Shown here piece by piece: positions 1 to 64,000 of a stretch of DNA of 64,000 nucleotides. Numbering within the stretch: position 1 is the stretch's first letter; the number at the start of each line of letters is the position of its first letter. This DNA is from Actinocorallia sp. API 0066 (lineage in GTDB: Bacteria > Actinomycetota > Actinomycetes > Streptosporangiales > Streptosporangiaceae). Location of the stretch: contig NZ_JAJLQY010000015.1 of assembly GCF_020991275.1 (NCBI RefSeq), forward strand, positions 62,001-126,000, read 5' to 3'. The notes under the pieces are model-generated. The model had not been told where the DNA came from. It saw only the letters and a list, made by a program, of their open reading frames with translations, and did no database searches. The translations under genes were made by a program, and so were the position numbers.

Positions 1-353
1 GCCGGGATCTTGTCCGACCTGTACGCCTTGGCTCCCGGCACCGTGCCTGTGGCGGCGACCCTGCGCACGGGGCCTATCCGCGCGATCATCGCCACCGACT
101 CCTCCGGCAGCACCGCCTGCTCACCGAAGACGGTCTGGCCGGGGGCGACGGTGAGCAGGTCGGTGCCCAGCGCGGCGAGCCTACGGTCCACTTCGGCGCG
201 GCTGGAGGAGGAGATCCCCAGGACCGACACCATGGCCGCGATGCCGAGCGCGATGCCCAGCGCCGAAAGGAAGGCCCGCACCTTGCGGGTGCGTAGGCCG
301 ACGGCTCCGGTACGCAGCACGTCGCGCGGGGAGAGACGGGACGACGGGGTCAC
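1..353 (-). CDS. MacB-like ABC transporter permease, C-terminus cut by window edge
   Basis: This is the N-terminal part (about 117 residues) of an FtsX/MacB-type permease. The GTG start overlaps the stop of the upstream ATPase gene as GTGA, so the two are probably translationally coupled. After a short basic leader that includes [20 protein letters not shown], a hydrophobic segment ([20 protein letters not shown]) is the expected first membrane helix. The start of the extracytoplasmic MacB_PCD domain follows, with a row of Ser residues and an [12 protein letters not shown] stretch. The family moves lipoproteins, peptides or drugs by mechanotransmission together with an ATPase and an adaptor, both of which lie upstream in the same operon. 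The remaining domain and helices lie outside the window, so full length and intactness cannot be judged. Confidence 0.9.
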
Positions 354-1018
354 GGCAGCACCCTCCCGTCCCGCATCCGCACCCGGCGGGGCAGCGCGTC
401 GGCGATCTCCCGGTCGTGCGTGATCACCACGACCGTCGTGCCGCCCGCGTGCAGCTCGCGCAGCAGCGCCATGACGCCCGCGCCCGACGCCGAGTCCAGG
501 TTGCCCGTCGGCTCGTCCGCCAGGAGCAGCGCCGGTTCCCCGACGACGGCCCTGGCGATCGCGACCCGCTGCCGCTCCCCGCCCGAAAGCTGGTCGGGCC
601 GGTGCCGCGTCCGATGGGCGAGCCCGACCCTCGCGAGCGACTCCTCGGCCCGCGCAAGCCGCTCCCGCAAGGGGACGCCGGTGTAGAGGAGGCCGTCAGC
701 GACGTTGTCCAGGGCGGTGCGGCCCGCGGTGAGGTGGAACTGCTGGAACACAAAGCCGATCCGGTGCGCGCGCAGCGCCGACAGCCTCTGATCCGACAGC
801 CGCGACACCTCGTGCCCCGCCACCCGCACCGTTCCCTCGGACGGCCTGTCGAGCGTGCCCATCAGATGCAGCATCGTGGACTTCCCAGACCCCGAAGGCC
901 CGACGACGCCTACGAGCTCACCCTCCTCGATCGTGAGGGAGACGTCCCGGACGGCCGCCACACCGCCCCCATAACGCTTGCTGACACCGGCCAGTTCGAG
1001 GACGTGCCTTGCGTTCAC
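350..1018 (-). CDS. MacB/LolD-type ABC transporter ATP-binding protein
   Basis: A 222-residue nucleotide-binding subunit, the usual size for a stand-alone LolD/MacB-class ATPase. It shows Walker [10 protein letters not shown] near residue 40, a Q-loop in FVFQQFHL, the signature [14 protein letters not shown], Walker [13 protein letters not shown] and the switch His in VVITHD. The order matches exporter ATPases that pair with FtsX-like permeases. It starts with GTG that overlaps the adaptor stop (GTGA), and its own stop overlaps the permease GTG. It should power the MacAB-like complex of this operon at the inner face of the membrane. Substrate is unknown; the divergent two-component pair suggests induction by a cell-envelope signal. 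Confidence 0.96.
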
Positions 1019-2073
1019 GCGGGCACCCCCACCTTGTCGCCCTCGGCCAGCTCGGACGAGGCGACCTCGACCATGCCCGCCGCGAACAGGCCCGTCTCCA
1101 CCGCGACGACCCGCGTGGTGCCGCCCCGCACGACCTCAACGCCGTACCCGCCTTCCGCCAGCGCAAGGAGGGCCTGGACGGGCACGGCGAGGACGTTCTC
1201 GCGTACCTCGGCGGTGAAGGAGACCGACACGGAAGCGTCCCCGAAGGAGGCGACGTCCTTGGGCCGGTCCAGGGAGACCGTCACCTTGATCTCCGTCTCC
1301 GGATCGGACCTGTCGTCGGGGGCGGGGGTGACCACGGTCTCGACCCCTGTGACCCTTCCGGTGGTCTTCTCGCCGTCCGGGAGGGTGAGCCCGACCCTCG
1401 CGCCCTTCTTCGCCAGGCGCTGGTCGTCCACGTCGAGGGTGACGGAGACGGCGCGGTCCCTTCCCGTCACCGTGAGGATCGTGCCTCCGGGCTGTACGGG
1501 GTCGCCCTTGGCCGCCTGAAGGGACTGGACGCGCAGGGGTCCGTCCGCGTAGTGGACGCGAGAAGGTTCGACGGTGCCCGTCTCGGGGAGTCCCAGGTCG
1601 TCCTGCCACTTCTTCACGGCGGCGGCCGTCGCCCACGTGTAGGCGTCGTCCACGGTGAAGCCCCGGTAGCCGAGCGCCCACAGGTTCTTCTCGAACTGGA
1701 GGACGTCCCTTCCGGACAGGCCGGTGGACAGCGTCCGATAGGCGGGCAGGCCGCCTTGGAGCAGGACGACCGGGTCGTCGTCCACCCGGTAGAGGGTCTG
1801 CCCACGACGGATCGTCCTTCCGCTCGTCGGCAGCCCGGTGACGACGCCGGACAGGCCCGTCAGGAGCTTCGTCTCCTTGCCGTGGCCCAGGGTGCCCGTC
1901 ACGTTCTCGGTGTCCTTGAGGGTCTGCCGGACGACGTCGGCTGTCGCGGGCGGTAGCGCGGCGTCGCCCTTCGCGCCCGGCCCGTCGTCGCGGAGGCCGA
2001 GCGCGGCGGCGGACGCGGCCACAACGCCGACGGCGGCGAGCGCGAGGCCCGCGATCAGGGGGCGGCGCATCAC
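1015..2073 (-). CDS. Efflux adaptor with peptidoglycan-binding domain (HlyD/MacA-like)
   Basis: A 352-residue adaptor with an N-terminal signal anchor ([22 protein letters not shown]). A PG_binding_1-like segment follows near residues 100-170 ([20 protein letters not shown] ... [21 protein letters not shown]). The C-terminal half is made of beta-rich lipoyl and barrel-like segments ([20 protein letters not shown]; later [12 protein letters not shown]). In actinobacteria this combination accompanies MacB-like exporters and is thought to bridge the permease and the wall. The start is GTG at 2073, overlapping the upstream lipoprotein stop, with an ATG as second codon as an alternative. It belongs to the four-gene operon lipoprotein-adaptor-ATPase-permease. 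Confidence 0.9.
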
Positions 2074-2612
2074 TCGTCCTCGCGCGTCTCGGTCTTGACG
2101 TCGGGGCCCTTAGGACCGCACTTGGCTTCCGCCGCCTTGAACGCGGGGTCCGAGGGGTTCACCCCGGTCTCGGGGGTGAGCTGGATGCCTCCGTCGGGCG
2201 ACGGGTCGGGGAAGTTCGGTACCCCGTTCTCCCGCATACAGCGGGACATCTCGCGCATCTCGGCCAACTGCTCGGGGTTCGGCTTGGCCATGGCGCCGCC
2301 GCTCGGCAGGAGCTTGCGGCATGTGTCCTCCGCCGCGTCCACCACGTCCTTGCCGACGCCCGACCCGTCGATCTTGATCGAGACCCCGCCGCCCGGACCG
2401 AACTCCGGGTCCTCCATCGGCACGCCGTTCTCGCGCATGCAGGCGGCGAACGCCAGATGCGCGTCCCGCTCGTTCGTCTCCGCGGAGCCCTGAGAGGCCG
2501 CTGTGGACGCCGACGGCGTGTTCCCGGCCGTCGCGACGCCCGGGGTCTCGGCCGAGCCGCAGGCGGCCGCCAGGAGGATCAGGGCCGCCGCGCACACGGT
2601 GCTGAGGCGCAT
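2070..2612 (-). CDS. Secreted lipoprotein with two CMRENGVP motifs
   Basis: A 180-residue protein with a lipoprotein signal (LILLAAACGS, lipobox Cys near residue 19). The mature part contains the motif CMRENGVP twice, at about residues 57-64 and 131-138. Each copy precedes an acidic Pro/Gly-rich run (MEDPEFGPGG and NFPDPSPDGG), so it looks like an internal duplication of a Cys-containing unit. Proteins of this type are common beside MacAB-like operons in actinobacteria, but I know no assigned function; a periplasmic sensor or substrate-handling role is only inference. It is the first gene of the operon, with GGAAGGG in front of the ATG, and its stop overlaps the adaptor start. Confidence 0.85.
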   Translation of the reverse strand: MRLSTVCAAALILLAAACGSAETPGVATAGNTPSASTAASQGSAETNERDAHLAFAACMRENGVPMEDPEFGPGGGVSIKIDGSGVGKDVVDAAEDTCRKLLPSGGAMAKPNPEQLAEMREMSRCMRENGVPNFPDPSPDGGIQLTPETGVNPSDPAFKAAEAKCGPKGPDVKTETREDE

Positions 2613-2734
2613 GGTTCACCCTTCCGGCCGGGACCTTCCCGGCCTTCGGTGTGAAGTAGACCGAGCACGGCGTTTCCCGGCGGTTACCGTGGAACTTAAC
2701 GCCGAGGCAACGCCGCGACCGGTATCGAAGGGCC
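2613..2734. promoter_or_regulatory. Divergent promoter region between export operon and two-component genes
   Basis: These 122 bases separate the start codons of the lipoprotein (minus) and the response regulator (plus). Both promoters must lie here. The regulator start is preceded by GAAGGG. I could not point to a clear operator repeat. The arrangement suggests the regulator controls the exporter. Confidence 0.5.
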
Positions 2735-3388
2735 ATGAGGATCCTTGTGGTGGAGGACGAGCCGATACTCGCGGAGGCCGTCGCGGAGTGGCTGCGCGAC
2801 GACGCGCACGCCGTCGACGTCGCCGGAGACGGCGCGGCCGCCCTGGAACGCATCGGAGTGCACGACTACGACCTCGTCGTCCTGGACCGCGACCTCCCGA
2901 TCGTGCACGGCGACGACGTCTGCCGGAAGCTGGCGGGCGGCCCCGCGCGTGTCCTCCTATTGACGGCTGCGGGCGACATCTCCTCCCGCGTCGAAGGCTT
3001 CGCCCTCGGGGCCGACGACTACCTACCGAAGCCCTTCGCGTTCGCCGAACTCGCCGCGAGGGTGACGGCCCTGGGCAGGCGCGGCGGAGCCGGTGACGTG
3101 CCTCCGGTGCTGGAACGCGCCGGGATCAGGCTCGACCCGCACCGCCGCGAGGTGTACCGGGACGGCCGCTACGTCGCGCTGTCCCGCAAGGAGTTCGCCG
3201 TCCTCGCCGAACTGCTGCGCGCCGACGGCGGCGTGGTCTCCGCCGAACGGCTGCTGGAGAAGGCGTGGGACGAGCACGCCGACCCGTTCACCGGCGCGGT
3301 CAGGGTCGCGGTGCTCAAGCTGCGCCGCAAGCTCGGCCCGCCCGCCGTGATCACCACCGAGCCCGGCGCCGGATACCGGATCCCATGA
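2735..3388 (+). CDS. OmpR/PhoB-family response regulator
   Basis: A 217-residue DNA-binding response regulator. The receiver domain (residues 1-115) has the acidic pair EDE near the N-terminus, the phosphoacceptor Asp in VVLDRDLPIVHGDD, the Thr of LLLTAAGD and the conserved Lys of DDYLPKPFAF. A winged-helix output domain follows (residues 125-217), with SRKEFAVLAELLRADGGVVS and the wing GPPAVITTEPGAGYRIP. The stop overlaps the sensor kinase start as ATGA, so the pair is co-translated. It lies back-to-back with the MacAB-like operon, a frequent layout in which the pair senses envelope stress or an antimicrobial and induces the exporter. Confidence 0.97.
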   Translation: MRILVVEDEPILAEAVAEWLRDDAHAVDVAGDGAAALERIGVHDYDLVVLDRDLPIVHGDDVCRKLAGGPARVLLLTAAGDISSRVEGFALGADDYLPKPFAFAELAARVTALGRRGGAGDVPPVLERAGIRLDPHRREVYRDGRYVALSRKEFAVLAELLRADGGVVSAERLLEKAWDEHADPFTGAVRVAVLKLRRKLGPPAVITTEPGAGYRIP

Positions 3389-4566
3389 GGGCCCGCCTGA
3401 CGATCCGGATGCGGCTCACCACCGTGTTCGGTGTCCTGTTCCTGCTGGCCGGGATCGTCCTCCTGGGCGTCACCTACGTGCTCGTCTCCGCGAGCCTGCC
3501 TGAGGGATCGCAGGTGTTCGCGCACTCGAAGCGCCTGGCTGACGGCGGCGGAGGCACCCTCGTCCCCTCCCCGGAGCAGGCCATGGAGGTCGACCAGCTC
3601 CGCGTCAGGGCGGTGCAGGAGGGCGTCCTCGCCTCGGTGCTGAGCCAGGGCGCGGTCGCGCTTGTCGTCGTCGGGGCGGCGGCGACGGCTTTCGGCTGGC
3701 TGCTCGCCGGGCGGCTCCTCCAGCCGCTCCAGCGGGTCACCGAGACGGCCCGGCGCATCGCCCACGCGCCCGCCGCCGACCGTGGCCTGCACGAGCGGAT
3801 CGGGATGGCGGGGCCGCGCGACGAGGTCAGGGAGCTGGCCGACACCTTCGACCTGATGCTGGAAAGGCTCGACGCGTCCTTCGACGGGCAGCGCCGCTTC
3901 ATCGCCGACGCCTCCCACGAGCTGCGCACGCCGCTCACCCTGAACCGGGCGCTCCTTGAGGTGGCGCACCGGCGCGGGGCGTCGGCGGAGGTCGTCCAGC
4001 TCACTGAGACGCTGCTGGAGGTCAACGCGCGGCACGAACGGCTTATCGAGGGGCTGCTTATGCTGGCCCGCTCCGACGCGGAGATAGGAGAACGCGCTTA
4101 CGTGGACCTCGCCGACATCGTTGAGCACGTCGCCTACCAGCTTCCGCGCGAAGGGGTCGTCCTGGAGGCCGACCTGAGGGAGGCGCCCACGATGGGCGAT
4201 TCGGTGCTTCTGGAGCGGCTCGCCCTGAACCTGCTGGAGAACGCCTTCCGGCACAACCTCCCTACGGGCGGCTGGGTGCGCGTCGCCACGGACACCGGCC
4301 CTGACGGCGCCGCCTCCCTGACCATCACGAACACCGGCCCTCTGGTGGCGCCCTACGAGATCCCGTCTCTCTTCGCGCCCTTCCACCGCCGCAACAGGAG
4401 CAGGCTGCACGCGCCCGGGGCTGGCCTCGGGCTGTCCATCGTGAAGTCCATCGCGCACGCCCACGGCGCCCGCCTCCACACCGCGCCGCGCCCCGAAGGC
4501 GGCCTCACCCACACCCTCACCTTCCCGCCCGTCCCCGCCGGGGGTTACGCGGAGAGAGCGGCGTAG
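3385..4566 (+). CDS. Membrane sensor histidine kinase
   Basis: A 393-residue sensor kinase starting at the ATG that overlaps the regulator stop. It has two membrane helices (TTVFGVLFLLAGIVLLGVTY and GAVALVVVGAAATAFGWLLA) flanking a short outer loop of about 55 residues. A HAMP linker follows, then the H-box RRFIADASHELRTPLTL, the N-box LERLALNLLENAFRHN and a G-box GAGLGLSIVKSIAHAHG. The short outer loop is typical of kinases that sense signals in or near the membrane, such as drugs or peptides. The gene ends 15 bases before the convergent peptide-binding protein gene. The cognate regulator is immediately upstream. Confidence 0.97.
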   Translation: MRARLTIRMRLTTVFGVLFLLAGIVLLGVTYVLVSASLPEGSQVFAHSKRLADGGGGTLVPSPEQAMEVDQLRVRAVQEGVLASVLSQGAVALVVVGAAATAFGWLLAGRLLQPLQRVTETARRIAHAPAADRGLHERIGMAGPRDEVRELADTFDLMLERLDASFDGQRRFIADASHELRTPLTLNRALLEVAHRRGASAEVVQLTETLLEVNARHERLIEGLLMLARSDAEIGERAYVDLADIVEHVAYQLPREGVVLEADLREAPTMGDSVLLERLALNLLENAFRHNLPTGGWVRVATDTGPDGAASLTITNTGPLVAPYEIPSLFAPFHRRNRSRLHAPGAGLGLSIVKSIAHAHGARLHTAPRPEGGLTHTLTFPPVPAGGYAERAA

Positions 4567-4581
4567 TCGTGGAGGGGACGG

Positions 4582-6150
4582 TCACCGGGGGAGGGGCCAG
4601 GCTTTGAGGTTCCACCAGGGGCCGCCGGTGAGGCCGTGGTCGTGGGGTTCGAGTTGGGTGGTGAGGTTGGAGTGGGGGGCGGCCACGACGTAGACGTGGT
4701 CGACGAAGGTGAGGAAGGTGTAGCCGGGGTTGTCGGCGAAGCGTTCCTGGACGGTGTCGTAGGCGACCTGCCGCTCGGTCGGGTCGCCGCTCTCGCGGCC
4801 GATCGCCAGCGCGTCGTCGACGGCGGCGTCGGCGTAGCGCGGCATGTTGTTCCAGCCGTCGCCCGCCAGCGACGAGTGCAGCGCCGGGTAGAGGTCGAAG
4901 TCGGGGTCGTGCCCGGCGCCGCCGCCCGCCAGCATCGCGTCCACGCCGAGTCGCGGTTTGACGACCTCGCGCGTCCCGGCCTGGACGTTCACCTCAACGC
5001 CGATCTTCCTGGCGTCGGAGGCGTAGGCGAGGGCGTGGTCCTGGCGGAGCCGGTCGCCGGAGAAGTACCAGAGCGTGAACGACGCGCGCCGCCCGTTCCT
5101 CTGGCGGACGCCGTCCTCGCCGGGCTTCCATCCGGCGTCGTCGAGGATCCGCGCGGCCTCGGCCGGGTCGTGCGCGACCTCGCCGCCGGTGCGGAACCAC
5201 GGGTCGTCGCTCGGGATCGGCAGGTAGGCGGGGCGTCCCGCGCCCTTCAGGATCGAGTCGACCATGCGGGAGCGGTCCACGGCGCGGTTGAGCGCGCGCC
5301 GGATCGCCCGGTCGCCGGTCACCGGGTTGGCGGTGGGCAGCGTCACGGTCCGGTAGTCGACGGACCTGGCGGTCAGCACGGTGACGCCGTCACGGCCCCG
5401 GAAGGATTCGGCGAGCGCGGGCGGCAGCGTCGTGCCGTCGAGGTCGCCCGCCCGCATCCGGGTGGCGCGCAGGTCGTCGTCGGCGATGAACGCGACGGTG
5501 AAGTCAGTGATGGCAGGAGCGCCGCCCCAGTAGTCCGGGTTCGCCTTGAACGTCATCTTCTCGCCCCTGCGCCAGGAGACGAGGACGTACGGGCCGGTCC
5601 CGACGGGCTGGGTGTTGTAGGCGCCGGTGTTCGGGTCCTGCCCGCCTGCCGCCTGCGCGGACGCGATCGGCAGCACGGTCCGCTGGACGAACGGGGCATA
5701 CGGGTACTTCAGTGTGAAGACGACCTTGTGTTCCCCGTCGGCGGCGACGTTCTTGATCGCGTCGAGCTCGTTGGCGTGGCCGTTGTTGGTGTTCGCGTCG
5801 AGGATCTTCGTGTAGGTGAAGACGACGTCGACGGCGGTGAACGGCTTCCCGTCGCTGAACCTGACGCCTTCGCGGAGCGTGTAGGTGTAGGTGAGCCCGT
5901 CGCCTGACACCTCGGGCAGGGCGGTGGCCAGAGCGGGTTCCAGCTCCATCCGCTGGTTCCGCTGGAGCAGCCCGTCGAAGATCTTGGAGTCGCCGTCCTT
6001 GCCGTAGCCGAGCAGCGGGCTGAGGCTCTCCGGCTCGTAGGGGACGCCGATGGTCACCGAGGCGCGGGCGGCGTCGTCCGGCGCGGAGCAGGCGCTGAGC
6101 CCCGCCAGCAGCACGGACGCCGCGACGGCCCCCATCCTCAGCACGCGCAC
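4582..6150 (-). CDS. Family 5 extracellular solute-binding lipoprotein (peptide/nickel type)
   Basis: A 522-residue substrate-binding protein of the DppA/OppA class. I chose the GTG at 6150 because GAGAGG sits about nine bases upstream and it directly precedes a lipoprotein signal (MGAVAASVLLAGLSAC). Family marks include ESLSPLLGYGKDGDSKIFDGL, ATALPEVSGDGLTYTYTLREGVRFSDGKPFTAVDVVFT and a terminal region with YTFLTFVDHVYVV. It would capture peptides or similar cations outside the cell for an ABC importer. No permease or ATPase genes of that importer are nearby, so it is an orphan receptor, either serving a distant transporter or acting as a scavenging or signalling protein. Confidence 0.93.
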   Translation of the reverse strand: MRVLRMGAVAASVLLAGLSACSAPDDAARASVTIGVPYEPESLSPLLGYGKDGDSKIFDGLLQRNQRMELEPALATALPEVSGDGLTYTYTLREGVRFSDGKPFTAVDVVFTYTKILDANTNNGHANELDAIKNVAADGEHKVVFTLKYPYAPFVQRTVLPIASAQAAGGQDPNTGAYNTQPVGTGPYVLVSWRRGEKMTFKANPDYWGGAPAITDFTVAFIADDDLRATRMRAGDLDGTTLPPALAESFRGRDGVTVLTARSVDYRTVTLPTANPVTGDRAIRRALNRAVDRSRMVDSILKGAGRPAYLPIPSDDPWFRTGGEVAHDPAEAARILDDAGWKPGEDGVRQRNGRRASFTLWYFSGDRLRQDHALAYASDARKIGVEVNVQAGTREVVKPRLGVDAMLAGGGAGHDPDFDLYPALHSSLAGDGWNNMPRYADAAVDDALAIGRESGDPTERQVAYDTVQERFADNPGYTFLTFVDHVYVVAAPHSNLTTQLEPHDHGLTGGPWWNLKAWPLPR

Positions 6151-6311
6151 GGATGCCCACCTCTCAGCAGTAATTGCAAAATTCTCGCAATAAGCCACTG
6201 CATGAGAGCACACCGGGACATATCTGTCTAATCAGGTATGTAAGTGGAGGAATCCCCGGGGTGCGCGGCCGATGTTTCACGTGGAACCTGCGGCGCGGGG
6301 CGTCACCCGCG
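6151..6311. other. Intergenic region upstream of the solute-binding gene
   Basis: This AT-richer stretch separates the M28-like gene stop from the solute-binding protein start; both genes read on the minus strand. It should carry the promoter of the solute-binding gene. It also contains the parS-like site listed separately. Confidence 0.5.
6273..6288. promoter_or_regulatory. parS-like ParB binding site
   Basis: The 16-mer TGTTTCACGTGGAACC matches the bacterial parS consensus TGTTTCACGTGAAACA at 14 of 16 positions and the 14-base actinomycete core at 13 of 14. It lies between genes, as many parS sites do. ParB spreading from such sites organises the origin region of the chromosome. A single site does not prove function, but such a match is unlikely by chance in this GC-rich sequence. 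Confidence 0.65.
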
Positions 6312-7730
6312 CTACTGCACCGGCGTGAGCGCGAGCCGTGCCGCGCGCAGGCTGGCGCGCGCCTTGGCCAGCCGCGACGGCCTGGGCACCGGCGCGAACG
6401 AAGGCAGCGCGTCCAAGCGGCGCTGGAGCCTTACGAAGCTCTCCACCTGCCGCTGGAGCGAGGGGAGGTCGGTGAGTGACGCGTCATGCGAGGACTCGGC
6501 GAGCAGGTACTGCGGAGGAGTCACGAGGCACACCGCCGGGATACGGTGCTCGTAGAGCGGCTCGCCCTCCCCGAAGTGCACCAGCGGGCCCGGCGCGCAC
6601 ACGTGTGTCGGCTCGGGCTCCGAGCCCGTCCACTCCGCCAGGACGAGGTCGCGCAGCTGTGACGTCGTCGCGTACAGGAGTTCGGGTTCCAGGGCGCCCG
6701 TGGGGCCGTACACGCCCGTCCGGGGGTCGTCGGCGAACTCGCGGGCGCCCAGGTGCTCGATGACCAGCCCGGCGACGGCACGGGACCGGCCGGGGCCGCC
6801 CTCCCACAGCTCGGGGTGGGCCTCCAGCCACGCGGTCGTGGCCTGCCCGTGCGACGTCACGGCGGGGATGCGCAGGTGGCCCGACGTGAGCACGAACACC
6901 ATCCGGCGCCGGTGCGGCCGCTCCACCGCGTCCCTCGCGAGCTCCAGCAGGCCGATATGCCCGTTCTCCTCGATCGCGTTGACGCCGTCGCTGTGCGTCA
7001 CGGCCAGGAGGGACTCCTCGTCCGTCTCACCCTCGGAGACCGCCCAGAGGGTCTCGGTCGTGGTGTTCGGCGTGAGGTCGGCGTCCAGGGTGAGGTGCGC
7101 GTTGTCGCCCCTCCGCGCGGCCTCAAGGACGCGTTCACCCTCCTTGCCCGCCACCCACAGCGCAGGCAGATCCCGGTACGGGAAGGTGAAAGGCAAGTAC
7201 TGGCCTTCGGCGTTGCCGGGGGACAGCCCGCGCCACACCGCCACGACAGCGAGGACACCCGCCTTCCGCGCCGCCTCCAGGGCGGGCCCGAACAGCGTCG
7301 CCGTCACCACGGGGTTGGCCACCGGGGGACGGCCGCCCGCGCCGCCGTCCCACTCACCGATGAGGAGGTCGTACGGGACGGCCCGGTGCGGCACCTCCAC
7401 CACGGCGATGCCGCCACGAGCCCTGCTCCACCGCTTCACCAAGCCGTCAAGAAGGGTGAGCTGTCCGGAGACGCCCGCAGGGCCGGTCGTCCCGGAGTAG
7501 GGGTAGGCGGAGGAGACCCTGACGTCGGTTCCGCCGACGCTGAGCCGGGCCCTGCCCGCGCCCACCTCCCAGCGGGTGAAGGAGTGCTCGTCCCGGTGCA
7601 CCTTCAGGCCGAGGTCGGACAGCCGCGCGGCCACGTCCTCCACCAGCGCCCGGTGCTGCGCGGAGCCGGTGGGCCGGGCCCCGAGCCCGACGAGGAAGCG
7701 CACCTGCTCTTCCAGGGCACTGATCTCCAT
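6312..7730 (-). CDS. M28-like (PA-domain-type) peptidase homologue, metal site degenerate
   Basis: A 472-residue protein without an evident signal peptide. The beginning (LGARPTGSAQHRALVEDVAARL, cut to its core RPTGSAQH) matches the entry of M28 aminopeptidases. A middle insert (about residues 60-200) resembles a PA-type lid. The expected zinc positions are only partly kept: a His in AVTHSDGVNAIEENG replaces HxD, the glutamate motif after VFVLTSGHLR is missing, IEHLG stands where a metal Asp is usual, and a late AESSHDASLTDL retains a His. It may be an inactive or altered M28 protein that binds peptides or amidates. GGAGG precedes the ATG. It is not clearly in an operon with its neighbours. 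Confidence 0.7.
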   Translation of the reverse strand: MEISALEEQVRFLVGLGARPTGSAQHRALVEDVAARLSDLGLKVHRDEHSFTRWEVGAGRARLSVGGTDVRVSSAYPYSGTTGPAGVSGQLTLLDGLVKRWSRARGGIAVVEVPHRAVPYDLLIGEWDGGAGGRPPVANPVVTATLFGPALEAARKAGVLAVVAVWRGLSPGNAEGQYLPFTFPYRDLPALWVAGKEGERVLEAARRGDNAHLTLDADLTPNTTTETLWAVSEGETDEESLLAVTHSDGVNAIEENGHIGLLELARDAVERPHRRRMVFVLTSGHLRIPAVTSHGQATTAWLEAHPELWEGGPGRSRAVAGLVIEHLGAREFADDPRTGVYGPTGALEPELLYATTSQLRDLVLAEWTGSEPEPTHVCAPGPLVHFGEGEPLYEHRIPAVCLVTPPQYLLAESSHDASLTDLPSLQRQVESFVRLQRRLDALPSFAPVPRPSRLAKARASLRAARLALTPVQ

Positions 7731-7781
7731 GCGTCCTCCCGGGTGTGTTCGTCCGGCCCTGGACGGACCGCGCGGCGGCGG

Positions 7782-8390
7782 TCACTCCTCCGCAGGCAGG
7801 AGAACCTTGTCGATGACGTGGACAGTGGCGTTGCCCGTCCTGATGTTGCCACACACGATTGTGGCGTCCGCCACCTTGTAGGCCCCGTCTGCGCCGCTCA
7901 CCTTCAACTCGCCGCCTCCGAGCGTCTCCAGTGCGCCGGAAGCGAGTTCGTCCGGGCCCTGGCGTCCCTCGACGATGAGGTTGAGGAGGATGCCGGTGAG
8001 CGCCATGCCGTCGTCGAGGTCGGCCTGGGGCAGCGCGGCCCAGGCGGCGTTGCTCGGGGCGAACACGGTGATCTCGGGCGCGGAGTCGAGCGTCTCCACC
8101 ATGCCCGCCTTCTTCACCACGGTGGCGAACGAGTTCAGCTCCGGGCTCCCGGAGACGGCGGCGACGACCGGCGCGGCGGCCATGCCCGCGAACCCTCCGG
8201 CGGTGCTCGGCACGCCGGCGCAGCCGGTGCCGAACGTCTGCGCCGCCTCGGTGGCGACGGGCGCGGCGGGGGCGGCCGCCGGGGTCTCGGTGCGCTGCGG
8301 CGACGCGGCGGGCTCATCCCCGCCGCCGCACCCCGCGGCCCCCGAACCCAGTAGCAGCACGGCCCCCGCCGCCAGCACGAGACGTTTCAT
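7782..8390 (-). CDS. Fasciclin (FAS1) domain lipoprotein
   Basis: A 202-residue surface lipoprotein. The ATG at 8390 is preceded by GGGGGG and begins MKRLVLAAGAVLLLGSGAAGC, with the lipobox Cys near residue 21; a longer frame upstream adds only low-complexity sequence. A Pro/Ala/Thr linker follows, then a single FAS1 domain of about 135 residues with VVAAVSGSPELNSFATVVKKAG, the typical H1 box TVFAPSNAAWAAL and an end box VHVIDKVLLP. It resembles the mycobacterial MPT70/MPT83 group, which are secreted or lipid-anchored adhesion-type proteins. It lies divergent from mftR with about 180 bases between starts. Confidence 0.92.
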   Translation of the reverse strand: MKRLVLAAGAVLLLGSGAAGCGGGDEPAASPQRTETPAAAPAAPVATEAAQTFGTGCAGVPSTAGGFAGMAAAPVVAAVSGSPELNSFATVVKKAGMVETLDSAPEITVFAPSNAAWAALPQADLDDGMALTGILLNLIVEGRQGPDELASGALETLGGGELKVSGADGAYKVADATIVCGNIRTGNATVHVIDKVLLPAEE

Positions 8391-8572
8391 GATCCCCCCG
8401 AATCGCAGGTTTCCGGCCTTCACCGCCGTCCGGAACATTCGATGATCAAGCCCGTTCCCGCCCTTTCCACCGTTCACACCCGATCTCGCGGCCCGTGGTG
8501 TCCCGGCCGGGGGCGCCGGACCGCGTGGGTTTGGGCCGTGCGGCATCAGCCTGGACGTGCGACCCTGGGGAG

Positions 8573-9202
8573 GTGAAGACGGACAGCGCGCAACGGAGGG
8601 CGCGGCCCGCTCTCGGCAGGCCGCAGGTCACCTCACGGGCCGCCCTGGAGCGGCTCGCCTTCGAGCTCTTCGCCCGCGACGGCTTCGACGAGACCACGGT
8701 CGACGACATAGCCGCCGCCGCGGGGATCGGCCGCCGTACGTTCTTCCGCTACTTCGCCTCCAAGAACGACCTCGTCTGGGGCGACTTCGAGCACGAGCTG
8801 GCCCGGCTGCGGGCGCTGCTGGCGGAGACGGGCCCCGACGTCCCGATGATGGAAGCCGTCCGGGCCGCTGTCGTCGCGTTCAACCGGTACGACCCGCGCG
8901 ACGTGCCCTGGCACCGGCAGCGGATGGAACTGATCCTGCGGGTGCCGACGCTCCAGGCCGACGCCACCCTCAGGTACGCGTCGTGGCGGGGGATCATCAC
9001 CGAGTTCGTCGCCGCCCGCACCGGGCAGCCGCCCGCCGCGATGCTGCCCACGCTCGCGGGCCACACCGCCCTGGCGGCCTGCATCGCCGCGTACGAGCAC
9101 TGGTTGTCGGCGGACACCCCCGAGGACCTCACGGACCTCCTGGACGCCGCCATCCGCCGTCTCGCGGACGGCCTCGACTCCGCCGACCCCACGCCGCCCT
9201 GA
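8573..9202 (+). CDS. mftR: Mycofactocin-system TetR-family regulator MftR
   Basis: A TetR-type repressor of 209 residues when started at the GTG in GAGGTGAAGACG. The N-terminal helix-turn-helix reads TTVDDIAAAAGIGRRTFFRYFASK, followed by DLVWGDFEHELARLRALL, which is typical of MftR. The ligand domain contains MMEAVRAAVVAFNRYD and WHRQRMELILRVPTLQADA. In mycobacteria MftR represses the mycofactocin operon and responds to long-chain acyl-CoA. Here it stands upstream of the cluster, convergent with mftG, instead of directly before mftA. The Shine-Dalgarno-like GGGGAGG is almost fused to the GTG, so translation may be weak or the message nearly leaderless. Confidence 0.88.
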   Translation: MKTDSAQRRARPALGRPQVTSRAALERLAFELFARDGFDETTVDDIAAAAGIGRRTFFRYFASKNDLVWGDFEHELARLRALLAETGPDVPMMEAVRAAVVAFNRYDPRDVPWHRQRMELILRVPTLQADATLRYASWRGIITEFVAARTGQPPAAMLPTLAGHTALAACIAAYEHWLSADTPEDLTDLLDAAIRRLADGLDSADPTPP

Positions 9203-9228
9203 CCGTCCGTCGGTTCGGCTCGGTTCGG

Positions 9229-10746
9229 CTAGGCGAAGGTCGGGGCGAGGAGTTCGGCGACAAGGACGGCGGTGTTGGCGGGGCCGCGCAGGGGGGCCGT
9301 CGGGAGGATCGAGGTGTCGGCGACCCGGAGGCGCGCGACGCCGTGGACCCGGCCGCGCGGGTCGACGGCGGAGCCCAGCGGGACGGTGCCGCAGGTGTGC
9401 TGCGCGGTGCCGAGACGGGTCCTGATCCACGCGTCGAGGGCGGCGTCGTCGGCCAGCACGGAAGGCGTCGGCTCGACCAGGCCGGAGGCGACCTCGGCGA
9501 AGGCGTCCGTGGTGATGACGGCGGCGGCCGTCCTGACGGCCTCGCGCAGCCTCCGGCGGTCGTCTTCGGTCTCCAGGTAGCCGTAGTCGATCTGCGGGGG
9601 CACCCTCGGGTCGGCAGCCACCGTGCGCAGCCTTCCGCCGCGCCGTGGGGTCTGCACGGAGGCGAGGAAGGCGAGCGGCGCGCCCGGCACCCCGGTGCGG
9701 CCCCCGACGAGCCCGGCCATCGGCACGAGCGACTGGAGCACCTCCAGGTCGCCCCGGTCGGCGGCCCCTGAGGACGTCGTGTGCAGCACCCCTCCGAGCC
9801 ACGACCCCTGCGGCTCCGGTAGCGGCCCGCGCGGCGTCCACTCCACGACGACCTGGGGGTGATCGCTCAGCGCGGCCCCGATGGCGGGCACGTCGGAGGC
9901 CACCCGGATACCAGCGCGCGCGAGGTCGTGCGCGGGGCCGACGCCCGAGAGGTGCAGCAGGTGAGGGGACCCGAAGGCGCCCGCGCACAGGACGACCTCG
10001 CCCGCCTCGATGAAGGACTCCCGTTCACCCTGCACGACCATCACGCCGACGGCCTTACCGCCCCGGATGACGACCGACTGGACGGCACAGCCCCCTTCGA
10101 CCGTCAGGTTCGGCCGGTGCAGGGCGTCGAGCAGGTAGGCGATCCCCGTGTTGATCCGCAGCCCGTCCACCGCGTTGGACGGCACGGGCCCGAACCCCGG
10201 CGCGTCCTGGGCGTTCTTGTCGGGTTCGGCGGGGAAGCCCAGCTCGTGGGACGCGGCCCGGAAGGCGGCGGCGGCCGGATGGCCGAGATCCGTCCGTCGT
10301 ACAGCGACCGGCCCTGTGTCGCCGTGCAGGGGTCCCGCGCCGAGGTCGAGGTCGTTCTCCAGGGCGCGCAGGACGGGCAGCACTCTTTCGTACGACCACA
10401 GGGGATCGCCTGCGATCGCCGCCCATCGGGTGAAGTCCTCCCGACGGGCCCGGATGAAGTAGCCGCCGTTCACCGTCGTCGAGCCGCCCAGGTACCTCCC
10501 CCTGGGCGCGGCATACGCGTGGTCGGGGGTGAGCCGCGCGAGGTGGGTGCTGACCGCCGGGTGCCCCGCCTGCGCGCCGGGGACGAACCGGGCGTCGAGC
10601 AGGTCGTCCGGAAAACCCGACAAGGTGCGCGGCGCGGGCCCCGCTTCCAGGACCAGCACACGCCGCCCAGGATCCTCGCTGAGCCGCGCGGCGAGCGCCG
10701 CCCCGCTCGCCCCCGCGCCGACCACCAGCACGTCCGCACGGGTCAT
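9229..10746 (-). CDS. mftG: Mycofactocin-associated GMC oxidoreductase MftG
   Basis: A 505-residue GMC flavoprotein starting at the ATG before TRADVLVVGAGASGAALAARL, the FAD-binding Rossmann motif. Further family marks are GGSTTVNGGYFIRARREDF (GMC signature 1), VLCAGAFGSPHLLHLSGVGP (signature 2) and the catalytic His region TAQHTCGTVPLGSAVDPRG. MftG is reported to reoxidise mycofactocinol and to link mycofactocin-dependent alcohol oxidation to the respiratory chain. Its usual place is after mftF; here it is divergent from mftA and convergent with mftR. An upstream 24-residue extension is possible but has no family support. Confidence 0.88.
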   Translation of the reverse strand: MTRADVLVVGAGASGAALAARLSEDPGRRVLVLEAGPAPRTLSGFPDDLLDARFVPGAQAGHPAVSTHLARLTPDHAYAAPRGRYLGGSTTVNGGYFIRARREDFTRWAAIAGDPLWSYERVLPVLRALENDLDLGAGPLHGDTGPVAVRRTDLGHPAAAAFRAASHELGFPAEPDKNAQDAPGFGPVPSNAVDGLRINTGIAYLLDALHRPNLTVEGGCAVQSVVIRGGKAVGVMVVQGERESFIEAGEVVLCAGAFGSPHLLHLSGVGPAHDLARAGIRVASDVPAIGAALSDHPQVVVEWTPRGPLPEPQGSWLGGVLHTTSSGAADRGDLEVLQSLVPMAGLVGGRTGVPGAPLAFLASVQTPRRGGRLRTVAADPRVPPQIDYGYLETEDDRRRLREAVRTAAAVITTDAFAEVASGLVEPTPSVLADDAALDAWIRTRLGTAQHTCGTVPLGSAVDPRGRVHGVARLRVADTSILPTAPLRGPANTAVLVAELLAPTFA

Positions 10747-10900
10747 CTCAGGGCCGCCGAGCGCGGCGCCGCCGCAGGTGGTCCGCTGTTCATCCGGGCC
10801 CGCCCTTCCTTTTGGCACTCGATGTAACTAGTATCCGTCATATCAGCACCGGTGTGAGCGGCGTCTCAGTCGCCGCGCGCCACGAGCCAGGGAGGTCCCC
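10747..10900. promoter_or_regulatory. Divergent mftG/mftA promoter region
   Basis: The 154 bases between the mftG and mftA starts contain an island of AT-rich sequence around 10821-10845 (GTAACTAGTATCC followed by GTCATATCAG) in otherwise GC-rich DNA. On the plus strand TAGTAT fits a -10 element. AGGGAGG lies five bases before the mftA GTG. This is the most likely place for MftR control of both transcripts; I did not find a clean long palindrome. Confidence 0.5.
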
Positions 10901-10975
10901 GTGAACGAGAACCAGGAACTCGTCGAGTCGCTGATCGAGGAGGTCTCGATCGACGGCATGTGCGGCGTCTACTAG
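10901..10975 (+). CDS. mftA: Mycofactocin precursor peptide MftA
   Basis: A 24-codon gene, far too short for routine gene finders, with GTG start and AGGGAGG five bases upstream. The peptide starts MNENQELVESLIEEV and ends SIDGMCGVY. The terminal IDGMCGVY is the diagnostic core of mycofactocin precursors: MftC decarboxylates the last Tyr and couples it to the preceding Val, and MftE then releases the Val-Tyr-derived unit. The leader is shorter than in mycobacteria but keeps the acidic helical part that the MftB RRE domain binds. mftB begins seven bases downstream. Confidence 0.97.
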   Translation: MNENQELVESLIEEVSIDGMCGVY

Positions 10976-10982
10976 CCGACGC

Positions 10983-11261
10983 ATGACAGTCCTCGACCTC
11001 GACCGCGCCTGGGACCTGCACCCGCAGGTCTCGGTGCGGCCGGAACCCTTCGGCGCGCTCCTGTACCACTTCGGGACCCGCAAGCTCTCGTTCCTCAAGG
11101 ACCGCGTGCTGCTGGAGGTCGTCCGCGCACTGAAGGACGCGCCTTCCGCACGGGCCGCCTGCGCGGCCGCAGGGGTCCCCGACTCCGATCTGGCCCGGTA
11201 CGGCGCCGCGCTCGGCGCGCTCGCCGGGTCGGCCATGGTCGTCGAAAGGACATCAGCATGA
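10983..11261 (+). CDS. mftB: Mycofactocin peptide chaperone MftB
   Basis: A 92-residue RRE-domain (PqqD-like) protein. It reads LDRAWDLHPQVSVRPEPFGALLYHFGTRKLSFLKD at its start (key part PEPFGALLYHFGTRKLSF), which is the family hallmark. A winged-helix-like tail ends with ALAGSAMVVERTSA. MftB binds the MftA leader and presents the C-terminal Val-Tyr to the radical SAM enzyme MftC. The gene starts seven bases after mftA and its stop overlaps the mftC start (ATGA), so the stoichiometric partner is translated in step with MftC. Confidence 0.96.
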   Translation: MTVLDLDRAWDLHPQVSVRPEPFGALLYHFGTRKLSFLKDRVLLEVVRALKDAPSARAACAAAGVPDSDLARYGAALGALAGSAMVVERTSA

Positions 11262-12499
11262 CCGTCACCCCTGAGCGGGCCGCCTCGCCCGCGCCCGGGA
11301 CACGGCTGGTCGACCTGTTCGAGCACGGGCTCGACGCGCCGATCTGCCTGACCTGGGAACTCACCTACGCCTGCAATCTCGCCTGTGCGCACTGCCTGTC
11401 GAGCTCGGGGCGGCGCGACCCGCGCGAACTGAGCACCGACGAGTGCAAGGCGGTCATCGACGAGCTCCAGCGCATGCAGGTGTTCTACGTGAACATCGGC
11501 GGAGGCGAGCCCACCGTCAGGTCCGACTTCTGGGAACTGCTGGACTACGCCACCTCCCACAGCGTCGGTGTGAAGTTCTCCACCAACGGTGTGCGCATCA
11601 CCCCCGAGGCGGCCCGCCGCCTCGCCGCCAACGACTACGTGGACGTCCAGATCTCCCTCGACGGCGCCACGCCCGAGGTGAACGACGCCGTACGCGGCCC
11701 CGGCTCCTACGCGACGGCCATCCGCGCGATGGAGAACCTCGCCGAGGCCGGGATGAGGAACTTCAAGCTGTCCGTCGTCTGCACCCGGCACAACATCCCG
11801 CAGATGGACGCGTTCAAGGAGATCGCCGACAGGTACGGCGCCCAGCTACGGCTCACCCGCCTGCGTCCCTCCGGGCGGGGCGCCGACGTGTGGGACGAGC
11901 TGCACCCCCTGCCCGGACAGCAGCGCGAGCTGTACGACTGGCTCATCGCCAACGGGGACAAGGTCCTCACGGGTGACTCCTTCTTCCACCTGTCCGCTTA
12001 CGGGCAGGCCCTTCCGGGCCTCAACCTGTGCGGCGCCGGGCGCGTCGTCTGCCTCATCGACCCCATCGGCGACGTGTACGCCTGCCCCTTCGCCATCCAT
12101 GACGAGTTCCTCGCGGGCAACGTCAGGCAGCCGGGCGGCTTCGCCGAGGTGTGGCGGCAGTCGGAGCTGTTCCTTGGCCTACGCGAGCCGCAGACGGGCG
12201 GGGCGTGCAGCTCCTGCTCCTTCTACAGCACGTGCAAGGGCGGCTGCATGGCCGCCAAGTTCTTCACCGGCCTGCCCCTGGACGGGCCCGACCCCGAGTG
12301 CGTGCGCGGCCACGGAGAAGCACTCCTCGCCGGACGCCCCGAGGACCGCTCCTCCATCCCCAGGCCCTCCGCCGACCACTCCAGGACGGCGAAGCCGCGC
12401 AGGGCCGTCCCCGTGAAACTGTCGCTCACCCGCCCCGATCCCGAGCGCCGCCCCGTGAGCGCGTGCGAGGAGAACCCCCTGGCGGGGCTCACCCTCTGA
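11258..12499 (+). CDS. mftC: Mycofactocin radical SAM/SPASM maturase MftC
   Basis: A 413-residue radical SAM enzyme. The cluster motif is CNLACAHC (CxxxCxxC) near residue 38. The SAM-binding GGGEPTVR and strand motifs FSTNGVRI and DVQISLDGA follow. The C-terminal SPASM domain carries extra cluster cysteines in CGAGRVVCLIDPIGDVYACPFA and CSSCSFYSTCKGGC. MftC performs oxidative decarboxylation of the MftA C-terminal Tyr and then closes the Val-Tyr lactam. The last 60 residues after the SPASM domain are Arg/Pro-rich and not conserved. The start overlaps the mftB stop. Confidence 0.97.
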   Translation: MTVTPERAASPAPGTRLVDLFEHGLDAPICLTWELTYACNLACAHCLSSSGRRDPRELSTDECKAVIDELQRMQVFYVNIGGGEPTVRSDFWELLDYATSHSVGVKFSTNGVRITPEAARRLAANDYVDVQISLDGATPEVNDAVRGPGSYATAIRAMENLAEAGMRNFKLSVVCTRHNIPQMDAFKEIADRYGAQLRLTRLRPSGRGADVWDELHPLPGQQRELYDWLIANGDKVLTGDSFFHLSAYGQALPGLNLCGAGRVVCLIDPIGDVYACPFAIHDEFLAGNVRQPGGFAEVWRQSELFLGLREPQTGGACSSCSFYSTCKGGCMAAKFFTGLPLDGPDPECVRGHGEALLAGRPEDRSSIPRPSADHSRTAKPRRAVPVKLSLTRPDPERRPVSACEENPLAGLTL

Positions 12500-12520
12500 A
12501 CCCCCGGCAAGGAGAAACCC

Positions 12521-13696
12521 ATGGGCAGGAACCCCTGGTTCGAAACGGTCGCCGAGGCCCAACGCAGGGCCAAAAAGCGGCTTCCCGGCATGGTCTACGG
12601 CGCGCTCGTCGCCGGATCAGAGCGGGGCCGCACCATCGACGACAACATCGACGCGTTCGCCAGGCTCGGCTTCGCCCCGCGCGTCGCCGGACACAAGGCC
12701 GAGCGCGACCTCAGCACGACGATCCTCGGGGTGGAGTCGTCGTTCCCGGTCATGATCTCGCCCACCGGCGTGCAGGCCGTCGACCCCGAGGGCGAGGTGG
12801 CCGTGGCGCGCGCCGCCGCGAACCGTGGCGTCATCATGGGCCTCAGCTCGTTCGCGAGCCGCTCCGTCGAGGACGTCGCCGCCGTCAACCCGAACGTCTT
12901 CTACCAGATGTACTGGATGGGCGACCGGGACACGATGGTGCGGCGGATGGAGCGCGCGCGCGAGGCGGGCGCCAAGGCGCTCATCGCCACCCTCGACTGG
13001 TCGTTCTCCAACGGACGCGACTGGGGCAGCCCCCAGATCCCCGAGAAGATCGACTTCAGGACGGCCGTGAAGCTCGCGCCCAAGGTCGTCAACCGGCCCG
13101 GCTGGCTGTGGCGGTTCGGCAAGGCAGGCAGGATCCCCGACCTGACCGCCCCCAACCTCCAGCCTCCCGGCGGCGAGGCGCCCACGTTCTTCGGCGCCTA
13201 CTACGAGTGGATGCAGACGCCTCCGCCCAGTTGGGAGGACGTCGAGTGGATGCGCAAGGAGTGGGGCGGCCCGTTCCTGCTCAAGGGCGTCACCCGGATC
13301 GACGACGCCAAGCGCGCGGTGGACGCCGGGGTCTCGGCCATCTCCGTGTCCAACCACGGCGGCAACAACCTCGACACCACGCCCGCGACGATCCGGCTCC
13401 TGCCGGGCGTCGCCGAGGCCGTCGGCGACCAGATCGAGGTGCTGCTCGACGGCGGCGTCCGGCGCGGCGGCGACGTCGCCAAGGCGCTCGCGCTCGGCGC
13501 CCGCGCGGTGCTCGTCGGCCGCGCCTACCTGTGGGGCCTGGCCGCCAACGGCACGGCCGGGGTCGAGAACGTGCTGGACATCCTGCGCGGCGGCCTGGAC
13601 TCGGCGGTCCTCGGGCTCGGCCACGCGTCGGTGCACGACCTGTCGCCCGCCGACCTGCACGTCCCCGCCGACTTCAAGGTCACCCTGGGCGCCTGA
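12521..13696 (+). CDS. mftD: Mycofactocin FMN-dependent oxidase MftD
   Basis: A 391-residue alpha-hydroxy-acid oxidase family TIM barrel. It shows FPVMISPTGVQAVDPEGEVAVARAA, the FMN-binding SVSNHGGNNLDTTPATI with catalytic His, LLDGGVRRGGDVAKALALGA and VGRAYLWGLAA. MftD oxidatively deaminates the MftE-released intermediate (AHDP) to premycofactocin, giving the redox-active keto amide. AAGGAGAAACCC precedes the ATG. It follows mftC by 21 bases and is followed after one base by mftE. Confidence 0.96.
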   Translation: MGRNPWFETVAEAQRRAKKRLPGMVYGALVAGSERGRTIDDNIDAFARLGFAPRVAGHKAERDLSTTILGVESSFPVMISPTGVQAVDPEGEVAVARAAANRGVIMGLSSFASRSVEDVAAVNPNVFYQMYWMGDRDTMVRRMERAREAGAKALIATLDWSFSNGRDWGSPQIPEKIDFRTAVKLAPKVVNRPGWLWRFGKAGRIPDLTAPNLQPPGGEAPTFFGAYYEWMQTPPPSWEDVEWMRKEWGGPFLLKGVTRIDDAKRAVDAGVSAISVSNHGGNNLDTTPATIRLLPGVAEAVGDQIEVLLDGGVRRGGDVAKALALGARAVLVGRAYLWGLAANGTAGVENVLDILRGGLDSAVLGLGHASVHDLSPADLHVPADFKVTLGA

Positions 13697-13697
13697 C

Positions 13698-14543
13698 ATG
13701 CCCTCTCCCGGCCCCCAGAACGCCGCCACGGCGCCCGTCACCCTCGGTACGGCAGTGACTACCGGAAAGCCCGGCTCGGGGCCGCACCGGCCCGCTCAGC
13801 GCCTCGCGACGCGCGGCGACGGCCAAGGCGTGGCGAGCGCTTTCGGGGAGTCTGTCGGCTTTGGGCGGGTGGTGCGGCTCGGCGACGTGGTGTGGCCGGA
13901 GGTGCCGGAGAAGACGCTGGTCGTGGTGCCGGTGGGGGCGACCGAGCAGCACGGGCCGCATCTGCCGGTGGACACCGACACCGTCGTCGCGGAGGCCGTC
14001 GCGGCGGGGGTCGCGGCGGCGCTCGCGGCGGACGGGCCGGTGCTGCTGGCCCCGGCGATCGCGTTCGGGGCCAGCAGCGAGCACGCGGGCTTCCCCGGGA
14101 CGGTCTCGATCGGACACGAGGCGCTGCGCGCGGTGCTCGTGGAGACCGTGCGGTCGCTCGCGCTGTGGGCGGGCCGCACCGTCCTCGTCAACGGGCACGG
14201 CGGCAACGTCGCGACGCTGGAGACGGCCGTCGCCCAGTTGAGCGCGGAGGGCCACGACGTCCGGTGGGCGCCCTGCGCGGCGCCCGGAGGAGACCCGCAC
14301 GCGGGCTTCACCGAGACCTCGGTGATGCTTCACCTCGCGCCGGAAAGAGTCCGCCTGGAGGCGGCCGTACCGGGCGACACGCGCCCGCTCTCCGTCCTGC
14401 TGCCCGAACTGCGCGCGCGCGGCGTCAGGGCCGTCTCCCCGACGGGAGTCCTTGGCGATCCCACCGGCGCGACGGCCGCCCACGGCGCCGAGATCCTGCG
14501 GACCATGATCACCACCGCCCTGACCGTCCTCGCCCATGCGTGA
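13698..14543 (+). CDS. mftE: Mycofactocin creatininase-family peptidase MftE
   Basis: A metal-dependent creatininase-fold amidohydrolase. It has VVPVGATEQHGPHLPVDTDT with metal-binding Glu, His and Asp, FGASSEHAGFPGTVSIG, and VLVNGHGGNVATLETA. MftE cleaves the modified MftA to free the cyclised Val-Tyr product. The drawn start, one base after the mftD stop, gives 281 residues, but the first 55 or so are low-complexity and not family-like. A GTG start shortly before VRLGDVVWPEVPEKT would give a protein of the usual length. The stop lies inside the mftF start region (8-base overlap). Confidence 0.92.
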   Translation: MPSPGPQNAATAPVTLGTAVTTGKPGSGPHRPAQRLATRGDGQGVASAFGESVGFGRVVRLGDVVWPEVPEKTLVVVPVGATEQHGPHLPVDTDTVVAEAVAAGVAAALAADGPVLLAPAIAFGASSEHAGFPGTVSIGHEALRAVLVETVRSLALWAGRTVLVNGHGGNVATLETAVAQLSAEGHDVRWAPCAAPGGDPHAGFTETSVMLHLAPERVRLEAAVPGDTRPLSVLLPELRARGVRAVSPTGVLGDPTGATAAHGAEILRTMITTALTVLAHA

Positions 14544-15984
14544 CGCCGGCCCGCCGCCGCGCGGGGCGGCGCTGCCCGAGGGGTTCCGGGTGGCGTTGGC
14601 GGAAGGCACGCAGTTGTGGGCCGGGGGCCGGGTCGCGACCGGAGGCGCACCGTGGAAGGTGATCCGGCTGGGCGCGGCGGCGGTGCCGTACCTGGAGGAG
14701 CTGCGGGCGGCCGGGGAGCGCGGCGTCGTCCTCCGTGACGGCCTCGCGCGCGCGCTGGCCCGGCAACTGCTCGACACCGGGTTCGCCAGGCCCGTCCCGG
14801 CGCGGCGTCCGGGGCCGCACGACGTCACCGTGGTGGTGCCCGCCTACGGGCGGCCCACGGAGCTGGAACGGACGCTCAGGGCCGTCAAGGGGCTGCCGGT
14901 GATCGTCGTCGACGACGCGTCGCCGGATCCGGGGCCGCTGCGGCGGGTGGCGCGGGCGCACGGCGCGCGGCTGGTCCGGCACGCCGAGAACCGGGGCCCG
15001 GCGGCGGCCCGCGACACCGGCCTCCGGCTCGTGCGGACGGCCCTCACCGCGTTCGTGGACTCCGACTGCAGGCCGGAGCCCGGCTGGCTCGACCTCCTCG
15101 TCCCCTACTTCGACGACCCGAAGGTGGCCGTGGTGGCTCCCGAGGTCGTGGCGGACGCGCGGGGCGGCGGTCTCCTGGCCCGCTACGAGGCGGTCCGCTC
15201 CGCGCTCGACATGGGCCCCGACCCCGCTCTCGTGCGCCCCGGCGCCAAGCTGGGCTTCGTCCCCTCCGCGACGCTCCTGGTGCGGACGTCGGCTCTCGCC
15301 TCCCCGGCTTTCGACGCCGACCTACGTCTCGGTGAGGACGTGGACTTCGTCTGGCGCATGGCCGACCTGGGCTGGCACGTCCGCTACCAGCCCGAGGCGC
15401 GGGTCCTGCACACGCCGAGGCTCGACCCTCGGGAGTGGGCGAGGAGGCGGCACGAGTACGGCACGTCGGCCACGGACCTGGAGCGGCGCCATCCGGGACG
15501 GCTCGTCCCCGCCCGTCCCTCCGCGTGGAACCTCGCGACCCTCGCCTTCCTCGCCTACGGACGTCCCGTCCCGGCCGCCCTGGGCGCCGCCGCCACGACG
15601 TACCTGCTGCGCCGCTCCCTGGCGGGCGTCTCGGACGACTGGAGGTTGAGCGCCTCGATCGTCGCGAAGGGCGTCCTGGCCGACGCCTCCTCCGTGGGGC
15701 ACGCCCTGCGCCGCGAATGGTGGCCCCTCGGGTTGGTCGCCCTGGCCGCCTCCCCGCGCAGCCGCCTGGCCCGCGCCGCCTCCGTGACGATGCTGACGCC
15801 CATCGCCCTGGAGTGGATCAGACGGCGACCGGCCATGGACCCCTTCCGGTACACCGTCATGCGGCTGCTGGAGGATGTCGCCTACGGCTCGGGCGTCACC
15901 GCGTCCGCCTACCGGGCCCGTACCTGGGCGCCGCTGCTCCCACGCATCCGCTTCCCCAACACGAAGAACCCCGCCAAGCCGTAG
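14536..15984 (+). CDS. mftF: Mycofactocin glycosyltransferase MftF
   Basis: A 482-residue GT2-type transferase. The N-terminal 90 residues are the MftF-specific part. The GT-A core begins VTVVVPAYGRPTELERTL and has IVVDDASPDPGPL, AENRGPAAARDTGL and the metal-binding FVDSDCRPEPGW. The acceptor motif is RLGEDVDFVWRMADLGW. Hydrophobic segments lie in the C-terminal third (AALGAAATTYLLR and similar). MftF adds a beta-1,4-linked glucose chain to premycofactocin. The start overlaps mftE by eight bases, and the gene ends within a strong hairpin. Confidence 0.95.
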   Translation: MRDAGPPPRGAALPEGFRVALAEGTQLWAGGRVATGGAPWKVIRLGAAAVPYLEELRAAGERGVVLRDGLARALARQLLDTGFARPVPARRPGPHDVTVVVPAYGRPTELERTLRAVKGLPVIVVDDASPDPGPLRRVARAHGARLVRHAENRGPAAARDTGLRLVRTALTAFVDSDCRPEPGWLDLLVPYFDDPKVAVVAPEVVADARGGGLLARYEAVRSALDMGPDPALVRPGAKLGFVPSATLLVRTSALASPAFDADLRLGEDVDFVWRMADLGWHVRYQPEARVLHTPRLDPREWARRRHEYGTSATDLERRHPGRLVPARPSAWNLATLAFLAYGRPVPAALGAAATTYLLRRSLAGVSDDWRLSASIVAKGVLADASSVGHALRREWWPLGLVALAASPRSRLARAASVTMLTPIALEWIRRRPAMDPFRYTVMRLLEDVAYGSGVTASAYRARTWAPLLPRIRFPNTKNPAKP

Positions 15985-16002
15985 CGGGACGGCTTGACGG
16001 GG
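15969..16002. terminator. Hairpin terminator closing the mycofactocin operon
   Basis: CCCCG-C-CAAGCCGT, a six-base loop AGCGGG, then ACGGCTTG-A-CGGGG form a stem of 13 paired bases with one C/A mismatch. It spans the mftF stop codon and lies between convergent genes, so it can serve both strands. There is no T-tract, which is common in actinomycete terminators. Confidence 0.75.
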
Positions 16003-16020
16003 CTCCGTAGGTACGCGCGT

Positions 16021-17412
16021 TCAGGTGGTCACGGCACGGCCCGTGGCGGCGCGCCGCGCGGGCGCGTCGTACTCGGCGAGGTGCACGGCCGCCAGGTGGG
16101 CCGCCTGGGCGCGGATCTCCGGCACGGCGGTGGTCTCGTAGCGCAGGCCGCGCAGCGGCGGGCCGAGGGTGAACAGGCCGGGGCGGGACTCGCCCTCGGG
16201 GCCGAGGAGGCAGCCGCAGCCGTCGGCGGACAGGCCGAGGCCGAGCGGGTCGGCGGCGACGACGTCGGTGTCGATCAGGTCGCGCAGCAGCGCGTCCGTG
16301 CGCGGGTCGGCGGCCGGGCCGGTGCTGTTGACGATCCAGCCGACCTCGACGTCACGGCGCGTCCCGTTGGTCTCGACGGCGACGGTCAGGCCGTCCGGAC
16401 GGGCGTCCACGCGGTCGAGGAAGCCCTTGATGACGCGGAGGCGGCCGGTGGCGCGCAGGTCGTCGATCCGGGCGACGGACGCGGGCGGGATCCGGTGCCG
16501 CCGGACCTCCCAGCCACGCGCGAAGAACGTGAGGAACCGCTGCTTCTCGGACAGGCTCAGCCTGCCCCACATCTCGGGGACGTGCGGCCTGAGCCCGTCG
16601 ACGACCCCGCGCCACTCGCCGTCGTTGCGCTCGACGGCCTCGTGGTAGATCCGGTGAAGGTCGGCGACGGTGACGTCGCCCGAGGGAGGGGTGAAGGGGA
16701 CGGCCGGAGGGTTCGGACATCGGTGCGGACGCGGCAGGAGCCCGTGCCGGGACACCGCGTAGACGACGGTCTCAGGGTTCCGGGACGTGAAGGTCGTCGC
16801 CAGGTCGACCATGGTCAGGCCGGTGCCTACGACGAGGACGTCACGGGCGTCGTCCACCCGGTCGAGCGCGCCGGGCGCCCACGGGTCGGCGATGTAACGC
16901 GGGTCGCCTTCGGGCTGCCACGGCCACGCGGTAGGCGCCCGGTTGCCTGTGGCGAGGACGACCGCGTCGGCTTCAAGCACTGTGCCGTCCGCGAGGGTGA
17001 CGCGCCAGCCACGGCCGCCGGAAGCCACCCCGGTGACCGTGCCGGTGATCTCGGTCAGGTGCCCTGGACGGCGCTGCCCCGCCTCGTCGAGGAGGTCGCG
17101 TAGGTAGCGCCCGTAGGTCTGCCGGGGGAGGAAGTCGGCGCCTTCGGCGTCGATCCCCCGGGCCCGCGCCCACCGGAGCAGGTGGTCGGGGTCCTCCTGG
17201 AGGGCGCTCATCTTCGCGACGGGCGCGTTGAGCAGGTGGGCCGGATCGTCGGTCGAGTACGCCTGGCCGAGCGCGTGCCGCCCGTCCCGGTCCACGATGA
17301 CGACCTTCGGGGGCACCCCCTCGCGCTCTCCGATCAGGAGGTGGGCCGCGGTGAGCGCCGCGCTGGCCCCCCCGCCCACGATGACCACCGATCCCGGCTC
17401 CGCGCTACTCAT
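16021..17412 (-). CDS. FAD/NAD(P)-binding protein (NAD_binding_9 type)
   Basis: A 463-residue flavoprotein with the FAD motif VVIVGGGASAALTAAHLL at the start, then VDRDGRHALGQAYSTDDPAHLLNAPVAKMSAL, which is typical of PF13454-type oxidoreductases. A second dinucleotide motif, VLVVGTGLTMVDLATTF, lies near residue 190. The late segment GWIVNSTGPAADPR and LFTLGPPLRGLRYETTAVPEIRAQAAHLA complete the FAD site. Related proteins are annotated as hydroxylases or adenylyl/FAD-dependent enzymes of unclear substrate. It is convergent with mftF, but nothing shows that it acts on mycofactocin. GGTGG lies just before the ATG. Confidence 0.85.
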   Translation of the reverse strand: MSSAEPGSVVIVGGGASAALTAAHLLIGEREGVPPKVVIVDRDGRHALGQAYSTDDPAHLLNAPVAKMSALQEDPDHLLRWARARGIDAEGADFLPRQTYGRYLRDLLDEAGQRRPGHLTEITGTVTGVASGGRGWRVTLADGTVLEADAVVLATGNRAPTAWPWQPEGDPRYIADPWAPGALDRVDDARDVLVVGTGLTMVDLATTFTSRNPETVVYAVSRHGLLPRPHRCPNPPAVPFTPPSGDVTVADLHRIYHEAVERNDGEWRGVVDGLRPHVPEMWGRLSLSEKQRFLTFFARGWEVRRHRIPPASVARIDDLRATGRLRVIKGFLDRVDARPDGLTVAVETNGTRRDVEVGWIVNSTGPAADPRTDALLRDLIDTDVVAADPLGLGLSADGCGCLLGPEGESRPGLFTLGPPLRGLRYETTAVPEIRAQAAHLAAVHLAEYDAPARRAATGRAVTT

Positions 17413-17550
17413 ACCACCGAGCCTAGCCCATATTTCCTGTAAGAATGATTGACAATCTGTGACCGCCCCGCCGTATTTCCGGCGTCCCCGGCCTTCCGCC
17501 GCGCTTGACGATCTTCGCCCGGCAAAACCCTAAGAATCCGCATATTTCAC
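17413..17550. promoter_or_regulatory. Promoter region of the FAD/NAD(P)-binding gene
   Basis: On the minus strand TTGTCA is followed 17 bases later by TATGGG and about 30 bases further by the start codon; TTGTCA matches the -35 consensus in five of six places. The rest of the gap holds AT-rich stretches (GCATATTTCACCTATAG) beyond the stop of the flavin monooxygenase gene. No hairpin stood out. Confidence 0.4.
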
Positions 17551-18783
17551 CTATAGATGATCGTGCAGATGGGCGACGATCTCCGCGGCGTCGGACTCGA
17601 TGCCGCACAGGAAGGTCGAGTTGCGGCGGCGCAGGACGGGCAGGCCGAGCGCGTAGAGGCCGGGACTGTCCAGGACGCCGCCATCGTGCTGGAGCCGGCC
17701 CTTGGCGTCCACCACGGGCACGTCCAGCCAGTCGTAGGCCGGGCGGAAGCCCGTCGCCCAGACGACCGTGGTGATCTCGCCGCGGTTCAGGTCGAGCTGG
17801 AGCCGGGGCGAACCGGGCACCTGGGTGGGTTCCGGACGCTCGGCGGGCCCGACGTCCACGGCCTGCCCCGAGTCGGCCGCCCACGCGTCGAACGTGTCGA
17901 GCAGCCGTCCCATCTTGAGGTCCGCGAGCGCCGTGACGTTCCGCAGGCCGCCGGAGAACAGCGCCCTGCCGTCCCGGACCGCCGCGAACCTGCCGACGAG
18001 CTCGACGCCCTCCGCGGCGAGCGCGTTGAGATCGAGGGCCGTCCGCTCAGGGGTGCCGACGAGCTGCGGCGACGGGAGCCGCCGCGCCCTGTCCAGATCC
18101 TCGACCTCGGTGTAGCGCTGGCCCCACACCCCTGCGGCTTCCATCCACCACAGCACGTCACGGCCGCGATAGGTGCGGGGCAGCCTTACGTGCTCGCCCG
18201 TCGCGAGCGTCACGGGCCTGCCCGAGCGGTGCAGCTCGGCCGCCAACTGCACGCCGGTAGCCGAGCCGCCCACCACGAGCACCCCGCCTTCCGGGAGCCG
18301 CGAGGGCTCCCGGTAGTCGAACGGCGTCACCTGGACGACCGACGCCGGCAGCGCCGCCGCGAACGGCGGCACCACCGGCCGGTTGCAGGCGCCGCTGGCG
18401 ATGACCACCGTCCGCGCGTGGAGCGGTCCCACACTTGTCGTCAGCGCGTAGCCGCCGTCGGCGCGCCGGACCGACGTGACCTCCACGCCGGTCCGGACGG
18501 GCGCCGCCGACTCCTTGGCGAACCGCTCGACGAACTCCGCGACCTCGTGCGCGCTCAGGTAGCCGTCGGGGTCGGGCCCGTCGTAGGAGAGGCCCGGTAG
18601 ACGGGTCTGCCAGTTCGGCGTGAGCAGCCGCAGCGAGTCCCAGCGCTCCGTACGCCAGGAATTGGCCACTTCGCCCCGTTCGAGCACCACGTGGTCGATG
18701 GACCTGGCGCTCAGGAAGTGGCTCGCCGCGAGGCCCGCGTGCCCGGCGCCGATGACGACGGTGGTGAACCGCTCGATGGCCAC
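17551..18783 (-). CDS. Flavin-containing monooxygenase-like NAD(P)/FAD oxidoreductase
   Basis: A 410-residue enzyme when started at the GTG at 18783, which has GAGG six bases upstream; the open frame continues upstream through osmC but only as a shadow. FAD motif TTVVIGAGHAGLAASHFL, then the substrate-side ANSWRTERWDSLRLLTPNWQ, a BVMO/FMO-like signature. The NADPH motif is VLVVGGSATGVQLAAELHRSG, and the ATGFRP motif is present as VVWATGFRPAYDWLDVP. It probably oxygenates a small molecule or sulfur/nitrogen compound. The start lies eight bases after the osmC stop, so the two are likely cotranscribed. Confidence 0.9.
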   Translation of the reverse strand: MAIERFTTVVIGAGHAGLAASHFLSARSIDHVVLERGEVANSWRTERWDSLRLLTPNWQTRLPGLSYDGPDPDGYLSAHEVAEFVERFAKESAAPVRTGVEVTSVRRADGGYALTTSVGPLHARTVVIASGACNRPVVPPFAAALPASVVQVTPFDYREPSRLPEGGVLVVGGSATGVQLAAELHRSGRPVTLATGEHVRLPRTYRGRDVLWWMEAAGVWGQRYTEVEDLDRARRLPSPQLVGTPERTALDLNALAAEGVELVGRFAAVRDGRALFSGGLRNVTALADLKMGRLLDTFDAWAADSGQAVDVGPAERPEPTQVPGSPRLQLDLNRGEITTVVWATGFRPAYDWLDVPVVDAKGRLQHDGGVLDSPGLYALGLPVLRRRNSTFLCGIESDAAEIVAHLHDHL

Positions 18784-18790
18784 GCGTGCC

Positions 18791-19339
18791 TCAGGAGACC
18801 GCGACGGTGATGTTCGTCGGGTTGGCGAGCGCGTCGAAGACGGCGGAACGCTTCTGCGACTGGGCGACGAGCGCCTCGATGTCCTGCGGCGAGGCGTCGG
18901 CGTCGATCTTGAAGGTGACCTTGATGTCGTTGTAGCCGTTGCGGACGTCGCTGTCGACGCCGAGGATGCCCCGGATGTCGTGCTCGCCCTCGATGACCGC
19001 CTCGACCGAGCGGAGCTGGATGCCCCGGTTCTGCGCGACGGACGCGACACCGGCCGTCAGGCAGCTCGCGAGCCCGACGAGCAGGTACTCGATCGGGGTG
19101 ATGCCGTTGTCGGCGGCGGCGAAAACCTCGGGGTGGTCGGCGTCGAAGACCGACTCGGTCTTGTGCGTCTGCTCCTGCCCGAGCCCGAAGAAGTTCTGGA
19201 TCTTGGTGGTGCTGTGGACCCCGTCCTCCCACTTCGAGGTGGCCCGCCAGGTGAACTGCGCGGCCTCCGGCGCGCCCTTGAGCACCTCCCGCGCGTCGAG
19301 CAGCGCCTGGACGTTGACTCCGTTGGAAACCGTGGTCAT
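18791..19339 (-). CDS. OsmC-family protein
   Basis: A 182-residue OsmC/Ohr-superfamily protein. I chose the second ATG (before TTVSNGVNVQALLDAREVL) because GGAGGAGGG lies ten bases before it; a start eight codons earlier is possible. Family features are the helix PIEYLLVGLASCLTAGVASVA, with the redox Cys in ASC, and the late strand YNDIKVTFKIDADASPQDI. The second catalytic Cys of Ohr proteins is not obvious, so peroxidase activity is uncertain. The partner gene downstream encodes a flavin monooxygenase, which suggests a shared role in sulfur or oxidative metabolism. Confidence 0.9.
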   Translation of the reverse strand: MTTVSNGVNVQALLDAREVLKGAPEAAQFTWRATSKWEDGVHSTTKIQNFFGLGQEQTHKTESVFDADHPEVFAAADNGITPIEYLLVGLASCLTAGVASVAQNRGIQLRSVEAVIEGEHDIRGILGVDSDVRNGYNDIKVTFKIDADASPQDIEALVAQSQKRSAVFDALANPTNITVAVS

Positions 19340-19379
19340 GGGTGTGTTGCCCTCCTCCGTCATTTCCCCCGATTCCCTA

Positions 19380-19425
19380 CTGGGAAGCTTGACAATACAC
19401 CTGGTGGGGCGGGCAACATAGCCCC
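19380..19425 (+). promoter_or_regulatory. metX promoter, probably leaderless transcript
   Basis: TTGACA at 19389-19394 is a perfect -35 box. CAACATA at 19414-19420 stands where a -10 box would, with a long spacer, and ends five bases before the metX ATG. No Shine-Dalgarno sequence is visible. This geometry predicts transcription starting at or next to the ATG. Confidence 0.5.
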
Positions 19426-20610
19426 ATGAAGGAGCCAGCCCTCACACTCGCGGCGGGCTCCGCAGGCACCGTCCGGACCCGCCACCTCGACCTGCCCGAC
19501 CCCGTCGAACTCGACTGCGGCAGGCGGCTGCACGGCGTCCGGGTCGCCTACGAGACCTACGGCACGCTGTCGCCGGAACGCGACAACGCCCTCCTCGTCT
19601 GCCACGCGCTGAGCGGCGACGCGCACGCCGCGGGCATCGCGGAGGACCCCGGCGCGAGCGCCCGCGACGGGTTCGGCGCCGACACCGCGGCGCCCCGCGG
19701 CCTCGGCTGGTGGGACGGCATGATCGGCCCCGGCAAGGCGTTCGACACCGACCGGTACTTCGTCATCGCGACCAACGTGCTCGGCGGCTGCGGCGGCACC
19801 ACCGGGCCGTCCTCGACCGACCCGGCGACCGGCGCGCCCTACGGCGCCGACTTCCCCGTCGTGACGGTTCCGGACATGGTCAGGACCGAGCGCGCGTTCC
19901 TCACCGAACTCGGCGTCACCAGGCTCGCCGCGGTGGCGGGCGGCTCACTCGGCGGGATGCAGGCCCTCGAATGGGCCGTGCGCTACCCCGACCAGGTCGA
20001 CGCCGTCGTCGTGATCGCCAGCACGCACGCGCTGCACCCCCAGGGCGTCGCCTGGAACGCGATCGCCCGCGAGGCGATCCTCCGCGACCCCGACTGGCAG
20101 GGCGGCGCGTACTACGGGACGGGCCGCGCACCCGCCGCGGGCATGGGCGTCGCCCGAATGGTCGGCCACATCACCTACCTCTCCGCTCCCTCACTGCACG
20201 ACAAGTTCGGCCGACGGCTCCAGTTCGCCGACGACATCCGGCACACCCTCACCGAGCCCGAGTTCGAGGTCGAGAACTACCTACGGCACCAGGCCGCCGC
20301 GTTCGTCGACCGCTTCGACGCCAACACCTACCTGTACCTCTCGCGCGCGCTCACCTACTTCGACCTGGCCCGGCAGCACGGCAAGGGCTCGCTCAGCCGG
20401 GCACTCGCCGACGTGTCCGCCCGGACGCTGCTGATCTCCTTCAGTTCCGACTGGCTGTACCCCCCTTCGGCGTCCCACGAGCTCGCCGAGGCGCTGCGCG
20501 CGCACGGCAAGCCCGTCGAATCGCACGTGATCGACGCGCCCTACGGCCATGACTGCTTCCTGCTGGAGGAGGCGCGCCAGACCCCGATCATCCGCCGCTT
20601 CCTGTCCTAG
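19426..20610 (+). CDS. metX: Homoserine O-acetyltransferase MetX
   Basis: A 394-residue alpha/beta hydrolase-fold acyltransferase that makes O-acetyl-homoserine for methionine synthesis. It shows LVCHALSGDAHAAG, GCGGTTGPSSTDPATG, the nucleophile elbow AVAGGSLGGMQALEWAVRYPD with catalytic Ser, ISFSSDWLYPP with the Asp, and YGHDCFL with the His. Length and motif order are those of the MetX family. It is followed after 43 bases by metY and then a CoA-binding protein gene on the same strand. The start has no ribosome-binding site and may be leaderless. Confidence 0.97.
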   Translation: MKEPALTLAAGSAGTVRTRHLDLPDPVELDCGRRLHGVRVAYETYGTLSPERDNALLVCHALSGDAHAAGIAEDPGASARDGFGADTAAPRGLGWWDGMIGPGKAFDTDRYFVIATNVLGGCGGTTGPSSTDPATGAPYGADFPVVTVPDMVRTERAFLTELGVTRLAAVAGGSLGGMQALEWAVRYPDQVDAVVVIASTHALHPQGVAWNAIAREAILRDPDWQGGAYYGTGRAPAAGMGVARMVGHITYLSAPSLHDKFGRRLQFADDIRHTLTEPEFEVENYLRHQAAAFVDRFDANTYLYLSRALTYFDLARQHGKGSLSRALADVSARTLLISFSSDWLYPPSASHELAEALRAHGKPVESHVIDAPYGHDCFLLEEARQTPIIRRFLS

Positions 20611-20653
20611 CCTGAGCCGCCAGTGCGGAAACTGGCCCCGAGGAGACAACCCT

Positions 20654-21988
20654 GTGACCGAAACACCCTCCCGCGCCGAGGAGTCCCGCGCGTTCGGGTT
20701 CGAGACGCGCCAGCTCCACGCCGGGCAGCGGCCCGACCCGAACACCGGCGCCCGCGCGGTACCGGTCTTCCAGACGGCGAGCTACGTGTTCGAGGACCCG
20801 GAGTCGGCGGCCGCCTACTTCAACCTCCAGGAGTACGGGAACACCTACTCGCGCATCATGAACCCGACGGTCGCGGTGTTCGAGGAGCGGGTCGCCAACC
20901 TTGAGGGCGGCTGCGGCGCCGTCGCGTTCGCCAGCGGCATCGCCGCGCAGGCCGCCGCGCTGTTCACGCTGCTGGAGCCCGGCGACCACGTGGTGTCGTC
21001 CGCGGCGCTGTACGGCGGCACGGTCAACCAGCTGAAGCACCTGTTCCGCAAGATGAGCGTGGACCTCACCTGGGTGGACCCGGACGATCCGGACGCCTGG
21101 CGCGCCGCCGTCCGCCCGAACACCAAGGCGTTCTTCGGCGAGACGATCGGGAACCCTTCCGGCAACGTCCTCGATATCGCGACGGTCGCCGCGATCGCCC
21201 ATGAGAACGGCGTTCCGCTCATCGTGGACAACACGTTCGCGACGCCGTACCTGTGCCGTCCGATCGAGTGGGGCGCCGACATCGTCGTCCACTCGGCGAC
21301 CAAGTTCATCGGCGGGCACGGGACGAGCATCGGCGGCGTTGTTGTCGAGTCGGGCCTGTTCGACTGGTCGAACGGGCGGTTCCCGGTCATCGCGGACCCG
21401 TCGCCCGCCTACCACGGGCTGCGGTTCCACGAGACGTTCGGCACCTACGGGTACCTCATGAAGCTCCGCGCCGAGACCCTGCGCGACCTCGGCGCCGCGC
21501 TCGCCCCGCTCAACGCGTTCCTGTTCCTGCAGGGCCTGGAGACGCTGTCCCTGCGGATGGAACGGCACGTCGAGAACGCGCTCGCGGTGGCGGAGTACCT
21601 GGCCGGGCACGACCTCGCCTCGAACGTCACCTACCCGGGCCTGCCTACGAGCCGGTACCGGCCGCTCGTAGACAAGTACCTGCCTCTCGGCGCGGGCGCG
21701 GTGTTCTCCTTCGACGTCGCGGGAGGCAGGGAGGCCGGCCAGCAACTCATCCGAGGGGTGACCCTCTGGTCGCACCTGGCGAACGTCGGCGACGCCAAGA
21801 GCCTCGTCATCCACCCGGCCAGCACGACGCACCGCCAGCTCGCCGACGACGAACTGCGCGCGGCGGGCGTCGGACCCGGCACGGTACGGCTGTCGGTCGG
21901 CACCGAATCCGTCGACGATCTGATCTGGGACCTGGAACAGGGGTTCGCGAGCGTCGCCGCGGCGGCGGAGAAGGGGGCGGCGCTGTGA
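20654..21988 (+). CDS. metY: O-acetylhomoserine sulfhydrylase MetY
   Basis: A 444-residue PLP enzyme of the Cys/Met metabolism family. The GTG at 20654 follows GAGGAGA; the frame open upstream is the 3' part of metX in another frame. It has FGFETRQLHAGQRPDPNTGAR, ASGIAAQAAALFTLLEPGDH, VDNTFATPYLCRPIEWGADI and the PLP-lysine motif VVHSATKFIGGHG. It converts O-acetylhomoserine and sulfide (or methanethiol) to homocysteine (or methionine). It completes the MetX-MetY direct sulfhydrylation route. The stop overlaps the next start (GTGA). Confidence 0.97.
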   Translation: MTETPSRAEESRAFGFETRQLHAGQRPDPNTGARAVPVFQTASYVFEDPESAAAYFNLQEYGNTYSRIMNPTVAVFEERVANLEGGCGAVAFASGIAAQAAALFTLLEPGDHVVSSAALYGGTVNQLKHLFRKMSVDLTWVDPDDPDAWRAAVRPNTKAFFGETIGNPSGNVLDIATVAAIAHENGVPLIVDNTFATPYLCRPIEWGADIVVHSATKFIGGHGTSIGGVVVESGLFDWSNGRFPVIADPSPAYHGLRFHETFGTYGYLMKLRAETLRDLGAALAPLNAFLFLQGLETLSLRMERHVENALAVAEYLAGHDLASNVTYPGLPTSRYRPLVDKYLPLGAGAVFSFDVAGGREAGQQLIRGVTLWSHLANVGDAKSLVIHPASTTHRQLADDELRAAGVGPGTVRLSVGTESVDDLIWDLEQGFASVAAAAEKGAAL

Positions 21989-22467
21989 CGGACCTCCAGA
22001 GATACCAGGAGCCCCTGACAATCCAGCGGGTGCTGCACACCGCCCGCACGATCGCCGTCGTCGGCCTTTCCGGCAACGAGCTACGGGCCAGCCATTTTGT
22101 GGGCTACTACCTCAAACGCCACGGCTACCGGGTGATCCCGGTGAACCCCCGCGAACCGGAGATCCTGGGCGAGAAGTCCTACGCTTCCCTGCGCGACGTG
22201 CCCGTCCCGGTCGACGTCGTCAACGTCTTCCGCGCCCCCGACGCCCTCCCCGAGATCGCCCGCGACACCGTGCACATCGGCGCGTCCGCCCTCTGGTGCC
22301 AGTTCGGCGTCATCAACCAGGAGGGCGCCGACCTCGCCGAAGCCGGCGGCACCACCGTCATCATGGACCGCTGCCTCAAGATCGAACACGCCCGCTACCT
22401 GGGCCGCATGCACTGGCTCGGCTTCAACACCCAACGCATCACCTCAATCCGCACCGGCCTCCAATAA
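21985..22467 (+). CDS. YccU-type CoA-binding protein
   Basis: A 160-residue single Rossmann-domain protein with TIAVVGLSGNELRASHFVGYYLKRHGYRVIPVNPREPEILGEKSYASL (core IAVVGLSGNELRASHFVG), a VDVVNVFRAPDALPEIA strand and the VIMDRCLKIEH end typical of YccU/YneT. These bind CoA or a related nucleotide; the true role is unsettled. It overlaps metY by four bases, so it is the third gene of the methionine operon. Co-occurrence with metXY is recurrent in actinobacteria and suggests support for thioester or sulfur metabolism. Confidence 0.9.
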   Translation: MTDLQRYQEPLTIQRVLHTARTIAVVGLSGNELRASHFVGYYLKRHGYRVIPVNPREPEILGEKSYASLRDVPVPVDVVNVFRAPDALPEIARDTVHIGASALWCQFGVINQEGADLAEAGGTTVIMDRCLKIEHARYLGRMHWLGFNTQRITSIRTGLQ

Positions 22468-22507
22468 CCCAACCCCCTAACAACGAGTCCGCCTACGCCG
22501 AACCCGC

Positions 22508-24064
22508 TCACCCCGCCAGGTGCCGCCGCACCTGGTTGCGGATCCCGGTGCCCAGCTCATCCAGGACGGCCTCGGCGCGCGGCCGGGGCAGCCCGCGCAG
22601 CAGCGCCGCGGTCCGCGCGGGCGGGGCGAACGCCAGCGCCGCCGCCGCGCGGGAGGCGCTGAACCACCCGAGCACGGCCACCGCGGTCGCCTGCGGGAGC
22701 GCCAGGAGGACGTCGGCGCACTTGCGCGGCGCGGCGGCCGAAAGCGCGCGGGCGGCGTCGGCGTCGGACAGCCGTGAGACGAGGAGGGCCGCGCGTTCGC
22801 GGGCGAGCCGGTTCAGGAGCCGCGCGGCGCCGTCCCGTTCGGACAGCAGCCGCAGGACCCGGCCCGCCGCGGGGTCGTCGGCCATCGCGTCGAGCCAGGG
22901 CGCCCCGACCTCCGACGGGGCGTGCCTGAGCAGCTCGGCGGCCCGCGCCGGGGTCTGCGCGAGCAGCACGTCGGCGGCGCGCCCGGTGTCGAGCGAGCCG
23001 AGCAGCGCGCAGGCGGCGGCGACGCCCCCGGTCGCGACCGCGTCGGCGAGCCCGGCGGACGACCTTGACCGCGCGCCCCCCGCCCCGGCCGCCTCCTCCG
23101 GTCGCTCTGGCCGCTTCTCCTCCGGCCGCTCCGGGGGATTCCGTTCTTCCCTGACGGCCTCCGGCCCCTCCCGGCGCCGGATCTCCTCGTGGCCCGCGCG
23201 GCTCCTGCTGAGCACCTTTGTGGGAGGCAGCCCGTGAGAGAGCGCGGTAAGCAACTCGGCGAGTTCGGCACCACCCGGGCGGGCCTGAGGCCGTCGATCC
23301 AGAAGTCGGGTGACGACCTCCCCGAGCTGCCCCCGGTGGCCGAGCGCGGGCGGGCGCTCGTTGAGGATCGCGTGGAGGATGGCCGCCTCATCCTGGTACT
23401 CGAACGGCCGGTGCCCCTCCAGCGCCTCGAACAGGGTGACGCCGAGCGACCAGAAGTCCGCGGGCACGTGGAGCGACCAGAAGTCCTCGGGGCGCTCGGC
23501 GGCACGGCTCGTCAGCCGCTCGGGCGCCAGGTAGGGGAGGGAGCCGAAGATCTCGCCCGTCCTGGTCAGGGGGCTGGCGCCCGCGACGCGCGCGATGCCG
23601 AAGTCCACGAGCCTGGCCACGCCGTCCTCGCCGAGCAGGATGTTGGCGGGCTTGACGTCCCGGTGCAGCACCCCGGCGCGGTGCACGGCGTCCAGCGCGT
23701 CACCGACCTGGACGGCGATCCGGGCGATGTCGCGTTCGGGGATCGGTTCGCTGGCGATCCGGTCGGCGAGTGAACCGCCCTTGATGTGCTCCATGACGAT
23801 CCAAGGTTCGCCGTGCTGGTCGATGACGTCGAGGACAAAGACGACGGACGGGTGCCGTATCCGGGCCAGCGCGTTCGCCTCCCGCGCGGCCCTGGCCCGG
23901 TACTCGGCGAGCTTGGCGCGGGGCAGTTCGGCGTTGAGCGACTTGAGGGCGACGGTGCGGTCGAGCCGGGTGTCGGTGGCGCGCCACACGCTCCCCATCC
24001 CGCCCGACCCGATTAGCCCGTGCAGCCGGTACCGCCCGCCCAGCAGGTCCCCTTCGACGACCAC
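22508..24064 (-). CDS. Ser/Thr protein kinase with helical-repeat tail and a 9-residue duplication
   Basis: A 518-residue cytosolic kinase. Kinase motifs: GSGGMGSVW, VALKSL (Lys), MEHIKGGSL, VLHRDVKPANILL and LVDFGIARV, then SLPYLAPERL. After the APE-like motif the sequence PEDFWSLHVPADFWSLGVTLFE contains DFWSL twice, caused by a decayed 27-base tandem duplication. This inserts nine residues between the activation segment and helix F, where Asp of D-WSLG anchors the catalytic loop. Residues about 330-518 form short helical repeats (ADVLLAQTPARAAELL, ALLVSRLSDADAARAL, CADVLLALPQATAVAVL, AALLRGLPRPRAEAVLDEL) resembling MgtE_N/FliG-like units. No membrane helix. GTG start three bases after the DUF4407 gene. 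Confidence 0.92.
   Translation of the reverse strand: MVVEGDLLGGRYRLHGLIGSGGMGSVWRATDTRLDRTVALKSLNAELPRAKLAEYRARAAREANALARIRHPSVVFVLDVIDQHGEPWIVMEHIKGGSLADRIASEPIPERDIARIAVQVGDALDAVHRAGVLHRDVKPANILLGEDGVARLVDFGIARVAGASPLTRTGEIFGSLPYLAPERLTSRAAERPEDFWSLHVPADFWSLGVTLFEALEGHRPFEYQDEAAILHAILNERPPALGHRGQLGEVVTRLLDRRPQARPGGAELAELLTALSHGLPPTKVLSRSRAGHEEIRRREGPEAVREERNPPERPEEKRPERPEEAAGAGGARSRSSAGLADAVATGGVAAACALLGSLDTGRAADVLLAQTPARAAELLRHAPSEVGAPWLDAMADDPAAGRVLRLLSERDGAARLLNRLARERAALLVSRLSDADAARALSAAAPRKCADVLLALPQATAVAVLGWFSASRAAAALAFAPPARTAALLRGLPRPRAEAVLDELGTGIRNQVRRHLAG
23444..23486. repeat. 27-base-offset duplication inside the kinase gene
   Basis: GAGCGACCAGAAGTCC occurs at 23444-23459 and again at 23471-23486. 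The 27-base offset equals nine codons and yields the repeated DFWSL in the kinase. The rest of the unit has diverged. Confidence 0.85.
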
Positions 24065-24067
24065 GGC

Positions 24068-25429
24068 TCAGAACTCGTCGTCGGCGGCGAACAGGTCGCG
24101 GGAGGGGTCGACCCGGGTGTCCTCCAGGTTCTGGACGGCACGGTGCTCGACGGAGGTGCTTTCGGGCGCCGCCCTGAAGAGGCGGGCTTCCGTGGGCGTG
24201 GAGACGGGCTCGGGCGCGACCCGCTGGTCGGGACGCGGCCTGTCGCCCGAGGGTTCGGCGGGCTGGGCGGTGCCGCCCGCGTCGGCGAACACCTGCCGCA
24301 TCGAGCGGGCCCCCGCCGCCTCGCCGCCCGCGCCGCGCCGGGAGTAGGCGGCGCGGGCGTGTCGGTACTCGCTCTGCTGGGCGTGTTCGAGGATGCGTTC
24401 GTAGTTGCCCGTCCGCAGCATCAGCTTGAAGGCGACGGGGAGGCACTCGATGAGGAGGAACAGCAGGAACAGGAGGAGGCGGGCCCCGCTGAGGCTGAAG
24501 TCGCCGGAGGTGATCTCGTTGAGCGCCTGGATGCGCAGGAGGAGGCCGCCGGACGCCTGGTTCTCCCGGTCGAACGAGGCGCGCAGGTCGTCCTGCCGCT
24601 GGACGGCGACGGCGAGCTGGCGCTGTGCCTCGGGCAGCGCGGTGGTGGCCTGTTCCAGGCGGGCCTGCTTGGCGTTGTCGTCGGTGGAGGTCAGCTCACG
24701 TTTCCGTGCCTCGATCTGGTCCGTGAGGGTCTGGACGCGCTTCTTGGCCTTGTCGTAGGCGTCCTCGCTGGCTTTCGCCAGGGGGCCGTCGCCGACCTTG
24801 GCGACGGAGCAGTCGTCACCGCCGTAGAGCTGGCACTGCCACTCCTGGTAGAGGTCGTCCGCGCGCTGCTGGGCGTCGGTCCGCTCCTTGGTGAGCGCCT
24901 TGATCCGAGGGTCGGCGGCGGGGTCGACGGGCACCTCGCCGCCGGACTGGACGATCTTGTTCAGGTTGTCGACGGTGTCGGTCCAGTTCTTGACCTCCTG
25001 GCCGACGGCGCTCGCGTTCTGCTCGGTGAGGAACGAGGTGGTGCGGCGCTGCTTGATCTCGGCGACCTGGGCGTCGATCTCGGCCCGGAAGATCTGGAGC
25101 ACGAGCGGCGTGGAGACGACAAGGCCGAGCAGCATGGCCATGAGGATGCGGGGGACGGCGTAGGGCCACCGCCGCCCACTGGACGGCATCGAGGCGACGA
25201 GCCAGCGGTCGAGGCCGAGGATGGCGAGGCCCCACAGCAGCGCGAGCGGGGCGGCGAAGGCCGGGTGGACGCCGACGGCGCTCCAGAGCGCGAACCACAT
25301 CGACAGGGCGGCGAGCACGCTCGTGGTGAGCACGGCGCCGCCGAGCCCCTGGAATTTGCCCCGTTCTGTCGGGCACTTCAGGAGGACATCCTTGTTCGCC
25401 CCGGAAAGCGTGATAAGTGGCTCTCTCAT
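24068..25429 (-). CDS. DUF4407 membrane coiled-coil protein
   Basis: A 453-residue integral membrane protein. Two or three N-terminal helices (VLTTSVLAALSMWFALWSAV, FAAPLALLWGLAILGLDRWL, ILMAMLLGLVVSTPLVLQIF) are followed by a long coiled-coil segment (residues about 130-310) rich in Gln, Asp and Lys with two Cys (WQCQLYGGDDCS). A further helix is RLLLFLLFLLIECLPVAFKLML. The DRWLV motif after helix 2 marks DUF4407. The cytosolic tail holds Arg/Pro-rich sequence. AAGGAAAG precedes the ATG. It is cotranscribed with the kinase downstream (three-base gap) and could be its membrane partner or substrate. Confidence 0.88.
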   Translation of the reverse strand: MREPLITLSGANKDVLLKCPTERGKFQGLGGAVLTTSVLAALSMWFALWSAVGVHPAFAAPLALLWGLAILGLDRWLVASMPSSGRRWPYAVPRILMAMLLGLVVSTPLVLQIFRAEIDAQVAEIKQRRTTSFLTEQNASAVGQEVKNWTDTVDNLNKIVQSGGEVPVDPAADPRIKALTKERTDAQQRADDLYQEWQCQLYGGDDCSVAKVGDGPLAKASEDAYDKAKKRVQTLTDQIEARKRELTSTDDNAKQARLEQATTALPEAQRQLAVAVQRQDDLRASFDRENQASGGLLLRIQALNEITSGDFSLSGARLLLFLLFLLIECLPVAFKLMLRTGNYERILEHAQQSEYRHARAAYSRRGAGGEAAGARSMRQVFADAGGTAQPAEPSGDRPRPDQRVAPEPVSTPTEARLFRAAPESTSVEHRAVQNLEDTRVDPSRDLFAADDEF

Positions 25430-25631
25430 CTTTCCTTCCGGAATGCCGGTATTGACCGAGTATGCCGCGAGGTCGTCCTGCGCCTCCCTTGAATATCAAC
25501 TGGACCTATCCGAGGTCGTGCCTATATGTAAGGCATGAACTACTTGTCCTGATGTGGCCACTCTTCCGTGTGTGCCGTCCGCAGCTTCCCCGCGAATCGC
25601 TGCTTTTGCGATATATCACCTTGAGGTATCC
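25430..25631. promoter_or_regulatory. Divergent promoter region at the GTPase operon
   Basis: This 202-base gap lies between the DUF4407 start and the first gene of the GTPase operon. It is clearly richer in A/T than its surroundings (for example TGAATATCAACTGG and GCGATATATCACC). It should hold promoters in both directions, so the kinase/DUF4407 unit and the GTPase unit may be co-regulated. Confidence 0.5.
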
Positions 25632-27017
25632 ATGGACCGTGCCGAGAGGGGGTGGGGATTGCCCGCGTCTGACGGTCTGCGCGCCGCGCTCACGCGGACG
25701 CTGGGCGCGCTCGGCCCCGGCGACCGGCTCGTCGTGCTCGGCCTCGACGGCGTCGGAATCGGCGGCGTCGAACTGCGCCGGACGTCCGCCGGCATCGTCG
25801 AGGGAGCCGCCCTGCCACCCGGCCCGCACGAGCCGTCCCCCGAGGTGACCGCCGCCCTCGACCGGGCCGGCGCCGTCCACCTCGTCCGATGCGACGGCTC
25901 CCCGGCCGCCGCCACCGCGCTCGACCGCCTCCTGTCCCACCGCGGCGACGCCGAGACCGTCGACGCGCCGGGGGCGGACGTCGTCGCGGAGGTCCGCGCG
26001 GCGATCGCCGACGAACCACTCAGGTACCTGCACGAACTCGTCACCGTCCAGGTGGCCCCCGACGGACGGCTCAGCCTGGGCACCCAGCCGCTGTTCGCCC
26101 AGGACACCGTGCGGGGCCTCGCCGTCCCGATCTCCGTGCGCATCGCGCCGGGCAACCCCGACGGCACCGCGTTCGCGCTGGTGTGCCAGGTCGAGACGCG
26201 GCTGCGGCTCGTCTCCGTGCAGCGGCTGCGGCTGCCGCCCGGCGACCACGAGCTCATGGTGGAGCTGCGCGGGCCCGGCCGGGTCCGCATCCTCGGCGCG
26301 GCGGAACGGCCCGAACCCGACCACCGACCGTGGGAGGAGATCTGCGGCACGCTCCCGCCGGTGCTCGCCGAGCCGCGCCCGGCGCACCTGGTGTGCGCCA
26401 TCGAGGACGGCCCCGGCTCCCCGGCCCGGATCTCCCGCGTGCGCGACCTCGTGGCGGAGACCCTGGCCGAGGGCGCGGGCCGCGACGTCAGGGTCTCCCT
26501 GGTGCGCTACGGCCCGCACACGCGCGACCCACGCTCGGCCGACCCCGGCGCCGAGGTGCTGCTGTGGGAGGGCGGGCCGCGCGACGCGCTGGACGCGCTG
26601 CGCGACCTGGCCGGGAAAGGCCCCGCCGACCTCGGCTACCACCGGTGCGCCCAGGTCGAGTGCGCGCTCACCCTGGTGCGCGCGCACGCCCGGCGCGGCC
26701 TGCCGCCGACCGCCCTGCTCGTCGCCGGCGACCGGCCCGCCCACCCGGACCGGACCGCGCCGCACGAGCGGTTCGTCTGCCCGCGCCGGACGGACTGGCA
26801 GCCGCTCATCCGTGCCTTCGAGGCGGAGGGGACGCGCCTCGGCGCGCTCGTAGGCGCCGCCCCTAGGCAGGCGGAACCGTTCTGGCGGACGCTCGGCCGC
26901 GACGTCCTCGCGACCACGGACACCGCGGACATGCGCGCGGTCGGCCGGTCCCTGGGCGTCCTGGAGGACGGACCCCGGCGCGTCCCGTTCCCCATCGTCG
27001 TCACCGCCCCGGAATGA
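25632..27017 (+). CDS. Uncharacterised protein with vWA-like domain, first gene of GTPase operon
   Basis: A 461-residue soluble protein I cannot assign to a named family with certainty. GAGG lies six bases before the ATG. The N-terminal 95 residues form alternating strands and helices (RLVVLGLDGVGIGG; AVHLVRCDGS). A beta-rich middle follows (ELVTVQVAPDGRLSLGTQPLF; ELMVELRGPGRVRILGAAERP). The last 200 residues resemble a divergent vWA/Rossmann domain: PAHLVCAIEDGPGSPARISRVRDLV in place of the metal-site DxSxS, then VRVSLVRYGPH and TALLVAGDRP. It precedes the GTPase gene by seven bases. vWA-like plus GTPase plus large partner suggests a regulated complex; this is inference. Confidence 0.8.
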   Translation: MDRAERGWGLPASDGLRAALTRTLGALGPGDRLVVLGLDGVGIGGVELRRTSAGIVEGAALPPGPHEPSPEVTAALDRAGAVHLVRCDGSPAAATALDRLLSHRGDAETVDAPGADVVAEVRAAIADEPLRYLHELVTVQVAPDGRLSLGTQPLFAQDTVRGLAVPISVRIAPGNPDGTAFALVCQVETRLRLVSVQRLRLPPGDHELMVELRGPGRVRILGAAERPEPDHRPWEEICGTLPPVLAEPRPAHLVCAIEDGPGSPARISRVRDLVAETLAEGAGRDVRVSLVRYGPHTRDPRSADPGAEVLLWEGGPRDALDALRDLAGKGPADLGYHRCAQVECALTLVRAHARRGLPPTALLVAGDRPAHPDRTAPHERFVCPRRTDWQPLIRAFEAEGTRLGALVGAAPRQAEPFWRTLGRDVLATTDTADMRAVGRSLGVLEDGPRRVPFPIVVTAPE

Positions 27018-27024
27018 GGCCAGC

Positions 27025-27960
27025 GTGCAACCATCCGTGACACCCGAGGCGCCCGAGGAGCGGATCGCGATGTGGGGGCCGACGGGATCGGGCAAGACGA
27101 CGTTCCTCGGCGCGCTGAACCTCGCCCTGAACACGCAGGAAAGCCCGTGGCGGCTCACCGGCGCCGACGACGCCTCCACCGACGCGCTGATCGACATGAC
27201 GCGGCGGCTCACGGAGGGCCAGGCGTTCCCGGAAGCGACACAGAAGATAGACCGCTACCGCTGGTATCTCATCCGCGAACTGGAGGAGCGGTACGGCCTG
27301 TTCGGGCGCAAGCGGCGGCAGCGGCAGCTACAGGTCGGCCTGGACCTCGTCGATCCCAGCGGGGGGCACTACGCGTCCCCCCATGAGGAGCTGGTGGAGT
27401 ACCTCGTGAGCAGCAGGGGCATCGTGCTGTTGTTCGACCCCGAACGCGAGTACGCCTACGGCGACGCGTTCAGTTCGCTGCACGCCATGCTGAGCCGCGT
27501 CGACAAGCGGATGCTCGAAGACGGTCTTCTCCTGCCCGGGGGGAAACTGCCGCACCATGTGGCCGTGTGCGTCACCAAGTTCGACGAGTACCGGGTGCTG
27601 AAGACCGCCGAGCGCCTTCGCCTGGTGACGACGGACCTCACCGACAGGTTCGGGTTCCCGCGGGTGGAGGGGGAGGACAGGCGCGAGCTTTTCCGCGAGC
27701 TGTGCGCGGTCCGCTCGCCCGCGAACGCGCAGTTCATCACCAGCACGCTGGAAAGGTATTTTCGGGCAGATCAGATCTCGTATTTTGTCACTTCGGCGGT
27801 GGGCTTCCACGTGAACGAGCGAACGGAACTCTACGATCCCGACGACTTCTCCAACCTTGACGATCCCGCCTCGGGGCCGACGCGGATCAGAGGTCCCGTT
27901 TATCCGATCCAGGTATTGGAACCGGTGCTGTGGCTCAGTGAGCGGCTGACGGAGGGCTGA
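27025..27960 (+). CDS. TRAFAC-like GTPase
   Basis: A 311-residue P-loop protein starting with GTG. Walker A is MWGPTGSGKTTFLGALNLAL (residues about 14-33). The region LQVGLDLVDPSGGHY takes the place of the G3 switch (DxxG). The specificity motif is VAVCVTKFDEYR, a T/NKxD-type G4 box, so guanine nucleotide is likely. The C-terminal part is acidic and includes YFVTSAVGFHVNER, which fits the G5 SA motif. There is no membrane segment. It lies between the vWA-like gene (7-base gap) and the large partner gene (3-base gap). Similar GTPases occur in actinobacterial conflict or signalling operons with GAP1-type partners. Confidence 0.82.
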   Translation: MQPSVTPEAPEERIAMWGPTGSGKTTFLGALNLALNTQESPWRLTGADDASTDALIDMTRRLTEGQAFPEATQKIDRYRWYLIRELEERYGLFGRKRRQRQLQVGLDLVDPSGGHYASPHEELVEYLVSSRGIVLLFDPEREYAYGDAFSSLHAMLSRVDKRMLEDGLLLPGGKLPHHVAVCVTKFDEYRVLKTAERLRLVTTDLTDRFGFPRVEGEDRRELFRELCAVRSPANAQFITSTLERYFRADQISYFVTSAVGFHVNERTELYDPDDFSNLDDPASGPTRIRGPVYPIQVLEPVLWLSERLTEG

Positions 27961-27963
27961 GGA

Positions 27964-30189
27964 ATGGCCGGAGAGAGGGCCGTCCCGGTGGAGTGGGCGG
28001 AATGGGGCAAGCGGCCGGATGGCCGGGACTATGGGGTTGTCGGGCACAGTGTCGGTGCCCTGAGCAGCGCGAACTTTCATCGGCTCCTCACCCGGTTCTC
28101 CACGGGCAGCGCGGACCAGCCCCCCGTCGTCAGCGTCAACGGGACGAGCAGCACCGGCTGGATGGGGCTCGCCATCCAGGAGAACACCCCGGAACTCGAC
28201 CACGTCGGCCGCGTCATCAAACGGACCCGCTACTTCTGCCTCCACCTCGACCGGCTGGAACACCCCGTGACCTACCGGGAGCTGCACAGGGCCGTCGCGG
28301 GCATCTACCAGCTCCCCGCCGACAGGCGGCCCCTCCGGCTCTCGCTGGCGCCCCTGGATCCCGACGCGCTCGCCGCCGAGCTGTACGAACAGGAACAGGC
28401 GATCACCACCGCCGCGCTGCTCCTACAGAGTGAACCGGTGATCCGGATCGTCGGCGCCGACCATATGCCCTGGCAGGAACGGCTCCGGCATCTCGACCTC
28501 GTAGCGGCCCTGCTGCCTTACGGGATGCGCCCGACGCTGTCGGCTTCCACCTGGGTGCGCAGCACCACCGAGACCGAGATCAGGCTTGCGTTCGCCGACG
28601 CCGCGCGGCCCGGCGTGACCGCCCTGACCTGGGGCGAGGAACCAGAGGCCACGCACCGGCTCACCCGTTACCAGGACTATCGGACGGCTGTCGACAAACG
28701 TGGCAGGGCGGGCTTCATCGACTACCTCTCGCGGCAGACCGAACCGCTCGATTTCTCCAAGAAAGGCCGCGCCGGCGCGATGGACGCGGTACGGCGGGCC
28801 AGCGACGTCGCGCACTCCCCCCGGGCCAACGGAGCGGGCCCCGTCGGCCCCCGCGTGGCCGCCACGCTCGCCGCCTGCGTCGAGTCCATCCGGACCCGCG
28901 ACCCCGTGGCCCTGCGAGCGGCCGCGACGCGCCTGCGGGAGATCGAGAATTCGGGCGAGCGCGAGTACCGGCGCGATCTGCGCTCGCTCGTCCGCGAAGG
29001 ACGGCTGCTGGACCCCGATGGCTGGCCCCGCGACGGCGAACCCCTGCTCCCCCCCGAGAAAGCCATGGGCTTTGTCGAGAGTGTGCTCTGGGCCGTCTGG
29101 GGGCACCAGCCGACGGCGGAGGACCTGCGCGAGATCGAAGCCGACCTCGGAACGCGGCTCACCCCTCGTGTGCTGTGGGCGCTGTGCGCGACCGAACCGG
29201 CGGGCGCGCTCGCCCGGCTCGAACTCTACGTAAGGATCGAGCGCGCCATGGCTCCGCAGCAGGCCGCCGAGAACAGGCTGCGACTCCTGGGCGGCGTCCC
29301 GGTCGGGGACCTCGTCGCCGCCGCCGTCGAACCGCCCGCCGACGCGCCACGGCTGGCCACCGCGATCGACGAACTGGTCCGCCGATGCGCCGCCGACGAC
29401 GGCGAACGAAGCGAGATCGGCGGGCACCTGGCCGCGGTCGGCTACCTCGCCCGCCCCCTCGCCGAGGTTTACGACGCGGCGGGCCAGGCGACGTCCCTGC
29501 GGAAGCTGATCCAGGCCGTGCACGGAGGCGGGCTCGACGCGATGGGGCTCCGGGACGTCCTGCGGCCCACCGGCAGGAACGGCATGAACATGCCGACCGC
29601 GGTGCTCGTCACGGTCGCCGTCGACCTGCACGGGCCCAACGCGGGCGCCGCCCTGCTCACAGGACACCTCCCCGACGTGTTCGCGAAGGCGGGGGCGGCA
29701 GAGGACCAGGTGTGGTTCGCGACGCTGCTGTCGTACTCCGCCCTACCCGTCGGGCCTACCGAGCCCGCGCCTCCGCTCCCTCCGCCTGCGCACCACCAGA
29801 GGGAGGTCCCTACCCACGAGTTCCCGCCGCCGGGGCCCGATCCCTCCGGGGCCGCTTCCCAGGGTCACGCTCCCGGGCGTCGACGTCCACGGTTCGCCTT
29901 CTGGAAGGACCGGGCGCGGTGGTTCGCCTTCTGGAAGGGCCGGGCGCCGTCGCCGCACGGGCAGGCCGCCTCGGAGCCTTCGCCCAGGCCGGCGCCGCCG
30001 CCTTCCGGCACGCGGCAGGAACCACGCCCCATCTACGACCGCAAGAACATGGGCGCATCGATCGCGGCCATCCTGGTGGCCGTCATCATCGTTGTGGGAC
30101 TCATCTACGCCGTCGTATCCATCTCTGGAACGCCCGAGCCCGCACCGCCGCCCGCCCCGACCCCCGCAGGCCCGTTCGGCGAGGGCTAG
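27964..30189 (+). CDS. Large GTPase-partner protein with C-terminal membrane anchor (GAP1-like?)
   Basis: A 741-residue protein. The N-terminal part (VEWAEWGKRPDGRDYGVVGHS ... FHRLLTRFSTGSADQPP) and the later LRHLDLVAALLPYGMRPTLSASTW recall GTPase-associated GAP1-type proteins; this is a family-level impression, not proven. The middle is helical and rich in Arg/Glu/Ala. Residues about 600-690 are Pro-rich and disordered, with a repeated FAFWK(D/G)RA. One membrane helix (ASIAAILVAVIIVVGLIYAVV) near residue 700 and a short Pro-rich outer tail follow, giving a tail-anchor-like topology. It follows the GTPase by three bases. Its TAG stop overlaps the convergent kinase stop through the shared CTAG. 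Confidence 0.8.
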   Translation: MAGERAVPVEWAEWGKRPDGRDYGVVGHSVGALSSANFHRLLTRFSTGSADQPPVVSVNGTSSTGWMGLAIQENTPELDHVGRVIKRTRYFCLHLDRLEHPVTYRELHRAVAGIYQLPADRRPLRLSLAPLDPDALAAELYEQEQAITTAALLLQSEPVIRIVGADHMPWQERLRHLDLVAALLPYGMRPTLSASTWVRSTTETEIRLAFADAARPGVTALTWGEEPEATHRLTRYQDYRTAVDKRGRAGFIDYLSRQTEPLDFSKKGRAGAMDAVRRASDVAHSPRANGAGPVGPRVAATLAACVESIRTRDPVALRAAATRLREIENSGEREYRRDLRSLVREGRLLDPDGWPRDGEPLLPPEKAMGFVESVLWAVWGHQPTAEDLREIEADLGTRLTPRVLWALCATEPAGALARLELYVRIERAMAPQQAAENRLRLLGGVPVGDLVAAAVEPPADAPRLATAIDELVRRCAADDGERSEIGGHLAAVGYLARPLAEVYDAAGQATSLRKLIQAVHGGGLDAMGLRDVLRPTGRNGMNMPTAVLVTVAVDLHGPNAGAALLTGHLPDVFAKAGAAEDQVWFATLLSYSALPVGPTEPAPPLPPPAHHQREVPTHEFPPPGPDPSGAASQGHAPGRRRPRFAFWKDRARWFAFWKGRAPSPHGQAASEPSPRPAPPPSGTRQEPRPIYDRKNMGASIAAILVAVIIVVGLIYAVVSISGTPEPAPPPAPTPAGPFGEG
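29891..29950 (+). repeat. Two tandem 30-base units in the Pro-rich linker
   Basis: GGTTCGCCTTCTGGAAGG begins at 29891 and again at 29921; the 30-base units differ by a few bases. In protein this gives FAFWKDRARW then FAFWKGRAPS just before the membrane anchor. Confidence 0.9.
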
Positions 30190-32183
30190 CGGGCGAGGGA
30201 CCAGAGGCGGAGGGTGGTGTCTCGGGAGGCGGTGAGGGCTAGGGGGGTGCCGGTGAGGTCGGAGGAGGTGACGGACCAGACGCGGTCGGTGTGGCCGCGG
30301 AAGGGGGCGCCGAGCGGCTCTCGGGTGGTGGTGTCCCAGATTCGGGCGGTGTGGTCCTCGCCGCCGGAGATGATGATGTGGCGGTCCTGGAGGACGGCGG
30401 TGGAGACGGACCAGACCGTGCCGTTGTGGCCGGTGAGGGGGGCGCCGTCCTGGCGGCGGGCGTTCAGGTCCCAGACGCGGATCGTGCCGTCGTCGCCTCC
30501 GGTGACGGCGACGGGCTTGCCGTTCACCACGGTGAGGGAGAGGGCTCGGACGGGGCCTTCGTGGCCCGTCAGGGAGGCCAGTTCGACGGCCGCGCGGACA
30601 TCCCAGAGGCGGACGGTGCCGTCCTCGCCCGCCGAGACGACAAAGGGCGCGCCGTCGAGTTCGGTCAGCGCGGCCGCCCAGACGGTGCCTTCGTGGCCGG
30701 TCAGCTTCACGAGCTGCTTACGGTCCTCCAGGGCCCAGATGTGGATGGACGCGTCCGCTCCGGCGCTCACCACGACGGGCCGCCTGTCGTACTCGCCTGT
30801 GGCGACGGCCTTCACATCACCGTCGTGGCCTGAGTAGACGCCGATGGTGCTTCCGTCGGTCGGATTCCAGACGCGCACCGTGTCGTCGTCTGAGGCGCTC
30901 ACCACGACGGGCGCGCTACGCAGGCTCCCGAACGCGACGGAACGCACCCACCCCGTGTGGCCGCGCAGCACCGGGCCCGCCGCCTCGCCCGTCGTGAGGT
31001 TCCACAGCCTGACGGTCTGGTCGTCGGAGCCGGTCGCCGCGACGGGCGTGCCGTCCACCGTCCCGGCCGCGACGGACCTGATGTCGTTCCCGTGGCCGAG
31101 GACGGGCGCGCGGGCGGGCTGCCCGAACGTCGGCGCGGCCGCGGGCCCGGCCGACGGCTTGCCCTCCGGCCACGCGAACAGGGCGACCGCGACGAGCGCG
31201 ACGGCCGCGCCCGCCACCACCGGGATCCACCGCCGCCGCCCACCACGCTCCACGACCTCCCGCGACACCCGCGTCGGCACCTCCGGCCCCGCGCTCCCGG
31301 CCCACGCCGCCCCCGCCGCGCCGGGGACCGGGGTGTGCTGGGCGGGGTGGCCTTCGACGGCGACGGTCGCGGGGCGGGTCTCCTGGACGGCTGCCGGCGG
31401 GTGGCCGCTGAGCAGCGTGTGGAGTTCCTCGGCTGTGGGGCGCGCCAGCGGGTCCTTGGACAGGCAGCGTAGGACGATCTCGCGCAGCGGGTCCGGTAGG
31501 CCGGAGACGTCAGGTGAGCCGTTCAGGATGGAGTGCAGCAGGGCCGGGAGGGTGTCGCCGGGGAAGGGGCGGTGCCCGGTCGCGGCGTAGACGATCGTCC
31601 CTGCCCACGCGAAGATGTCGGCGGCCCGAGTGACGGGCTCCTGGCCGAACTGTTCGGGTGCCATGTAAGCCGGGGTGCCTACCGCCGCCGTCCGGGTGCC
31701 CGCCTGGTCGAGCGCCCGCGCGATCCCGAAGTCGATGACGACGGGGCCCTCGGGTCCGAGGATGACGTTCGCGGGCTTGAAGTCCCGGTGCACGATCCCG
31801 GCCCGGTGGATGGCCGCCAGGGCGCTCGACGTCGTCACGGCGAGCCGGTGCAGGCCGCCTCCGGCGCGCGGCCCGTCGCGCCGCACGAGCGCCTCCAGGG
31901 AGTCGCCGGGCACGTACTCGCTGACGATGTACGGCCTGCCCTCGTGCACGCCCGCGTCCAGCACCCGCGCCGTGCAGAACGGCGCGACCCGCCGCGCGAC
32001 CTCCACCTCGCGCAGGAACCGCCGCATCGCGTCGGCGTTGGCGGCCGCCCCCTCGTGCAGGATCTTCACCGCGACCCGTCCGGCGCCCCCGTCCGTCCCG
32101 AGGTACACCGACCCCTGCCCGCCGCTCCCCAGCAACCGCACAAGCCGGTACCCCCCGACCGCACCCGGCACCCCACCCACCAC
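30186..32183 (-). CDS. Ser/Thr protein kinase with seven WD40 repeats
   Basis: A 665-residue kinase. The catalytic domain (residues 1-265) has LLGSGGQGSVYLG, VAVKIL, SEYVPGDSLEAL, IVHRDFKPANVIL, VVIDFGIARAL and TPAYMAPEQF; the loop reads HRDFKPAN where HRDVKPAN is usual. A Pro/Thr-rich linker leads to one probable membrane helix (WIPVVAGAAVALVAVALFAW, residues about 318-337). Residues 350-665 hold seven WD40 units, each with GH...V and a final (I/V/L)W, for example LTGHEGTVWAAALTEL ... GTVRLWD, one complete propeller outside the membrane. GGAGGAGGG precedes the GTG start. Stop overlaps the convergent GTPase-partner stop. Confidence 0.95.
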   Translation of the reverse strand: MVGGVPGAVGGYRLVRLLGSGGQGSVYLGTDGGAGRVAVKILHEGAAANADAMRRFLREVEVARRVAPFCTARVLDAGVHEGRPYIVSEYVPGDSLEALVRRDGPRAGGGLHRLAVTTSSALAAIHRAGIVHRDFKPANVILGPEGPVVIDFGIARALDQAGTRTAAVGTPAYMAPEQFGQEPVTRAADIFAWAGTIVYAATGHRPFPGDTLPALLHSILNGSPDVSGLPDPLREIVLRCLSKDPLARPTAEELHTLLSGHPPAAVQETRPATVAVEGHPAQHTPVPGAAGAAWAGSAGPEVPTRVSREVVERGGRRRWIPVVAGAAVALVAVALFAWPEGKPSAGPAAAPTFGQPARAPVLGHGNDIRSVAAGTVDGTPVAATGSDDQTVRLWNLTTGEAAGPVLRGHTGWVRSVAFGSLRSAPVVVSASDDDTVRVWNPTDGSTIGVYSGHDGDVKAVATGEYDRRPVVVSAGADASIHIWALEDRKQLVKLTGHEGTVWAAALTELDGAPFVVSAGEDGTVRLWDVRAAVELASLTGHEGPVRALSLTVVNGKPVAVTGGDDGTIRVWDLNARRQDGAPLTGHNGTVWSVSTAVLQDRHIIISGGEDHTARIWDTTTREPLGAPFRGHTDRVWSVTSSDLTGTPLALTASRDTTLRLWSLAR

Positions 32184-32317
32184 GGCTTCCCTCCTCCGCC
32201 CCCACCGAAGCTAGCCCCCCACCTGGGCCCACCCCCGCCTCCCACCAACAGTTCACCCCCCGTTCTCCGACCCCTCACACAGGAAGCGCCATCGGAGCAC
32301 GAGCAGGTAGGCAGCCC

Positions 32318-34093
32318 TCACGCCAACGAGCGGAGGAGGCGGGCTCGGGTGAGGGCCAGAGCGAGGGCGGCGAGGGTGCAGAGGGAGATGAGCAGGAAGG
32401 TGGTGCGCACGTCCTCGGTAGAGAGGCGGTAGGCGGTGAAGTGGAGGAGGGCGGGGACAGCAAGGACGGCGGCCCAGCCGGTGTAGGTGGCCGAGGTCGT
32501 GCGGGCGGGGTCGGGGTGGAGTTCGTGCCACGTGAGCAGGGCGAAGGTGGTGAGGGCGGCCAGCCAGGCGCCCCAGGTGGACGCGCCCAGGGCGATGAGG
32601 AGGACGAGGGCGCAGGCGCCGCTGAAGAGGAAGGTCCGGCGTGAAGGGGACGTGACGCGTGGCCTCCGGTCGGCGAACAGGGCGGCCGCGCCGCACAGGG
32701 TGGCGACGGCCAGGGCGAAGTAAGGCAGGAACATCCAGCCGATGGTGTAGCCGATCTCCCTGATACGGCTGGCCAGGTCGAGGGACTGCGCGACGGTCAA
32801 GGGCGCGGCGCCCGCCAGGAGCGCGGGCCACACCCGTCCGCGCGGCACCGCCACCATCGCGACAAGCCCGGCCGCGAAAGGCAGCCCGGCCAAGGCGAGC
32901 AGCAGATAGTGGACGCTGTGCTCACCGAGCGCGCCGTCGCTCAGGTAGTGCAGCTCCTTCGACAGTTCAAGCGCGAACCGTATGTACCAGCTCTCGAACG
33001 GGTTGCTCTCGATGTCGAGATACGACCCGCCCACCGGGATCAGCCGCAGGCCGACCGTCATCCACTGGACCACCCACAGCACCGCGGCGGCGAGCAGCGC
33101 TGCGGCCGCGAGAAGCCGCCACACGAGCGCGCGCGACCTCGTGGACGGCGGCGCGACGACGGGCGCCGGGCGGCCGCCGCCCCCGAGAGTAGTGCGGCGC
33201 GGCGGAGGCACCGTCGCGGGCGTCTCAAGACGCGTCTGGAAGGCCGACGGCGCCGACTCCAGCACCGTCACCCCGGCGGACGGGGCGGCCAGCGCCGTCA
33301 GCTCGGACCGGATCAGGGCGACGTCAGGCCGCTCTTCGGGCGATTTCGCCAGGAGCGCGAACAGAAGCGGCTCCAGCTCGGGCGCCCGCGCGAGGAGCGG
33401 AGGGTCCTCCGTCAGGACGGCGGCCAAGGAGGCACCGAGGTTGCTACGGATGAACGGTGAGATGCCTTCGGCGGCGAAGTACAGCGTCACCCCGAGCCCC
33501 CAGAGGTCGGCCGCCAGCTCCGCCCGTTCTCCTCTGACCTGCTCGGGTGCCATGTAAGCGGGCGATCCAAGGACGGCCCCTTCGGCCGTCAGCGTGGCTT
33601 CTCCCTCAAGGCGGGCGATCCCGAAGTCGGTGAGCTTGACCCCGGTCGGCGGGACGAGGACGTTCGCGGGCTTGATGTCGCGGTGCACGATGCCGAGCCC
33701 GTGCGCGGCTTCCAGCACGTCGAGGATGGCGAGGCCCAGTTGGGCGACCCGGGCGACGGGGAGCGGCCCCTCCCGTTCGACGAGGTCCTGGAGCGACCCG
33801 GCGGCGACGTACTCCATGACGATGAGCACGCCCCCGTCGTCGCGGATGACGTCGTACACGGTGACGGCCCCGGGGTGGCTGAGCCGGGCCGCCGCCCGCG
33901 CCTCCCGGCTCATCCGCTCACGCCGCTCGGCCTGCGCCGTCCCGGTCAGGCCCGGCGCCGCGAGCACCTGCTTGATGGCCACCTCACGGCCCAGTTCGGT
34001 GTCCTCACCACGCCAGACGACGCCCATCCCGCCACGCCCGAGCTCGGCGACGACCCGGAACCTCCCCGCCAACATCTCGCCCTGCCCACCCAT
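32318..34093 (-). CDS. Ser/Thr protein kinase fused to polytopic membrane domain
   Basis: A 591-residue kinase from the ATG at 34093 (GAGGAG five bases upstream). Kinase motifs: VAELGRGGMGVVWRGED, VAIKQVL, MEYVAAGSLQDLVE, IVHRDIKPANVLV, LTDFGIARLE and SPAYMAPEQV. A Pro/Thr-rich linker follows. The last 280 residues have about seven or eight hydrophobic helices (ALVWRLLAAAALLAAAVLWVV, YLLLALAGLPFAAGLVAMVAV, GWMFLPYFALAVATLCGAAAL and others) with a first outer loop of about 60 residues containing several aromatic and acidic residues. A kinase fused to a multi-spanning sensor-like domain suggests sensing in the membrane or of the outer loop ligand. A 134-base gap with only short C-rich runs separates it from the WD40 kinase gene. 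Confidence 0.94.
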   Translation of the reverse strand: MGGQGEMLAGRFRVVAELGRGGMGVVWRGEDTELGREVAIKQVLAAPGLTGTAQAERRERMSREARAAARLSHPGAVTVYDVIRDDGGVLIVMEYVAAGSLQDLVEREGPLPVARVAQLGLAILDVLEAAHGLGIVHRDIKPANVLVPPTGVKLTDFGIARLEGEATLTAEGAVLGSPAYMAPEQVRGERAELAADLWGLGVTLYFAAEGISPFIRSNLGASLAAVLTEDPPLLARAPELEPLLFALLAKSPEERPDVALIRSELTALAAPSAGVTVLESAPSAFQTRLETPATVPPPRRTTLGGGGRPAPVVAPPSTRSRALVWRLLAAAALLAAAVLWVVQWMTVGLRLIPVGGSYLDIESNPFESWYIRFALELSKELHYLSDGALGEHSVHYLLLALAGLPFAAGLVAMVAVPRGRVWPALLAGAAPLTVAQSLDLASRIREIGYTIGWMFLPYFALAVATLCGAAALFADRRPRVTSPSRRTFLFSGACALVLLIALGASTWGAWLAALTTFALLTWHELHPDPARTTSATYTGWAAVLAVPALLHFTAYRLSTEDVRTTFLLISLCTLAALALALTRARLLRSLA

Positions 34094-34510
34094 GAGGCTC
34101 CTCACCGCGACCCGAGATCCCCAACATGCCCCACCCCCCGATCCCCCGCAACCACCCACGTGTTACACGAAACCGACAAGACGCGACGCGCAGGCCGCGA
34201 ACTTCAAGGGCTGCCTCGCCCGCCAACAGGGCAACCCGTGCGGCACTTCATGACCGCCTACCAGACCCCCGGCGCCCATCCCGCGCAGCGGTTCGGCGAC
34301 GCCGTCCAGGCCGCGCAGGGCTACGCGCGGCTCGGCGAGGCGGCGGCCGCCCACCTGGCCGAGGGCCTGGACACGCCACCCGCCGACCAGCGAGGCGCTG
34401 AGTGGACGGGCGAGTACCGCGACGCCGACGCCGTCGCACCTCGGGGTGACGTGGAACGGGCCCCGGCCGGACGCGGGGCGGCGTCGTGGCGGGGGCCCGT
34501 GTGGGTGGGG
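34094..34510. other. 417-base gap with coding-like but unterminated plus-strand stretch
   Basis: No gene can be called here with confidence. From the ATG at 34251 the plus strand reads MTAYQTPGAHPAQRFGDAVQ and continues as an amphipathic, normally biased actinobacterial sequence for about 80 codons before running without a stop into the antisense of the helicase gene. It has no ribosome-binding site. It may be the 5' remnant of a broken gene. The kinase promoter should lie in the AT-richer part around 34140-34210. Confidence 0.4.
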
Positions 34511-35875
34511 TCAGTGGGCGGGGGTGCGGCGGCGGCGGGGGTTGGGGTTGCCGCGGCGGCGTTCGGCGTGGGGGGCCTTGGCGGGGGAGGGGATGACGAC
34601 CGGGACGCCGGAGGGGGTGCGGGCACCGGTGACGCGGGCGAGGGTGTCGGCGACGGTGGCGTTGCCCTCGTGCGGGGTGATGCCGGCGGTGCGCATCAGG
34701 CGGCTGACCTCGCGGCGCTGGTCGGCCAGGACCAGCGTGACGACGGTGCCGGACTCGCCGGCGCGGGCGGTGCGGCCGCCGCGGTGCAGGTAGTCCTTGT
34801 GGTCGGTCGGCGGGTCGATGTTGACGACGAGATCGAGGCCGTCCACGTGGATGCCGCGCGCCGCGACGTTGGTGGCGACGAGTACGTCGACCTCCCCGGC
34901 GCGGAACTGCTCAAGGGTCCGGTTGCGCTGCGGCTGCGACTTGCCGCCGTGCAGCGCCGCGGCGCGGACGCCGCTGGAGAGCAACCGCTTGGTCAGGCGA
35001 TCGGCCGCGTGCTTCATGCCGACGAACATGATGGTGCGCCCGTCCCGGGCGGCGATCCGTACCGTGGTGTCCAGCTTGTCGGCGTCCGAGACGTGCAGCA
35101 GGTGGTGCTCCATCGTGGTGACGGCGCCCTGCGACGGGTCCACGGAGTGCGTGACGGGGTCGTTGAGGAACCGGCGAACGAGCCTGTCGACGTTCCGGTC
35201 GAGCGTCGCGGAGAACAGCATCCGCTGCCCGCCCGGCCGCACCTGGTCGAGCAGCCGGGTGACCTGGGGCAGGAAGCCCATGTCGGCCATCTGGTCGGCC
35301 TCGTCGAGCACGGCGATGCCGACCTGGTCGAGGGTGACGGCGCCGCGTTCGATGAGGTCGGCGAGGCGGCCGGGCGTCGCGATGACGACCTCACGGCCGC
35401 GCTGGATCGAGGACGCCTGACGCCCGATGGACATGCCGCCCACAACGGTCGTAAGGCGGACCCGTACGGCGTCCGCGTAGGGGGTGAGCGCGTCGGTGAC
35501 CTGCTGGGCGAGCTCCCGCGTCGGGACCAGCACCAGCGCCAGGGGCTTGCCCGGTTCGGCGCGCTTTCCGGCGATCTGGGAGAGCACCGCGAGCCCGAAG
35601 GCGAGGGTCTTGCCCGACCCGGTGCGGCCGCGGCCGAGCACGTCGCGTCCGGCGAGCGCGTTGGGCAGCGCCGCTGCCTGGATCGGGAACGGCGCGGTGA
35701 GGCCCTGGGCCGTCAGGGCGGCCAGGAGCGGTGCGGGCAGGTCCATCGCGGCGAACGTGTCCACCGCGGGGAGCGCGGGGACCGTCGCGACCGGCATGGC
35801 GAACTCGTCGTGGCCGCCGCGGTGGGCGGGGCCGGAGTCGCTGCGGCGCGGACTGCGTCGTGACGTACGGGTCAA
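34511..35875 (-). CDS. DEAD-box RNA helicase
   Basis: A 454-residue helicase. I chose TTG at 35875 because GAGGAAGG lies eight bases upstream; longer frames lack conservation. Motifs in order: Q-motif region PAPLLAALTAQGLTAPFPIQ, motif I GRGRTGSGKTLAF, PTRELAQQV, TPGRLADLI, II VLDEADQMADMGF, III MLFSATLD, IV IMFVGMKH, ALHGGKSQPQRNRTL, V VATNVAARGIHVDGLDLVV and VI HRGGRTARAGESG. The C-terminal tail is Arg/Pro-rich, typical for RNA binding. It is followed downstream on the same strand by none, and upstream by the cold-shock protein gene, which suggests a joint role in cold adaptation and RNA unfolding. Confidence 0.96.
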   Translation of the reverse strand: MTRTSRRSPRRSDSGPAHRGGHDEFAMPVATVPALPAVDTFAAMDLPAPLLAALTAQGLTAPFPIQAAALPNALAGRDVLGRGRTGSGKTLAFGLAVLSQIAGKRAEPGKPLALVLVPTRELAQQVTDALTPYADAVRVRLTTVVGGMSIGRQASSIQRGREVVIATPGRLADLIERGAVTLDQVGIAVLDEADQMADMGFLPQVTRLLDQVRPGGQRMLFSATLDRNVDRLVRRFLNDPVTHSVDPSQGAVTTMEHHLLHVSDADKLDTTVRIAARDGRTIMFVGMKHAADRLTKRLLSSGVRAAALHGGKSQPQRNRTLEQFRAGEVDVLVATNVAARGIHVDGLDLVVNIDPPTDHKDYLHRGGRTARAGESGTVVTLVLADQRREVSRLMRTAGITPHEGNATVADTLARVTGARTPSGVPVVIPSPAKAPHAERRRGNPNPRRRRTPAH

Positions 35876-35960
35876 GGGTTGGGCCTTCCTCGTGGCGGCA
35901 CGTAGCGAGGTAGGCGAACCCAAGTACGAACCAAAGAATGGGTGAAGCGAACAGGCCGCA

Positions 35961-35990
35961 GGGGCTCGAACCACTCGGAATTCGAGCCCC
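35961..35990 (-). terminator. Hairpin terminator of the cold-shock gene
   Basis: GGGGCTCGAA, a ten-base loop, then TTCGAGCCCC give a perfect ten-base stem. It lies 29 bases beyond the cold-shock gene stop on the minus strand and upstream of the helicase start. No U-tract follows. Confidence 0.75.
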
Positions 35991-36018
35991 CGCAGAGGTG
36001 AAGCTGAGGTGGAGCTGG

Positions 36019-36222
36019 TCAGGCCGGAACGATGTTCTCGGCCTGCGGGCCCTTCTGGCCCTGGGTGACGTCGAAGGACACCTTCTGGCCCTCCTGCAGC
36101 TCACGGTAGCCGCGGGTGGCGATGTTCGAGTAGTGGGCGAAGACGTCGGCGCCGCCGCCGTCCTGCTCGATGAAGCCGAAGCCCTTTTCCGCGTTGAACC
36201 ACTTCACGGTGCCAGTAGCCAT
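36019..36222 (-). CDS. CspA-family cold-shock protein
   Basis: A 67-residue single cold-shock domain. RNP1 is GFGFIEQDG and RNP2 is DVFAHYSNI; the N-terminus [18 protein letters not shown] and end [10 protein letters not shown] are family-typical. It is a cytosolic single-stranded RNA/DNA chaperone. AAGGAGA stands nine bases before the ATG. The upstream region is long and AT-richer, consistent with a structured 5' leader as in other csp genes. The adjacent helicase is a plausible functional partner. Confidence 0.98.
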
Positions 36223-36479
36223 AACTGATCTCTCCTTGCAAGGCGATACGTGGAGCCCGCACTTTGCGAACTCCCCAAGCTGCTGAAATGACCCCGCCAG
36301 GAGGAACCTGCTAAACAAAAAAGGCGCCACCGCAAGCTAGTCATTCACTGCGGGGCGCACAAGAAATTCTGTAACAAGAAACTCATGGGAACCACAACCA
36401 CAACTTTCACTCACAGTATCACGCCATATCACCGAACGCAAACGGCCCCGGGCGTCACCTCCGGCGGCGGCGCGCCGGA
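36223..36479. promoter_or_regulatory. Long upstream region of the cold-shock gene
   Basis: About 257 bases separate the cold-shock start (minus) and the beta-propeller gene start (plus). It contains A/T-rich islands (CTAAACAAAAAAGGCGCC and a segment with AAGAAATTCTGTAACAAG), unusual for this genome. It should contain the csp promoter and leader and the promoter of the propeller gene. Confidence 0.45.
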
Positions 36480-37742
36480 GTGTCCAGAATCTTGAACTCT
36501 TTCGCGGGCGGGGCCGACCTACCGTCGGCCACATCCGCCACGGCGGCCCCCGACACGCCCGACGCGAAGATCGTCTACGTCGGCAGCATGGCGGACTCGG
36601 CCATCAACGCCTACCTCATCGGCGCGGACGGCAAGCTTGCCCCGTTCGCCCCGGGCACGCTCAAGGCGGAGGGCCCCGTTGTCGGCATGGCCCTCACCCC
36701 CGACGGCTCTCGCCTCTTCGTCACGATCGGCGGCCTCCTCAGCACAAAGGTGCGCTCCTACAACATCGCGCCCTCCGGCGCCCTGACGGCGACGAACAAG
36801 CCAGCCAAGGAGGTCGCCGGGTCGATCTTCAGCCTGCCCGCCGTCTCGCCGGACGGCCGCTTCCTCTTCGTCGAGAGCTTCTTCGGCGGCACCATCACGT
36901 CCTACAAGATCGCCGCGGACGCGACGCTCACCCAGGTGGGCCAGCCCGTCAAGGCCGGGGACATGCCCGCGCTGCCCTCGATCACCCCCGATGGCAAGTT
37001 CCTGTACGTCTCCAACGAGGGAAGCTCCAACCTTTCGGGCTACGCGATCGGCTCCGACGGCAAGCTGACGCCCCTGCCCGGATCGCCCTACACGACCGGT
37101 GGGACGCCGCACGGTACGGCCATCACCCCTGACGGAAGCCGCCTCTACGTGCCCGAGACGATGGGAGGCGGCATCGCCGGCTTCACGATCGGTTCCGACG
37201 GCGCGCTCACGCCGCTTCCGGGCTCGCCGTACAAGGCGCCCTCCGGAGCCCTGCCGGGCCGTGTCGTCCTCACCCATGACGCGAGCCGCCTGTACGTCAT
37301 CGACGCGCTCACCACCCAGATCAAGTCGAAGGTGCACACCTTCGACGTCGCCGCGAACGGCTCGCTCACCCCGTCCGGCCGCACCCCGGCCGACTCGGGC
37401 GTCATCTTCTCCGACGGCCCGTCCGGCTGGCTCACCCCCAACCAGGGCCCGACGGCTGCGGTCCGCCTCACCGGCTCCGACGGCCCGACCCTGACGTTCT
37501 CCGCCGACGGCTCCACCGACGCCGACGGCACGATCGCCCGCTACCGCTGGACGTTCAGCGACGGCACCTCAAAGACCACGACCACCCCGACCGTCACGCA
37601 CACCTACCCGGCGTCCGGCTCGCGCTCGGTGCGCGTCACCGTCACCGACAACGAGGGCTGCTCCACCGACTTCATCTTCACCGGCCAGATCGCGAGCTGC
37701 ACCGGCTCTTCGGCGGCCACCGCCACCCTCACCGCCGGTTGA
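36480..37742 (+). CDS. Lactonase-type beta-propeller protein with PKD domain
   Basis: A 420-residue protein. Residues about 30-320 are a seven-bladed lactonase-like propeller with repeated TPDGSRLFV/SPDGRFLFV/TPDGKFLYVSNEGSSNLSGYAIG-type blades. Residues 325-410 form a PKD domain (DADGTIARYRWTFSDGTSKTTTTPTVTHTYPASGSRSVRVTVTDNEG, core YRWTFSDGTS). These suggest a secreted carbohydrate- or surface-associated protein, yet no signal peptide is visible from GTG 36480 or from the alternative TTG 36492, and the frame is closed by TAA at 36372 without an earlier start. A lost or frameshifted signal sequence is possible. A strong terminator follows. Confidence 0.85.
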   Translation: MSRILNSFAGGADLPSATSATAAPDTPDAKIVYVGSMADSAINAYLIGADGKLAPFAPGTLKAEGPVVGMALTPDGSRLFVTIGGLLSTKVRSYNIAPSGALTATNKPAKEVAGSIFSLPAVSPDGRFLFVESFFGGTITSYKIAADATLTQVGQPVKAGDMPALPSITPDGKFLYVSNEGSSNLSGYAIGSDGKLTPLPGSPYTTGGTPHGTAITPDGSRLYVPETMGGGIAGFTIGSDGALTPLPGSPYKAPSGALPGRVVLTHDASRLYVIDALTTQIKSKVHTFDVAANGSLTPSGRTPADSGVIFSDGPSGWLTPNQGPTAAVRLTGSDGPTLTFSADGSTDADGTIARYRWTFSDGTSKTTTTPTVTHTYPASGSRSVRVTVTDNEGCSTDFIFTGQIASCTGSSAATATLTAG

Positions 37743-37748
37743 CTCACC

Positions 37749-37792
37749 GGACGGCCTCGCGGTTCGTCGAGCCGGGGGCCGTCCCCCTTTTT
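37749..37792 (+). terminator. Intrinsic terminator after the propeller/PKD gene
   Basis: GGACGGCC and GGCCGTCC form an eight-base stem around a loop with further CGG/CCG pairing, followed by CCCTTTTT. This is one of the few places in the window with a real T-tract. Confidence 0.85.
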
Positions 37793-38038
37793 CGCGTCGC
37801 GTCACGGCGCGTGGAAAAAGCGCGTTCCGCGAAGCGATAAACGCGGTCGGGGCCGGTGGCCACTTATGGAATATTCCAGTTCCGGTCACCGGATAAATCC
37901 GACAAATCAACCATCTATATGAACGCCCCGGTATCGGATGGCGGAAATCCGTGCAGATCTCACGAACCGCCGGGCCATTAACTGATGTACATCTACCATC
38001 TCGGGCTAAGGCAAAACACTCAGCCCGGACGGTGAAGC
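37793..38038. promoter_or_regulatory. AT-rich upstream region with palindrome before the receptor-like gene
   Basis: This stretch contains the perfect 12-base palindrome TGGAATATTCCA at 37867-37878 and several AT-rich runs (GATAAATCC, CATCTATATGAACG, CATTAACTGATGTACATC). It should hold the promoter and operator of the 892-residue receptor-like gene. Confidence 0.5.
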
Positions 38039-40717
38039 ATGAGCGCGCGTCTGCCCCTGGAGACCCACCGCGTCGCCGAGGAGATCGACGGCGTCCTCGT
38101 CGAGCGCCCCCGGACCCGCCTGCCCGCGATCCTCATGACGGGTGAGGGCGCCGCCGCGTTCGTCGCCCTCTACCTGGACCGGCCGGTCGACGGCTCCCAC
38201 GGCGCCCTCGTCCCGTACTCCGACCTGGAACCGCCCGAACCGCCCGAACCCGTCGAGCCGGACGAGCCGGAGAACACCCCATCCGGCCCGCCAGCACCCG
38301 ACCAGCCTTACATCGACCTGGTGGGCGCGATAGCCCGTCGCTTCCAGACGTCCATGCCGAAGGGTTCGGGGAGCCTGCGCCTCCCTACGGTGCGTGCCAT
38401 CGAGAGCGTCCTCAACGCGCCGACCCCGTCCGGCCTCCTGGAGGACCGCGAACGGGAGCTGCGGGACCACCTGTTCACCATGCGCAGGCAACCCCTGGGC
38501 CGTCCGGCTGACGCGCACGTGCAGGGTGTGGCCGACCTCCACTGGACGGCACGGGTCGTCGCCTTCGCCGGGAGCCTCCTCGCCCGTCCGCTCTACGGCC
38601 TGCGCCTACGCGGCAGGTCGCTGCGCTGGGTGGGCGCGCTCAGCCCCGACGCCGGGCAGGGCTTCCTGCGCACCGCGCTACGCCTGACCCGGAACGGCGA
38701 TCTGCGCGTCAACCATGACCTCGTCCAGCGGCTCCTGCTCACCGCCCTGATCCGGGACCTCAAGAAGGCCGTCAGGCCCAACCCGTTCTCGGTGCGCCGC
38801 AACCGGCGCCGCTGGAGCTTCCTGCTGGTGCTCGGCGAGGTCACCGACGCGCGCCCCCACGCGGTCGGCCTCCTGCGGAACTACATCGAGATCCTCGACG
38901 CCGAGTCAGGCAAGGACGGGAAGCACCCGCCGCTGCTTCTGCTCGGCGCCCTCGACGGCCCGGCGCCGCCCGGTGTGCGGCGGCTGCTCCCGGCGTCCGC
39001 GCCGCACACCGGCGAGGAGATCGCCCGGCGGCTCAACGACCTGTTCCTCGCACCGCGCGGCCTCCCGGCCGCTGCTTACGAGGTGCCGATGCCGTCCGGC
39101 GGGGAAGGCGGGCTCGAAGAGTGGCTGGCCAACAACCCGCCGCCCGCCCGGCCGCCGCGCTTCTGGGACGGAGCCCGCCGCCGCGCCTACCTCTGGCGGC
39201 TCGTGGCCGGGGTGGCCGCCGTCGCCGTGGCCGTCCCGACCTGGACCTACGCCCTCGGGCCGCTCTACGAGAGGCTGACGACGGAACCGTGGTGCGCGAA
39301 GGTCGCCGACGGCCAGATCGTCGGCGTGACCGACGGCCTGGAATGCTCGCTCGCCGTTCCGGGACCCGACGGCAGGGAACTGCGTGAACTGGAGAAACTC
39401 ACCGGCCAGAACAACAGGGCGATCGGTGACGCGCCCTCCCGCACCGTCGTCTTCTACGCGCCGGTCAGCGCCCGGGACGGCGCCGGGAACACCACGCTGA
39501 ACGGAATCCACAGCCTGCGCGGCGCCATTCACGCGCAGCAGCGGATCAACGGCACCACCGGCAAGGACCATCTGAAGGTCAGGCTGCTCATCGCCAATCC
39601 CGGTGACGGATTCGCCTACGCTGGCAGCGCCGCCGATAAGACCCCCGACGTCACCGGAATGATCCTCAAAAGGGCGGCGAAGGACAGGATCGTCGCGGTC
39701 ATTGGCATCACGCAGAGCCGGGAGACGTCCCTAGCGGCCATTCGCCGACTCGGCAGGGAGAAGATCCCCGTCGTGGCGAGTTCCACAACGGGGAGCGCGA
39801 TGGTCGACCCGGACGATCCGGCGCTGCTCCGGTACTTCCAGGTGTCCCCGACGAACGCGTCGATCGCCGCCGTGATGGCCGCGTTCGTCAAGGACTCCGC
39901 CCAGGTGAAAGCCCTCGTCAAGGGCGCGCCGGACGGCCCCCCGACGGCGATTCTCGTCTACCACCCGGACGACCCGGTGTTCAGCGCCGACCTCGCGCAC
40001 AAGTTCGAGGACGCCTACGGAACGGCGAACACCTCGCTCGTCGCCTACAGCGAGGGGGACGGGATCAGCGCGTCCGACGCGGCGAAACGGATCTGCGAGA
40101 ACGTCGCGATCACCCGCGGCGTCGTCGTCTACGTGGGCCGTGCCGCCCGGCAGGAGGATCTGCTGAACCGGATGAGCAAGGAGCACAACTGCCGGAAGGA
40201 CAGGCCGGTGATTCCGCTGCTGGTCGAGGCGCCCACAAGCGGTTTCCTCAACGACCCCGCCGCGTGGATGAAACGCCATTCGTTCGTCTCGCTGTTCTCG
40301 ACGCCGTTCGACGCGTCACTGGCCGACGAGAACGACGGCTACACCGAGTTCGAGGACGAGTTCACCGAGTACTTCGACGGCAAGGGATTCGCCTATCGGC
40401 CGAACAGCGACGCGGCGGGCGCCTATGACGCGCTCGACATCGTCTCGCACGTGACGGACGTCGCCTACGGCATCACGGGCGACGCCGTCTCGGCCGACCA
40501 TGTCTTTTTTGTCCTCAACGATCCGGGGGTCGGCGGCACCGGCGAGTGGCGCGGCGCGACCGGACCCATCACCCTCAACGGGGCGAACCGGTACCCGCCC
40601 GACAAGGAGATCTACGTGATCGGCACCGGCGCGGACGGCGAGAACACGGTGCTCCTCCGCTGCGGCCACCTCGCCCGCACCTGGGGCCGTCCGGAGGCCG
40701 TCCACGCCTGCCCGTGA
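38039..40717 (+). CDS. One-TM receptor-like protein with type 1 periplasmic-binding outer domain
   Basis: An 892-residue chimera. Residues 1-385 are cytosolic: an acidic Pro-rich segment (PPEPPEPVEPDEPENTP), helical regions (FLRTALRLTRNGDLRVNHDL) and a Rossmann-like strand series (WSFLLVLGEVTD; PPLLLLGALDG) without a Walker A motif. A membrane helix (LWRLVAGVAAVAVAVPTWTYAL) lies near residue 395. The outer 470 residues are a Leu/Ile/Val-type ligand-binding domain: TLNGIHSLRGAIHAQQRIN, DRIVAVIGITQSRETSLAAI, IPVVASSTTGSAMV, YFQVSPTNASIAAVMAAFV, RPNSDAAGAYDALDIV. Such proteins sense a small ligand outside and act inside; no transporter genes accompany it. It converges on the next gene with four bases between. 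Confidence 0.85.
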   Translation: MSARLPLETHRVAEEIDGVLVERPRTRLPAILMTGEGAAAFVALYLDRPVDGSHGALVPYSDLEPPEPPEPVEPDEPENTPSGPPAPDQPYIDLVGAIARRFQTSMPKGSGSLRLPTVRAIESVLNAPTPSGLLEDRERELRDHLFTMRRQPLGRPADAHVQGVADLHWTARVVAFAGSLLARPLYGLRLRGRSLRWVGALSPDAGQGFLRTALRLTRNGDLRVNHDLVQRLLLTALIRDLKKAVRPNPFSVRRNRRRWSFLLVLGEVTDARPHAVGLLRNYIEILDAESGKDGKHPPLLLLGALDGPAPPGVRRLLPASAPHTGEEIARRLNDLFLAPRGLPAAAYEVPMPSGGEGGLEEWLANNPPPARPPRFWDGARRRAYLWRLVAGVAAVAVAVPTWTYALGPLYERLTTEPWCAKVADGQIVGVTDGLECSLAVPGPDGRELRELEKLTGQNNRAIGDAPSRTVVFYAPVSARDGAGNTTLNGIHSLRGAIHAQQRINGTTGKDHLKVRLLIANPGDGFAYAGSAADKTPDVTGMILKRAAKDRIVAVIGITQSRETSLAAIRRLGREKIPVVASSTTGSAMVDPDDPALLRYFQVSPTNASIAAVMAAFVKDSAQVKALVKGAPDGPPTAILVYHPDDPVFSADLAHKFEDAYGTANTSLVAYSEGDGISASDAAKRICENVAITRGVVVYVGRAARQEDLLNRMSKEHNCRKDRPVIPLLVEAPTSGFLNDPAAWMKRHSFVSLFSTPFDASLADENDGYTEFEDEFTEYFDGKGFAYRPNSDAAGAYDALDIVSHVTDVAYGITGDAVSADHVFFVLNDPGVGGTGEWRGATGPITLNGANRYPPDKEIYVIGTGADGENTVLLRCGHLARTWGRPEAVHACP

Positions 40718-40721
40718 CGGG

Positions 40722-41420
40722 TCAGTGCCGGGTTCCGTTGACGGTGATCGCGCGGAACTCGGCGACGGCGTCCTCGCTGTAGACGCCGACCGCCCCCGAC
40801 GGGTAGGGCCGCTCGTGGTCGGTGAACTCCGTCAGGTCGTCGCCCCCTACGGCGACGCGTAGGGTCGCGCCCCGCTGTGAGATCCGCACGGCGTACCAGG
40901 AGCCGAGCGGGTAAGGCTCGTCGCCGGTAGCGAGGAAGCGCTGCCCTCCCGGATAGGCGGGGTCCCGCTTACCGAGTTCCCAGCCGTTCGGTTTCAGCGC
41001 CAGATAGTAGAAGTGCTCCGGGTCGGTGTAAGCCCAGACGATCCAGGCCACCTCCCACGGGTTGCCCTCAGGTTCGCGCAGTGCCTTCACCGTCCGGGCT
41101 TCCAGCTCGAAGTCCAGCTCGGTGAAGGCCGCCACGGAGACGATGAGCCCCGCGTGCGTGGCGCTCGGCCGCGCGGGCGCCTGCGGCCGGAGGCTGAGCA
41201 CGCCGTCCCGCGCCCCGTTGCGCCCGTGCCCGTCGAAGACCGACTTCCACGGCCCGTGCACGCTCCCGTCCTTCCACCGCGTGAACGTCCCCGGCGCGCG
41301 CTCGTCGGCGCGGGAGAACGGCTGGATCCACAGCAGCGCCGGGACGAGCAGCGCGGCCAGCACGAGGGGCCAGCGCCGTCGTGGCGGACGGCGGTGCCTG
41401 GCACGTTCGCGTACGGTCAA
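40722..41420 (-). CDS. Membrane-anchored concanavalin-like (DUF1080-type) protein
   Basis: A 232-residue protein, TTG start. A basic N-terminus and one hydrophobic segment (WPLVLAALLVPALLWIQPF) make it a signal-anchored outer protein. The rest is a beta-sandwich of the DUF1080/LamG kind: TELDFELEARTVKAL, WEVAWIVWAYTDPEHFYYLALKPNGWELGKRDP, YAVRISQRGATLRVAVGGDDL and PYPSGAVGVYSEDAVAEFRAITV. Such folds bind or cut glycans. It is the last gene of the polysaccharide operon after wecB and presumably acts on the exported polymer. Confidence 0.8.
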   Translation of the reverse strand: MTVRERARHRRPPRRRWPLVLAALLVPALLWIQPFSRADERAPGTFTRWKDGSVHGPWKSVFDGHGRNGARDGVLSLRPQAPARPSATHAGLIVSVAAFTELDFELEARTVKALREPEGNPWEVAWIVWAYTDPEHFYYLALKPNGWELGKRDPAYPGGQRFLATGDEPYPLGSWYAVRISQRGATLRVAVGGDDLTEFTDHERPYPSGAVGVYSEDAVAEFRAITVNGTRH

Positions 41421-41447
41421 CGGGCGCCTGCCAGAAGGGTGGGACGG

Positions 41448-42581
41448 TCAGGTCGGCGCTCCCACGGGCAGGAAGCCGTGGTCGTGGGTCAGCGCCGCGA
41501 TGATGCGCTCGGCCGCCCTTCCGTCGCCGAACGGGTTGACCGCGTTCGCCATGGCGGCGTACGCGGCGGCGTCGTCGAGCAGCCGGGTCGCCTCATCGTA
41601 GAGGACGGCGGCGTCGGTGCCGATGAGCTTGGCCGTGCCCGCCTCGACGGCCTCGGGACGCTCCGTCGTCGCGCGCAGCACGAGCACGGGCTTGCCGAGG
41701 CTGGGCGCCTCCTCCTGCACGCCGCCGGAGTCGGTGAGGACGAGGTCGCAGGCGGCGAGCGTCGCGGCGAAATCCGCATAGCCGAGGGGTTCGACTATTG
41801 TCACCCGAGGGTGACCGTCGAGGACGGGCAGCAGGGATTCCCGGACGGCCGGGCTCTTGTGCAGCGGGAGCAGCAACTCGCAGTCGCCCCGGTCGGCGAG
41901 CCGCCGCAGCGAGCCCGCCATCGCCGCCATCTCCGCGCCCTGGCTCTCGCGCCGGTGCAGCGTCACGAGGACGCGGCGCAGCCCGGTCCGGAACGCGGGG
42001 ACGCCCTGGCCGCGCGGCAGGATCCACAGCAGGTTGTCGATCACCGTGTTGCCCGTCACCGCGATCCGCTCGTCCGGCACGCCCTCGCTGCGCAGGGACC
42101 CGGCGGACCGCTCGGTGGGCGCGAAGTGCCAGCGCGAGATCCGGCCGATGAGCTGCCGGTTGATCTCCTCCGGGAACGGGTTGCCGAGGTCGCCGGTGCG
42201 CAGCCCCGCCTCGACGTGCGCGACGGGCACCTTCTGGTAGCTCGCGGCGAGCGCCCCGCACATCGCCGTGGTGGTGTCGCCCTGGACGACCACAAGGTCG
42301 GGCCCCGATTCGGCGATGGTGCGGCCCAGGCCGTCCACCAGCCTCCCGGTCAGCTCGGCGAGCCCCTGCCGCTCGCGCATCACCGCGAGGTCCGCCGCCG
42401 CCTTCATCTCCAGCAGGTGCAGCATCTGTTCGAGCATCTCGCGGTGCTGCCCGGTGCTGACGACGACGGGCTCGAAGCGCGGGTCGGCGGACATGGCGCG
42501 CACGACGGGGGCGAGTTTGATGGCCTCCGGACGCGTACCGAGGACGACCATGGCACGGATCGGCTCAGGGACGGTGGGCAT
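41448..42581 (-). CDS. wecB: UDP-N-acetylglucosamine 2-epimerase (non-hydrolysing)
   Basis: A 377-residue GT-B-fold epimerase that interconverts UDP-GlcNAc and UDP-ManNAc. Motifs: VLGTRPEAIKLAPVVRAM, VVVQGDTTTAMCGALAASY, VAHVEAGLRTGDLGNPFPEEINR and DSGGVQEEAPSLGKPVLVLR with PE/ERPEA. GGGAGC stands before the ATG. It lies between the GT2 synthase gene and the DUF1080-type gene with gaps of 27 bases on each side. It indicates that the polymer made here contains ManNAc or a derivative, or uses it for a linkage unit. Confidence 0.96.
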   Translation of the reverse strand: MPTVPEPIRAMVVLGTRPEAIKLAPVVRAMSADPRFEPVVVSTGQHREMLEQMLHLLEMKAAADLAVMRERQGLAELTGRLVDGLGRTIAESGPDLVVVQGDTTTAMCGALAASYQKVPVAHVEAGLRTGDLGNPFPEEINRQLIGRISRWHFAPTERSAGSLRSEGVPDERIAVTGNTVIDNLLWILPRGQGVPAFRTGLRRVLVTLHRRESQGAEMAAMAGSLRRLADRGDCELLLPLHKSPAVRESLLPVLDGHPRVTIVEPLGYADFAATLAACDLVLTDSGGVQEEAPSLGKPVLVLRATTERPEAVEAGTAKLIGTDAAVLYDEATRLLDDAAAYAAMANAVNPFGDGRAAERIIAALTHDHGFLPVGAPT

Positions 42582-42608
42582 GCGTGCTCCCGACAGGTGA
42601 GAGGGGGG

Positions 42609-43829
42609 TCAGGTCCGTGCGGTCTTGAGCCAGCCTTGCTTGCCGGAGAGCGCCCGCCACAGGGCCCACCACCCGGCGAGGAACCAGAGGTAGCCGTACA
42701 GGACGTAGGCGTGTCCGAGGAGGAGGACGCGCAGCCGTCCGACCTCCTTCTCCCGCTTCCGGTAGACGTACGCGTACACGCTCGCCAGCCCGAACGTGAT
42801 CGTGTAGAACCACACGAACCACAGCGGGCTGAGCGCGCCGCGCCACACCGCGTCGGCGAACGCGACGGCGAAGCTGACCGGCAGCAGCGAGGTGAGCAGC
42901 AGCAGCGCCGGGCTCGACAGGTGGTAGAGGAGGTCGGCCGCCGCCCTGCCGTCGATCGTGCGCAGGATCAGCGGGTAGAGCTTGCGGGCGGCCTGCATGT
43001 GGCCCTGGAACCAGCGGGAGCGCTGGCGGACCAGTCGGCCCGGCGTGAGGACCGCTTGCTGGGAGACGGCGGCCGCGCCGCAGAAGGCGTTGGTCCAGCC
43101 TGCGGCGATGAGCCTTACGCCGAGATCGAGGTCTTCGGTAAGGCAGTCGCTCCAGGGGTCCTCGTTCAGGGAGTCCAGCGCGGAAAGCCGCATGAACTGC
43201 CCGTTCCCGCCCATGCCGACGCTGCCCAGGTGTCGCCGGGCGTTCTGGAAGATCTCGCCGTAGACGACGAACTCCATGTCCTGGAGCCGGGCCAGCACAC
43301 CGCGGTCGCGGTTGTACATGCGGACGCCGATCTGCACCGCGCCGATCCGTGGGTCGTCGAAGTACGGGTCGACGGCCTGGACGGCGTGCGGGTCGAGCCT
43401 GCCGTCGGCGTCCACCACACAGACGACGACGTCGGCGGGGTCGTGGCCGTCGAGCAGGCCGGACGCGCGCAGGTGGGCGAGGCCCGCGTTGAGCGCGGCG
43501 CCCTTGCCGTGGCGGGCGTCCGGCGGCGTCCGGCGGTAGAGGACGGCGTCGCCCGCGGCCCGGACGAGCTCGGCGGTCCGGTCGTCTGAGGCGTCGTCGA
43601 CGACGACGGTGAGGGTCTTACCGGGCAGTCCGGAAAGTCGGTCGAGGCTGGACCGGATAACGGCTTCCTCGTTCAGGCAGGCCACCAGGAACACATAAAA
43701 ACGTGGATTTCTGGTCTGCCCGTTATGTGCCCTGTAGCGCCGTCGGGACAGCAGGAACATGCCGCTGTTGTAGCCGACCGCCAGCGCGATCATGGCGAGG
43801 CTGAGGGCGACGCCGACGATGGTGATCAC
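42609..43829 (-). CDS. Processive membrane glycosyltransferase, family 2
   Basis: A 406-residue synthase with one N-terminal helix (ITIVGVALSLAMIALAVGY) and three or four C-terminal helices. The GT-A core has FLVACLNEEAVIRSSLDRL, VVVDDASDD, the metal-binding VCVVDADGRLDP, TEDLDLGVRLIAAGW and the processive QRSRWFQGH motif. This is the BcsA/PgaC/HasA layout, which extends and exports a polysaccharide such as poly-GlcNAc or a mixed GlcNAc/ManNAc polymer. The GTG start overlaps the preceding small gene (GTGA). wecB follows. Confidence 0.95.
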   Translation of the reverse strand: MITIVGVALSLAMIALAVGYNSGMFLLSRRRYRAHNGQTRNPRFYVFLVACLNEEAVIRSSLDRLSGLPGKTLTVVVDDASDDRTAELVRAAGDAVLYRRTPPDARHGKGAALNAGLAHLRASGLLDGHDPADVVVCVVDADGRLDPHAVQAVDPYFDDPRIGAVQIGVRMYNRDRGVLARLQDMEFVVYGEIFQNARRHLGSVGMGGNGQFMRLSALDSLNEDPWSDCLTEDLDLGVRLIAAGWTNAFCGAAAVSQQAVLTPGRLVRQRSRWFQGHMQAARKLYPLILRTIDGRAAADLLYHLSSPALLLLTSLLPVSFAVAFADAVWRGALSPLWFVWFYTITFGLASVYAYVYRKREKEVGRLRVLLLGHAYVLYGYLWFLAGWWALWRALSGKQGWLKTART

Positions 43830-44032
43830 AGCGCGCGGCCCGGCCTGGATCGTGTCGCGCGCAGTCGAAGGCGGGCGATGAAGACGCCGACAAAAAAGAG
43901 CAGATAGAGGCCAAAACCCAGTCCCGCGACGGTGAGCAGGACGCGCGCCACCTGGACCGGGGGCGACGCACCGGGCAGGGCGGCGACCCCCAGCAGGGCA
44001 AGGAGCGTGCCGAAAGGCACCTTCACATACAT
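43826..44032 (-). CDS. Small two-helix membrane protein of the polysaccharide operon
   Basis: A 68-residue protein from the ATG at 44032 (GGGGATGGA before it); a longer form of 91 residues is possible from 44101. Two hydrophobic segments (FGTLLALLGVAALPG and VLLTVAGLGFGLYLLFFVGVFIA) and a basic C-terminus. I do not recognise a family. Its stop overlaps the GT2 start, so it is translationally coupled to the synthase, as with small accessory subunits (PgaD-like) of PNAG synthases. Confidence 0.75.
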   Translation of the reverse strand: MYVKVPFGTLLALLGVAALPGASPPVQVARVLLTVAGLGFGLYLLFFVGVFIARLRLRATRSRPGRAL

Positions 44033-44332
44033 TCCATCCCCGTTAATCAAATGTCCATAGACCGGACCTTTGGTGTGCATGACCGTGCCGGAAGGCCGCA
44101 CCTCCGACGTGACGCCCCCTGACGATCAAGCGACGACCGCAGGATATCTTGATCATCCATATTTGGCTAGAAGAGTTCATATTGCTAATGAACTGTTCAC
44201 TTTTATTACATTTGATGAACTACGTTAAGCATGGACTGGGTTGTTCCGTGCCGTTCATACTGTCGCGCGGGGGTCCCTCGGGGCAGGGTCAGGGCCGCCA
44301 ATAGGGACAATCGGAGGGCTAAGTCCAGAGAT
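44033..44332. promoter_or_regulatory. Divergent AT-rich regulatory region of the polysaccharide locus
   Basis: This 300-base region lies between the synthase operon and the deacetylase operon. Its middle is very AT-rich for this genome. AGTTCAT-7 bases-ATGAACT forms a perfect inverted repeat at 44174-44194, and ATGAACT recurs at about 44215, so three half-sites of one motif are arranged within 50 bases. This is a likely operator for a regulator that controls both sides. Confidence 0.6.
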
Positions 44333-46147
44333 ATGCGGATAAAACGGATACTTGTCGCGTTCGCCGTGCTCGGGGGGCTGCTGGCGGCACCGGGCGGGAC
44401 CGCCCACGCGGGGTCGTTCGCCGCCCCCTCGAAGTTCACGATCCCCGCGGCGGGCGAGCGCAGCACCGTCTTCAACGCGCTGGCCGACCAGATCCGGCTA
44501 CGCGAACGCGCCCGCCGGAAGGACCCGCGCGGCACCGTCAAACCACTGCCCGAGGCCAAGCGGAAGCGGATCGCGCAACCCGCCGCGCTCCGGCTCCGGC
44601 TCGTCTCCGGGCCACGTGTGGTCACCGCCGCCGCCGACCCCGCGCCGTCCGCGCTCGTGCTCTACGACAACGCCGGACCCTACGGATTCCTCGGCGAGCT
44701 GTACGGCATCGCGACCGCCAACCTCGCTGGCCACTTCGGGACGGTCACCGTCAAACCGGTACAGGATTATGTCGAAGGGGAAACGGAGGATTACACCGCC
44801 ACGATCTACATCGGCTCGACGTACTACGGCGGCGGTATCCCCGACGCGATCCCCGACGAGTTCTACGGCGACGTCGCCAGCACCACCAAGCCCGTCGTGT
44901 GGATCGGGATGAACATCTGGAACCTCGCCAACAAGATCGGCGTGTCCACGTTCAGCACCAAGTACGGGTGGGACGCCACCAACTCGTTCTTCGGCGGCGT
45001 CGGCACCGCGCGCGTCGACTACAAGGGCCAGCCCCTCACCCGGACCATCCCGACGGCGGGCGACGGCGGCGTCATCAAGCCCTACGTCACCAACCCCGGG
45101 ATCGTCACCCAGCTCGCCACCGGCCAGGACCCGGTGACGACACCCGCGACGCCCTTCCCGTGGGCCATCCGCTCGTCCAACCTGACCTACCTCGGCGAGA
45201 TCCCCTACGCGTACGTCAACGAGACCGACCGCGTCATCGCCTGGCATGACCTCCTGTTCGACGCGCTTGCCCCGGGTACCACGACCAGGCACCGGGCCAT
45301 ACTGCGGCTGGAGGACATCAGCCCGAACAGCGACCCCGAGGAACTCCAGGACATCGCCGAGTACCTCGCGCAGGCCGACATCCCCTACGCGTTCCAGCTC
45401 GTCCCGCGCTACGAGGACCCCAACGGCACCTACAACGACGACGTGCCCGAGACCGTCCAGCTCCAGGACAGCCCCGACCTCATCGAGGTCCTCGAATACA
45501 TGCTCAACAACGGCGGCCGCCTCATCCAGCACGGCTACACCCACCAGAACGGCAGCGCCCCCAACCCGTACAACGGGGTCACCGGCGATGACTTCGAGTT
45601 CTACCGGGCACACGTGGACGAGAACGACAGCGTGATCCTCGACGGGCCCGTCATCGGCGACTCCGTCACCTGGGCCACCAACCGGATCACCACCGGACGG
45701 GCGCTGTACGCCCAGCACGACCTGCCCACCCCGACGATCTGGACGACCCCGCACTACGCCGCCTCGATCGACGACTACACGGCCATCAAGAACATCTTCG
45801 CGGCAGCGCTCGAAAGGCGGATCTACCCGTCCGGGACGCTCGCGGGCGGCACCCTCGACTACACGAGGATCATCGGCCAGTTCTTCCCCTACCCGGTGAC
45901 CGACGTGACCGGCGGCAAGGTCCTGCCCGAGAACCTCGGCAACTACGAGCCCGAGGCGTACAACAACCACCCGGCGCGCTTCCCGGAGGACCTCATCCGG
46001 GCCGCCGAGTACAACCTCGCCGTACGCGACGGCTTCGCCTCGTTCTTCTACCACCCGTACTTCCCGGTGGCCCCCCTCCAGGAGACCGTCGAGGGCATCC
46101 AGAACCTCGGCTACACCTTCGTGGACCCGGCTACCGTCATCCCGTGA
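44333..46147 (+). CDS. Secreted DUF2334 deacetylase-like protein
   Basis: A 604-residue exported protein starting at ATG 44333 with a signal peptide (ILVAFAVLGGLLAAPGGTAHA). Residues 100-310 are a Rossmann-like accessory part (PSALVLYDNAGPYGFLGELYGIATANLAGHFG). From residue about 315 comes DUF2334, a carbohydrate-esterase-like barrel with ILRLEDISPNSDPEELQDIAEYLAQADIPYAFQLVPRY, LIQHGYTHQN and the late FFYHPYF. The Asp and His residues fit a deacetylase metal site. It probably de-N-acetylates the exported polymer, as PgaB or PelA do. The stop overlaps the GH gene start (GTGA). Confidence 0.9.
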   Translation: MRIKRILVAFAVLGGLLAAPGGTAHAGSFAAPSKFTIPAAGERSTVFNALADQIRLRERARRKDPRGTVKPLPEAKRKRIAQPAALRLRLVSGPRVVTAAADPAPSALVLYDNAGPYGFLGELYGIATANLAGHFGTVTVKPVQDYVEGETEDYTATIYIGSTYYGGGIPDAIPDEFYGDVASTTKPVVWIGMNIWNLANKIGVSTFSTKYGWDATNSFFGGVGTARVDYKGQPLTRTIPTAGDGGVIKPYVTNPGIVTQLATGQDPVTTPATPFPWAIRSSNLTYLGEIPYAYVNETDRVIAWHDLLFDALAPGTTTRHRAILRLEDISPNSDPEELQDIAEYLAQADIPYAFQLVPRYEDPNGTYNDDVPETVQLQDSPDLIEVLEYMLNNGGRLIQHGYTHQNGSAPNPYNGVTGDDFEFYRAHVDENDSVILDGPVIGDSVTWATNRITTGRALYAQHDLPTPTIWTTPHYAASIDDYTAIKNIFAAALERRIYPSGTLAGGTLDYTRIIGQFFPYPVTDVTGGKVLPENLGNYEPEAYNNHPARFPEDLIRAAEYNLAVRDGFASFFYHPYFPVAPLQETVEGIQNLGYTFVDPATVIP

Positions 46148-47169
46148 CGACCGCACGTCCGGCTTCGGCGCTGGCGGCGGCCCTCCTCCTGGGGGCCGCC
46201 GCCTGCGCCGCGCCGCACGCCGCCGCGCCGCCGCGCCAGTACGGCTTCGCCCTCCCGTCCTGGACGGAGACGGACTACGCCTCGCCGGTGGCGGCCACCC
46301 ATGTCGCGTCCCTCGCCGCGACGGGCGCGGGCTGGATCCAGCTCACCCCGACCTGGTACCAGTCCGACCCCGCCGCGTCGGCCATCGGACGCACCGAGGA
46401 GACCGCCTCGGACGCGTCACTCCGCCACGTCGTCGCGCTGGCCCGCAGGCACGGCCTGAAGATCCTCCTGAAACCGCACCTCGATCTTCCCGACGACCGC
46501 GACAGGGCCGAGATCCGCCCCCACGACCTCGCCGCCTGGTTCACCTCCTATCGCGCATTCCTCCTCCACTACGCCCGCCTGGCCGCCTCCCTCAACATCG
46601 AGGAGTTCGCCGTGGGCACCGAACTCGCCGGAGTCCAGGCCCACCGCACCGAGTGGCTGGACGTCATCGCCGCCGTCCGCGCCCTCTACCCGGGCGAACT
46701 CACCTACGCCGCCAACTACGACTCCTACAGCTCCGTCCCCTTCTGGGACGCCCTGGACCTCATCGGCATAGACGCCTACTGGCCCCTCGCCTCAAGCCCC
46801 ACCACCTCCGTCGCCGCCCTACGCCGAGCCTGGTCCCCCCACGTCAAAGCCCTGTCCTCCTTCTCCGCCACCCACAACAAGCCCATCCTCTTCACCGAAG
46901 CCGGTTACACCAGCCAACGCGGCACCACCACCGCCCCCTACTCCTGGACCCTCTCCACCACCCCCGCCCCAAAAGAACAAGCCGCCGCCTACAAGGCCCT
47001 CCTCACCACCTTCACCCCCCACCCCTGGTGGCACGGCGTCCACTTCTGGATGTGGGACGCCTTCCCCAACAGCGAAGACCCCACCCCCTCCCTCTCCTAC
47101 ACCCCCCACAAAAAACCAGCCGAAAAGCTACTCCCCCCTTACTTCCAGCACCCCACCCGCTCCCCATGA
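46144..47169 (+). CDS. Secreted GH113-like glycoside hydrolase
   Basis: A 341-residue TIM-barrel hydrolase with a lipoprotein-like signal (ALAAALLLGAAAC). Marks of GH113: WIQLTPTWYQSDPAAS, KILLKPHLDLPDD, the acid/base Glu in FAVGTELAGVQ, LIGIDAYWPLA, the nucleophile Glu in ILFTEAGYTS and HFWMWDAFPNSEDPTPSLSY. The family cuts beta-mannans or related chains. With DUF2334 upstream, it mirrors the deacetylase-hydrolase pairing of exopolysaccharide export systems. The third codon positions of the last 60 codons are unusually C-rich. The stop overlaps the next start (ATGA). Confidence 0.9.
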   Translation: MTTARPASALAAALLLGAAACAAPHAAAPPRQYGFALPSWTETDYASPVAATHVASLAATGAGWIQLTPTWYQSDPAASAIGRTEETASDASLRHVVALARRHGLKILLKPHLDLPDDRDRAEIRPHDLAAWFTSYRAFLLHYARLAASLNIEEFAVGTELAGVQAHRTEWLDVIAAVRALYPGELTYAANYDSYSSVPFWDALDLIGIDAYWPLASSPTTSVAALRRAWSPHVKALSSFSATHNKPILFTEAGYTSQRGTTTAPYSWTLSTTPAPKEQAAAYKALLTTFTPHPWWHGVHFWMWDAFPNSEDPTPSLSYTPHKKPAEKLLPPYFQHPTRSP

Positions 47170-47957
47170 ACACCAGCGTCGAGCGAACACTGCGCCACCG
47201 CGTCGCCGAACTCGACGCCGCACACCCCTGGTTCGACAGCGACCTCGACCACTTCGCCGACGTCATGTCCGAGCACACCGACACCAGGGCGGCAGCGGAA
47301 TGTGGGGACGGGGTCGGGGATCCGGAGGCGGCGGATCGGATCGTCGGGGGCTGTCGGCTGCTTGACGTCATCGCCGAACGTGACGCGGACCTGGTCGCCG
47401 GGCCGCTGTGCCTGTCACGTCAGCACTGGACGGGGACGGGCCGGGAGGACGTCGCGCCGGAGCCACGGCTGACGCCGTCGAAGGCGCTCTTCGTTCCTCC
47501 GGAGACGGCGCAGGGGGATCTTCTCAGCGCCAAGCCGTTCGACGTCGGTCTGTTCACCTCGACGTGTGCGAGCGAAGGCCGCAGCATGTGGCGCGCCTAC
47601 CTCGACGGTTACCTAGGATCCGACCTCTTCCCGCTGCCGTGGCGGACCTGGCATCTTCGGCCCGGCGGTGGGGGGATTCGGGTGCGGGAGATCACGGATG
47701 CGAAGAGCTGGGTGGAGTTTGTGGCTGAGTATCCCCGGGGGGACGGCGGGATCGTCTATCCGGACTGGCGGCGGGTTGGTCGGGACTTCGCGGGGGTGCA
47801 CATGACGTTGCGGGCGATAGCGGCCACGCAGGGGTTGTGCTTTCCCGTGTCGGGCGGGTTGACGGCGGCGCCGTACTGGGACGTCGAGTCGACGTTGTGG
47901 CTTCGGTGGGTGTTCGGTGGGGACGCGGTTCTTCAGGAGGTCGTCGAGGAGGAATGA
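47166..47957 (+). CDS. Uncharacterised protein in the deacetylase/hydrolase operon
   Basis: A 263-residue soluble protein starting at ATG 47166 that overlaps the hydrolase stop. I do not recognise it. It has two acidic helices at the start (RHRVAELDAAHPWFDSDLDHFADVM), two or three Cys (AAECGDG; GGCRLLD; LCLSRQHW) and aromatic-rich motifs later (PLPWRTWHLRPGGGGIRVREITDAKSWVEF; APYWDVESTLWLRWVF). No signal peptide, so it is cytosolic. Translation coupling links it to the operon, but the role is unknown. Confidence 0.7.
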   Translation: MNTSVERTLRHRVAELDAAHPWFDSDLDHFADVMSEHTDTRAAAECGDGVGDPEAADRIVGGCRLLDVIAERDADLVAGPLCLSRQHWTGTGREDVAPEPRLTPSKALFVPPETAQGDLLSAKPFDVGLFTSTCASEGRSMWRAYLDGYLGSDLFPLPWRTWHLRPGGGGIRVREITDAKSWVEFVAEYPRGDGGIVYPDWRRVGRDFAGVHMTLRAIAATQGLCFPVSGGLTAAPYWDVESTLWLRWVFGGDAVLQEVVEEE

Positions 47958-48009
47958 CCGAGCACGCGGTGGGAGCGGCGTTCCGGTGCCGGAGGCTTGG
48001 GCGGATCGG

Positions 48010-48867
48010 TCATGGGGTCAGGTGGGGGGTGAGGAGGGTGGCTACTTCGGGGGTGGCTTGTTCGGGGATCCAGTGGCCGGTGTTGGGGAGGATGTGGAAG
48101 GTGTAGGGGGCGGTGACGTGGTGGCGGGTGAGGGTGGCGGCTTTGGGGCCCAGGGCGGGGTCGGCGTCGCTCCAGACGTACAAGGTGGGGACGGTGACGG
48201 GGGCCAGGCGGCCCGGGGGGTTGAAGGGCATGGCGCGGTACCAGTTGAGGGCGGGGGTGAGGGCGCCTGAGTGGGCTAGGAAGTCGGCGTCCCGGGTGGC
48301 TTCGGCTTCGGTTTTGCCGCTTCGCACGAGTCCGGCGATGAGGCGTGGGCGCGCGCGGCGGTGGAGGGTGCGTAGGGCCACCTCGGGTAGCCACGGTAGC
48401 TGGAAGAAGAACATGTACCAGGACATGAGGGCCTGGCGGCTGGTGAAGAGGGCGCGCATGAACGCGGCGGGGTGCGGGACGGACAGGGCGGTCAGCGTGG
48501 CGACCAGATCCGGCCGGGTCGCGGCGAGCGTCCAGGCGACGGCGGCGCCCCAGTCGTGCCCGACGACGTGCACCTTGCGCCCGCCCAGCCGTGCCTCCTC
48601 GATGAGCGCGACTACGTCGGCGACGAGCTCGGACAGCCGGTAGGCGAACCGCCCGCGCGGCCGGGCCCGTGGCGAGTACCCGCGCTGGTCGGGCGCCAGC
48701 GTCCGGTAGCCCGCGGCGTGCAGCAGCGGCGCGAGCCGGTCCCAGGAGCTGGACGTCTGCGGGAACCCGTGCAGAAGCACCACGACGTCCCCGTCCAGCG
48801 GCCCCCCGTCCACGACGTCGAACACCCAACCGCCCCGCGCGAACGACGTGATCCGCTCCGCACCCAT
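48010..48867 (-). CDS. Alpha/beta hydrolase, epoxide hydrolase/dehalogenase type
   Basis: A 285-residue alpha/beta hydrolase. The oxyanion loop is VVVLLHGFPQTSSSWDRL, the nucleophile elbow VHVVGHDWGAAVAWTLA (Asp nucleophile), which is the epoxide hydrolase/haloalkane dehalogenase type. The acid lies in TLYVWSDADPALG and the His in ILPNTGHWIPEQ. GAPDQRGYSP is the family cap entry. It is divergent from the TetR gene, with an operator-like palindrome between, so it is probably induced by its substrate. Confidence 0.93.
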   Translation of the reverse strand: MGAERITSFARGGWVFDVVDGGPLDGDVVVLLHGFPQTSSSWDRLAPLLHAAGYRTLAPDQRGYSPRARPRGRFAYRLSELVADVVALIEEARLGGRKVHVVGHDWGAAVAWTLAATRPDLVATLTALSVPHPAAFMRALFTSRQALMSWYMFFFQLPWLPEVALRTLHRRARPRLIAGLVRSGKTEAEATRDADFLAHSGALTPALNWYRAMPFNPPGRLAPVTVPTLYVWSDADPALGPKAATLTRHHVTAPYTFHILPNTGHWIPEQATPEVATLLTPHLTP

Positions 48868-48887
48868 GCGTGTCCGCCCTCTCCTCG

Positions 48888-48906
48888 ATGTGATCGATGA
48901 TTACAT
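48888..48906. promoter_or_regulatory. Operator-like palindrome between hydrolase and TetR genes
   Basis: ATGTGATCGATGATTACAT has eight-base arms with one mismatch and a three-base spacer. It lies 21 bases upstream of the hydrolase start and about 43 upstream of the TetR start, where a TetR operator would block both promoters. Confidence 0.65.
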
Positions 48907-48948
48907 TCGCTCCCGGCGCGGGTGTCAAGGTGTGGTACGACTTGTCCG

Positions 48949-49566
48949 GTGAGTTCCCGGGAGACCGGTCGGCCCTACCACCACGGATCCCTGCCGGAGA
49001 CGCTCGTCGCGCACGCGGTCGAGCTGCTGGACGAGGCGGGGCCGGAGGCGGTCGTCGTCCGCGAGGTGGCGCGCCGGGCGGGTGTCTCCCCGGCGGCGCC
49101 GTTCCGGCACTTCGCCGACCGGGCGGCGCTGATGACCGCCGTCACCGAGGCGGTCGCGGTCGATTTCAGCGGGATCCAGCGCGCCGCCGTGGAGTCCGCC
49201 GACGACCTCCCGTTCCGCGCGCTCGGCACCGCTTTTGTGCACTACGCCCTGACTTATCCGCACCGGTTCGCCCTGCTGCGCGCCGCCGTCTTCGGCGCGA
49301 CCCGCGCCCCGGCGCTGGAGGCGGGCCACCGCGCCTTCACCGAGGCCGTCACCGACCTCATCGTCGCCGGGCAGCGCCGCGGCGACCTCCGCGCGGCCGA
49401 CCCCCGCCTCGTCCGCGTCACCGCCCAGGCCCTCGTCTACGGCCTCTCCCAGATGTTCGTGGACGGCTACCTGGACCCCACCGACGCCGACACCCTGATC
49501 ACCGAGACCATCGCCCTCTTCGGCCTGGGCGTCCTCCCCGAAACCCACCCGGCCCGCCCCACCTAG
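48949..49566 (+). CDS. TetR-family regulator
   Basis: A 205-residue TetR-type regulator from GTG 48949. The HTH reads VVREVARRAGVSPAAPFRHFADRAALMTAV. The C-terminal ligand domain (PFRALGTAFVHYALTYPHRFALLRAAVFG) is of the WHG/TetR_C_33 kind that binds lipophilic ligands. No ribosome-binding site precedes the start, so a leaderless transcript is possible. It is divergent from the hydrolase and probably represses it and itself through the palindrome between them. Confidence 0.92.
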   Translation: MSSRETGRPYHHGSLPETLVAHAVELLDEAGPEAVVVREVARRAGVSPAAPFRHFADRAALMTAVTEAVAVDFSGIQRAAVESADDLPFRALGTAFVHYALTYPHRFALLRAAVFGATRAPALEAGHRAFTEAVTDLIVAGQRRGDLRAADPRLVRVTAQALVYGLSQMFVDGYLDPTDADTLITETIALFGLGVLPETHPARPT

Positions 49567-49626
49567 CCGACGGACCATCACCGAACCGCCACACGGCACG
49601 GCGGGCGGTCGGTGGGAACGGGGGAG

Positions 49627-49663
49627 CCCTGCGGGTGGGCCGGGGAGAGGCCCGCCCGCAGGG
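49627..49663. terminator. Strong bidirectional hairpin between TetR and M23 genes
   Basis: CCCTGCGGGTGGGCC, a seven-base loop, then GGCCCGCCCGCAGGG pair over 15 bases with one G/T wobble. It lies between convergent genes and can stop both. Confidence 0.85.
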
Positions 49664-49685
49664 CGGTGGGGGTGGGAGGGAAGGG

Positions 49686-51017
49686 TTAGCGGCCGGTGAG
49701 GGAGTGGGCGGGGCCGCCTACCTTGGTCCAGGTGGTGCCGGAGCCGGTCCACTGGAAGACGGCGGTGCGGTCGGGGCTGAGGCCGTAGACGTGGTTGCCG
49801 GTGACGGCGAACTGGGCGCCGGGGCCGCCGATCTTGGACCAGTTCTCGGGGGTGCCGTTGTAGCGGTAGAGGTCGCCGGTGGACGGGTTGGTGGCGAAGA
49901 GGCCCGCGCCGCCCGCGTAGAGGGTGGCTGCGGCGCCGCCCACCTTGGTCCAGGTGGTGCCGGAGCCGGTCCACTGGAAGACGGCGGTGCGGTCGGGGCT
50001 GAGGCCGTAGACGTGGTTGCCGGTGACGGCGAACTGGGCGCCGGGGCCGCCGACCTTGCTCCAGTTCTCGGGGGTGCCGTTGTAGCGGTAGAGGTCGCCG
50101 GTGGACGGGTTGGTGGCGAAGAGGCCCGCACCGCCCGCGTAGAGGGTGCCTGCGGCGCCGCCCACCTTGGTCCAGGTGGTGCCGGAGCCCGTCCACTGGA
50201 AGACGGCGGTGCCGTCGGGGGAGAGGCCGTACAGGCGGTCGCCGGCGACGGCGAACTGGCGGCCGGGGCCGCCGACCTTGCTCCAGTTCTCGGGGGTGCC
50301 GTTGTAGCGGTAGAGGTCACCCGTGGACGGGTTCGTGGCGAAAAGCCCCGCGCCGCCCGAGTACAGCGCGCCCGCCGCGCCGCCGACCTTTGTCCAGGCG
50401 GTGCCCTGGCCGGAGTACTGGAAGACGCCCGAGCGGTCCGGCGACAGGGCGAACAGGCCGCTCCCGCTCGGCACCGGGTTGCCGCAGTTGCGGCTGACCT
50501 CGAAGTGCTGGTTGTAGGACCAGTTGACGGGCAGGAGGCGGCCGTCGATGGTGGCCTGCACGACGGTGCCGTTCAGCTTCTGCTCGTAGTGCAGGTGCGC
50601 GCCCTGGGACGCGCCGGTGTTGCCGACGGTGCCGAGCTGGCGGCCGCGCTCCACGTTGGCGCCGACGGCGACGTCGCGCCGGTCCAGGTGCAGGTAGCGG
50701 GTCTGCCAGCCGCCGCCGTGGTCGATCACGACGTAGTTCCCGGCGCTGCTGGAGAACTCCGAGATCACGACGCGGCCGGACGCGGAGGCGAGCGTCGGCT
50801 GGCCGAGGGTGGGCCCGCTGGTCGGGATCATGTCGATCATGTACTGGTTGGCGTGGCCGCCGTGGGTGGAGGTCGTCCACCGCTGGCCGCAGGGGACGGG
50901 CAGTTGGAAGGCGGGCTTCTCCGCCGCTCCGGCCGGGGCGGCGGCGGGCAGGGCGGCGACCGGCGCGAGGAACAGCGTCGCCGCCGCCACGAGGCCGATC
51001 CTTCTGAGGATCTTCAT
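49686..51017 (-). CDS. Secreted M23 peptidase with seven-blade lectin-like propeller (copy 1)
   Basis: A 443-residue exported protein (signal peptide ILRRIGLVAAATLFLAPVAAL; AAGGAGA before ATG 51017). Residues 35-175 are a LytM/M23 domain with GGHANQYMID (His55, Asp62) and SQGAHLHYEQ (His143). Residues 187-443 are seven blades in a two-type order, SPDR-type blades of 34-37 residues alternating with ATNPSTGDLY-type blades of about 40. The blades read GLSPDRTAVFQWTGSGTTW then KVGG, and GLFATNPSTGDLYRYNGTPE then NWSKVGG. Sequence resembles tectonin/PLL-type lectins, so binding of a wall or surface sugar is likely. Very similar propellers end the next two genes. Confidence 0.92.
   Translation of the reverse strand: MKILRRIGLVAAATLFLAPVAALPAAAPAGAAEKPAFQLPVPCGQRWTTSTHGGHANQYMIDMIPTSGPTLGQPTLASASGRVVISEFSSSAGNYVVIDHGGGWQTRYLHLDRRDVAVGANVERGRQLGTVGNTGASQGAHLHYEQKLNGTVVQATIDGRLLPVNWSYNQHFEVSRNCGNPVPSGSGLFALSPDRSGVFQYSGQGTAWTKVGGAAGALYSGGAGLFATNPSTGDLYRYNGTPENWSKVGGPGRQFAVAGDRLYGLSPDGTAVFQWTGSGTTWTKVGGAAGTLYAGGAGLFATNPSTGDLYRYNGTPENWSKVGGPGAQFAVTGNHVYGLSPDRTAVFQWTGSGTTWTKVGGAAATLYAGGAGLFATNPSTGDLYRYNGTPENWSKIGGPGAQFAVTGNHVYGLSPDRTAVFQWTGSGTTWTKVGGPAHSLTGR
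49689..50459 (-). repeat. 222-base propeller repeat array, copy 1
   Basis: Coding repeats: the sequence TAGCGGTAGAGGTCGCC recurs with an exact 222-base period (49861, 50083, 50305). Each period encodes two blades (74 residues). Adjacent units are nearly identical over long stretches. Confidence 0.92.
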
Positions 51018-51055
51018 GCGTCTCCTTCGAGGGTGGGGGGTGCGAAGAGCGCGTG

Positions 51056-52777
51056 TCAGTCGGTGGTGATGCTCGCGGCGGGGCCGCCGATCCTGGCCCA
51101 GCCGAGGCTGAGGCCGGACCACTGGTAGACGCCGCTGCGGTCGGGGCTCAGCCCGTAGATGCGGTCTCCGGTGACGGCGAATTGTGCGCCGGGCCCGCCG
51201 ACCTTGCTCCAGCTCTGCGGGACGCCGCTGAACTTGTAGAGGTCGCCGGTGAGGGGGTTCGTGGCGAAGAGTCCGGCGCCGCCGCCGTACAGCGCGCCCG
51301 CCGCGCCGCCGACCCTGGTCCAGGTGGTGCCGGAGCCCGTCCACTGGAAGACGGCGCTGCGGTCGGGGCTCAGCCCGTACACGCGGTCGACGGTGACGGC
51401 GAACTGCGCGCCGGGTCCGCCGATCTTCGTCCAGTTCTCGGGGGTTCCGCTGTAGCGGTAGAGGTCGCCCGATGTCGGGTTTGTGGCGAAGAGTCCGGCC
51501 GGGCCCCCGTAGAGCCTGCCCGCCGGGCCGCCGACCTTGGTCCAGGTGGTGCCGGAGCCCGTCCACTGGTAGACGGCGCTCCGGTCGGGCCGCAGCCCGT
51601 AGAGCCTGCCGCCCGCGACGACGAACTGGGCGCCCGGTCCGCCGACCTTGCTCCAGTTCTCGGGTGTCCCGTTGTACTTGTAGAGGTCGCCCGTCGTCGG
51701 GTTCGTCGCGAACAGGTTGCCGTCGCCCCCGATGAGCGTCCCGGCCGCGCCGCCGATCCTGATCCAGGACGAGCCGCTGGTCCGCTGGTAGACGGCGCTC
51801 CGGTCCGGGCTCAGCCCGTACACGCGGTGCGGGGTGTACGGCCGCGCGCGCCAGCTCAGCCGTGCCAGGTCGACGCCGCCCGCGCCCCAGCCCGCGCTGC
51901 TCAGCCACAGGCTCCCGTCGGTGTCCGCGACGACCTCGGCGGCGTGTGACGGCAGCCTGCCCACCTGGCCGGACTGGGTGAACCGGAACGGGTCGGTGCT
52001 CGCGTACACCTCGGCCCCCACGTAGTCCGCGGTGGAGGAGGAGCCGCCGAGGAACAGGTGCCAGAGGCCGTTCCGCTGCATCACGTAGGGGGATTCGGTC
52101 CAGCCGTCTCCCACGGCGGTGTAGGCGATCTTCCGGGCGCTCCACGTGACGAGGTCGGTGCTGGTCCGGTAGGCGACGACGTCGCGGCCCCCGTTGGCGC
52201 GCTCCGTCGCGGTGTAGTACATGACCCACTGGGACCCGATCCGGGCGACCATCGGGTCGCGCGCCTCCCATCCGTCCCGGAACAGGGGGCCCGCCGCCCG
52301 GCGCGTCCAGTGGTACAGGTCGGTGGACGTGGCGAGGTTGATCTGGCTCCGGGACGCGTCGCCCACGGTCTGGCCGCCCGCGTAGAACATGTAGTACGTC
52401 GATCCGGAGCGGATGACGTGCGGCGCCCACAGGTGCGACTCCCCGTAGGAGGGGTCGACCGTCAACGCCATGGGGCGTTTTGTCCAGGGGCCGCGCAGGC
52501 TGGGCGCGGTGGCGTGCGCGAACTGGTCCTCGTCCTCGGGGGAGGCGGGTTCGGGGTGGGTGATGCCGAACAGGTGCCAGGTTCCGGTCGCCTCGTCCCG
52601 GATGAACGTGTGGTCGTTGATGTACCAGGGCCGGGTCTCTCCGACGCTCGGGTCGTAGATCCGGAAGAAGTCCCCGGTGGTCACGGACTCGGCGGGCGCG
52701 GCGGCGGCCGGGACGGCGGGTACCGTCCCGAGCGAGACCGCCACGAGGACGGCGGCGAGGGCGGTGCGGAGGTGCAC
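51056..52777 (-). CDS. Secreted GH43-like protein with the same seven-blade propeller
   Basis: A 573-residue exported protein starting at GTG 52777 (GGAG nine bases upstream; signal TALAAVLVAVSLGTVPAVPA). Residues 33-310 form a five-bladed GH43/GH32-like fold: YINDHTFIRDEATGTWHLFG (general base Asp55), GWEARDPMVARIGSQWVMYYTA (Asp174), DGWTESPYVMQRNGLWHLF (Glu228). This suggests arabinan, xylan or fructan cleavage. Residues 321-573 are seven blades like those of its neighbours, with variants TTGDLYKYNGTPENW and LTGDLYKFSGVPQSW. It lies 38 bases after the upstream-in-genome M23 gene start and is a separate unit behind a perfect hairpin. Confidence 0.9.
   Translation of the reverse strand: MHLRTALAAVLVAVSLGTVPAVPAAAAPAESVTTGDFFRIYDPSVGETRPWYINDHTFIRDEATGTWHLFGITHPEPASPEDEDQFAHATAPSLRGPWTKRPMALTVDPSYGESHLWAPHVIRSGSTYYMFYAGGQTVGDASRSQINLATSTDLYHWTRRAAGPLFRDGWEARDPMVARIGSQWVMYYTATERANGGRDVVAYRTSTDLVTWSARKIAYTAVGDGWTESPYVMQRNGLWHLFLGGSSSTADYVGAEVYASTDPFRFTQSGQVGRLPSHAAEVVADTDGSLWLSSAGWGAGGVDLARLSWRARPYTPHRVYGLSPDRSAVYQRTSGSSWIRIGGAAGTLIGGDGNLFATNPTTGDLYKYNGTPENWSKVGGPGAQFVVAGGRLYGLRPDRSAVYQWTGSGTTWTKVGGPAGRLYGGPAGLFATNPTSGDLYRYSGTPENWTKIGGPGAQFAVTVDRVYGLSPDRSAVFQWTGSGTTWTRVGGAAGALYGGGAGLFATNPLTGDLYKFSGVPQSWSKVGGPGAQFAVTGDRIYGLSPDRSGVYQWSGLSLGWARIGGPAASITTD
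51059..51817 (-). repeat. 222-base propeller repeat array, copy 2
   Basis: Seven blades (residues 321-573) encoded as alternating units with the same 222-base period, more diverged than copies 1 and 3. Units close to the 5' end match those of the adjacent M23 genes best. Confidence 0.85.
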
Positions 52778-52798
52778 GGTGGGGCTCCAGGGGGTTCC

Positions 52799-52831
52799 CC
52801 GTGGGCGGGCCGGGGGCCGGCCCGCCCACGG
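52799..52831. terminator. Perfect 14-base hairpin between the GH43-like and second M23 genes
   Basis: CCGTGGGCGGGCCG, loop GGGGC, then CGGCCCGCCCACGG pair without mismatch, 12 bases beyond the stop of the second M23 gene. It shows the three propeller genes are separate transcription units. Confidence 0.88.
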
Positions 52832-52842
52832 AACGGTGTCGG

Positions 52843-54186
52843 TTATCGGCCGGAGATGGAGTGCGCGGGGCCGCCGACCTGGACCCACGACGTGCCGGAC
52901 CCGGTCCACCGGAAGACCGCCTGGCCGTTGGGCGCGAGCCCGTACAGCTGGTCGGCGGTGACCGCGAACTGGCGGCCGGGACCGCCGACCTTGGCCCAGT
53001 TCTCGGGGGTGCCGCTGAACTTGTAGATGTCACCCGTGGACGGGTTCGTGGCGAAGAGTCCGGCGCCGCCCGCGTAGAGCTGGGCCGCCGCGCCGCCGAC
53101 CTTGGTCCACGCGGTGCCGGAGCCGTTCCACTGGAAGACGGCGGTCCGGTCGGGGCTCAGCCCGTAGAGGCGGCTGCCGGTGACGGCGAACTGGGCGCCG
53201 GGTCCGCCGACCTTGCTCCAGTTCTCGGGTGTCCCGTTGTACTTGTAGAGGTCGCCCGTGGACGGGTTGGTGGCGAAGAGTCCGGCGCCGCCCGCGTAGA
53301 GCTGGCCCGCCGCGCCCCCGACCTTCGTCCAGGTGGTGCCGGAGCCGTTCCACTGGAACACCGCGCTCCGGTCGGGGCTCAGCCCGTAGACGCGGTCGCC
53401 GCTGACGACGAACTGGGCGCCGGGTCCGCCGACCTTGCTCCAGTTCTCCGGCGTCCCGTTGTAGCGGTAGAGGTCGCCCGTGGACGGGTTCGTGGCGAAG
53501 ACTCCCGCCCCGCCCGTGATGAGCTGGCCCGCCGCGCCGCCGACCTTCGTCCACGCGTTGCCCTGGCCGGTGTACTGGAAGACGCCCGAGCGGTCCGGGG
53601 ACAGCGCGAACAGGCCGCTCCCGCTGGGCACCGGGGTGCCGCAGTTGGTGCTCACCATGTCGATCGGGCGGTCCGGGTGCATGATCAGCAACTGGCCCTG
53701 CAGCCTCGAATGGACGATGTGCTGGTTCTCGGCGTTCTGGTCGCTGTTCGGGTTGTAGAGCTGCTCGTAGTGCAGGTGGGGGTAGTTGGCTCCGACGGAG
53801 CCCATGTAGCCGATGACGTCGCCGCGCCTGACCGTGGTGCCGGGCCGGGCGACGTTGGTCATGTGGAGGTACAGGGTGAACCAGCCGTTGCCGTGCCGGA
53901 TCTCCAGCCCGCCGGGCGAGACGTTCTCGTGCACGTAGCCGTCGGCCGACGCCAGGATCGGGCTGCCCGTCTGCATCCCGTACCGGTACATGTCGATCTT
54001 CTTGTCGGTGGGGTTGTGGCCCCCGTACGTCTTCAGCTCGATCCTGGTGTTGCAGGGGAACGGCAGCCGGAAGTCCGGCCTGGTGTCCTCCATGCCCGCC
54101 TGCGCCGAGGTCGCGACCGACACGGCGGCGAGCGGCGCGAGGAACAGCGCCGCCGCGGCCGTGAGGCCGACCCTTGTGATCCTCAT
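52843..54186 (-). CDS. Secreted M23 peptidase with seven-blade lectin-like propeller (copy 2)
   Basis: A 447-residue exported protein with signal VGLTAAAALFLAPLAAVSVATSAQA and GGAGACAC before ATG 54186. The M23 domain shows GGHNPTDKKIDMYRYG (His57, Asp65) and ANYPHLHYEQL (His139), with an insert NPNSDQNAENQ and CNTRIELKTY at its start. From residue 191 seven blades follow, almost identical in order to copy 1 (GLFALSPDRSGVF then NPSTGDLYRYNGTPENWSK). Domain order, blade number and near identity suggest recent duplication from a common parent. It should cut peptidoglycan cross-bridges of the own or foreign wall. Confidence 0.92.
   Translation of the reverse strand: MRITRVGLTAAAALFLAPLAAVSVATSAQAGMEDTRPDFRLPFPCNTRIELKTYGGHNPTDKKIDMYRYGMQTGSPILASADGYVHENVSPGGLEIRHGNGWFTLYLHMTNVARPGTTVRRGDVIGYMGSVGANYPHLHYEQLYNPNSDQNAENQHIVHSRLQGQLLIMHPDRPIDMVSTNCGTPVPSGSGLFALSPDRSGVFQYTGQGNAWTKVGGAAGQLITGGAGVFATNPSTGDLYRYNGTPENWSKVGGPGAQFVVSGDRVYGLSPDRSAVFQWNGSGTTWTKVGGAAGQLYAGGAGLFATNPSTGDLYKYNGTPENWSKVGGPGAQFAVTGSRLYGLSPDRTAVFQWNGSGTAWTKVGGAAAQLYAGGAGLFATNPSTGDIYKFSGTPENWAKVGGPGRQFAVTADQLYGLAPNGQAVFRWTGSGTSWVQVGGPAHSISGR
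52846..53616 (-). repeat. 222-base propeller repeat array, copy 3
   Basis: Seven-blade array of the second M23 gene, residues 191-447. It has the same lengths and order as copy 1 (both start GLFALSPDRSGVFQY and end in GGPAHS plus a few residues). Confidence 0.88.
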
Positions 54187-54218
54187 GTGTCTCCTTGGGG
54201 GTGGGAGCGTGCCTTGGG

Positions 54219-55193
54219 TCAGGCTTTGCGGAGCCGGCCGATGATGCCGTCGATGTCCCGGATGAACATGTCCGGCCGGATCCAGTGGCCACCGGGCCGT
54301 TCGAGCGGCTCGTGCGGGATGCCCGCCTGACGGAGCAGGGAGCTGAACTCGCGGTGGCCGTTGAGGACGTGGCTCTCGTTGAACCAGTCCCAGACGGTGT
54401 CGGGGCTGGTCCCGGCGACGAGGAAGACCCGCTTGTTGCGGTAGCTCTCGATCCGCTGGACCGGGTTGTCGGCGTTGATCCGGTTCTGGTCCCACGGGGC
54501 GCCGTAGACCATTCCGCCGCCGAGCTCGACCGCCGCCGACGACGCGTTGGCCCAGTGCACGACCGCGCCGCCGTCGCGGCGGAGGCTGGCCGGGCCCGAA
54601 TGCGAGCTGACCGAGGCGAAATGGCCGTAGTACTTGGCCGCGTACTTCAGCGCGCCGAATCCACCCATGGAGAATCCGGCGACGGCCCTGCCGTTGTATT
54701 CGGCGTAGGTGCGGAAGTTCGCGTCGATCCACGGCAGGAGTTGCGCGATGTGGAACGTCTCCCAGTTGCGGGGGCCGACGTTCGAGTGGACCGGGTTGGA
54801 GTACCAGCCCGCCGCGCCGCCGTCGGGCATGACGACGATGATGCGTTTTCCGGCGGTCCAGTCGCGGACGCGGTGGCGGTCGAACGTGATGAAGTCCTGC
54901 TGTCCGCCGTGGAACAGATAGAGAACGGGATAGCGGAGGCCGCTGTTGTGGTATCCGTCCGGCAGCAGGACATTGACGCCGGGATTCCATCCGATCGCGT
55001 TTGTCGCGAACCGGTAGTACCGCATCCGGTGGTCGGCCTCGTTGCGGTCGACGACGCGCAACCCGAACCCGTCGCCGACGGCGCCGGCCGCCGACGCGGG
55101 GATCAGGGCGCCGCCGGCGCCGACGGTCAGCGCGGCGGTGAGACCGCCCGCGGCTTTCAACACACCCCTGCGGGTGAGAATCAACTCACTCAA
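54219..55193 (-). CDS. Tat-type secreted esterase (alpha/beta hydrolase)
   Basis: A 324-residue exported hydrolase. The Tat-like signal is LTRRGVLKAAGGLTAALTVGAG. The mature part matches the esterase D/Ag85 class: LRYPVLYLFHGGQQDF, RIIVVMPDGGAAGWY, LLPWIDANFRTYAEYNGRAVAGFSMGGFGALKYA with nucleophile Ser in GFSMGG, and ERPGGHWIRPDMF with the His. It may de-esterify polymers such as xylan or act as an acyltransferase. It lies 32 bases upstream-in-transcription of the M23 gene, so the two could be co-transcribed. Confidence 0.9.
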   Translation of the reverse strand: MSELILTRRGVLKAAGGLTAALTVGAGGALIPASAAGAVGDGFGLRVVDRNEADHRMRYYRFATNAIGWNPGVNVLLPDGYHNSGLRYPVLYLFHGGQQDFITFDRHRVRDWTAGKRIIVVMPDGGAAGWYSNPVHSNVGPRNWETFHIAQLLPWIDANFRTYAEYNGRAVAGFSMGGFGALKYAAKYYGHFASVSSHSGPASLRRDGGAVVHWANASSAAVELGGGMVYGAPWDQNRINADNPVQRIESYRNKRVFLVAGTSPDTVWDWFNESHVLNGHREFSSLLRQAGIPHEPLERPGGHWIRPDMFIRDIDGIIGRLRKA

Positions 55194-55515
55194 ATCATGC
55201 TCCTCGGACGGGGAATCGCCTGGTCAGCCACGCGGGAGCGCCCACCCACGGGCCGGTATCGGCCGACAACCTTCAGTACAGAAAAACGGGCATGTATGTA
55301 TGGGTGGCGTCGGCGTGGAACCTGTTGCTGGGTGGGGGTTCCGAGCCGCCGGTGACTGGGCTGGCCGAACCTCATCTAAGCCGAGGTTCCGGCCTCCACC
55401 CGGGCGGTGCGCCCCCGTCCCGCCGACATCGGACATCCGCGAGGATGTCCGGCCTGCTGGGACGGGCCGGAACGTGGACGCGTCGGACAAAGCTTCGGAC
55501 AAAGGGGAAGGCGTC
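55194..55515. other. 322-base divergent regulatory region with hairpins
   Basis: This gap lies between the esterase and the XRE-SLT genes. It holds two inverted repeats: GAACCTC-9-GAGGTTC at 55367-55389 and CGGACATCC-GCGA-GGATGTCCG at 55430-55451. The second could be an operator for the XRE-type protein. An AT-rich patch (ACAGAAAAACGGGCATGTATG) near 55285 may contain the esterase promoter. No other gene is evident. Confidence 0.5.
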
Positions 55516-56502
55516 ATGGGCAGGCTCGAACAGCGGTTGGACCCCGAGGCGGGGCCGCTCCAGCGGTTCGCGCAGGATCTACGGGACCTGCGCCGGCGCG
55601 CGGGCAGCCCGTCCTACCGGGACCTCGCCGCCCGGACCCACTATTCGGCGTCCACGCTCGCCGCCGCGGCCTCGGGACTCAAACTCCCCACCGAGCCGGT
55701 GCTCGCCGCCTACGTCACCGCGTGCGGCGGCGACCCGCACGAATGGGAGGGCCGCCGGAGAAAGCTGAGCCTTCTGATGTCCGCTGCGGTGGTGGACGAG
55801 GAAGTGGAACCGGAAATGGCGGGAACGCCGTCCGAGGCGGAGGCGCCGGTTCCGCCCGTCGCGCCCCGAAGAACGGTGGACGTTTCCCGGTTCCGGACGC
55901 GGACGTTCCGCAACTTCGTCACCCGGTGGGCTTCGGTCCTTTCCCTGGTGCTCCTCTTTCTGGTCTTCCTGCAGAACCTGTATTCGCCGGAGAAGCCCAG
56001 CCACGCCGAAGTCCCGCTGGACTCCCCCAAGAAGGTGGCGGGCGATCAGGAACTGCGCGCCGATTCCGACGTCCCGCCGATCTACCGGCCGCAGATCATG
56101 GCGGCGGCCAACAGATGTCCGGCCCCCGAGGTGACGCCCGCGCTCGTCGCCGCGATCCTCAAGGTGGAAAGCGGATTCGACCCGAACCTCGCCGACCCGG
56201 CGAAGGACGAGTACGGAATAGCCCGCTGGACGCCGCGCGTCCTCCGCCACTACCTTCCGCTGGAACAGCAGGCGGTCGTCCCCGAGCCGCCGTTCACCGC
56301 CGAGGAGTCGATCGCCGCCCTGGGCCGGATGCTCTGCACGCTCGCGCCCATCCTCCAGGGTGTGCCCGGCGACGCCGCGCTCAACCTGGCCGCCGCCTAC
56401 CGCACCTCCACGTGGACCGTCCAGCAGCAGGGGCCCGGCCTCCGCAAGATCGCCCCCTACCTGGACAAGGTGAGGACCCAGCTGCACGCCTACACCCCCT
56501 AG
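55516..56502 (+). CDS. Membrane-spanning XRE-domain and lytic-transglycosylase (SLT) fusion
   Basis: A 328-residue protein with GGGGAAGG before ATG 55516. Residues 1-90 resemble an XRE-type DNA-binding module as in actinobacterial pXRE regulators: QRFAQDLRDLRRRAGSPSYRDLAARTHYSASTLAAAASGLKLPTEPVL. A Pro/Glu linker and one membrane helix (WASVLSLVLLFLVFLQNLY) lead to an outer SLT-like domain (residues 190-328) with VTPALVAAILKVESGFDPNLADPAKDEYGIARWTP, in which the catalytic Glu of LKVESGFD is present. It joins a cytoplasmic HTH with an extracellular wall-cutting domain, implying either a wall sensor or a bound enzyme. Converges with the next gene, three bases apart. Confidence 0.85.
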   Translation: MGRLEQRLDPEAGPLQRFAQDLRDLRRRAGSPSYRDLAARTHYSASTLAAAASGLKLPTEPVLAAYVTACGGDPHEWEGRRRKLSLLMSAAVVDEEVEPEMAGTPSEAEAPVPPVAPRRTVDVSRFRTRTFRNFVTRWASVLSLVLLFLVFLQNLYSPEKPSHAEVPLDSPKKVAGDQELRADSDVPPIYRPQIMAAANRCPAPEVTPALVAAILKVESGFDPNLADPAKDEYGIARWTPRVLRHYLPLEQQAVVPEPPFTAEESIAALGRMLCTLAPILQGVPGDAALNLAAAYRTSTWTVQQQGPGLRKIAPYLDKVRTQLHAYTP

Positions 56503-56505
56503 CGG

Positions 56506-58266
56506 TCAGGTGGAGAGGTAGGTGAGCTGGTGGGTGGTCTCCAGGAGGTGGTGGGCCAGGGACGCGGAGGTGACGGTGGCGGCCGGGACGTTGAGGGCCG
56601 TGCCGATGGCGGCGGCGAGAGCCGTGACGGAGAGGACTCGGCTCGGGGGGACGGGCTGGGGCGGGAGGGCGGTGCCGGTGGCCCGGAGGGTTCTTGAGTA
56701 GGTGGTGCCGGTCAGGTCCAGGGCGAAGTGCTGGGCCTGGGCCGGTTGGGAGAGGGTCAGTTCGGTGAGGGAGCCGGGGAAGAGGACGAGGAGGGTCGTC
56801 GGGGTGAGGAGTGTGGTCCGGAGGGGCGTCACGGGGGCGGTGTCCGTCCGGCCCGCGATCTGGAGGGCGGGGTAGGCGGGGATGAGGTCGGAGCGGATGA
56901 GGGCGCCGGTGACGGCCGTCTCGGGGACGGGCAGGGGAAGTTCCCGGTCGCGGAGCGCGTCGGCGCGGGTGATGCGGGCGATGCTGGTGGCGCCGTCGAG
57001 CAGGTGGGCGAGCCAGCGCGGGTCAAGCTGGACGAAGCGGATGGATTCCGGCGGCAGCAGGCGGTCATCCGGGATGAGGTAGCGGGTCGGGACGCCCGTG
57101 AGCTGGGCGAGTCCGGTGAGGAAGGCGGCGGCGTCGGCGGGGAGCGCGGTGTTGATGGGCGCGAGCGGTAGGGGGTGGTCGTCAGGCTCGGACTCGCGGG
57201 CGGCGGCGAGGGTGCGGCGGTGCTGCCACGCCGCGAGGGAACGCGCGATGGTCCGGTTCTGCAACGCGAGCAGGCGGCCGAGCTGCCAGGCCGCCGCATA
57301 GGAGACGTCGAGCATGCCCGTGGACGGGTCGTGCCGCAGCAGCTCATCGGCGGTGCGCACGCCCAAGGGCGCGTCATCCGACGCCGGGCCGGTGACGAGC
57401 GGTCCGCGATACCAGGAGGCGGTGCGGCCGCCCTGGCGGAGGGTGTGCCGTACCGGCACGTGGCCCTGGGCGAGGAACGTGTCGGCGGCGGGGATGCCGC
57501 TGTCGGGCAGCCGGAAGGACGCGCCCCGGTCGACGAGGGCGGCGGCGAGCGCGGTGAACGTGTGGTCGGCGGAGACGGAGGCGAACCGCCAGCTCGCGAG
57601 CGTCACCAGCCGGACGAGCGGGCCCGCCTCCGCCGGGGGGAAGACGAACCCGGTGGCGTCGTAGCGTCCTTCGACCGAGACGAGGTGCACGGTGGTGGCC
57701 GCGCCGGGCCGGGGGAGCCGGTTGGCGACGACGACGGCCGTCTCGTCGTCGGCCTTGCGGACGTGCGCGAGCAGCGCCAGATCCGACGTGCTCGGCAGGA
57801 TCGAGGCCAACAGCGTCCGGGGCACGTCGATGACGTGCACCGGGTCGCCCGCGTGCTGCCCGGCCTCCAGCGGGGTCGCGGGCAGGTCCGCGAGCGTTAC
57901 GGTCCGCTGTTCCGGCCGCTCGTCGCCGTCGAAGACCAGCAGCGCGAGCCAGGGCGGCGCGGTCGCGGACGGTGCGGTGCCCGCCCGCTCCCACGGCAGC
58001 GTCGGCCGGTCGAGCACCACGTGCGGCAGCGTGTCGGAGTGTTCGCCGAGGCCGCCGTCCGGCGGGAACACCGACCGGATCATGCCCGGCGGCAGTGCGA
58101 ACCGCTCGCCCGCCACGCGGAACGTCCGGGATGTCGCGAACGACACGCCGGCGCCGACCCGCGTCGACGGCGCGACGTCCGCGACGGCCTGGGTGACGCC
58201 GATGGTGTAGTCGCCGGGCGGCAGCACCGGCCGCCGGAACGCGAGGAACGTCAGGTCGTCAGCCAC
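56506..58266 (-). CDS. Uncharacterised 586-residue beta-rich protein, last gene of DUF6603 operon
   Basis: I do not recognise this family. GTG start overlaps the DUF6603 stop by eight bases. There is no signal peptide. The sequence begins LTFLAFRRPVLPPGDYTIGVTQAV, with several beta-rich modules (SFATSRTFRVAGERFALPPG; APPWLALLVFDGDERPEQRT) and a later helical section (WQLGRLLALQNRTIARSLAAWQHRRTLA). The C-terminus has segments like FALDLTGTTYSRTLRATGT. No enzyme motif is evident. Coupling suggests it works directly with the DUF6603 protein, perhaps as a structural or assembly partner. Confidence 0.75.
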   Translation of the reverse strand: MADDLTFLAFRRPVLPPGDYTIGVTQAVADVAPSTRVGAGVSFATSRTFRVAGERFALPPGMIRSVFPPDGGLGEHSDTLPHVVLDRPTLPWERAGTAPSATAPPWLALLVFDGDERPEQRTVTLADLPATPLEAGQHAGDPVHVIDVPRTLLASILPSTSDLALLAHVRKADDETAVVVANRLPRPGAATTVHLVSVEGRYDATGFVFPPAEAGPLVRLVTLASWRFASVSADHTFTALAAALVDRGASFRLPDSGIPAADTFLAQGHVPVRHTLRQGGRTASWYRGPLVTGPASDDAPLGVRTADELLRHDPSTGMLDVSYAAAWQLGRLLALQNRTIARSLAAWQHRRTLAAARESEPDDHPLPLAPINTALPADAAAFLTGLAQLTGVPTRYLIPDDRLLPPESIRFVQLDPRWLAHLLDGATSIARITRADALRDRELPLPVPETAVTGALIRSDLIPAYPALQIAGRTDTAPVTPLRTTLLTPTTLLVLFPGSLTELTLSQPAQAQHFALDLTGTTYSRTLRATGTALPPQPVPPSRVLSVTALAAAIGTALNVPAATVTSASLAHHLLETTHQLTYLST

Positions 58267-61200
58267 CCGCGAGCACCTCCGGGGCCACGAGGAAGTCGGC
58301 GGCGCTCAGGCCGTTGAGGTCGAGGTTGAGGTCGGGCAGCAGCGCGCCCGCCACCGCCGCCCGCACGGCCGCGCCCGCCGTCAGGTCCAGCGTCTGGTCG
58401 ACGGCGGCGGCCCGGACGGGCTGCGGCGTCCACGTGAACGCGTGGTGCTCGACGGCGAGGTCCGTCGGCGCGAACTCCGCCACCGGCACCACCAGCGGCG
58501 CCGACTCCAGCGGCGGCGCGGGCGTCACGACGTACCCGGTGAGCAGGTTCTCCCGCGTCGCGGCGTGTCCGAGGGACGGTGTCAGCTCCTCGCCCCACAG
58601 CGCGGCGGGCAGGTTCCGGCCGACCGGCGCGCACTGGAACAGCGCCTCGGCTGGCTTGCCGCCGTCGCGGGTGAGGGTGATCGTCTGGATCGAGGTGAAG
58701 CTCCCCGGCCGGGCGCCGACTGGCGCGATCCCGAACGCCGCCCCGGTCCCGGCGAGGTCGGCGGTGCCGGAGCGGCCGCCGGTGGCGGGCATCGCCGAGT
58801 CGACGACGAGCTCCAGCGAGCCCGGATCGATCGTTCCCAGGTCGTTCCCGGACGCCCCCTGCGGCGCGCCGCCGCGCAGCACCACCGAGACGACCTTGTC
58901 GGCGGCGGGCAGTTGCGCGTCACGGAACCGCTTCCACGGGACGGCCTCGGCCTTCTTCCCGCCCTGCGACCCGAAGTCGACGGTGAACGAGATGATGTCG
59001 AGGTCGATGTGGGCCCGCCCGCCGAAGTCCGGCCCCCAGAACTCGACGTCGGTGCCGACGTGCGCGGTGATCGTGTGCCTGCCGAAGAAGCTGAACGTGT
59101 ACGACGCGCCGACCGTCAGGTGGAGCCCCGCCTCGTAGTGGTAGGGCTGCCAGGCGATGAGGAAGTCCATGCCCGCGTCGAACCAGGCGCGGAGCGACCC
59201 GTCCTCGTAGACGGCGCTCAGCGCCGCTCCCGCCATCAGTGCGCCGGGCGTCAGCGCGTAGTAGGCCGACCCCTTCAGGGAGAGGTGGTCGGAGACCTTC
59301 CAGGCGAACCCGAGGCGCGGCACCGACGGGTAGTGGTCGGGGACGGTGAAGTGCGGGTGGTATCCGCCGACCGAGAGGACAAAGTCCCCGGTGTGGTCGT
59401 CGCCGAACCAGCTCACGAACGCGAACCCGCCCGTCAACCGGCACGAGCGCGACAGAAGATAGGAGTTCGGGGTCAGTTGGGCGAGCAGCGAGAAGTACCC
59501 GTCGTCGGGCACGAACGACGCCTTCAGCGCGAGCTGGATCTCCGCGACGGGGGTGGCCCCGGCCTGGGCCGCGTCCGGCGTCGGCACCACCAGCGTGGAC
59601 AGCCCGAGGACGTCGAGTTCGAACCGGTGCCCGAACCCGGCGGTCACCAGGAGGAACGAGTCGATCATCTTGAACGACGTGAATCGCACGCCGAGAGCGA
59701 GGAAGTAGTCCCCGACCGACGGAGGCAGGCTGTCCTGCAACCGTTCGATCTCCTCGCCCAGCGTCCCCGGCACGAGGGTGCCGACCGCCTCGGCGACCAG
59801 CGGGAAGTCGGCGATCGCGGTGACGGGCGGCGCGACGAACCGCCGGTTGTACCCGAACCCGGCGGCGAGCCCCTCCACAAAGAAGAACGCGGGCCCGCCT
59901 ATCGGGTAGTCGAGGAAGGCGTAGACGAACAGCGACGGCCCCTCGGGGAGTTGCGCGTACGAGCCGAGCGCCCCGATCGTCAACGCCTCGGTTCTGATCA
60001 CCGCCTTGCCGCCGTAGGCCGTGACGGTCGTGCCCTGGTAGGCGAGGGTGCCCTTGAGGAAGGCCCCGCTGACCTGGACGGGCCCGCCCGTGTAGGACAC
60101 GCCGAGCCCCGCCAGGTCGAACACCGGCGGCGCGGCCGGGTCGGTGAGCGACACGGACGCGCCGAGTCCGTCGCACGAGAGCGTCAGGCCGCCGGCGGTG
60201 ATCGCCGCGTCCACCAGGACGGTCAGCCGTGCGCCCTGCTCGAACCCGATCCCGACCCTGTCGATCGCCACCGGCCCGAACGTGCGCTGGACCTGCCGCC
60301 AGGTGACCGTGCTGGTCGGCGGTGTCGCGGGCGCGGGCCCCGGCGGTGGCGGCCCTGCGACGGGCAGCGTCACGGGCGCCTCGAACGCCCCGAGCTTCAG
60401 GTGTCCGGCGAAGGAGAGGCCCGCAGGCAGGTCTTCGACGGGTAGCGCCGGGATCGGCAGGGTGTTCAGCGCGGTGACCTCGGCCTCGGTGAGCGCGCCG
60501 GTAAGCGCGATCACCCGGAGCGGGTCGAAGCCCGTCGTCCCGAGGTCGAGGTGCGCCCCGACGACGGGCAAATGCGACAGGTCGAGCGTCGCGTCGAGGT
60601 CGATGACGAACACGTGCGTTGTGCCGTCCGAGGCGACGAACGCGTCCTCGACGTCGACGCGCAGCCCGGACGGCACGTAGGCCGCGACCGAAGGCACGAC
60701 CGCGCCGACGATCTCCTTCACCTCGGGCGCGGGGCCCGCCGCGTGGGTGTAGACGGCGGCCCAGCGCGAGCCGGTGGTGTCGTCCTCGAACCGCAGCTCA
60801 AAGACGGCTTCGAAGCCCCCGGCCGTCGCCGTCAGCACCGCCCCGTAGCTCGGGCCCGCGCTGTCGTAGGAGAGAGCGAGATCCAGCTCGGCGGTGTCGA
60901 CGGGGAACGACGCGGCACCGCCGATCGTCATGCGGCCCGTGCCCGAGGTGTAGGCGACCGCGAGGTCGTGCAGTAGGAGCCCGGCGAGCGGCGCGGGCAC
61001 CGGGACCGTGCCGAACATCCCGGCCAGCTCGGTCAGGAACGTGCCGACGGGGATGACCGCGTCGGGCTGGCTGCCGCCTTCGAACGTCCAGCCGGACGTG
61101 TTGTGCGCGGCGGTCAGGTGGAGTCCGACCTCGTCGAGGCTGAACCCGGTGTGTACCAGGAGGGACGTCTCGGTCAGCTCGATGTCGAGCCCGGTGAGCA

Positions 61201-62482
61201 CAACACCGGAGGTGACCTCCCAGTCTCCGGACACCTCAAGCGCGCCGCTGTAGGTGGTGGGTCTGCCGTCGCCGGGGCGTCGGAGCGTGAAGTCGAACCT
61301 GTCGACCTCCAGGTCGGGCACCTCCGGGTGGCCGTCGCCGAGGAAGTGCCGGACGGTCTCGGGCAGCCGGAGCGGCGGGTCACCGGCGCGCAGGCCGCCG
61401 CCGATCCAGGGCGAGCCGAAGCCCGCGCCGAGTTCCAGCACACCCTCGTCGCCGATCGGGAACAGCCCGGAGACGGTGCCGCTGACCTGCGGCGACCCGC
61501 TCAGCGGCTGGTCCACCCGGAAGGTGAGATCGACCGCTTCGAGGGTGAGTAGGCCGGGCACGACCTCCCACTGAACGTCGGTCTCGACGGTCACCGACAC
61601 AAAGTCCACGGTCGGCACGGACGGCCGGACCAGCGCCCGCACGTCGGTGAGTTTCACGGTGCCGCCGACGTCGATCCCGAACGGCTTCGGGAACGCGGCG
61701 CCGCCGACGAACCGCGCGACGTCGTCCAGGCCGAGCGCGCCGAGCCCGGCGAAGTTCCCCCAGAACAGCGTGTCGGCGGACGGCCCGAGTTCGGCCCCGA
61801 AGTCCACCCGCCGCTCGACCCCGCCGACCGTGATCGGCACGCCCCCGAGCAGCGTGATAGTGCTGCGCGGCCGCAGATCCTGGAACAGCTCGGCATAGAC
61901 CGGCTCACAGCGGAGCTGGTAGCCCACCTCGCTGAGGGTGAACAGCCCGAGGTCGAGCGTGATCCCCGAAGGCCCGTCGAGCACCAGAGCGGGCACCCGG
62001 GTGCCGTCCCGTCCGGCGACCACCTCAAGCTGCCCGGTGACGTCGCCGTGCCCGTCGGCGACCAGCAGGTCGAGCAGCACCGTCCCGGTCGAGGCGAGCC
62101 GCCCCGAGAACGTGAGATCCGGGCCGAGCCGCAGTTCCGCGCGCTGGAAACGCACGTCGGCGAAGAGCGATCCGGTGAGCACGGGGAAGGCCGTCGCGAA
62201 CGTCCAGCCGTCCGGGCCGACGGCCTCGGCGGTGACGGTGACGCCGCCGCCGTCCGGCGTGAACCGCGCCGTGACGGCCATCCCGGTGAACGGCCCGGAC
62301 GCGCCCGTGCCCGTCACCGTCAACGCCGCCGCGCCCTCGTCGCGCGCGGTGACGGGGTCGAGCACGAGCCTGCCGCCGGGGAACGTCCCGGCGACGAGGT
62401 CCACGACGCCCGGCAGCGCCGTCAGGTCCAGGTCGAGGCGCGGGCCCGCCGGGACGGCCCGCCGCACCTCCTCGGGGGTCAC
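58259..62482 (-). CDS. DUF6603-like giant beta-rich protein
   Basis: A 1407-residue protein with GTG start overlapping the upstream MBL gene stop (GTGA). No signal peptide or membrane helix is visible. The N-terminal 800 residues are many beta segments in a repeated style (VTVTAEAVGPDGWTFATAFPVLTG; VSGLFPIGDEGVLELGAGFGSPW). The DUF6603 region is about residues 820-1180, with FLDYPIGGPAFFFVEGLAAGFGYNRRF, FFSLLAQLTPNSYLLSRSCRLTGGFAFVSWFGDDHTGDFVLSVGGYHPHF (core AFVSWFGDDHTGDFVLSVGG) and AYYALTPGALMAGAALSAVY. The C-terminus is less regular. It is one of the largest genes here; its function is unknown, but a large secreted-like or particle-type beta structure is possible. Confidence 0.78.
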   Translation of the reverse strand: MTPEEVRRAVPAGPRLDLDLTALPGVVDLVAGTFPGGRLVLDPVTARDEGAAALTVTGTGASGPFTGMAVTARFTPDGGGVTVTAEAVGPDGWTFATAFPVLTGSLFADVRFQRAELRLGPDLTFSGRLASTGTVLLDLLVADGHGDVTGQLEVVAGRDGTRVPALVLDGPSGITLDLGLFTLSEVGYQLRCEPVYAELFQDLRPRSTITLLGGVPITVGGVERRVDFGAELGPSADTLFWGNFAGLGALGLDDVARFVGGAAFPKPFGIDVGGTVKLTDVRALVRPSVPTVDFVSVTVETDVQWEVVPGLLTLEAVDLTFRVDQPLSGSPQVSGTVSGLFPIGDEGVLELGAGFGSPWIGGGLRAGDPPLRLPETVRHFLGDGHPEVPDLEVDRFDFTLRRPGDGRPTTYSGALEVSGDWEVTSGVVLTGLDIELTETSLLVHTGFSLDEVGLHLTAAHNTSGWTFEGGSQPDAVIPVGTFLTELAGMFGTVPVPAPLAGLLLHDLAVAYTSGTGRMTIGGAASFPVDTAELDLALSYDSAGPSYGAVLTATAGGFEAVFELRFEDDTTGSRWAAVYTHAAGPAPEVKEIVGAVVPSVAAYVPSGLRVDVEDAFVASDGTTHVFVIDLDATLDLSHLPVVGAHLDLGTTGFDPLRVIALTGALTEAEVTALNTLPIPALPVEDLPAGLSFAGHLKLGAFEAPVTLPVAGPPPPGPAPATPPTSTVTWRQVQRTFGPVAIDRVGIGFEQGARLTVLVDAAITAGGLTLSCDGLGASVSLTDPAAPPVFDLAGLGVSYTGGPVQVSGAFLKGTLAYQGTTVTAYGGKAVIRTEALTIGALGSYAQLPEGPSLFVYAFLDYPIGGPAFFFVEGLAAGFGYNRRFVAPPVTAIADFPLVAEAVGTLVPGTLGEEIERLQDSLPPSVGDYFLALGVRFTSFKMIDSFLLVTAGFGHRFELDVLGLSTLVVPTPDAAQAGATPVAEIQLALKASFVPDDGYFSLLAQLTPNSYLLSRSCRLTGGFAFVSWFGDDHTGDFVLSVGGYHPHFTVPDHYPSVPRLGFAWKVSDHLSLKGSAYYALTPGALMAGAALSAVYEDGSLRAWFDAGMDFLIAWQPYHYEAGLHLTVGASYTFSFFGRHTITAHVGTDVEFWGPDFGGRAHIDLDIISFTVDFGSQGGKKAEAVPWKRFRDAQLPAADKVVSVVLRGGAPQGASGNDLGTIDPGSLELVVDSAMPATGGRSGTADLAGTGAAFGIAPVGARPGSFTSIQTITLTRDGGKPAEALFQCAPVGRNLPAALWGEELTPSLGHAATRENLLTGYVVTPAPPLESAPLVVPVAEFAPTDLAVEHHAFTWTPQPVRAAAVDQTLDLTAGAAVRAAVAGALLPDLNLDLNGLSAADFLVAPEVLAGG

Positions 62483-63636
62483 GGCTCGAACTCGCGGAGG
62501 ATCGTGCCGTGGGAGCCGGTCGTGTAGATCGGCATCGTGACGGTGTCCCAGTTGTTCTTCTTGCCGTGCCAGGAGCGGATCCGGTTGCCGGGGACGGCCG
62601 TCGCGAGCCCCTGCGCGGCCATGATCCCCTGGTAGCGGGCGATCACCGGCCAGGACGGCAGGTGGTGTTTCGCCACGTACTGCGGGGCGCTGCCGACGGC
62701 CTCCCGGACCCGGAGGTTCTGCACGAAGTCCGGGGCCGAGGAGGTCCGGTCGCTGGCGTGGTGGCCGATCGTCGTCAGGTCGACGTCCTGGAGCCGGGCC
62801 CGGAAGCGGTTGAGCAGGAACCGTTCGGTGGCCCTGGTCGCGTCGCCGCAGAACAGGAGCTTCTTGCCGCGCGCCTCCACGAGGGTGACGACCGAGCCCC
62901 GGTTGGTCGGGTTGCTGTGGTCGGGCACGTACACGTGGTCGACGCCCGCCGCCAGGATCGAGATCCGGCAGTTCGGCTCGGCGACGACGGTGATGCCGCC
63001 GTCGGGGTCCAGCACGTCCATCGCGAACGGCGGGCCCGCCACCACCGGGACGCCGCCCAGCGTGGTCTCGCCCGGCCCGCCCGTGCCCGCCGGGTCGTCG
63101 TTGTGCACGACCTCCCTGATGTCGGTTACGGCGGCGACCGCGCCCTTCAGGAAGTCGTTCGCGCCGTTGGTGCTGTAGTCGTCGAAGTTCCGCGAGTGGT
63201 AGATCCGGCCGATCGTGGTGCCCGGCCGGAGCACGGCGGGGAAACGCTCGTAGTGGTCGGCGTCCGGGTGGGTGATGATCACGACGTCGATGTGGTTGGT
63301 CGCGCCGATGAACAGGTCGTCGTACAGGACGGCTTGGGCGCGCGCGGCGACCGTCGCGTAGTTGTCCCCGGCGTCGAACTCCGGCGACGTGCCGCAGTCG
63401 ATCATGACGACCCGGCCGCCGGGCGTGGCGAGCACGGCGCAGTCACCCTGGCCGATCGCCACGTAGGCGACCCTGAGCACGCCGTCGCCGCGCCGCGCGG
63501 CGGGCGGAGGCGGCGGAGGCGGCGGTGGGCCGCCGCCCCCGACCAGGCTCGCGGCCGCCGTCGCCGCGAGCCTGATCCGCTTGAAGTCGGGCATCACGGG
63601 CGGCACGGTGTAGGGCTTCTTGCGCTTCGGCGGCAT
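62479..63636 (-). CDS. ComEC-like metallo-beta-lactamase-fold hydrolase
   Basis: A 385-residue MBL protein from ATG 63636 (GAGAGG upstream). After a basic, Pro-rich leader (GGGGPPPPPPPPPAARRGDG) the fold starts VLRVAYVAIGQGDCAVLATPGGRVVMIDCGTSP. The metal-site motif is VVIITHPDADHYERFP (HxDxDH), then KLLFCGDATRATERFLL and TTIGHHASDRTS. This is the ComEC/Rec2-type MBL group, often nucleases or phosphodiesterases. No membrane part is attached. It is coupled to the DUF6603 gene, and nine bases lie between it and the preceding gene, so the operon may cut or process nucleic acid or a nucleotide signal. Confidence 0.92.
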   Translation of the reverse strand: MPPKRKKPYTVPPVMPDFKRIRLAATAAASLVGGGGPPPPPPPPPAARRGDGVLRVAYVAIGQGDCAVLATPGGRVVMIDCGTSPEFDAGDNYATVAARAQAVLYDDLFIGATNHIDVVIITHPDADHYERFPAVLRPGTTIGRIYHSRNFDDYSTNGANDFLKGAVAAVTDIREVVHNDDPAGTGGPGETTLGGVPVVAGPPFAMDVLDPDGGITVVAEPNCRISILAAGVDHVYVPDHSNPTNRGSVVTLVEARGKKLLFCGDATRATERFLLNRFRARLQDVDLTTIGHHASDRTSSAPDFVQNLRVREAVGSAPQYVAKHHLPSWPVIARYQGIMAAQGLATAVPGNRIRSWHGKKNNWDTVTMPIYTTGSHGTILREFEP

Positions 63637-63645
63637 GCTCGCCTC

Positions 63646-64000
63646 TCAGCTCGGGTACGTGATGCGCCAGCGGCCCTGGTCGACGCGCCCCTTGCGGCGC
63701 CACGTCCACACGTACCGGCGGTCGTTGTCGTAGGGGTTGTAGTCGGCGGCGTAGGCGTACTCGCCCTGCTTGACGTTGAACAGGTCGAACTCCAGGCTGC
63801 CCGCGGCGAGCTTCTTGAGGATGCGCAGCTCGGCGGCCCCGATGGTGACGTCGCCGATCCGGAAGCCGGTGGAGGCCACGAACGTCTGCCCGAAGACGTC
63901 CACGAAGGAGTCGTTCGGGACCGTGCCCCACTTGAACGCGATGCCCTCGGGCCGTCCCTCGATCCGGTTCCAGAACTTGTTCGAGTGGTGGAAGCGGATG
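63646..64000 (-). CDS. Uncharacterised protein, N-terminus beyond the window
   Basis: The C-terminal 117 residues of a protein whose start lies outside. The frame stays open to the window edge with a natural sequence (FHHSNKFWNRIEGRPEGIAF), so starting at the internal GTG 63903 would be wrong. It ends YVWTWRRKGRVDQGRWRITYPS. Aromatic and beta-rich (DSFVDVFGQTFVASTGFRIGDVTIG; AYAADYNPYDNDRRYVWTW). I do not know the family. It leads the MBL-DUF6603 operon, with nine bases to the MBL start. Confidence 0.72.
   Translation of the reverse strand, partial: IRFHHSNKFWNRIEGRPEGIAFKWGTVPNDSFVDVFGQTFVASTGFRIGDVTIGAAELRILKKLAAGSLEFDLFNVKQGEYAYAADYNPYDNDRRYVWTWRRKGRVDQGRWRITYPS

Follow-up and report, generated by a model that had tools for sequence, protein, structure and literature searches.

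Three adjoining genes of Actinocorallia sp. API 0066 code for putatively secreted enzymes that end in the same type of seven-blade tectonin propeller, and in related operons both the type of lectin and the preceding catalytic half are exchanged. With somewhat more confidence than doubt, we read the products of these genes and of the esterase gene preceding them as an antibacterial kit for lysing walls, with a shared and replaceable lectin to aim it. The genes (Table 1) lie in the window, that is, the whole stretch of 64,000 nucleotides that was analysed; the producer is a soil-type actinomycete.

Three enzymes with one type of propeller

The four genes lie on one strand in the order D, C, B, A with gaps of 32, 65 and 38 nt, and would be co-transcribed. 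The esterase gene D, presumably the first of the operon, probably belongs to the same unit as the three others; a promoter scan found no candidate and a terminator scan one. Pfam matches bear out the initial annotation in placing two M23 peptidases and a GH43-like enzyme side by side (49686-54186), and the catalytic domain encoded between the two peptidases is unrelated to theirs. A description of the operon was not found in the literature searched, most subscription papers lying outside that search.

Table 1. Features of the operon, in window positions
Feature	Position	Strand	Remark
Gene D: Tat-type secreted esterase (PF00756), without propeller	54219..55193	minus	start codon uncertain
Gene C: M23 peptidase ending in a tectonin propeller of seven blades	52843..54186	minus	putative signal peptide by eye
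M23 domain of C	53755..53982	minus	Pfam 9.8e-16, residues 69-144
Domain-swap junction in C	53610..53619	minus	homology to the NlpC-like-tectonin gene of G098 begins at 53613 and continues through B
Tectonin propeller of C, 7 blades	52846..53619	minus	222-nt array 52870-53584; Pfam Tectonin 47.8 bits
Partner of the 59-nt tract, blade 4 of C	53201..53259	minus	
Gene B: GH43/GH32-like glycosidase ending in a tectonin propeller of seven blades	51056..52777	minus	GTG start; putative signal peptide by eye
GH32N/GH43-like catalytic match of B	52118..52591	minus	Pfam GH32N 2.3e-10
Tectonin propeller of B	51059..51829	minus	222-nt array 51119-51828; Pfam Tectonin 33.0 bits
Blade 2 of B: candidate conversion tract of 59 nt	51636..51694	minus	identical to C blade 4
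Gene A: M23 peptidase ending in a tectonin propeller of seven blades	49686..51017	minus	putative signal peptide by eye
M23 domain of A	50559..50807	minus	Pfam 2.8e-23, residues 71-153
Tectonin propeller of A	49689..50462	minus	222-nt array 49708-50438; Pfam Tectonin 50.6 bits; TRF 91%

The activities of the M23, GH43-like and esterase parts are predicted from family matches and motifs. The M23 family (PF01551) scores 82.4 bits in A and 58.2 in C against a Pfam cut-off of 28.7, and the H..D and HLH motifs visible in both sequences, whose catalytic halves are 41-42% identical, are presumably the His/Asp/HxH metal ligands of this family. B matches Glyco_hydro_32N above its cut-off, and Glyco_hydro_43 (PF04616) at 4.6e-07 (29.9 bits), below the cut-off of 32.2; among its homologues the latter score is also below this threshold in genome G098 (28.6) and above it in G151 (36.0), G001 (50.0) and G429 (54.3). 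Residues D26, D145 and E199 are invariant across four homologues. The Asp of the ARDP motif and the Glu of the TESP motif align with an Asp and a Glu of an arabinanase (the first Asp lies outside the alignment), and we assume for these residues the catalytic roles of the GH43 Asp/Asp/Glu. Arabinanases make up 12 of the 20 PDB matches listed for B, which include other GH43 and GH32 enzymes too; when a four-row profile of the GH43 half is compared with the PDB, two 'beta-galactosidase' chains rank ahead of the arabinanases. The AlphaFold2 model of this half, built from two sequences, has a pLDDT of 53.5. D matches the Pfam Esterase family (7.3e-44), its top PDB matches are feruloyl/CE1-type esterases, and its Tat type was read off the twin-arginine N-terminus.

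Each propeller is made of 3.5 two-blade units of 74 amino acids (222 nt), in which two blade types of 37 residues alternate (the last blade has 34, and the first of B 36). Period-222 arrays of 3.2-3.3 copies with 79-91% matches were found in all three genes by TRF, that of A being the most homogeneous, and the AlphaFold2 model of the C module (pLDDT 95.5) contains 28 strands, or 7 x 4. The alternating seven-blade propeller on a 222-base repeat proposed for the three genes is thus confirmed. Its repeats had been called nearly identical within and between genes, which was an overstatement, as same-type blades are 59-97% identical in DNA over all comparisons and 59-92% between genes; the highest values, those of A4-A6 (97%), A3-A5 (93%) and C3-C5 (92%), fall within genes, and the propellers of A and C are 84% identical.

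The module is a tectonin and not a PLL. Tectonin (PF19193) exceeds its Pfam cut-off (30 bits) in A, B and C; a Foldseek search with the C model returns Lb-Tec2 of Laccaria bicolor (5fsb, 1.6e-10) first and carp fishelectin second; and an eight-row propeller profile finds 5fsb in the PDB at 1.9e-10, ranked below a designed protein. A single propeller sequence or a three-row profile found no tectonin in the PDB, and no PLL there was matched by the window modules by sequence, so that of the resemblance to tectonin and PLL lectins suggested earlier the tectonin half stands and the PLL half does not. The TM-scores of the C model are only 0.61/0.68 (rmsd 4.7), perhaps because blade numbers differ: structures of the Lb-Tec2/fishelectin type have six blades. 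They comprise 226-237 residues without a fused enzyme, whereas the window propellers have seven blades of two types and sit at the C-terminus of secreted enzymes. The Pfam tectonin model was weak in genome scans, where it picked up one of the three window modules, and for this reason alignment A1 was used there. The propellers presumably bind carbohydrate, but tectonin propellers are also described in human TECPR1 and TECPR2, so that the fold alone is no proof of sugar binding.

Recent amplification of blades, frequent in Actinobacteria, is likewise described for the highly repetitive beta-propellers of Pereira and Lupas 2022 (PMC9218822), who present a single amplification of a two-blade fragment as the first known to them; in the window, by comparison, all three genes repeat a unit of two blades. 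Two other genomes have stand-alone lectins in which the two-blade unit recurs with 98-99% identity over 222 nt. A two-blade amplification unit in a seven-blade ring is unusual.

Exchange of lectins and catalytic halves

In G001, a genome of the same genus, the operon consists of an esterase gene (81% to D) and of M23-PLL, SLT_3 lysozyme-like-PLL and GH43-PLL genes, and G429, from another family, carries a PLL operon like that of G001, headed by an esterase related to D. The G001 modules belong to the Photorhabdus PLL/PHL family, the propeller of the M23 gene matching solved Photorhabdus lectins at up to 1.9e-64 (PLL3) and the module of the GH43 gene being only 40% like those of its neighbours; in Photorhabdus these lectins occur without a fused enzyme. 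Among the M23 halves of A, C and the G001 operon there are no close relatives (41-42% between A and C, otherwise 26-38% over short stretches), so that the equivalence of the operons rests on the esterase and the GH43 gene.

The catalytic half is exchanged as well. G098 has an NlpC/P60-like-tectonin gene followed by a GH43-tectonin gene (NlpC match 20.3 and Tectonin match of the GH43 gene 28.7, below the Pfam cut-offs of 23 and 30, respectively), and its DNA homology to the window (blastn, 53613 to 51058 against L041 10141 to 7574; 77.9% over 2595 columns) ends at the first codons of the propeller. The module shuffling suggested in the initial annotation is supported by this: either an M23 or an NlpC/P60-like domain precedes the same propeller, and relatives have PLL in place of tectonin. 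In a fifth genome, G151 (Actinoallomurus), a DUF2961 gene (DUF2961 being, we assume, GH172) precedes the GH43-tectonin gene at a distance of 14 nt; its enzyme is tagged with FG-GAP repeats, to which the tectonin profile gives no match and the PLL profile none either. The GH43-lectin gene and the adjoining peptidoglycan-hydrolase-lectin gene carry the same lectin type in four of the five genomes with the GH43 domain (G000, the genome of the window, G001, G098 and G429, but not G151). A putative aiming domain is common to several different enzymes of one operon and swapped as a type between related operons.

The GH43 domain occurs in 4/297 genomes of the family, in 2/3 of the window's own genus, in 1/8 and 1/5 of the genera of G151 and G098, and in 2/384 of a draw from the phylum, one of these being the window's own. 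Phage records gave no match to the window tectonin; viral contigs held three weak GH43 relatives.

The search for the module on other enzymes recommended beforehand led, beside the NlpC/P60-like gene of G098, to nuclease domains on Streptomyces plasmids. Four large multidomain plasmid proteins (L157-L160) begin with the same tectonin (56-58% identical), and three of the four scanned end in a nuclease domain (NucA/NucB, Endonuclea_NS_2, or a CdiA-CT RNase A with a pretoxin HINT). Unlike in the window, where the propellers are C-terminal on wall hydrolases, the lectins of these proteins are N-terminal and form two sets. Related tectonins also stand alone and, by eye, behind membrane stretches, so that a tectonin by itself is not a sign of attack.

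Gene conversion and orthology

Gene conversion had been proposed for the blades, with an alignment of their DNA as a check. Odd blades are 76.0% alike within one gene, 76.8% at equal positions of different genes and 72.8% otherwise (even blades: 85.0, 84.7 and 84.0%); blades are thus not closer within genes at every position. Conversion of whole modules as the cause of the similarity was ruled out by trees. Because whole modules of the window pair with their counterparts in G098 (B with the GH43 gene, support 93/96; C with the NlpC-like gene, 88/95), wholesale homogenisation is excluded, and single clades of A+B+C and of the two G098 modules are both rejected (p-AU 0.008 and 0.0018). Blades 1 and 7 keep this orthologous grouping (within-genome trees rejected, p-AU 4.9e-05 or less); in blades 2-6 the orthology signal is lost.

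This loss, together with a 59-nt tract common to B and C (a length reached in 3/1000 null runs, with three gene pairs compared), allows for conversion in the window that would be patchy at best. Exact matches are at most 28 nt long between A and C (a length reached in 831/1000 null runs) and 41 nt between A and B (67/1000), both within the codon-resampling null. A also holds an exact internal repeat of 112 nt (0/60 null runs as long, null maximum 67).

The PLL operons differ in this respect. Propellers of the M23 and SLT genes are 92.5% (G001) and 98.5% (G429) identical within a genome and 75.9% and 75.3% between genomes, and identical residues have identical codons at 249/289 and 303/309 sites within, as against 141/234 and 136/233 between, these genomes. 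Paralogues are thus closer than orthologues here, which does not hold for the tectonin modules of the window and of G098 when these are taken whole. Gene conversion is, to judge from these comparisons, strong in the PLL operons, and the proposal is borne out in part. Sequences are in this way homogenised between genes with unrelated catalytic halves.

Aim and possible targets

Under the reading that we favour, the operon would export enzymes acting jointly on the envelope of other bacteria: the M23 halves would cut peptidoglycan cross-links and the GH43-like half a wall polysaccharide, while the repeated sites of the tectonin would bind one surface glycan with avidity and so put the three propeller enzymes on the same cells. 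The lectin is a replaceable part, the equivalent operon of relatives having one of PLL type, and so is the catalytic half. A ligand shared by A, B and C and a foreign wall as its putative place are both plausible. The umbrella toxins of Streptomyces are likewise secreted antibacterial proteins of actinomycetes with exchangeable propeller lectins, and exchange of the lectin in these particles changes the target species, as described in PMC13274773, which favours the antibacterial role proposed for the window operon. UmbA joins its lectin to a trypsin-like domain as part of a toxin particle, whereas each window lectin sits on its own enzyme, and none of the three window enzymes has a Pfam match to a trypsin-like domain. 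The proposal amounts to a testable claim on the way in which a bacterium directs several extracellular enzymes to a single target; matched sets (same GH43 with different lectin, same lectin with different peptidase) separate aim from cut.

The lectin could instead bind the wall of the producer and localise autolysins and a trimming glycosidase there for growth, branching or sporulation, an unlikely but serious possibility, given that some members of the M23, NlpC/P60 and SLT families are housekeeping hydrolases of the wall and that, of 17 other esterase neighbourhoods read, three have a lectin-free M23 gene next to the esterase (L100, L103 and L105, the M23 of L100 being confirmed by Pfam). 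The patchy occurrence of the GH43 domain within family and genus and the fusion of the same tectonin to nucleases argue against this, and a changing target accounts better for the replacement of one lectin type by another. Scavenging of polysaccharides from plants or fungi, with the esterase and the GH43-like enzyme digesting plant arabinan or fructan and the lectin serving as a carbohydrate-binding module, seems distinctly unlikely. It is favoured by the feruloyl/CE1-type matches of D, the arabinanase matches of B and its match to GH32N (which we take to be a fructan-enzyme family), and by a GH113 gene (presumably of a mannanase family) and a DUF2334 gene 2.5 kb away on the opposite strand; however, two of the four genes encode M23 domains, and relatives add lysozyme-like and NlpC/P60-like enzymes without known use on plant walls. 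The GH113 gene and the differently tagged Actinoallomurus neighbour strengthen this alternative and weaken the antibacterial reading.

That same neighbour would also fit the absence of any shared function, the repeats having spread by recombination between adjacent genes and the uniformity of lectins being a side effect of gene conversion, with no selection for a ligand. Recombination by itself can indeed keep copies alike, as the homogenised PLL copies and the 112-nt repeat in A show. We nevertheless regard this explanation as very improbable: the window modules are all still tectonins although blades 1 and 7 and the whole modules group by orthology, so that recombination is not what keeps them alike, and the divergent module of the G001 GH43 gene is still a PLL.

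A narrower form of the antibacterial reading, which as a whole is rather unlikely, is that of a modular weapon against envelopes of the Mycobacteriales type. The esterase would open ester-linked lipid, the GH43-like enzyme would cut arabinogalactan and the M23, NlpC or lysozyme domains peptidoglycan, interchangeable tectonin or PLL lectins would dock on O-methylated surface glycans, and gene conversion would keep the aiming parts identical across unrelated enzymes. Arabinogalactan as putative target is possible, one clue being the DUF2961 neighbour in Actinoallomurus, as DUF2961 (GH172) includes enzymes described as cleaving D-arabinan of mycobacterial arabinogalactan (PMC10115798). Against it count the rank of the 'beta-galactosidase' chains and the presence of DUF2961 in one of the five genomes tested, that of the window lacking it; DUF4185 was found in 0/5, in a search whose controls were silent too. 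The lectins give a further clue: PLLs, described as binding fucosylated and O-methylated sugars, bind the O-methylated disaccharide of a mycobacterial glycolipid (apparent KD of PLL2 6.1 nM; PMC12203525). The Lb-Tec2 crystal 5fsb contains, according to its entry title, an O-methylated sugar.

Structure of the presumed operon and similarity of its blades

Four consecutive minus-strand genes, in the order D-C-B-A and with spacings of 32, 65 and 38 nt, make up the presumed window operon, which lies in a genome of 7.0 Mb (44 contigs). The ribosome-binding site is clear for A and C. The propellers of C, B and A each consist of seven blades of 37 residues, with two alternating types, so that a unit of 74 residues (222 nt) is repeated 3.5 times; no further copies of the module were reported in this genome at E 0.001. 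Some 2.5 kb beyond the end of the operon, the plus strand carries a DUF2334 gene and a GH113 gene with a four-base overlap (44366-47169).

Coordinates of the four operon genes
Gene	Position	Strand	Product
D	55193-54219	minus	Tat-type esterase
C	54186-52843	minus	M23 peptidase, C-terminal propeller
B	52777-51056	minus	GH43/GH32-like, C-terminal propeller, GTG start
A	51017-49686	minus	M23 peptidase, C-terminal propeller

The initial annotation likened the blades to both tectonin and PLL (Photorhabdus-type) lectins, and only the first likeness stands. Tectonin scores over the Pfam cut-off in A, B and C, and the AlphaFold2 model of the C module (7 aligned modules as input; pLDDT 95.5, 28 strands) has Lb-Tec2 with an O-methylated sugar as its top Foldseek match (1.6e-10), followed by carp fishelectin. 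An 8-row profile also matches Lb-Tec2 by sequence at 1.9e-10, ranked below one designed protein. By sequence, the module is not a PLL.

The repeats, described as nearly identical, are so for the top pair (97% DNA identity) but not for same-type blades in general, whose identity ranges down to 59%. Nor are blades always more alike within genes than between them: identity is much the same for pairs from one gene and for pairs at matching positions of different genes (76.0% and 76.8% for odd blades, 85.0% and 84.7% for even blades). In all three pair classes, identical residues share their codon more often than codon usage predicts: same gene (513/654, 458 expected), other gene at the same position (421/548, 365 expected) and other gene at another position (914/1271, 837 expected). 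Exact internal repeats of 112 nt in A and 40 nt in C were each equalled in none of 60 null runs, and that of 32 nt in B in 7 of 60. With three gene pairs tested, the only between-gene tract to stand out is one of 59 nt shared by B and C (3/1000 null runs).

Exchange of catalytic halves and of lectins

The related genome G098 carries an NlpC/P60-like-tectonin gene (Pfam NlpC at 20.3 bits, below the cut-off of 23) followed by a GH43-tectonin gene. From 53613, where C's propeller starts, DNA homology to the window is unbroken and extends across B (77.9% over 2595 columns); upstream of 53613 no DNA match was found between C and the NlpC-like gene, and protein likeness is limited to the signal peptide. 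Trees pair the C module with that of the NlpC-like gene (support 95/95 with 18 rows, 88/95 with 8 rows) and the B module with that of the G098 GH43 gene (99/98 and 93/96); the alternative grouping of the A and C modules survives the AU test (p-AU 0.083). To judge by this homology, the catalytic half in front of the tectonin has been swapped between C and G098.

The gene conversion proposed for the window operon finds support only in part, and not at the propeller's ends: for blades 1 and 7 orthologous trees are best, and the AU test rejects all three trees of within-genome type (p-AU 4.9e-05 or less). For blades 2-6 the same test rejects none of the five trees (p 0.15-0.56). Blades 3, 4 and 5 of B are 85, 85 and 86% like C versus 77, 76 and 82% like the G098 orthologue, and blade 1 is 66% like C versus 84% like the orthologue. 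Patchy exchange would account for this blade-wise pattern, and a lack of signal might as well.

Behind an esterase gene (81% to the window's), G001, from the window's genus, has an M23, an SLT_3 lysozyme-like and a GH43 (54%) gene. These three each end in a PLL-type propeller, that of the M23 gene matching Photorhabdus lectins (to 1.9e-64), and DNA homology with the window is confined to the esterase gene and a portion of the GH43 half. G429, from another family, has the same set of four genes, with PLL modules; two more genes lie 3' of it, a small one and one for a Ser/Thr kinase (Pfam), alike in G001 (sequences read by eye). With PLL replacing tectonin in these genomes, and C's propeller homologous to that of the NlpC-like gene where the catalytic halves show no DNA match, the module shuffling suggested earlier is upheld.

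The PLL modules of the M23 and SLT genes are 92.5% identical within G001 and 98.5% within G429; between the genomes the values are 75.9% and 75.3%. The catalytic halves of the two genes are unrelated, and gene order is equal in both genomes. Because within-genome identity, with which the silent codons agree, exceeds the between-genome values, these modules look to have been homogenised after the two lineages split. The PLL copy on the GH43 gene differs from these (40% in G001). Loci with several tagged enzymes are few (window, G098, the Actinoallomurus genome G151 and the G001/G429 type). Actinoallomurus also provides an exception to uniform tagging, a DUF2961 enzyme whose FG-GAP repeats match neither tectonin nor PLL profiles and whose gene ends 14 nt ahead of the GH43-tectonin gene (Actinoallomurus iriomotensis, L042:9455-14442).

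Distribution and partners of the modules

The tectonin module occurs in 23 of 297 family genomes and 6 of 394 class genomes (three from the window's family), the window's genome being included in both counts. The GH43 domain is rarer (4/297 family genomes; 2/384 genomes of the phylum draw; 1/8 and 1/5 in two genera), and the esterase is found in 16/297 family genomes at E 1e-60. G002, one of three genomes in the window's genus, has no tectonin, PLL, GH43 or esterase at the thresholds applied. In L100, L103 and L105, a relative of esterase D adjoins a divergently transcribed lectin-free M23 gene (M23 and PG_binding by Pfam in L100).

Among gene models, called in relatives by codon-position scoring (starts approximate), 48 carry a module (29 tectonin, 19 PLL), three being the window's and one Actinoallomurus gene being counted twice (as L037 and L042, which lie on one contig). 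The module is indeed found on other enzymes, tectonin having NlpC-like, kinase, phospholipase A2 and nuclease partners. Tectonin propellers stand alone, follow an apparent transmembrane stretch or a protein kinase (L072, by eye), or precede phospholipase A2, as in Streptomyces L034 (Pfam) and L035 (by eye), where the propeller is N-terminal. Those behind a transmembrane stretch (L046-L049, L051, L054, L071 and L072; by eye) have a small basic domain at the N-terminus, or in L072 a Ser/Thr kinase (by eye), and look like glycan sensors. PLL-type propellers accompany GH25 (L135), M10 metalloprotease (L136 by Pfam, L139 and L141 by eye) and SLT_3 enzymes; in L133 and L134 they follow an N-terminal part without a Pfam name. 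Two stand-alone tectonins (L043:8994-9437, L044:8371-8814) have 222-nt two-blade repeats 98-99% identical, and the two-blade unit has evidently been amplified recently outside the window too.

Tectonin matches occur in 21 of 72,556 plasmid records (20 Streptomyces, 1 Kitasatospora), the 15 listed of these 21 being annotated as phospholipase A2 (7), nuclease (5), hypothetical (2) or tectonin protein (1). The large Streptomyces plasmid proteins L157-L160 have two tectonin blade sets each. Three of the four end in a nuclease domain (NucA/NucB, Endonuclea_NS_2, or CdiA-CT RNase A with pretoxin HINT); the domain scan found no named toxin domain in the fourth. A small gene lies closely 3' of two of these three, and the gene after one of the four is annotated as SMI1/KNR4, a common immunity family, its Pfam scan being empty. 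L157-L160 look like tectonin-aimed polymorphic toxins.

Proposed working and target

The most likely working, we infer, is shared-lectin targeting of envelope-cutting enzymes. Tectonin would bind repeated sugars of a target envelope, where each enzyme would cut its own bond; one lectin type per operon would hold the enzymes to the same cell, and in the PLL version even one lectin sequence on two enzymes would serve same-cell targeting. Exchange of the lectin would alter or restore the target. Such a change has been demonstrated by experiment in umbrella toxins (PMC13274773). Since both PLLs and tectonins are reported (PMC12203525) to recognise O-methylated sugars, the two may be equivalents for one ligand class. 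A novel but less probable reading takes arabinogalactan as the target, judging from the one Actinoallomurus DUF2961 neighbour, the lectin habits of distant relatives and the arabinanase matches of B, for which 12 of the 20 PDB sequences listed are arabinanases.
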